Shown piece after piece: positions 1-20,406 of a DNA stretch of 20,406 nucleotides. The notes under the pieces are model-generated. The model saw nothing but the letters and a program-made list of their open reading frames with translations. It ran no database searches and had not been told where the DNA came from. Position numbers and translations under genes: made by a program. The stretch is taken from IMG/VR virus record IMGVR_UViG_3300046697_000011, positions 1-20,406 of that record; one strand, 5' to 3'. Each line of letters starts with the position of its first letter. Positions within the stretch are counted from its first letter, which is position 1. This DNA comes from a virus.

Positions 1-1
1 C

Positions 2-706
2 TTTGAGATCCGTGACTGCTTAATGTGGCTATACGCTCAAGGATTCCCAAAATCCAAAGCCTGTCTTAAGCCCAGCTATGAACCTATCGTCTTAGCGCGT
101 AAACCGGCCAAGAAGATTCTACCCCTCAATATAGATGGATGCAGAATCGAGAGCGAGCCAATACCCATTAACCGCTATCAGGGATGGACTGGATTCGGTC
201 AGATAGAGCGACCAGAAGTACTGCCAGCATATCAGCAAGAGATGAGCACATTGGGACGCTGGCCAGCCAACACCATTATTGATGAGAACTATGAGGGTGA
301 ACCATGGAGCCGATATTTCTATTGTGCCAAGGCAAGTCGTAAAGAGCGGGATGCAGGGTGTGAGACTCTACCCCTCAAGGCGCGTCCGACGCATGGCAAC
401 GGCCTCGGCAACCAGCCTGACCAACAACGGGCTATCAACCACAACACACACCCCACGGTTAAGCCTCTGAGCCTCACGGGGCACTTGGCGAAGCTCATCC
501 TACCCCAATTCTCACCAGACACACAGCAGCGACTCCTAGTGCCATTCAGTGGCTCTGGCTCCGAGATGATTGGTGGATTACAGGCCGGTTGGAATGATGT
601 AGTTGGCATTGAGTTATCTGCTGAGTATATCGAGATAGCGAAACAACGATTGAACGAAATAGGTACGACTATATGGCAGGACGACGACCACTCCCAAGCA
701 GCTTAA
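2..706 (+). CDS. DNA methyltransferase, C-terminal part (5' truncated by window edge)
   Basis: This is the C-terminal part of a DNA N6-adenine or N4-cytosine methyltransferase of the N6_N4_Mtase family. The frame is open from base 2, and the residues before the first Met (FEIRDCLMW at 2-28) already match the family, so the true start lies upstream. The stretch with WLYAQGFPKS and then LKPSYEPIVLARKP is typical of phage enzymes of this type. HPTVKP (449-466) is followed by the AdoMet-binding motif I, PFSGSG (542-559), and then by GIELSAEYIEIAKQRL. Motif I after the catalytic region is the beta-class order; the catalytic D/NPPY motif would lie before the window. The protein probably modifies phage DNA, for example against host restriction, but its target cannot be read. 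Its last 34 bases overlap terS in another frame, which couples it to the packaging operon. Confidence 0.88.
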   Translation, partial: FEIRDCLMWLYAQGFPKSKACLKPSYEPIVLARKPAKKILPLNIDGCRIESEPIPINRYQGWTGFGQIERPEVLPAYQQEMSTLGRWPANTIIDENYEGEPWSRYFYCAKASRKERDAGCETLPLKARPTHGNGLGNQPDQQRAINHNTHPTVKPLSLTGHLAKLILPQFSPDTQQRLLVPFSGSGSEMIGGLQAGWNDVVGIELSAEYIEIAKQRLNEIGTTIWQDDDHSQAA

Positions 707-1191
707 AAGAACTCAGGGGAAATCCTGGGCATCGTCCACTCAACCATCGGGAGCCGCACCCTACTGGTGTACCCCGCTGCCCATCTCATCTGGACGACGA
801 AGCACAGAAAGAATGGCAGCGTATAAGTGTAGAGCTTGTAAGGCTTAATCTATTGACTCTCGTTGATAGAGCAGCACTAGCCGCTTACTGTGGCTCATGG
901 AGTCGATGGGTAAACGCTGAGGAAAACTTGCAGAAGTATGGCCCAGTCATCAAGTCACCTAAAAGTGGCTTCCCCATTCAGAACCCATATTGTGGAATAG
1001 CTAACAGTGCTTTAGACCAGATGAGAAAATTTTTAATAGAGTTTGGAATGACTCCTGCGGCGAGAGCCAAGCTAGAGGTTGCTGGATCATCCGGCGAAGA
1101 CGCATTTACTGAGTTTATGCAAGGCATCGGAGCCGATGACATAACGCCCAATCCTCAAGATGACTTGGTGGGCGATAGTGAAAACAAGTAA
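673..1191 (+). CDS. terS: Phage terminase small subunit, P27 family
   Basis: This 172-residue protein is a terminase small subunit of the P27 family (Terminase_4). It binds the packaging site on phage DNA and presents it to the large subunit. The N-terminus, MAGRRPLPSSLKELRGNPGH, is the family's signature and fixes the start at 673 although this lies inside the methyltransferase gene. The body (PSHLDDEAQKEWQRI, then LTLVDRAALAAYC and later NPYCGIANSALDQM) follows the usual helical pattern with a late helix on the motor side (residues about 110-135). The acidic tail DDLVGDSENK ends the protein. The stop is 3 bases before the GTG of terL, as expected for a co-translated pair. No strong ribosome binding site is visible, so translational coupling to the methyltransferase is plausible. 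Confidence 0.93.
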   Translation: MAGRRPLPSSLKELRGNPGHRPLNHREPHPTGVPRCPSHLDDEAQKEWQRISVELVRLNLLTLVDRAALAAYCGSWSRWVNAEENLQKYGPVIKSPKSGFPIQNPYCGIANSALDQMRKFLIEFGMTPAARAKLEVAGSSGEDAFTEFMQGIGADDITPNPQDDLVGDSENK

Positions 1192-1194
1192 AGC

Positions 1195-2871
1195 GTGGAC
1201 AATCTAAATATACCTGAGCAGTACATCCAAGATGTACTCAATAACAAAATCGTAGTTGGCAAATTAGTCAGACTAGCTTGTGAGCGTCATCATAACGATC
1301 TTGCAACTGGACATCTACGCAATCTGAAATTCAATCCGCAACAAGGACTGAGAGTTATTCAGTTTGTAGAGTCCTTCTGTTGTCATCTACGAGGTGAGCT
1401 TGAGGGACAGCCCATCAAGCTGGAGCCATGGCAACAGGCCATGCTCTACATCCTCTACGGATGGCGCTGGGCAGATACAGGATTCCGCCGCTTCCGCATT
1501 GCGTACTGCGAATGTGGGAAGGGTAACGGTAAGAGCACATGGGCATCTGCTCTTGCGCTCTACGAGTTAATCGGAGTTGGCGAAGCGGGTAGCGAAGTCT
1601 ACAGCGTTGCCGTGGATAAGACACAGGCGAAGGTTGTGTTTGACGACGCTGTGTTGATGGTGAAGAAGTCACCGGCACTGGCCAAACGCATCAAGTCGCA
1701 CACGAACAATCTGCACGTTCCGGGTACGGCATCAAAGTTCCAACCACTCGCTGCAAACTACGGTTCTCTTGAGGGCAAGCGTCCACAAGCATTCGTCGCC
1801 GACGAACTGCACGCATGGGGTTACGGTGCTGAAGTGATGTGGACGGGACTCGTCAACGCACTCGGTAAGCGTGACTCACCCATCCTGATAGTCATCACGA
1901 CAGCGGGTTCCGGTGAGGAGTCAGTCTGCAAACGTCAGCACGCATACAGCGAGAAGGTTCTGACGGGAACACTGCAAGCTGACGACTGGTTTGCCTGGGT
2001 GTGTTGCCTCGATGAGGGTGACAGTTATGACGATCCATCCATGTGGATTAAGGCTAATCCCAACTTGGGTGTCAGCGTTCGGGAGAGAGATTTAGCAGCA
2101 CTAATAAATCAGGCGATGGGGGACCCGGCGAGTTTGAACGAAGTACTCCGTGTCCGATTTGGTATCTGGACGCAGACGAGCGTCGCTTACTTCCCGATGG
2201 ATGAATGGGCACAATGCAACGAGCCCATCGACCTTGAGTCGCTGAAGAATCAACCATGCTTCGGCGGACTCGACCTCAGCACAACGATGGACCTCAGCGC
2301 GTTCGTGTTGCTGTTTCCACCATACGGTGACCGCAGCAAGTGGGTTGTACTTCCACACTTCTTCATTCCCGGAGACAACATCGGGAAGCGTTGCCAGCGA
2401 GACAGAGTGCCTTATGACGCGTGGCAGCGCGTGGGGATGCTGACAGCTACACCCGGAAATGTCATCGACTACGACGCGGTAAGGCTCAAAATTATCGAGC
2501 TATCTGAGACGTATGACATCCGCGAAATCAGTTATGACCCGTGGAACGCCACGGAGACAGCAACGTGGCTTCAGGTGCGTGGATTCACCGTCAGTCCGCT
2601 CCGTCAAGGCTTTCCGTCGCTTGCAGGACCAACAAAGCGACTGCTTGAGCTTGTTCTCAAGCATGACCTCACGCACCTCAACAACCCCATTCTTCGGTGG
2701 ATGGCAAGCAATGTAGTCGTGGACACAGACCCCACAGGGAATGTGAAGCCGAACAAAGTGAAGTCAGCGGAGAGGATTGACGGCATCTCCGCACTGATTT
2801 GTGCATTGTCCAGAGCAATGGTCGTCACCATCTCTCCAAAGAAAAAACACTTTACGCCGTTTGTGATGTAG
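1195..2871 (+). CDS. terL: Phage terminase large subunit (Terminase_1 type)
   Basis: The 558-residue packaging motor has an ATPase and a nuclease domain. The start is a GTG directly after the terS stop; the N-terminal text (IPEQYIQDVLNNKIV, then VRLACERH) is typical of this family, so no later Met is needed. The Walker A motif is GKGNGKS (residues 108-114) and the Walker B is VADE with D203-E204. The RNase H-like nuclease domain shows three spaced acidic residues: D360 in GGLDLSTTMD, D448 in SYDPWNATE and D529 in ERIDGISAL. These would bind two metal ions for cutting concatemers. The length is normal and all key residues are present, so the gene looks intact. It lies between terS and the portal, the standard order for HK97-like phages. 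Confidence 0.96.
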   Translation: MDNLNIPEQYIQDVLNNKIVVGKLVRLACERHHNDLATGHLRNLKFNPQQGLRVIQFVESFCCHLRGELEGQPIKLEPWQQAMLYILYGWRWADTGFRRFRIAYCECGKGNGKSTWASALALYELIGVGEAGSEVYSVAVDKTQAKVVFDDAVLMVKKSPALAKRIKSHTNNLHVPGTASKFQPLAANYGSLEGKRPQAFVADELHAWGYGAEVMWTGLVNALGKRDSPILIVITTAGSGEESVCKRQHAYSEKVLTGTLQADDWFAWVCCLDEGDSYDDPSMWIKANPNLGVSVRERDLAALINQAMGDPASLNEVLRVRFGIWTQTSVAYFPMDEWAQCNEPIDLESLKNQPCFGGLDLSTTMDLSAFVLLFPPYGDRSKWVVLPHFFIPGDNIGKRCQRDRVPYDAWQRVGMLTATPGNVIDYDAVRLKIIELSETYDIREISYDPWNATETATWLQVRGFTVSPLRQGFPSLAGPTKRLLELVLKHDLTHLNNPILRWMASNVVVDTDPTGNVKPNKVKSAERIDGISALICALSRAMVVTISPKKKHFTPFVM

Positions 2872-2909
2872 GTTTTCCGAATACTCACACGATTTAGGAC
2901 GCCCCCAGT

Positions 2910-4655
2910 ATGGGAATCAGATCGACCATAGCAAAATTCGTAGGGCATGAACGTCGTTCCAGCGACCCTCTCAACAACCCAGCAATCCCTCTCAGCACGT
3001 CGGGCTTCCTAGCGTGGGCATCGGGTGAGCCTACAGTCAGTGGTGAGCGCGTCACCGTTGCTACGTCGCTGCAACAGGCAACCGTTTACGCTTGTGTTCG
3101 TGTTCTGTCTGAGTCCGTCGCATCACTGCCAGTTCGAGTGTATGAGCTAACGGACAACGGACGTAAAGAGAATCAGAACCATGATCTAGCTTACTTGCTG
3201 GGTGTAGCTCCTAACCCGGAAATGACAGCGTTCACATTTTGGGAGAGCTTGGTCGGTGGACTTGCACTCACCGGCAACTGCTACGCAGAGATACAGCGAG
3301 ATAAGGGCGGACGCCCAGTTGCGTTGTGGCCACTACATCCACAGAAGACTGAGCCGAAGCGTACACCGCTCCTGCCTAACGGCACAGGCGGTGACCTAGT
3401 TTACGAGACCTCTGACGGATTGGATGGCAAGGAAGGCAACGGCCAGACTCGCACCATCGCTTCAGCGGATATACTGCATGTCCCTCTGTTCTGTTTTGAC
3501 GGACTTCGCGGAATTTCCCCAGTCCAACTTGCACGTCAAGGAATAGGGTTAGCGCGAGCAAGTGAGCTGTCCGGTGCCCGCTTTTTTGGCAACGGTAGCA
3601 AGCCCGGTGGCATTCTCACCACCGACTCTGAATTTGATGATCCTGAGATCGCTACAATCAAATCGTCGTGGGAACGAACCAATGGCGGAGACAAGCAGGG
3701 TGGTACCGCATTCCTACCGGGTAAGTGGACTTACACTCCCATCGGCCTTAGCAATAAAGATTCACAGTTCTTAGAGATTCGTCAGTATCAACGCACCGAG
3801 ATTGCCGCAATCTTCCGTGTCCCACCCCACATGGTGGGCGACACAAGCAAGCTCAGCAACGCAAATGCAGAGCAGCAAGCGTTGACATTCGTCACAGACA
3901 CACTCCGTCCATATCTGAGTCGCTTGGAGTCGGAGATTGCACGCAAGCTGCTTCCCACTGCTGGTCGTAACTCTGGCCGGTTCGTGGTCGAGTTCGACGT
4001 GAGCGAAAGACTACGCGGAGACATTGAATCGCAAGCTGCTGGCTTCACTGCCGGCAAACAATGGGGCTGGCTGTCTACTAATGACATTCGTGCAGAGATT
4101 GGTATGAACCCCATTGGCCCAGCAGGGGATATTTTTTGGGTTCCTGTAAACATGCAAAACGCTGAGCGTTTGCTTGATACAGAAAGCATTCAAGATCAGC
4201 CGCTGCTCAGTGACGCTAAGCCGGATGAAGACACTACACCGGACACTGACGCCGCACCTACACCAGATGAGCGTTCTGCGATGACGCGGTACACATCTGC
4301 ATACCTCGTGATCTATCGGGATGCTTTCGGACGCCTTTGCAAAAGAGATAAACGAGATTACGACACTATTTCCGGCCTATTTAGCCCAGTATTGCGCTCG
4401 ATTGCTGAAGCTGCACAAGGCGCTGCCATGAGTAAGAACGGCATTTCTGTGATGCCTAACTCAGGAATTGACAAGCACATTGAAACAGTTTGCCGGTCGA
4501 TGGCCAAGCGTGCAGCAGATTACACAGACACAGATGTAGACGCCAACGCCGGGGCTGAGTTCACGAAGGCCGTCAGGTCCGTCGTCATCAACACCGCACG
4601 AGATGTAGCTGCGTTCGCTGCTGAACAGACCGTAAGTGAGACACACAATGAATAA
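2910..4655 (+). CDS. HK97-family portal protein with long C-terminal extension
   Basis: The portal forms the dodecameric ring at one vertex through which DNA enters and leaves. Residues 30-78 carry the family's opening (VTVATSLQQATVYACVRVLSE, quoted here in spirit; key residues are the AVYACVR-like stretch and LPVRVY). The clip and stem regions with FRVPPHMVGD and NAEQQALTFVTDTLRPYLSRLE-like helices sit at about residues 300-345, and the usual end, GMNPIGPAGD followed by PVNM, lies near residues 395-415. After this comes an acidic Pro/Thr-rich linker (about 428-453) and a helical domain up to 581. The family is usually about 400-430 residues, so roughly 150 residues are extra. AGGA (2896-2899) lies 10 bases before the ATG. 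The 3' end overlaps the protease start by 8 bases. Confidence 0.95.
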   Translation: MGIRSTIAKFVGHERRSSDPLNNPAIPLSTSGFLAWASGEPTVSGERVTVATSLQQATVYACVRVLSESVASLPVRVYELTDNGRKENQNHDLAYLLGVAPNPEMTAFTFWESLVGGLALTGNCYAEIQRDKGGRPVALWPLHPQKTEPKRTPLLPNGTGGDLVYETSDGLDGKEGNGQTRTIASADILHVPLFCFDGLRGISPVQLARQGIGLARASELSGARFFGNGSKPGGILTTDSEFDDPEIATIKSSWERTNGGDKQGGTAFLPGKWTYTPIGLSNKDSQFLEIRQYQRTEIAAIFRVPPHMVGDTSKLSNANAEQQALTFVTDTLRPYLSRLESEIARKLLPTAGRNSGRFVVEFDVSERLRGDIESQAAGFTAGKQWGWLSTNDIRAEIGMNPIGPAGDIFWVPVNMQNAERLLDTESIQDQPLLSDAKPDEDTTPDTDAAPTPDERSAMTRYTSAYLVIYRDAFGRLCKRDKRDYDTISGLFSPVLRSIAEAAQGAAMSKNGISVMPNSGIDKHIETVCRSMAKRAADYTDTDVDANAGAEFTKAVRSVVINTARDVAAFAAEQTVSETHNE

Positions 4656-5400
4656 GCAAACTCCAAAACATGAGACAAGAGTCATCCAAGCACGCGAACT
4701 GCGTGTTGCAACCAACGACAATGGGCAACGTGTTCTGTCTGGCTATGCATCAGTGTTCAACACAGCCAGCGTGGACATGGGTGGCTGGGCAGAGCTGGTT
4801 GCACCTACTGCATTCACACGCACGCTGCAAGAGAACCCCGATGTTCTCTGTCTATACGCGCACGACACCGCCGCTGTTCTTGGTCGCACGACCTCCAACA
4901 CATTGACGCTGAGTGTAGATGCGACCGGCCTCAAGTTCGACTGTGTTCTCCCGGACACCACGACAGCAAACGACCTCATCGTTCTTGTGGAACGTGGGGA
5001 CATAACCGGGATGTCGTTTGGGTTCGTCTGCATCAGCGATGTTTGGTCAGAAGATTCTGACGGACGCTACATCCGCACACTGCTGGATGTAGACCTGTTT
5101 GAAATCACCGTGACAAGCTCCCCGGCATATCCATCAACCTCTATCAGTCTCCGCTCCGCACCGAAAGAGATTCGCAGCAAGATCCGTGAGAAGCGCAACG
5201 CCGACTGCAAGTGCCTATGTGATGTCTGCGTAGACAGCGATGGCGAAGACTGTGAGAACTGCACGAACCCCGACTGTGACGACTTGAACTGTGCGTCATG
5301 TCGGAGCGAACGCAACATCGACGTGTCCGCTGATGACACTTGCGAATGGAAAGCCACGATGGAGATTCGCCTGAAGCTCCTGGCCCTCAAGAGTAAATAA
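4648..5400 (+). CDS. HK97-family prohead protease with cysteine-rich C-terminal tail
   Basis: This serine protease (peptidase family S78-like) cuts the capsid protein's N-terminal delta domain and then itself during head maturation. I place the start at ATG 4648, not the in-frame GTG at 4636, because GTGAG (4636-4640) fits as a ribosome binding site 7 bases upstream. This gives 250 residues. The fold signature is clear: LSGYASVFN (about 30-38), H72 in LYAHD, S123 in MSFGF and E152 in LFEITVTSSPAY are the likely catalytic His, Ser and acidic residues. The unusual part is the tail, where ten cysteines occur between residues 187 and 232 (187, 189, 191, 194, 202, 205, 210, 215, 218, 232), mixed with Asp and Glu. 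This looks like a metal-binding segment. The start overlaps the portal gene by 8 bases. Confidence 0.93.
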   Translation: MNKQTPKHETRVIQARELRVATNDNGQRVLSGYASVFNTASVDMGGWAELVAPTAFTRTLQENPDVLCLYAHDTAAVLGRTTSNTLTLSVDATGLKFDCVLPDTTTANDLIVLVERGDITGMSFGFVCISDVWSEDSDGRYIRTLLDVDLFEITVTSSPAYPSTSISLRSAPKEIRSKIREKRNADCKCLCDVCVDSDGEDCENCTNPDCDDLNCASCRSERNIDVSADDTCEWKATMEIRLKLLALKSK

Positions 5401-5580
5401 CACCCAAGTTCGCAGTCGTAACGGTCAGCCCCGCGCTGTGCGCCCAACCGCAAACCGATTCGACCGCCGCTGTGAAGCATTCGTCTGAGGCGAGTGTTGT
5501 CCTGCACCGCCCGCAATTTATTCCCCAATCAATGCCCACCTGGGCTTACTGCACACACGCGTGTGCAAAGGACAGCACTA
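5401..5580 (+). promoter_or_regulatory. 180-base untranslated leader of the capsid gene with three small hairpins
   Basis: Between the protease stop and the capsid start there are 180 bases with no convincing gene, the longest gap in the head module. Three short inverted repeats are visible: GCGC-TGT-GCGC (5433-5443), GCCCA-CC-TGGGC (5534-5545, best read as a 4-bp stem with loop ACCT) and GCACAC-ACGC-GTGTGC (5551-5566). The last ends one base before the ribosome binding site; its centre also contains the 12-base palindrome CACACGCGTGTG (5554-5565). No good -35/-10 pair was found. The region may control translation, stability or processing of the capsid message; this is inference from position and pairing only. 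Confidence 0.45.
5567..5572 (+). promoter_or_regulatory. Ribosome binding site deciding the capsid gene start
   Basis: AAAGGA lies 8 bases before ATG 5581. This spacing and match identify 5581 as the capsid start and argue against the in-frame GTG at 5494, whose extra 29 codons do not resemble a capsid N-terminus. Confidence 0.75.
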
Positions 5581-6744
5581 ATGACTATCAACCAAATGAA
5601 AGAACAGCGGACAAAGCTGATTACCGACGCACAGAAGCTCGTGCTAGGCGATTCCGTGACCGCTGAGCAACGTGACCAGGCTAACCGCATGGTCAAAGAT
5701 GTAGAGCAGCTAGAGCAGGACATCGCTACCGCTGAGAAGCTCGAAAAGTATGAAGCTGAGACCCGCGAGACTGTACGTCCTCCGCGTGGCAACCCGGCTG
5801 CGTCTGAAGCTGAGACCCGCGAGAAGAGCGACCGCGAAGTTCGGGCTTTCGAGCGCTACGTCCGCTACGGCGAAACACGCGACTTGACCACCACCTCGAC
5901 AGGCGCGGTTATCCCACAGCTTTTCAATCAAACAATCATCGACGCCCAGAAGCTCATCGGTAACACGGTGACCATCGTCGGCAAGAAGGTCACCAACAAC
6001 AACGGCGCACCAATCAAGGTCGGTATGTCGAATGACGTAGGGAACACACTCGTCACGATTACAGGCGGCGAAGGTACGGCTCTGACTGACACCGATCCGA
6101 CGTTCTCTGGCTTCATTATGAACACGGACACCGTGGCCACTATGGTCAAGGCTTCGTTTCAGGAACTCGAAGATGCATCGTTTGATGTAGGTTCGTGGAT
6201 TAAACAGAAGTTTGCTCTGCGATACTACCGTGGTTTGGAGTACCTGCTTACCAATGGTAACTCCAGCAATGTGGCATCCATCATAACTGGTGCGACACTC
6301 GGCGGTACTTCTGCTGTATCCGGCACGGTCGCTTTTGACGATCTCAACCTCGTCTATAGCGCACTCGACCCAGCTTACGAGGGCAATGCTTCGTGGGTTA
6401 TGAGTTCCACATCCCGCGCTCTCATCATGGGACTCAAGGACACACTAGGCCGTCCGATCTTCATTCCGAATCCTTCTTCGGGTGTGTTAGATCACCTGTT
6501 TGGGCGTCCTATTGTTCTCAATCAGCAGTTGCCTTCGGCCTTCGTCGCTGGCAATACGGGCATCCTGTACGGTGACTTCAACGAGGGTTACTTGCTCCGC
6601 ACCGATGGCGACTTGAGCATCCGTCGTCTGGACGAGCGGTTCGCTGATTCTCTGGAAGTTGCCTTCTTGGCATACGCCCGTGTTGCTGGAGCCTCGACCG
6701 ATGCCGGGACTCACCCGATTCTCAAGCTGGCAACCCACTCTTAA
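5581..6744 (+). CDS. Major capsid protein, HK97 family
   Basis: With the start at 5581 this is a 387-residue HK97-fold major capsid protein, the shell subunit of the head. The first 75 or so residues (from MTINQMKEQRTKL, rich in Glu, Lys and Gln) form a coiled-coil delta or scaffold domain that the prohead protease would remove. The mature part begins somewhere near residues 75-105, around the stretch with REVRAFERYVRYGE; the exact cleavage site cannot be read. The following TTTSTGAVIPQLFNQTIIDA is the usual N-arm to E-loop transition, and the late segments SWVMSSTSRALIMGLKD and GRPIVLNQQLPS are the P-domain and A-domain signatures. The end, ILKLATHS, matches other members. A structured leader precedes it and a hairpin follows it. 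Confidence 0.95.
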   Translation: MTINQMKEQRTKLITDAQKLVLGDSVTAEQRDQANRMVKDVEQLEQDIATAEKLEKYEAETRETVRPPRGNPAASEAETREKSDREVRAFERYVRYGETRDLTTTSTGAVIPQLFNQTIIDAQKLIGNTVTIVGKKVTNNNGAPIKVGMSNDVGNTLVTITGGEGTALTDTDPTFSGFIMNTDTVATMVKASFQELEDASFDVGSWIKQKFALRYYRGLEYLLTNGNSSNVASIITGATLGGTSAVSGTVAFDDLNLVYSALDPAYEGNASWVMSSTSRALIMGLKDTLGRPIFIPNPSSGVLDHLFGRPIVLNQQLPSAFVAGNTGILYGDFNEGYLLRTDGDLSIRRLDERFADSLEVAFLAYARVAGASTDAGTHPILKLATHS

Positions 6745-6757
6745 TCAACCTTGGAAT

Positions 6758-6791
6758 GGGCGACTCGATACTGGGTCGCCCTGCCCAATTT
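6758..6791 (+). terminator. Stem-loop after the capsid gene, possible terminator or mRNA 3' end
   Basis: GGGCGAC (6758-6764) pairs perfectly with GTCGCCC (6775-6781). Adding T6765-G6774 and C6766-G6773 gives a 9-pair stem with the 6-base loop GATACT. It begins 13 bases after the capsid stop. Only an interrupted T-rich stretch (AATTTAAT) follows, so it is an imperfect intrinsic terminator. It may let part of the transcripts stop or protect the capsid message, which would raise capsid output over downstream genes. Confidence 0.6.
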
Positions 6792-6810
6792 AATCCTCTA
6801 CCGAGGCATC

Positions 6811-7014
6811 ATGCTCATTCGCATTACACGTTCTTTTATATCCGAGTTGTCACCACGTCCGCTGCTACTCGGCGAGTTATTGGACATTGCAGATGACATC
6901 GCTAATAAGTGGATCTCCGAAGGCAAAGCTCAACTCTGGACACTTACTGGCTCACCTACATTCATTCCTCCAACTCCGCCGAAGTCAAAGCGTGAGAAAG
7001 CTGTCAGAGCCTAA
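6811..7014 (+). CDS. Small hypothetical protein between capsid and connector
   Basis: A 67-residue protein beginning MLIRITRSFISELSPRPLLL. I chose ATG 6811, which has GAGG (6803-6806) upstream, rather than the in-frame TTG at 6751, because that longer reading would run through the stem-loop after the capsid gene. The middle reads GELLDIADDIANKWISEGKA, which resembles the short pattern 'G-E-hydrophobic ... A-x-x-W/L-I-x-x-G-x-A' seen in small proteins at this position in many HK97-like phages. These have no firmly known role. The C-terminal part is Pro/Lys-rich (IPPTPPKSKREKAVRA). It is followed 5 bases later by the connector gene and is probably a head-associated or assembly protein; the function is unknown. 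Confidence 0.7.
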   Translation: MLIRITRSFISELSPRPLLLGELLDIADDIANKWISEGKAQLWTLTGSPTFIPPTPPKSKREKAVRA

Positions 7015-7019
7015 TTAAT

Positions 7020-7688
7020 ATGACTGGCCTGTCCTTACAACTCGTAACACCGCCTGTAGCTGAGCCGGTCACGCTTGCACAAGCTAAGCAGCAATGCAGG
7101 GTGGACTTCACGGATGACGACGCTCTGTTCGCTGTCTATATCACAGCAGCGCGTCAATACTGTGAGCGTTATACTCATCGCGCTTTTTTCAATCAAACAT
7201 GGAGGCGGACGCTGGACTTCTTCCCACTCTCATGGGGTGAGGAAACGCTGAACCCTGCTGCACGTTCCGACTACCCATTCTTCTTCTGGGACAGGCTCAC
7301 GATTGACATGCCGCGTGCAAGCCTCGTCTCCGTCACTTCCATCACTTACGTTGACGGAACTGGCGAGACGCAGACGCTTGCTTCGACTGCATACAACGTG
7401 GACACGACATCCACGCCCGGTCGCATTGCTCCTTCGTGGGGAAACATCTGGCCAGAGACTCCTAATTTTGTTCCGGGCAACGTCAAGATTACTTTCGTCG
7501 CTGGCTCTTTCGGTGATGGCGTAGAGGTCAACAACTGCCCACAAACAGTTGTCATGGCAATCCTGCTGCTTGTCTCGCACTGGTATGAGCATCGCGAAGA
7601 GGTGTCGGAACTCAGCCTCAAGAACATCCCGCTGGGTGTAAATGCCCTACTCGATACAGAGCGGATTCGCATGTTTAGTTATCGGTAA
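7020..7688 (+). CDS. Head-tail connector (phiE125 gp8 / HK97 gp6-like adaptor)
   Basis: The 222-residue protein belongs to the phage head-tail connector group typified by HK97 gp6 and the phiE125 gp8 family. It forms the ring under the portal on which the stopper assembles. The N-terminal half has the diagnostic text VTLAQAKQQCRVDF, then DDALFAVYITAARQYCERYT, which are the first helices of this fold. The long insertion with WRRTLDFFPL and SVTSITYVDGTGETQTL is the beta-rich part typical of the phiE125 gp8 subgroup. The C-terminal VVMAILLLVSHWYEHREEV and PLGVNALLDTERI close the match. It lies between the small hypothetical gene and the head closure gene, which is the expected order. Confidence 0.9.
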   Translation: MTGLSLQLVTPPVAEPVTLAQAKQQCRVDFTDDDALFAVYITAARQYCERYTHRAFFNQTWRRTLDFFPLSWGEETLNPAARSDYPFFFWDRLTIDMPRASLVSVTSITYVDGTGETQTLASTAYNVDTTSTPGRIAPSWGNIWPETPNFVPGNVKITFVAGSFGDGVEVNNCPQTVVMAILLLVSHWYEHREEVSELSLKNIPLGVNALLDTERIRMFSYR

Positions 7689-7697
7689 GGCGGCGAC

Positions 7698-8048
7698 ATG
7701 CTGAGTGGCAAATTAAATCGCCGGATACAGATTCAAAGCCAAACAACAACGCAGGACTCGTTCGGCCAAGAGTTGCAAACGTGGACGACGGTCTATACAG
7801 CGTGGGCAAGCATCGACATTCAGGCTTCACAGCTTCTCTATTCGACTGCTGAGTTTATGTCGAAGGTCACTCACAGGATCACATGCCGGTGGACATCTTC
7901 CGTAGTCGTTGCTGCCAACCAGCGCATTGTCTACACGGAAGCAACAACGGGCGTAGTTCACACCTATGAAATTCAGGCTGTACTCAACACGAAGCAACGC
8001 AACCGGGAACTCATTCTGATGTGTTACGAGCTTGATGGAGCGGAATAA
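7698..8048 (+). CDS. Head closure protein (SPP1 gp16-like head-tail adaptor)
   Basis: This 116-residue protein is a head completion or stopper protein (phage head-tail joining family). It sits below the connector ring and retains DNA until the tail attaches. The beginning, MLSGKLNRRIQIQSQTT, followed by DSFGQELQTWTTVYTAWASI, is the classical opening, and the Gly/Thr-rich middle with VTHRITCRW and the end with HTYEIQAVLNTKQRNRELIL are the conserved strands. AAGG (7687-7690) lies 7 bases before the ATG. Its stop codon is directly followed by the ATG of the next gene. Confidence 0.92.
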   Translation: MLSGKLNRRIQIQSQTTTQDSFGQELQTWTTVYTAWASIDIQASQLLYSTAEFMSKVTHRITCRWTSSVVVAANQRIVYTEATTGVVHTYEIQAVLNTKQRNRELILMCYELDGAE

Positions 8049-8420
8049 ATGATCGAGACAGTTTTTCGCTCAGCACTCACCTCAGCTACATCTGTCACAG
8101 CAATCGTTGGCACTCGGATATATCCGCTCGTGTTGCCCACCGACCCTACACTGCCCTGCTGTGACTATACGTTCGTCGGTGGTTCCAACACCCCCACGAT
8201 GTCCGATATGGGTGTGCAGAGATACCGCGTAGAAGTCAACTGCTGGGGCGACACATACGACGATGCTGTGAGTCTCCGCTACGCGGTAGTCAAAGCACTC
8301 TCTGGGTATACGTCGGGAAATTCATCTATCCAGTACCTCATGCCGCAGGACGACTTCGATAACGACCTGCTTCAGTATCGTGCGACGGCAGAGTTCTACG
8401 TCTTCGACGGATTGCAGTAA
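8049..8420 (+). CDS. Tail terminator / completion protein (DUF3168)
   Basis: The 123-residue protein fits the DUF3168 family, whose members are thought to cap the head-proximal end of the tail tube like lambda gpU. The opening IETVFRSALTSATSVTAIVG, then RIYPLVLPTDPTLPCCDY, and the later RYRVEVNCWGDTYDDAVSLR are the usual sequence of helix, strands and helix. GGAG (8037-8040) lies 8 bases before the start, within the preceding gene, and the ATG directly follows that gene's stop, so the two are translationally coupled. The HK97-gp10-like gene that normally sits before it is instead found near 9661. Confidence 0.88.
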   Translation: MIETVFRSALTSATSVTAIVGTRIYPLVLPTDPTLPCCDYTFVGGSNTPTMSDMGVQRYRVEVNCWGDTYDDAVSLRYAVVKALSGYTSGNSSIQYLMPQDDFDNDLLQYRATAEFYVFDGLQ

Positions 8421-8445
8421 GCAACAACCACTTCAAAAGCAACAC

Positions 8446-8450
8446 AGGAG
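8446..8450 (+). promoter_or_regulatory. Strong ribosome binding site of the tail tube gene
   Basis: AGGAG lies 8 bases before ATG 8459. It is the best Shine-Dalgarno match in the window and fits the high copy number needed for a tube subunit. Confidence 0.7.
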
Positions 8451-8458
8451 AATTCCCA

Positions 8459-8932
8459 ATGAGTCAAACCGCCACGAAAGCACAGGCAACTGCCGTTGGC
8501 ACCGTCATCTCGATAGGCGGAGTCACCGGTTCAACAGGAACAGAAACATTTACACCGATCGGCGCAATCACAACCGCTAAGGTTAGCGGTCTCAAGGTCG
8601 GTGTAACCGATGCCAGCACCTTCCTTGCGAACGTCAAGCGCAAGCTCGGTACGCTTGTGGACTACGGCACTGTCACGCTTACTACGCTCCGTGTCAGTAA
8701 TGATGCTGGGCAAGCTGCTGTCGTTGCAGCCGCCGCGACCGCACAACTTTATGACTTCAAGATACAGCTCCCCGTGAACGGGGCCGCTGGGCAAACGACC
8801 ACTGGTGATCTAATCGCGTTTAGCGCAATCGTCACTGAGGCAGGTGGTTTCGACCTGGATCTGAACAAGCAGCCCGACTACACCTTTACTCTTGAAATCG
8901 ACGGTGCCTGGACTGTAACCGAAGGGGCATAA
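8459..8932 (+). CDS. Major tail tube protein
   Basis: A 157-residue protein rich in Thr, Ala and Gly with many short strands. Position, size and composition mark it as the tail tube subunit that polymerises around the tape measure. The N-terminal part (TATKAQATAVGTVISIGGV, then TPIGAITTAKVSGLKVGVTD) and the segments LGTLVDYGTVTLTTLRV and IVTEAGGFDLDLNKQPDYTF match the general tube fold: a strand, long loop, strand and the late helix-strand. It follows the tail terminator and precedes the two-frame chaperone, the standard order. It has the strongest ribosome binding site in the window. I do not assign a narrower family, because tube proteins diverge quickly. Confidence 0.87.
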   Translation: MSQTATKAQATAVGTVISIGGVTGSTGTETFTPIGAITTAKVSGLKVGVTDASTFLANVKRKLGTLVDYGTVTLTTLRVSNDAGQAAVVAAAATAQLYDFKIQLPVNGAAGQTTTGDLIAFSAIVTEAGGFDLDLNKQPDYTFTLEIDGAWTVTEGA

Positions 8933-8936
8933 CTAA

Positions 8937-9308
8937 ATGTCCAAAGTAGCCAAGAATCCTGCTATTGATCCAACCCTACCTAAAATAGTCATTACTCTGG
9001 GTGGAGTTGAGTACCATCTCTGCTTTACTTTTGGTGCTCTCGCAGTCGCCGCTGCAAAGCTCCGGCAAGCTGGTATCGCCTGCAATCTGTTGCACGCGCT
9101 CGACCTGAGCAACATGGACGCAGATCGTGTTGTGCCACTGCTCTATGCTGCACTCATCACATACAAGCCATCCATTACACCAGAAGAAGTTGCCAAGCTC
9201 GTGACATTCAGAAATCTAGGCAGCATATTTGAGGGTATTGCAAAGGCTTACAGTGAGTCACTTGCTGAGCCAGAGCCGAGTGACCCAAAACAAGAGCCAC
9301 AGGGTTAG
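8937..9308 (+). CDS. Tail assembly chaperone, short (unshifted) product, gpG-like
   Basis: The 123-residue zero-frame product is the G-like tail assembly chaperone. Such proteins bind the tape measure and bring in tube subunits, and are absent from the finished tail. It starts with a short basic and polar stretch, then VITLGGVEYHLCFTFGALAV; the strand-helix arrangement and helix VVPLLYAALITYKPS followed by TPEEVAKLV are typical of the family. The last 15 residues are Glu/Pro/Ser-rich and probably unstructured, as expected just before a slippery site. AAGGGG (8922-8927) lies 9 bases before the ATG. The TAG at 9306-9308 ends this form; a share of ribosomes should shift at 9284-9290 into the next frame. 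Confidence 0.9.
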   Translation: MSKVAKNPAIDPTLPKIVITLGGVEYHLCFTFGALAVAAAKLRQAGIACNLLHALDLSNMDADRVVPLLYAALITYKPSITPEEVAKLVTFRNLGSIFEGIAKAYSESLAEPEPSDPKQEPQG

Positions 9309-9661
9309 AGCTAAGCTCAGAAGCTCTGTGGCTGCACTTCTGGTCTGTCGCGAGATATGACCTCCATCTATCCAATAAAGACTTTTATGCACTAACACCA
9401 CGTCAATTCGATGCCTTGTTAAAGCGAAAACAAGTCGATACGGTCGCTAATGAGTTCATGCTTGCTCAACTAACAAGCTGGATTGCTAATACGGGCTTTA
9501 GATCATGTGAGAAGCCCACCAAGCCACAAGATTTTATGCCTAGTGAATGGCATAAGACTAATGACACTAAACCAAAGCGACCACACATGACAAAGAAACG
9601 CCTCGAAGCCGTCGCAAATGGTATCCGCATGATGTTTCCCAACCTCAATAAGAAGAAATAA
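8937..9661 (+). CDS. Tail assembly chaperone, -1 frameshift fusion (gpGT-like)
   Basis: The long form is read in frame to Lys118 (AAA at 9288-9290), then from base 9290 in the -1 frame to the TAA at 9659-9661, giving about 241 residues. The -1 frame is open from 9284 and has no good start of its own; the TTG at 9416 is an internal Leu codon. Its product reads LWLHFWSVARYDLHLSNKDF, then TPRQFDALL and later KPQDFMPSEW; the DFMP ending region is typical of the second part of siphovirus tail chaperones. In lambda the comparable gpGT binds the tape measure through its T part and the tube subunit through T or G. The stop overlaps the next ATG (TAATG). The position between tube and tape measure is exactly that of known two-frame chaperones. 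Confidence 0.87.
9284..9333 (+). promoter_or_regulatory. Programmed -1 frameshift signal (slippery heptamer plus stem-loop)
   Basis: The heptamer C-CCA-AAA (9284-9290) is of the X-XXY-YYZ type and in the correct phase: CCA 9285-9287 and AAA 9288-9290 are zero-frame codons. After a spacer of 4 bases, 9295-9306 pairs with 9322-9333 in 12 pairs, eight of them perfect at the base (AGCCACAG with CTGTGGCT) and two of the upper four being G-U. The 15-base loop contains a further small hairpin, GAGC-TAA-GCTC (9308-9318). The -1 frame has TGA at 9281-9283 and the zero frame TAG at 9306-9308, so a shift must occur in 22 bases, where this heptamer is the only good site. Confidence 0.88.
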
Positions 9662-10164
9662 TGCCAGATGGAATCAGTATCGAGGTTGAGGGACTAAAAG
9701 AGTTGCAACTTAAACTGAATGCTCTCACAACGAAACAAGCCGACCTCTGCATCCGTAAAGCTCTCAGAGCGGGCGGACTCATTGAAAAAGCTGCGGTAGA
9801 GGAACGCGCCCCTGTCAAAGATGAACCGGGTGGGTATCTCCCTGCTGGGGCACTCAAGGCTGACATCATTGTTCGCACCACGAAGGATGAGCAGGGGGCT
9901 ATCTCCGCAATCGTTGGCCCCAGCAAGCTCACCGCTCACGTCGCACGTTGGGTCGAATATGGACACCGAATGATACGCGGTGGGCGTTCTCGACTATTAC
10001 CAAATGGAAAGACTAGAGGACCGGGTAAGCAGATTGGATTTGTAGATGAACACCCATTCATCCGTCCTGCGTATGAAGCTACTCGCCAAGAAGTAATATC
10101 CACCATCTGCACCACACTCACCACTGAGTTAGAAAAGGCTGGAAATACCAAGGGAACTACCTAA
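9661..10164 (+). CDS. HK97 gp10-like tail component
   Basis: The 167-residue protein fits the HK97-gp10 putative tail-component family, members of which act at the head-tail junction or in tail completion. The opening ISIEVEGLKELQLKLNAL, then a helix with KALRAGGLIEKAAVEERAPV, and PAGALKADIIV are the typical first half. The later VARWVEYGHRMIRGG and HPFIRPAYEATRQEV are the family's best-known motifs. The start overlaps the chaperone stop by one base. In most HK97-like phages this gene lies between head closure and tail terminator; here it stands between chaperone and tape measure. The sequence shows no sign of decay. Confidence 0.9.
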   Translation: MPDGISIEVEGLKELQLKLNALTTKQADLCIRKALRAGGLIEKAAVEERAPVKDEPGGYLPAGALKADIIVRTTKDEQGAISAIVGPSKLTAHVARWVEYGHRMIRGGRSRLLPNGKTRGPGKQIGFVDEHPFIRPAYEATRQEVISTICTTLTTELEKAGNTKGTT

Positions 10165-10165
10165 C

Positions 10166-12613
10166 ATGGCTGAAGCTGCTGGCAACATCAATATAGTCTT
10201 ATCCGTCAATAAAGCCAACTACACGGCTGCGATGCAAGAGGCACAGCGTCAGTTGGATGTGTTTGCGGGTAAGACTAAAGCTGCTGGCGCTGCAACAGCG
10301 TCCTCCATGGTTGCAGGCTCAGCCGCGATGAAGGAACTATCCGGTCACTGGGAAAACAATACCCGTGGTGCGGTCAAGTTCCTATCTACATTACCCGGTG
10401 TCGGCAAGGCACTTCAAGCTGCATTTCCACTCATCGGTGGACTTGCATTCGCCGGATTAATTGCTGGTATTGGCGAAAAGGTTGTTGACTTTGTCAGGAA
10501 AGTCAACGCGATGCCCAAGGCTCTCGCCGATGGCTTTACGGCGATGAACTTGGCACAAACAAGTTCCAATGATGCAATGCGCATCGCCAATGATCGCCTT
10601 GATGACCAGATTGCCAAGCTGGAGCATCGTCCTCAAAACGTCGTCAAGGACGAGCTGGATGAGGCCCGCAAGAAAGCCGACGATCTCGCTGAGTCACTGG
10701 GTAAGGATTCAAAGGCATTCGCCGAGTTGATGAAGGCGAACTCAAACGGGATTGCTGAGCAGCTAATTGGTAAGGCTTCGACCAAGGATGTGCAGGATCA
10801 AATCAATAGTTACTGGACTGAGATGGCTCGTCTGGCCAACCAGAAGGTGATCGCCCTACACGCTGGGGATCAAAAGGGTGCGGACGCAATCCAGACGCAC
10901 ATGGACACCTTCACCGCCGGTGAGAAGACCCGCTTGGCATCGGATGTAACCGCACGTAGCGGCAACGTCTCGCTCCCCGGAGGGCAGGGTGCGACCTACG
11001 CCCAAGTCTATGGAGACCAATCCCTCAACATAACCGCTGAGCAGGCTTCGCAGGCACGGATCGCAGGTAATGAGGACACCGCTTCACTGGCGAAGGCCAA
11101 CGAGACAGGGACCGGGAAGCTGAAGGGTCTCCAGGACGCGAAGGATGCGACTGAACAAGCCAAGGAAGCCGCCGACAAAGCTGCTGCCACGCAGATGAAG
11201 GCTTACGAAGCCGGACTCGCCAAGCTGCGTGAAGCTCACAAAGTTGGAGTCAGTGAGGAAATTGACTACTGGAAAAGTATCATTGACTGCTCTGTTGTTG
11301 CTGCAAACAACTATCAGACAATCAACAACAAACTCGGTGAGTTGAACCAGCAGAAGATTGCTGACGATAAGAAGACTGCCGACTATGCCGCCGAGTCAAT
11401 TAAAAAGCAGACCGATGCGTATGCACGGATGGCCGCTGCTCAGATTGAAGCTCAACAGAAAATGGCCGACTCATCCGCTGTCTTAGCCGATGCTCAAGGC
11501 AAGCTCACTGAGGCTCAGCAGAAGAATGCCAGCACCTCACGAGAACAGAACACTGCCCACGACTTATCTACCGGAGCTATCAGCAAGCACACCGCTGCGA
11601 CTCAAGAGGCTAGCGAACATGCAGACGCGTTTCAGAACATGCTCGATAAGCTGGCCGGTGATAAGAAGGCCAATGATGCCAAGATCGCCGCTGAGAATGA
11701 TGCCTATGACAAGCGCAAGAATGAATCCTATGATGCCTCCGCCCATGGCGGGATGACTTACACGGGCTATCAGAATCAACTTGCCGCAGAGCATCAAACG
11801 ACCCTAAACACCCTCAACGCAAAAGGCACTGATATAGATGCCCAGACTGCAACCCTCCAAGGTGAGGCTGCAAACACTGCTCAGACTGATAGCTGGAAAA
11901 TACAGGCTGAGTCTGCACTCGGCGGATTCAAGTCTGGCATTCAAGAGTTCATAGCTGCATCACAAGATGCTGCGGCACAGATGAAGTCTCTCGTCACCTC
12001 GACTCTGCACAGTCTGAATGAGCAGCTAGTCAATGGCATGATGGGCAAAGGAACAAACTTCAAACAGTTTGGCTCCGGTGTATTCAAGAACGTAGCAACC
12101 ACCTCGCTGGAAAAGGGCGAGGGTGCTCTCATGGGCATGATCCCCGGCATGGGGAAGATGGGCACGAAGTCCAACCCAATGCATGTCATCATGGACGGCG
12201 CGGGAGCAGCGGGTAAGGCCGCTGGTGCGATTGCAGGGGTGGTTGGTGGGGCAGCGTCAGCAGCAACCAGCAAGGTTGGCAGTGTCTTTGGGAGCATGTT
12301 GAAGTCTGTTATCCCATTCCTTGCAGACGGTGGGTACCTCAACGGTCCTGCCATCGTGGGCGAGGCTGGGCCGGAGCTTTTCGTCCCCAGTGTCTCTGGA
12401 AGGGTGATCCCAAACTACAAACTTGGTTCTGGTAGCAGTGGTGGGGATATTCACTTTCATCCCGGCGCAATCGACGCACGAGGATCGAATGACCCCGCAG
12501 CGGTAGAAGCTGCCGTGCAGCGTGGTATCCGTGCCGCTGCCCCACACATCATGGCTGGCTCCGTTCAAGCGAACAGGGAAACGCAGAAACGCAGACCATC
12601 TCGCGCAGCTTAG
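10166..12613 (+). CDS. Tail tape measure protein
   Basis: The 815-residue tape measure spans the tail lumen and sets tail length. Residues 1-60 are a helical Ala/Gln-rich start (NYTAAMQEAQRQLDVFAGKT). A hydrophobic segment at about 82-110 (ALQAAFPLIGGLAFAGLIAG) could insert into the host membrane. Long charged helices rich in Ala, Lys, Asp and Gln follow (about 150-600). The end carries the typical FLADGGYLNGPAIVGEAGPE and the stretch with GRVIPN (about 715-750), then a basic tail. By the usual rule of about 0.15 nm per residue the tail would be about 120 nm long; this is inference. AGGGA (10151-10155) lies 10 bases before the ATG. I see no lysozyme or peptidase motif within it. Confidence 0.94.
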   Translation: MAEAAGNINIVLSVNKANYTAAMQEAQRQLDVFAGKTKAAGAATASSMVAGSAAMKELSGHWENNTRGAVKFLSTLPGVGKALQAAFPLIGGLAFAGLIAGIGEKVVDFVRKVNAMPKALADGFTAMNLAQTSSNDAMRIANDRLDDQIAKLEHRPQNVVKDELDEARKKADDLAESLGKDSKAFAELMKANSNGIAEQLIGKASTKDVQDQINSYWTEMARLANQKVIALHAGDQKGADAIQTHMDTFTAGEKTRLASDVTARSGNVSLPGGQGATYAQVYGDQSLNITAEQASQARIAGNEDTASLAKANETGTGKLKGLQDAKDATEQAKEAADKAAATQMKAYEAGLAKLREAHKVGVSEEIDYWKSIIDCSVVAANNYQTINNKLGELNQQKIADDKKTADYAAESIKKQTDAYARMAAAQIEAQQKMADSSAVLADAQGKLTEAQQKNASTSREQNTAHDLSTGAISKHTAATQEASEHADAFQNMLDKLAGDKKANDAKIAAENDAYDKRKNESYDASAHGGMTYTGYQNQLAAEHQTTLNTLNAKGTDIDAQTATLQGEAANTAQTDSWKIQAESALGGFKSGIQEFIAASQDAAAQMKSLVTSTLHSLNEQLVNGMMGKGTNFKQFGSGVFKNVATTSLEKGEGALMGMIPGMGKMGTKSNPMHVIMDGAGAAGKAAGAIAGVVGGAASAATSKVGSVFGSMLKSVIPFLADGGYLNGPAIVGEAGPELFVPSVSGRVIPNYKLGSGSSGGDIHFHPGAIDARGSNDPAAVEAAVQRGIRAAAPHIMAGSVQANRETQKRRPSRAA

Positions 12614-12660
12614 TAATTCCAGCTTTCCGACTTTCAACCCCCTTCTTAGGTGAGTAATCC

Positions 12661-13137
12661 ATGCCAGCAGCTTCCGGTTTCACTTACATCACGGCTAATA
12701 ACATCTACGGCAGCTTGCTTGGACAGTTGCTTGCGTCTGGTGAGATTCAGTTTCAAGCCGTCTCGACTTTGACCCAACAGCCGATTAGCTTCCGCGTAGG
12801 TGGGACAGACAACGGGCAGATGGTTTCCCTGCCATTCTGTTTCCCTGTCATCAACGGTGTTATCACCGCCGACTCATCCGGCATCACTCCTCAGTTGCCA
12901 GACGTGTCTTTAACAAATCCAGTAAACATAGGGTACTTAGTTAGCATTATTGACCCACTGACGGGTATAAACATACTCGGCTCTGGATACACTATCCAAC
13001 CTACTGGTGCAGCATTCGACTTTGATACTTACGAACCCAACCTTGACGATATGGTCACTATGCCACTAAAGCTACTGGCCGGAACGGGTATAACCATCAC
13101 ACAGAGCGGGAGCACTTACACTATTTCACTCAGTTAG
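12661..13137 (+). CDS. Short fibre-like protein, paralogue of the next gene's N-terminal domain
   Basis: The 158-residue protein is rich in Gly, Thr, Ile and Asn and appears all-beta. Residues 1-131 align with residues 1-129 of the following fibre gene; by hand about two thirds of positions are identical, including [27 protein letters not shown] and the FD-DT-P-L pattern near the end. After this domain it has no collagen-like part but a short ending, GTGITITQSGSTYTISL, a motif often seen near the ends of phage fibre and tip proteins. It is probably a virion-bound fibre or adaptor that may share an attachment site with its neighbour or form mixed trimers. AGGTGAG occurs shortly before the ATG. 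The role is inferred. Confidence 0.75.
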   Translation: MPAASGFTYITANNIYGSLLGQLLASGEIQFQAVSTLTQQPISFRVGGTDNGQMVSLPFCFPVINGVITADSSGITPQLPDVSLTNPVNIGYLVSIIDPLTGINILGSGYTIQPTGAAFDFDTYEPNLDDMVTMPLKLLAGTGITITQSGSTYTISLS

Positions 13138-13536
13138 GACTAAATCATGCCAGCAGCACCGGGCTTCACCCTCATCACCGCATCTAGAATCTATGGCTCT
13201 CTGCTAGGCCAGTTACTTTCAACTGGCCAGATAGAGTTTCAAGCCGTGTCTACTACGACAGGTGTGCCGATCAGTTTTGAGGTAGGCGGCGGCGGACAGA
13301 TGAGCATTAAGCCTTACTCATTCCCCATTGTCAACGGTGTACTCACAGCGGACTCCTCCGACATTCCTCCACAAATACCCGATACCACAATGACAAGTCC
13401 AGTTAACATCGGATATACGGTAAGTATTATTGACCTTGCGGGTAACAACATACTCGGCAATGGCTATGTGATCCAACCGTCTGGTGCATCATTCGATTTA
13501 GATACCTTTGTTCCATCACTGGGTCTGATGGCTACA
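12661..13536 (+). repeat. Protein-level tandem duplication of the fibre N-terminal domain
   Basis: The domain coded at 12661-13053 and the one at 13147-13536 are homologous over about 130 residues with roughly two thirds identity and two small gaps (hand alignment). At the DNA level they have diverged clearly, so the duplication is old or came by recombination between related phages. Confidence 0.8.
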
Positions 13537-16002
13537 ATTCAGACTGGCCCAACTGGCCCAACAGGTGCTACTGGCCCAACAGGTGCTACTGGGCCAACCG
13601 GCCCACAGGGGGCGCAGGGGATTCAGGGCTTGACGGGAGCAACAGGCCCACAAGGTATTCAGGGCGATACCGGCGCGACTGGGCCTCAAGGCCCGATTGG
13701 ATTGACAGGAGCTACCGGGTTGCAAGGCGTACCTGGGCCAACCGGACTGACGGGAGCAACCGGATCTGTGGGGGCTACAGGTCCGGCGGGAGCGCAGGGG
13801 ATACAAGGATTGACCGGCCCGACAGGACTGACAGGTGCTACGGGTGCGCAAGGCATTCAGGGTATAGCGGGAGTGGCCGGGGCAACGGGGCCACAAGGGG
13901 CTATCGGAGCCACGGGCGCGACTGGCCCTACCATCTATCCATCCGGCACCGGGATTGTGACTGTGAATGCAGGAGCGTGGAGTACAACGCTAAGCACCTA
14001 TGGCACTGGCTCAGTGCTGCTAGGAACACAAGGAGTTGGGTCTGCGGCCTACATGAACGCGACGAATGCTCCCACACCATCAACCGTTGTAATGCGCGAC
14101 GCCTCCGGCAATTTTATGGCGGAGACAATCTCGGCTAGTTTGGCAGGTACGGCAACAGAAGCCACTAATTTGACTGGTGGCATAACTTATAGCATCCCTT
14201 ATCAGTCAGGTCCGTCTCTAACTTATTATTCCAGCGTTCCAATCACAAATGGTCACACGTTTGTACTAGGATACCAGCCGACCGGAAGCGCAGTTGCTCC
14301 GAATCCAATAGATGCCAACACGCTATCTGTCAATTATGCTGCGACGGCTGGCATGACGACAAACATCACAGCGACGAGCAATTCAACGCTCACCACTTTG
14401 AGCAGCCTATCTCTGCCCTACTCCCAACTAAGCGGTACACCGACAGTGGGCACATGGAGCGCACTGAGTTATCCAACGTGGACTACAGGTACGCCATTTG
14501 TCAAGATGACGGCAGCAGGGACGTTCGCGCTGGATACGAATACCTACTTGACCTCCTCCGGCGTGAGCGGGATGACATCTGGGCAGCTAGGTGTTGCAGG
14601 TTCGGCTACTACGATCACGGCCTCTATCGCCTATGCTACGGCGAACACAGCCTCAACTATCGTAGCTAGGGACTCATCCGGCAATTTCTCAGCGGGTACA
14701 ATCACAGCAACTGGTATTACTCTTTCCAATCTTACATCCGGTTATTATCTTTTAGCCGGTACAAGTGGGGCAATTGGAAATGGACATATCTTTGATACAG
14801 GATCGGTTGTAGACATACTGGAGCCAGCTACTTTCTTCTACGCAGTTAATGCAGCCAGTTCGTTGAGTGTGACAGGAGCGAACGCTACATCGTCGATCAA
14901 CTACAGTTCTAGCGTGTTGGATATAGTAGGAAGTTATTACTCAGGTGCAACGCTTTCCGATGTTTGGCAGGTACAGAATGTCATTGGTACCGGATCGTCG
15001 CCGATTAGCACACTGACCTTCACACATACGGGGAGTTCCGGTGCGGCGGCGATAACAATGCCTTCTCTAACCATTGGTGCGGGGTCAGCTATTACTAGCA
15101 GCGGTGGTGGTGGAGCATTGGCATCGGGGGCTTTCACGGCAGCTTATAGTCTGCCCTCTACTGTTGTACAGACAGGACAGGCAAACACTTACACTACCGG
15201 CTTGCAGAACTTCTCCTCGGCAACAATGAAAATACCAGCAAGTGTGACGGTGGGCAGCAATACCATCACAATGCCATCGGCAACAGGTACATTGGCGATG
15301 CTTGCAGCTCCCCAATTTAGTGGTAATGTTGAGATTATTGGTGGCAGTGTTGGGGTCGGCTCTGGTGCCGGCGTACAGAACGGGTTCCTAGTAGGTGGTA
15401 CTTTTCAAAACACACTGGGGTCAAATAAGTCTGCTTTCAATGCTACTTTTACAGTGAATTCTTCCGACACAAATGGCAATATATTTGTGTTCAATTCCTC
15501 ACCAACAACAGCGACGAGTGCGATAACTAACTACTTTGTAGGTTTCTGGTCCTCATTCACTCTCGGATCATCAAGCACGGTTAATCATTACGTGGGTTTT
15601 TACGACGCAAAGGCATCGGCACACTCAGCCACAAATAACGCCGCTTTCTCCGATAATCTTTCCTTCACCGGATATTACTTTATTAATCAATCCGGTACCG
15701 ACCCCAGTGTCTTTCACGGCCCCCTCAACTCTGCTGCTACTCAATCTACAGTAAGCGCATCGACCAGCGGTACAGTTGCTTTCTCTCAACCATTTCAGGG
15801 GAGCAGCTATATGAAAGTTGTCATCTTCTGTAACGCGGCTGTGGGAACGGCCAGCTATATCTTCCCAACAGCCTTCAATAGCATACCGGGAATCATTGCT
15901 AGTTCATTAGTTGCAGCTACGGTGGTTACATCCCTTTCCGCATCGTCGGTCACCATAACAGGGGCAACTACAACCGGGTTTATTTTCCTTGAAGGATACT
16001 AA
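13147..16002 (+). CDS. Tail fibre with collagen-like stalk
   Basis: The 951-residue fibre has four recognisable parts. Residues 1-130 repeat the domain of the preceding gene and probably anchor it to the tail. Residues 134-262 are 43 uninterrupted Gly-X-Y triplets (mostly GPT, GAT, GLT, GPQ, GIQ), a collagen-like trimeric stalk. Residues 263-865 form a Ser/Thr/Gly-rich beta region with two copies of an R-D-[AS]-S-G-N-F motif (D318 and D509), each followed by a Thr/Ala-rich strand. The last 84 or so residues, from [20 protein letters not shown] to FIFLEGY, look like a conserved terminal module found on many environmental phage fibres (recollection). There is no Asp/Ser-type intramolecular chaperone signature. 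Its likely role is to bind the cell surface. Confidence 0.88.
13546..13932 (+). repeat. Collagen-like Gly-X-Y repeat region (43 triplets)
   Basis: The 387 bases code for 43 consecutive Gly-X-Y units without interruption. The DNA is repetitive at a 9-base and 18-base scale; a perfect 18-base unit (ACTGGCCCAACAGGTGCT) occurs twice in a row at 13552-13587. Such tracts change length easily by slippage or recombination. Confidence 0.95.
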
Positions 16003-16113
16003 CTATCAGTACGGGGCTTAGGTATGTGTGGTGCATTGATGTCTACTAACTAAACCCTTCTCGTTTAGCTATCCAACTAATCTCTATCCTAAATACCCTC
16101 TCACAATAACCTA
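16003..16113. other. 111-base intergenic gap after the fibre gene
   Basis: No gene, clear promoter or good terminator is visible here. The only pairing is CTAAAC (16050-16055) with GTTTAG (16063-16068), an AT-rich 6-bp stem without a T-run. The gap stands out because most other late genes touch or overlap, and it marks the right edge of the fibre cassette. Confidence 0.5.
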
Positions 16114-16764
16114 ATGAGTACAACCATCATCACACTCGCTGGTAACAGCGTCACGCTAGTCTTTACGCCTCCGATCACCTGTGCCGCGTCTGTGGAGTTT
16201 GATTTCACCGATGCTGTGGCCATCGTGGTTAGCCCCTACACTGCCCAGACACAAGCGCAGGCTTGGATAGGTGCAGATATGTGGACAGCGACTGTTACAT
16301 TGCCCCCGCTGAGTCAAGCTCAAGCCGATGTCTGGATAAGTGCGCTAATGGAATGCCGAGGCATGATGAACGCGATACAGATAGGCGACCCGATGAAAAC
16401 AAGACCACGTGGAAACCCATCGGGAACCCCGACGTGTCCGTCAACTCCGGTTGATATGTTCGGTCAATCTACGCTGACAACGACAGGATGGACACCGGGC
16501 AAGATCGGTCTATTACTACCGGGTGACTTGCTACAGGTTGGTTATCGACTTCACAAAGTCTTAGACATTGTCAACTCTGATAGTTCGGGCAATGCGTCTA
16601 TTACCATCTGGCCGTCACTGCGTGAGGTTCCCGCTGCATCTGCTCCCATCATTCTCAATAACCCGATGGGTCTATTTAGACTCGCTACAAATAAACGGAC
16701 CTGGAATGTAGACGCAGCCACGAGACTAACGCGGCTGTCGTTCCCAGTGATGGAATACCGCTAA
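16114..16764 (+). CDS. Tail-tip protein of unknown family (beta-rich)
   Basis: A 216-residue protein whose family I cannot name. The first 90 residues are strands and a helix with DMWTATVTLPPLSQAQADVW followed by the helix with ISALMECRGMMNAIQIGDPM. The middle is Pro/Gly-rich (RGNPSGTPTCPSTPVDMFG). A beta-rich C-terminal domain contains LLLPGDLLQVGYRLHKVLDI and TIWPSLREVP, then PMGLFRLATNKRTWN. The same arrangement (a GD-Q-G-hydrophobic-V loop followed by WP-LR and a G-FRL strand) occurs, from memory, in conserved proteins beside NlpC-like and J-like genes in other siphophages. It probably belongs to the distal tail or baseplate, perhaps a functional equivalent of lambda gpM or of Dit; this is position-based inference. 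No clear ribosome binding site is visible. Confidence 0.72.
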   Translation: MSTTIITLAGNSVTLVFTPPITCAASVEFDFTDAVAIVVSPYTAQTQAQAWIGADMWTATVTLPPLSQAQADVWISALMECRGMMNAIQIGDPMKTRPRGNPSGTPTCPSTPVDMFGQSTLTTTGWTPGKIGLLLPGDLLQVGYRLHKVLDIVNSDSSGNASITIWPSLREVPAASAPIILNNPMGLFRLATNKRTWNVDAATRLTRLSFPVMEYR

Positions 16765-16819
16765 TACAGACAACAAATTAAGCAACTATCCAGCCCCTTT
16801 ATAGAGGCTCAGTAACCTC

Positions 16820-17374
16820 ATGCGCTCACTCGATACCACCCTTGCCGCTGCAATGACTGCCAACCTTATATATCCGGTGAGGATGGTGCAGCTTACGTTT
16901 AAAAGTCAGACTGTCTACGTTTGGAGTGGCCCCGGCGAGTTGGTTTGGAATGGGCAAACATTCCTTGGTGTTGGATCACTTGGAAGTATCGGCGCAATCA
17001 CAGAGGGTGTGGAAGTCAGCGCAGACGGAACTACGGTTACATTAAGTGGTATTGATCCGCTCTTACTTGCAGAGAGCCTGACAGATATTCAGCTAGGTGC
17101 GGCAGCGAATATCTGGTTTGGACTTGTGACATCGCAACGGACGCTGATAGGCACTCCCTATTTGATGTTCTCTGGCATCGTGGATACGCCAACGATTACT
17201 CCCGGCGTCGATACCATTTCCATCTCACTCAACTTAGAGAATCGGATGCTAGACCTTGCTCGGCCTAACATGCGCCGCTATGACTCAGCAGATCAGCGTA
17301 TCGCATATCCCACGGACGCAGCTTTTGGGTGGGTAGAGCAATTAAACGACGCCGCTTGGAACTGGGGCGGCTAA
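16820..17374 (+). CDS. Tail-tip protein of unknown family, lambda gpL-like position
   Basis: The 184-residue protein is strand-rich. It has an N-terminal helix (TLAAAMTANLIYPVRMVQL), a strand pair with VYVWSGPGELVWNGQTFLGV, a stretch GAITEGVEVSADGTTVTLSG, and a C-terminal segment RRYDSADQRIAYPTDAAFGW followed by the ending WNWGG. The late R-x-x-D-A/S-D-Q-x-x-x-Y-P-x-D-x-x-F pattern and the terminal W-G pair are, from memory, conserved in phage proteins placed just before NlpC-like genes. In lambda the gene in this position is gpL, a tail-tip protein with an iron-sulphur cluster; I see no cysteine at all here, so such a cluster is excluded. A baseplate hub role is likely but unproved. AGAGG (16803-16807) lies 12 bases before the ATG, a rather long spacing. 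Confidence 0.75.
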   Translation: MRSLDTTLAAAMTANLIYPVRMVQLTFKSQTVYVWSGPGELVWNGQTFLGVGSLGSIGAITEGVEVSADGTTVTLSGIDPLLLAESLTDIQLGAAANIWFGLVTSQRTLIGTPYLMFSGIVDTPTITPGVDTISISLNLENRMLDLARPNMRRYDSADQRIAYPTDAAFGWVEQLNDAAWNWGG

Positions 17375-17378
17375 GACT

Positions 17379-17744
17379 ATGAATAAACCATTTACCCCAC
17401 CAACCGGGTTAATCATTCACTGTAATAAGTGCAACCTTGTTGTCCCATCCGATGCTCCGCAACCGCCTGAGTCTGGCTGTGAGTTTGTAGCCCTGCATAG
17501 GCTCTCATGGTTCAACCCCAATGAGACCCCGGCTGGGCAGCATGTGATGGCTGTAGCTGCATGGGAAAAAATATATGACACCGCGCTGAAAGCGGCTGAG
17601 TCAACCAGCAAGGTGTATCTCAACGCTTACCGTGCGAGTCGCAAAGCTCACTATCAAAACTCCGCAGTCTATAAGACATTGACTCCTGAGCAGCTACAGG
17701 ATGGAGCAAGACACAAGCGGGATGGAGCTTTGTATACGAAATGA
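17379..17744 (+). CDS. Hypothetical protein with a Cys/His motif, inserted among tail-tip genes
   Basis: I do not recognise this 121-residue protein. Residues 14-40 contain HCNKC, then after 15 residues C34 and H40, giving C-x2-C-x15-C-x5-H, which would suit a small zinc-binding knuckle. A helical section (about 55-95, with VMAVAAWEKIYDTALKAAES) and a basic Gln/Arg/Lys-rich end (TPEQLQDGARHKRDG) follow. It starts 5 bases after the previous stop and its TGA overlaps the next ATG (ATGA at 17741-17744), so it belongs to the same translated unit and is unlikely to be spurious. It could be a tail assembly factor analogous in position to a lambda gpK/gpL accessory, or a later insertion. No function is claimed. 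Confidence 0.72.
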   Translation: MNKPFTPPTGLIIHCNKCNLVVPSDAPQPPESGCEFVALHRLSWFNPNETPAGQHVMAVAAWEKIYDTALKAAESTSKVYLNAYRASRKAHYQNSAVYKTLTPEQLQDGARHKRDGALYTK

Positions 17745-18175
17745 AACGAACACAACACTGGGACACGCAGGAATATAACACCCATATAAAAGAGCACGCC
17801 ATAGACGCTTTCGGTTGGGGAGTGAATGACTGCTGTATGTTTCCAGCAAATGCAATTCAAGCATTCACTGGGGTAGATATTGCGTCGGACTTTCGTGGGA
17901 AGTACAGCGATGAAGCCTCAGCCTTTGCCCTTATCAAAACTATCACAGGTGGAACCACTGTAGCCGATGCCGCTGCTTACTGTGCAAACAAGCATGGACT
18001 TATTGAGTATCAGCACCCGCTTATGGCTAAGCGGGGTGACTTAGTTGTTATTCAGAACGGTGACACCCTCATCGCGGGGATCGTTCATCTGAATGGTCGC
18101 CATGTAATCAGCGTAAGTCAATCAGGGCTAGTGCGTCTACCTATTACATCAATCGTTCGTAGTTGGAGCGTGTAA
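17741..18175 (+). CDS. NlpC/P60-like tail-tip protein (DUF6950-like)
   Basis: A 144-residue protein with the pattern of a phage tail NlpC/P60-like family (DUF6950). The diagnostic text is FGWGVNDCCMFPANAIQAFT, in which C31 aligns with the nucleophilic cysteine of NlpC/P60 peptidases, followed by GVDIASDFRGKYSDEASAF. The second half, KRGDLVVIQNGDTLIAGIVH then GRHVISVSQSGLVRLP, matches the strands that carry the catalytic histidine (H in VHLNG or in GRHV). In lambda the related gpK has a peptidase domain that may open the peptidoglycan during entry. Whether this protein is active is uncertain, because the members of this short family often lack a full triad. It begins within the previous stop and is 3 bases before the J-like gene. 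Confidence 0.82.
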   Translation: MKRTQHWDTQEYNTHIKEHAIDAFGWGVNDCCMFPANAIQAFTGVDIASDFRGKYSDEASAFALIKTITGGTTVADAAAYCANKHGLIEYQHPLMAKRGDLVVIQNGDTLIAGIVHLNGRHVISVSQSGLVRLPITSIVRSWSV

Positions 18176-18178
18176 GCC

Positions 18179-20406
18179 ATGTCTAAAGCAATTACAGGCG
18201 CGGCACTACTCGCTGCGGCGGCAGGTGGCCTAGCTATCCTTACGGGTGGACTCAGCTTCGCCGGAATGATGGCTCTCTCTAGCACTGAGATGGATGTCTT
18301 GGGTGCTTTGGCTCTCGGTGGTGTCTCAATGGAAGCCGCTGCGATTGCTGGTGCTCTCAGCAGCAATCGTGGGATGGCAATAACCACCCGGCAAGCCGCT
18401 GCATATAGACAGATTGTTTATGGACAGCAGCGAGTGGGCGGCATAATGATCTACCAATCAACCACCGGCTCAAGCAACGACCAGTGGAATGCAGTGATCG
18501 TCCTTGCTGGACACGAAATAGATAGCATACAAAATCTATACCTCGATGGTAGAGAAGTCCACTGGTTAGGCTCCGGTGTTGGATACAGCATACGCAACGG
18601 AGTTGGCTTCGGGGGCATCGCCGATAACAACACTTACACAGGGCCATCTGGTCAGCAATATAACTTTGGGGGAACCGGGCATTCTGGTCTGTATTGTGAA
18701 GCTCGATATGGCGACCAGCTAGACGGCGATGTTATTGGCGGACTTACTGCGAATGATCCAAACTGGGCAGCCGATGGACACGGTAACTCCCCTTATGTCG
18801 GTGGATGTGCATACATCTATTTAAAGATTGAGTACAACACATCTCTATTCCCTTCATTTCCTGAGATTCGCATAACTGTAAATGGAAAACACGTGTATGA
18901 TCCTCGCACGAGTACCACTGGATATAGCTCTAACTGGGCACTTATCTGTTCTGACGTACTTACTGACACCACGTTTGGATTGGGTGATAACACTGTCAAC
19001 CTAGCTCAGCTAATAGCCGCTGCCAATGTGTGCGATGAGCAGGTAGAGGTTGAAGCAATATCTACAACGGAATCACGTTACACAACAAACTGGCACTATG
19101 ACACAGCGACGGGGCCTGGTGATGTACTGGCGGCAATGATGCCCGGTGCCCAGGGACGGCTCTCACGCATTGGCGGAGAGTGGTACATCTGGCCTGCTTA
19201 TTGGCAAGGCCCCTCGTTCTCGTTTGATGATAATGCACTGATAGCAGCCCCGTCGTGGAAGCCTTACCGTAGCACTCGTGATTTATGTAATCGGGTGGTG
19301 GGAACTTATATAGCTCCGTCCTATCCCTACAACTGCGTCGGTAATTTATATGACTCAAATGGATTTTACAATGGCACCATTTCTGATTCGTGGCCTTTCG
19401 CATTCCAACCCACTAACTATCCAGAGTATGCCTGTGACACTCTCCACGGTTATGCAAGTGACCAGTATTTAAATGCTGACGGTGGTCGGCAGTTACCAAA
19501 AGAAATCTGCTACCAGACAGTATTGTCCATCACACAGGCTCAGCGATGCGCCAAGATTGCATTGTTGCGTAATCGGCAGCAAGGCTCTGGCACGTTTGAG
19601 ATGGCTTTGTGCGCTTACAAGATGCAACCATGCGACGTGATGCTATTCACGTTCCCGCCGATGGGATGGTCTGAAAAGATGCTTGAGGTCGTCGGTACAT
19701 CTTTCAAGATTGATTCTGAGGATGGGCAGGATGGGCAAAAAGCTCTCAGCATTCATACCACAGTAAATGTGATTGAAACAGAATCTAGCGTTTATGAATG
19801 GAGCACAGAAGATGAGTTAACCGTCTATGACGTGCCCACCACGCCCACACAGTTGTCTCAAGTTCCTACTCCACCAACAGATATGAGCCTCACATCATCA
19901 CTGGGGACCGCTCTGGTTGGGCTTGACGGCGTGGTGCAACCTCGTGTTGAGGTGCAGTGGGATACTCCGCTTGATATATTTGTCACACAGATACAAATTC
20001 AGTACCAACTCATCAACCTAGACCTCGGCATAGGCCCTTGGCTGACCGTAGGCTTAGTGGATGTCAGCGAGAACAGCACGTTCGTCGGTGGCGTCTCCTC
20101 TGGCCAGACCTACAACTTTCGCATCCGATCTTTGCGACCCGGAGGCCAGACATCAACATGGGTGGAGCTTGATGGCTTTACGGTGAGTACCGTCCTCACC
20201 GTCCTCACGCAAACCGCGTTGGCAGATCTGAGTCTCACATCCATTGCCTATTCCGGCGGGACAGCCGCAATTTATGGATTACCATTCATTGCAGTTATCG
20301 GTAACCAGACTCTCTCAGTCTCTCCGAGTAACTATCCTGTCTCTGGCCTAAACCAAAATCATCTCTACTTTGTCTACTACATTGACCCGACATTCTCGGG
20401 CGGAGC
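18179..20406 (+). CDS. Large tail-tip attachment protein (J-like), 3' truncated by window edge
   Basis: The frame is open from ATG 18179 to the window end (742 codons and 2 bases), so the protein is incomplete. Residues 5-60 hold two hydrophobic Ala/Gly-rich helices, as seen at the start of many tip proteins of this kind. Then comes QAAAYRQIVYGQQRVGGIMI, the typical hub opening, followed by a segment with VIVLAGHEIDSIQNLYLDGR. The region YTTNWHYDTATGPGDVLAAM and LSRIGGEWYIWP, then STRDLCNRVVGTYI, is the middle of the hub. CYQTVLSITQAQRCAKIALL and QPCDVMLFTFPPMGW follow the pattern of the lambda J central fold. From about residue 555 there is at least one fibronectin III-like domain (WDTPLDIFVTQIQIQYQLI to YNFRIRSLRPGG). 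It closes the tail tip and probably meets the host receptor. Confidence 0.9.
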   Translation, partial: MSKAITGAALLAAAAGGLAILTGGLSFAGMMALSSTEMDVLGALALGGVSMEAAAIAGALSSNRGMAITTRQAAAYRQIVYGQQRVGGIMIYQSTTGSSNDQWNAVIVLAGHEIDSIQNLYLDGREVHWLGSGVGYSIRNGVGFGGIADNNTYTGPSGQQYNFGGTGHSGLYCEARYGDQLDGDVIGGLTANDPNWAADGHGNSPYVGGCAYIYLKIEYNTSLFPSFPEIRITVNGKHVYDPRTSTTGYSSNWALICSDVLTDTTFGLGDNTVNLAQLIAAANVCDEQVEVEAISTTESRYTTNWHYDTATGPGDVLAAMMPGAQGRLSRIGGEWYIWPAYWQGPSFSFDDNALIAAPSWKPYRSTRDLCNRVVGTYIAPSYPYNCVGNLYDSNGFYNGTISDSWPFAFQPTNYPEYACDTLHGYASDQYLNADGGRQLPKEICYQTVLSITQAQRCAKIALLRNRQQGSGTFEMALCAYKMQPCDVMLFTFPPMGWSEKMLEVVGTSFKIDSEDGQDGQKALSIHTTVNVIETESSVYEWSTEDELTVYDVPTTPTQLSQVPTPPTDMSLTSSLGTALVGLDGVVQPRVEVQWDTPLDIFVTQIQIQYQLINLDLGIGPWLTVGLVDVSENSTFVGGVSSGQTYNFRIRSLRPGGQTSTWVELDGFTVSTVLTVLTQTALADLSLTSIAYSGGTAAIYGLPFIAVIGNQTLSVSPSNYPVSGLNQNHLYFVYYIDPTFSGG

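Follow-up and report, generated by a model that had tools for sequence, protein, structure and literature searches.

A probable hairpin-stimulated −1 frameshift signal with the zero-frame stop inside the hairpin in the tail chaperone gene of an apparent phage of soil Acidobacteriota

Frameshifting in tail chaperone genes is among the commonest recoding events and is well known in phages. The −1 frameshift of the lambda tail chaperone (G/GT) and its homologues in long-tailed phages were reportedly described by Levin in 1993 and by Xu in 2004. G-T frameshifting is widely conserved (reviewed in PMC5009743), and structures downstream of phage frameshift sites are often found (PMC3483164). As to the slippery sequences themselves, C_CC.A_AA.R belongs to the efficient heptamers of E. 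coli, C_CC.Y tetramers shift there only with a stimulator, the usual spacer is 5–8 nt, and a published search rule asks for a hairpin 4–10 nt downstream with an unfolding energy of at least 7.6 kcal/mol and a G-C closing pair (PMC4066793). The locus analysed here is close to the Z_ZZN and X_XXZ_ZZN signals of the IS3 family, which include C_CCA_AAR heptamers, stimulator-dependent C_CCY and a hairpin 4–10 nt downstream (PMC4066793), but the product is a transposase in that family and a tail chaperone here.

The window, i.e., the whole stretch of 20,406 nucleotides under analysis, corresponds to IMGVR_UViG_3300046697_000011, a 20.4-kb virus contig in which terminase, portal, protease-like (a label given by eye from the ORF position) and capsid genes are followed by tail genes. 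After the capsid gene come the major tail protein gene, the chaperone pair, an HK97-gp10-like gene and the tape measure gene, and profiles identify the neighbours of the chaperone in the window (phrog_158 for the major tail protein and Tape_meas_lam_C). As in lambda G/GT, the first ORF of the pair is a tail assembly chaperone gene lying between the tail tube and tape measure genes, a −1 shift is predicted close to where this ORF ends, the other frame lacks a start of its own, and both a short and a long chaperone product are predicted. Unlike in lambda, an HK97-gp10-like gene separates the chaperone from the tape measure gene; this gene (9661–10164; tail completion/Neck1) does not lie upstream of the tail tube gene. 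Elsewhere in the window, the adjoining ORFs 12661–13137 and 13147–16002 have similar N-terminal domains, the latter, a probable tail fibre, then having a stretch of collagen-like type (GPTGATGPT), while the left-edge ORF (23–706) has, by eye only, the look of a DNA methyltransferase (HPTVKP and GSGS motifs). Scans for relatives returned IMG/VR contigs, Edaphobacter and Granulicella genomes, and further genomes of the same class, which makes Acidobacteriota the likely hosts; L064 comes from an Edaphobacter MAG, L065 and L066 are prophages, and L066 belongs to Granulicella sp. dw_53. The virus appears to be a phage of soil Acidobacteriota. The elements of the locus are the following:

8937–9308, + strand: zero-frame tail assembly chaperone (gpG-like), 123 aa, from ATG to the TAG at 9306–9308
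9284–9661, + strand: −1 frame ORF (gpT-like extension), opening after the TGA at 9281–9283
9284–9290, + strand: putative slippery heptamer C_CCA_AAA in zero-frame phase (from the sequence and relatives)
9291–9294, + strand: 4-nt spacer (from the sequence and folding)
9295–9306, + strand: 5' arm of the 12-pair outer stem (RNA folding)
9306–9308, + strand: TAG stop codon ending the zero frame, on top of the outer stem, with U9306 paired, A9307 bulged and G9308 opening the inner stem
9308–9318, + strand: inner 4-pair stem-loop GAGC-UAA-GCUC, pairs 9308–9311/9315–9318 (folding)
9322–9333, + strand: 3' arm of the 12-pair outer stem (RNA folding)

Among profiles, phrog_2115 (tail protein, E 4.3e-10) and phrog_183 (tail chaperone, E 0.002) match the zero-frame protein, as does PF11836 weakly, below the cut-off. 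The AlphaFold model of this protein (pLDDT 80) has a tail assembly chaperone among its best BFVD matches (E 1.8e-4, probability 1.00), and a PDB fold search with the same model returned nothing useful. The −1 frame matches PF06223 Phage_tail_T just under the cut-off of 25.9 bits (E ~1e-4, 23.1–23.5 bits), a profile also hit by 10 of 12 relatives (E ≤ 0.01), as well as PF09550 TAC_6. The models of the two halves both match one viral protein of 247 aa, A0A0K1LMC7, with a probability of 1.00, which is expected of a G-T fusion, even though its E-values are weak (6e-3 and 2e-2 for the two halves). A tblastn search of annotated phages with both window proteins yielded no match. In the window, the −1 frame contains no ATG, GTG or TTG before 9416, where the first one, a TTG, already falls inside the conserved domain. 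The downstream frame is probably chaperone-like, given its tail-T/TAC profile matches, and is devoid of a start before the conserved domain, as the original prediction had it. Since the −1 frame opens right after the TGA at 9281–9283 and the zero frame ends at the TAG, the two frames can only be joined within 9284–9305, i.e., 22 bases.

Judging from sequence, the locus is very probably a programmed −1 ribosomal frameshift signal, stimulated by a hairpin, in a tail chaperone gene of the lambda G/GT type. According to this reading, most ribosomes would reach the TAG at 9306 and yield the short chaperone, while a minority would be held by the hairpin, acting as the stimulator, with the P site on CCA and the A site on AAA. 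Both tRNAs would then re-pair with CCC and AAA, and reading would go on in the −1 frame to 9661, producing a G-T fusion joined at ...SDPK-TRATG... and leading into the putative T-like domain; the junction peptide proposed earlier, DPK-TRATG, is a correct reading of the letters. That slippage takes place, how efficient it is, what the two products do and whether termination influences their ratio are matters of inference.

In the window, the CCCAAAA at 9284–9290 provides an in-phase slippery motif within the overlap. The motif is unlikely to be there by chance: across 8-codon windows of this phage's genes, any in-phase X_XXY_YYZ heptamer occurs in 1.0% and a strong V_VVA_AAR heptamer in 0.13%. 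The spacer of 4 nt is short compared with usual lengths, which counts against a frameshift reading. Folding of 9284–9340 pairs 9295–9306 with 9322–9333, including two G-U pairs, and adds the inner stem, for a total of −24.2 kcal/mol (z −3.43; one of 200 dinucleotide shuffles folds as well). The original prediction was accurate in all these respects: the in-phase heptamer, the 22-base joining interval and the 4-nt spacer have the coordinates that it gave, folding reproduces its 12-pair stem exactly, and the TAG does sit at the top of the stem, with U9306 closing the outer stem. Set against the published search rule, the hairpin begins 4 nt after the motif and, once closed, has −23.0 kcal/mol, within the 4–10 nt and beyond the minimum of 7.6 kcal/mol, but its closing pair is A-U (A9295-U9333) rather than G-C; G-C pairing starts with the next pair, at a spacer of 5. 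A Shine-Dalgarno-like stimulator upstream, which is an optional element, is absent from the window. When the codons are resampled synonymously, 204 of 5000 sequences are as stable as the window hairpin (p 0.04). The latter is thus only moderately unusual on its own, and it is the relatives that argue more strongly for the stem.

For this comparison, 41 junctions were read after merging identical ones, all selected for a zero-frame ORF that leads the second frame by one base; the lack of such an ORF excluded only two candidates. Eight of the 41 were excluded for a doubtful frame or near-identity (L078, L079r, L080, L086 and L087r for a doubtful frame or stop, in addition to near-duplicates), leaving 33 for the statistics. 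The −1 geometry is common to all selected junctions, being the selection criterion itself, and when upstream ORFs were listed without selection, every match of the zero-frame profile stood in this +1 relation, L078 being doubtful. Nucleotide divergence from the relatives L004 and L005 is uneven along the gene.

The second frame might instead be translated alone, through either internal initiation or reinitiation after termination at the TAG, in which case the hairpin would serve coupling. The ORFs do overlap, the stop does lie beside the conserved domain of the second frame, and a few relatives (L023, L042, L075r, L077r and L063) have an ATG or GTG 20–26 nt past the stop. However, the second frame lacks any ATG, GTG or TTG before the conserved domain in 28 of the 33 loci, just as in the window, so that a start of its own is rejected for most loci, and the enrichment of phase-specific shifty motifs described below would be needless for reinitiation. 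Independent translation is therefore very unlikely, and programmed −1 frameshifting remains the preferred reading.

The original prediction had proposed looking for conservation of the heptamer in related phages, and this expectation failed: CCCAAAA does not extend beyond the nearest contigs, and the prediction of this specific heptamer is wrong for most relatives. Other relatives carry CCCAAAG (L017), GGGAAAA (L022, L023), CCCTTTG (L033, L042; motif class CCCTTTR) or AAACCCC/T (L036, L062, L075r; class AAACCCY), while L019 combines GGGAAAC with AAACCCT, and many have only a C_CCC or C_CCT tetramer, typically as GAC_CCC (L007, L008, L021, L034, L064, L066 and others). Relatives lacking the heptamer, named beforehand as evidence against the signal, thus literally exist, but frameshifting is not refuted by them, since they have some other shifty motif at almost the same position. 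A recognised motif ends 9–24 nt before the stop in 27 of the 33 loci, against 11% of equal gene-body windows. With synonymous resampling, for which the motif set did not include the A_AAR and U_UUY tetramers, 26 of 33 loci have a shifty motif where 9.8 are expected (p 3e-10). Four of the 33 junctions have theirs only outside the scored window, and none was found in two (L071 and L077r).

Upstream of the motif, one of the words GAGG, AGGA and GGAG is present in 19 of 26 loci against 8.5% of gene-body windows, but 14.1 are expected from the encoded amino acids (p 0.013). In L007, L008, L021, L033, L034, L064 and L066, a GAGG/AGGA word stands 12–13 nt before C_CCY and resembles the Shine-Dalgarno stimulator of dnaX. 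We do not claim such an upstream stimulator, since the words are mostly, perhaps not wholly, explained by the amino acids and are absent in the window.

The hairpin is more constant than the motif. All 26 loci that have both a motif and a local hairpin, the set on which the count is defined, show a hairpin of at most 45 nt starting 3–10 nt past the motif with −7.6 kcal/mol or better, compared to 30% of controls, and the medians are −15.4 vs −5.0 kcal/mol at control positions. (A hairpin search with a 90-nt limit returned long folds and was uninformative.) The stop falls within the best hairpin in 26 of 26 scored loci, which is partly forced by geometry. Moreover, folding is stronger in windows with the stop at their centre than elsewhere in the same genes, and p is below 0.05 for 14 of 39 of them (Fisher p 2e-16). 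In relatives, the arms read, for instance, AGCCACAGAGC/GCTCTGTGGCT in L016, AGCCGGAGCT/AGCTCCGGCT in L022 and GCCCGGG/CCCGGGC in L063, while GCCGG/CCGGC (L034) and GGCGG/CCGCC (L021) are arranged around the TAG. L017 and L018 are the exception, their strongest hairpin lying after the stop and not around it; in L017 (2486–2560) and L018, CCCAAAG and CACCCC are both in phase, and a perfect 8-pair hairpin is found just past the stop.

The strongest evidence for the hairpin is an alignment-free arm-swap test, in which the 21 nt running through the stop are paired either with the locus's own downstream 27 nt or with those of other loci. (A pair count based on MAFFT was not used, because the MAFFT alignment broke up the stem arms with gaps.) Over the 33 loci, an arm pairs better with its own partner than with a swapped one (z −4.7), and the same is seen over 19 distinct lineages (z −4.0; 6 of 100000 permutations); as our p values treat related loci as independent, this last test is the most conservative. 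Locus-specific pairing of this kind implies compensating changes, of which the arms listed above are examples, and the compensatory stem changes that the original prediction proposed to look for were therefore found. Its central claim, a −1 frameshift signal joining a two-frame chaperone, is likewise borne out by the −1 geometry of all junctions, the 28 startless loci out of 33, the motif enrichment and the covarying stem. Frames, phase, stem, missing second-frame start, conservation and covariation are established here.

These data also bear on whether the frameshift could be real but the hairpin incidental, reflecting GC-rich overlapping coding or another role, such as that of a terminator. 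The moderate result of synonymous resampling in the window would fit such a view, as would lambda (GGGAAAG), HK97, P2 and Che8, in none of which we found a stop-spanning hairpin. Against it stand the enrichment of folding around the stop and the arm-swap result in relatives. At the site itself, an intrinsic terminator was rejected (no T-run, no terminator hit) and so was a known RNA family (no Rfam match). Besides, tetramer sites such as those seen in relatives do not shift in E. coli unless a stimulator is present (PMC4066793). An incidental hairpin is thus improbable, and we retain the hairpin as a predicted stimulator of frameshifting.

Compared with the sites of lambda, HK97, P2 and Che8, the stem of the window is strong, conserved and spans the zero-frame stop. 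Nevertheless, D29 gp24/25 has a strong stop-spanning hairpin after a GGGGGAA run, and so do nine D29 relatives (10 of the 11 phages examined); in Saintus, the most distant D29 relative examined, the TAG is annotated in a shifted place and there is no fit (p 0.13). The arm-swap test on this D29-type set (L090 and L094–L102, cluster A-type actinophages) gives a z of −3.5. The two groups share a slippery run followed by a predicted hairpin spanning the zero-frame stop, but the slippery motif differs and no sequence similarity to the window was detected. The layout is then neither general to tail chaperones, as lambda, HK97, P2 and Che8 lack the hairpin, nor unique to the clade studied here, as the D29 type has it. 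In the literature searched, which did not include Xu et al. 2004, we found no description of stop-spanning hairpins in phage tail chaperones.

The position of the TAG suggests that a ribosome terminating there would melt the stem, as proposed originally, and relatives have kept a hairpin that spans the stop. Once the A site reaches 9306, the 5' arm would lie within the ribosome, so that the stem would be open and could re-form after release; with the stop inside the hairpin, a terminating ribosome would open the hairpin but not pass it, making refolding for the next ribosome possible. It is plausible that termination at the enclosed stop tunes the ratio of the two products. A bolder version extends the preferred explanation: the hairpin would act as the stimulator, and the enclosed stop would, through termination, measurably set the G:GT ratio as well, as in coronaviruses. 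In its favour, the stop is inside the hairpin in the window and in every scored locus, a placement that a hairpin start 3–10 nt past the motif already makes likely, and the D29-type actinophages have a similar layout. The coronavirus ORF1a/1b site also has its zero-frame stop inside the stimulatory structure, and in SARS-CoV-2, the closest experimental precedent, moving or removing this stop cut frameshifting to 80% and 50%, respectively, part of the loss upon removal being rescued by weaker initiation (PMC8168617). This is a comparison of how the sites work only, as the coronavirus signal has a pseudoknot, eukaryotic ribosomes and another motif, and is not homologous. Conversely, the sites of lambda, HK97, P2 and Che8 without such a hairpin indicate that this layout is not needed for G/GT in general, and a short overlap would force the stop near the slip site anyway. 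On balance, we regard a measurable effect on the ratio as a serious possibility, with somewhat less than even chances.

More tentatively still, and we rather doubt than expect it, a stop placed in a stimulatory hairpin, opened by each terminating ribosome and refolding afterwards, may be a recurrent design of tail chaperones that arose separately in phages of Acidobacteriota and in D29-type actinophages. If so, the G:GT ratio would be insensitive to ribosome traffic, and selection could maintain the hairpin as the slippery motif changes, down to a C_CCY tetramer. Frameshifting itself is here of a known kind, while the stop-spanning hairpin is well supported and apparently under-described. Here, conservation is higher in the structure than in the slippery sequence, which offers a testable rule for annotating sites without a formal heptamer. 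The system of the window would thereby provide a bacterial test case for the proposed control of the frameshift ratio by termination inside the stimulator.
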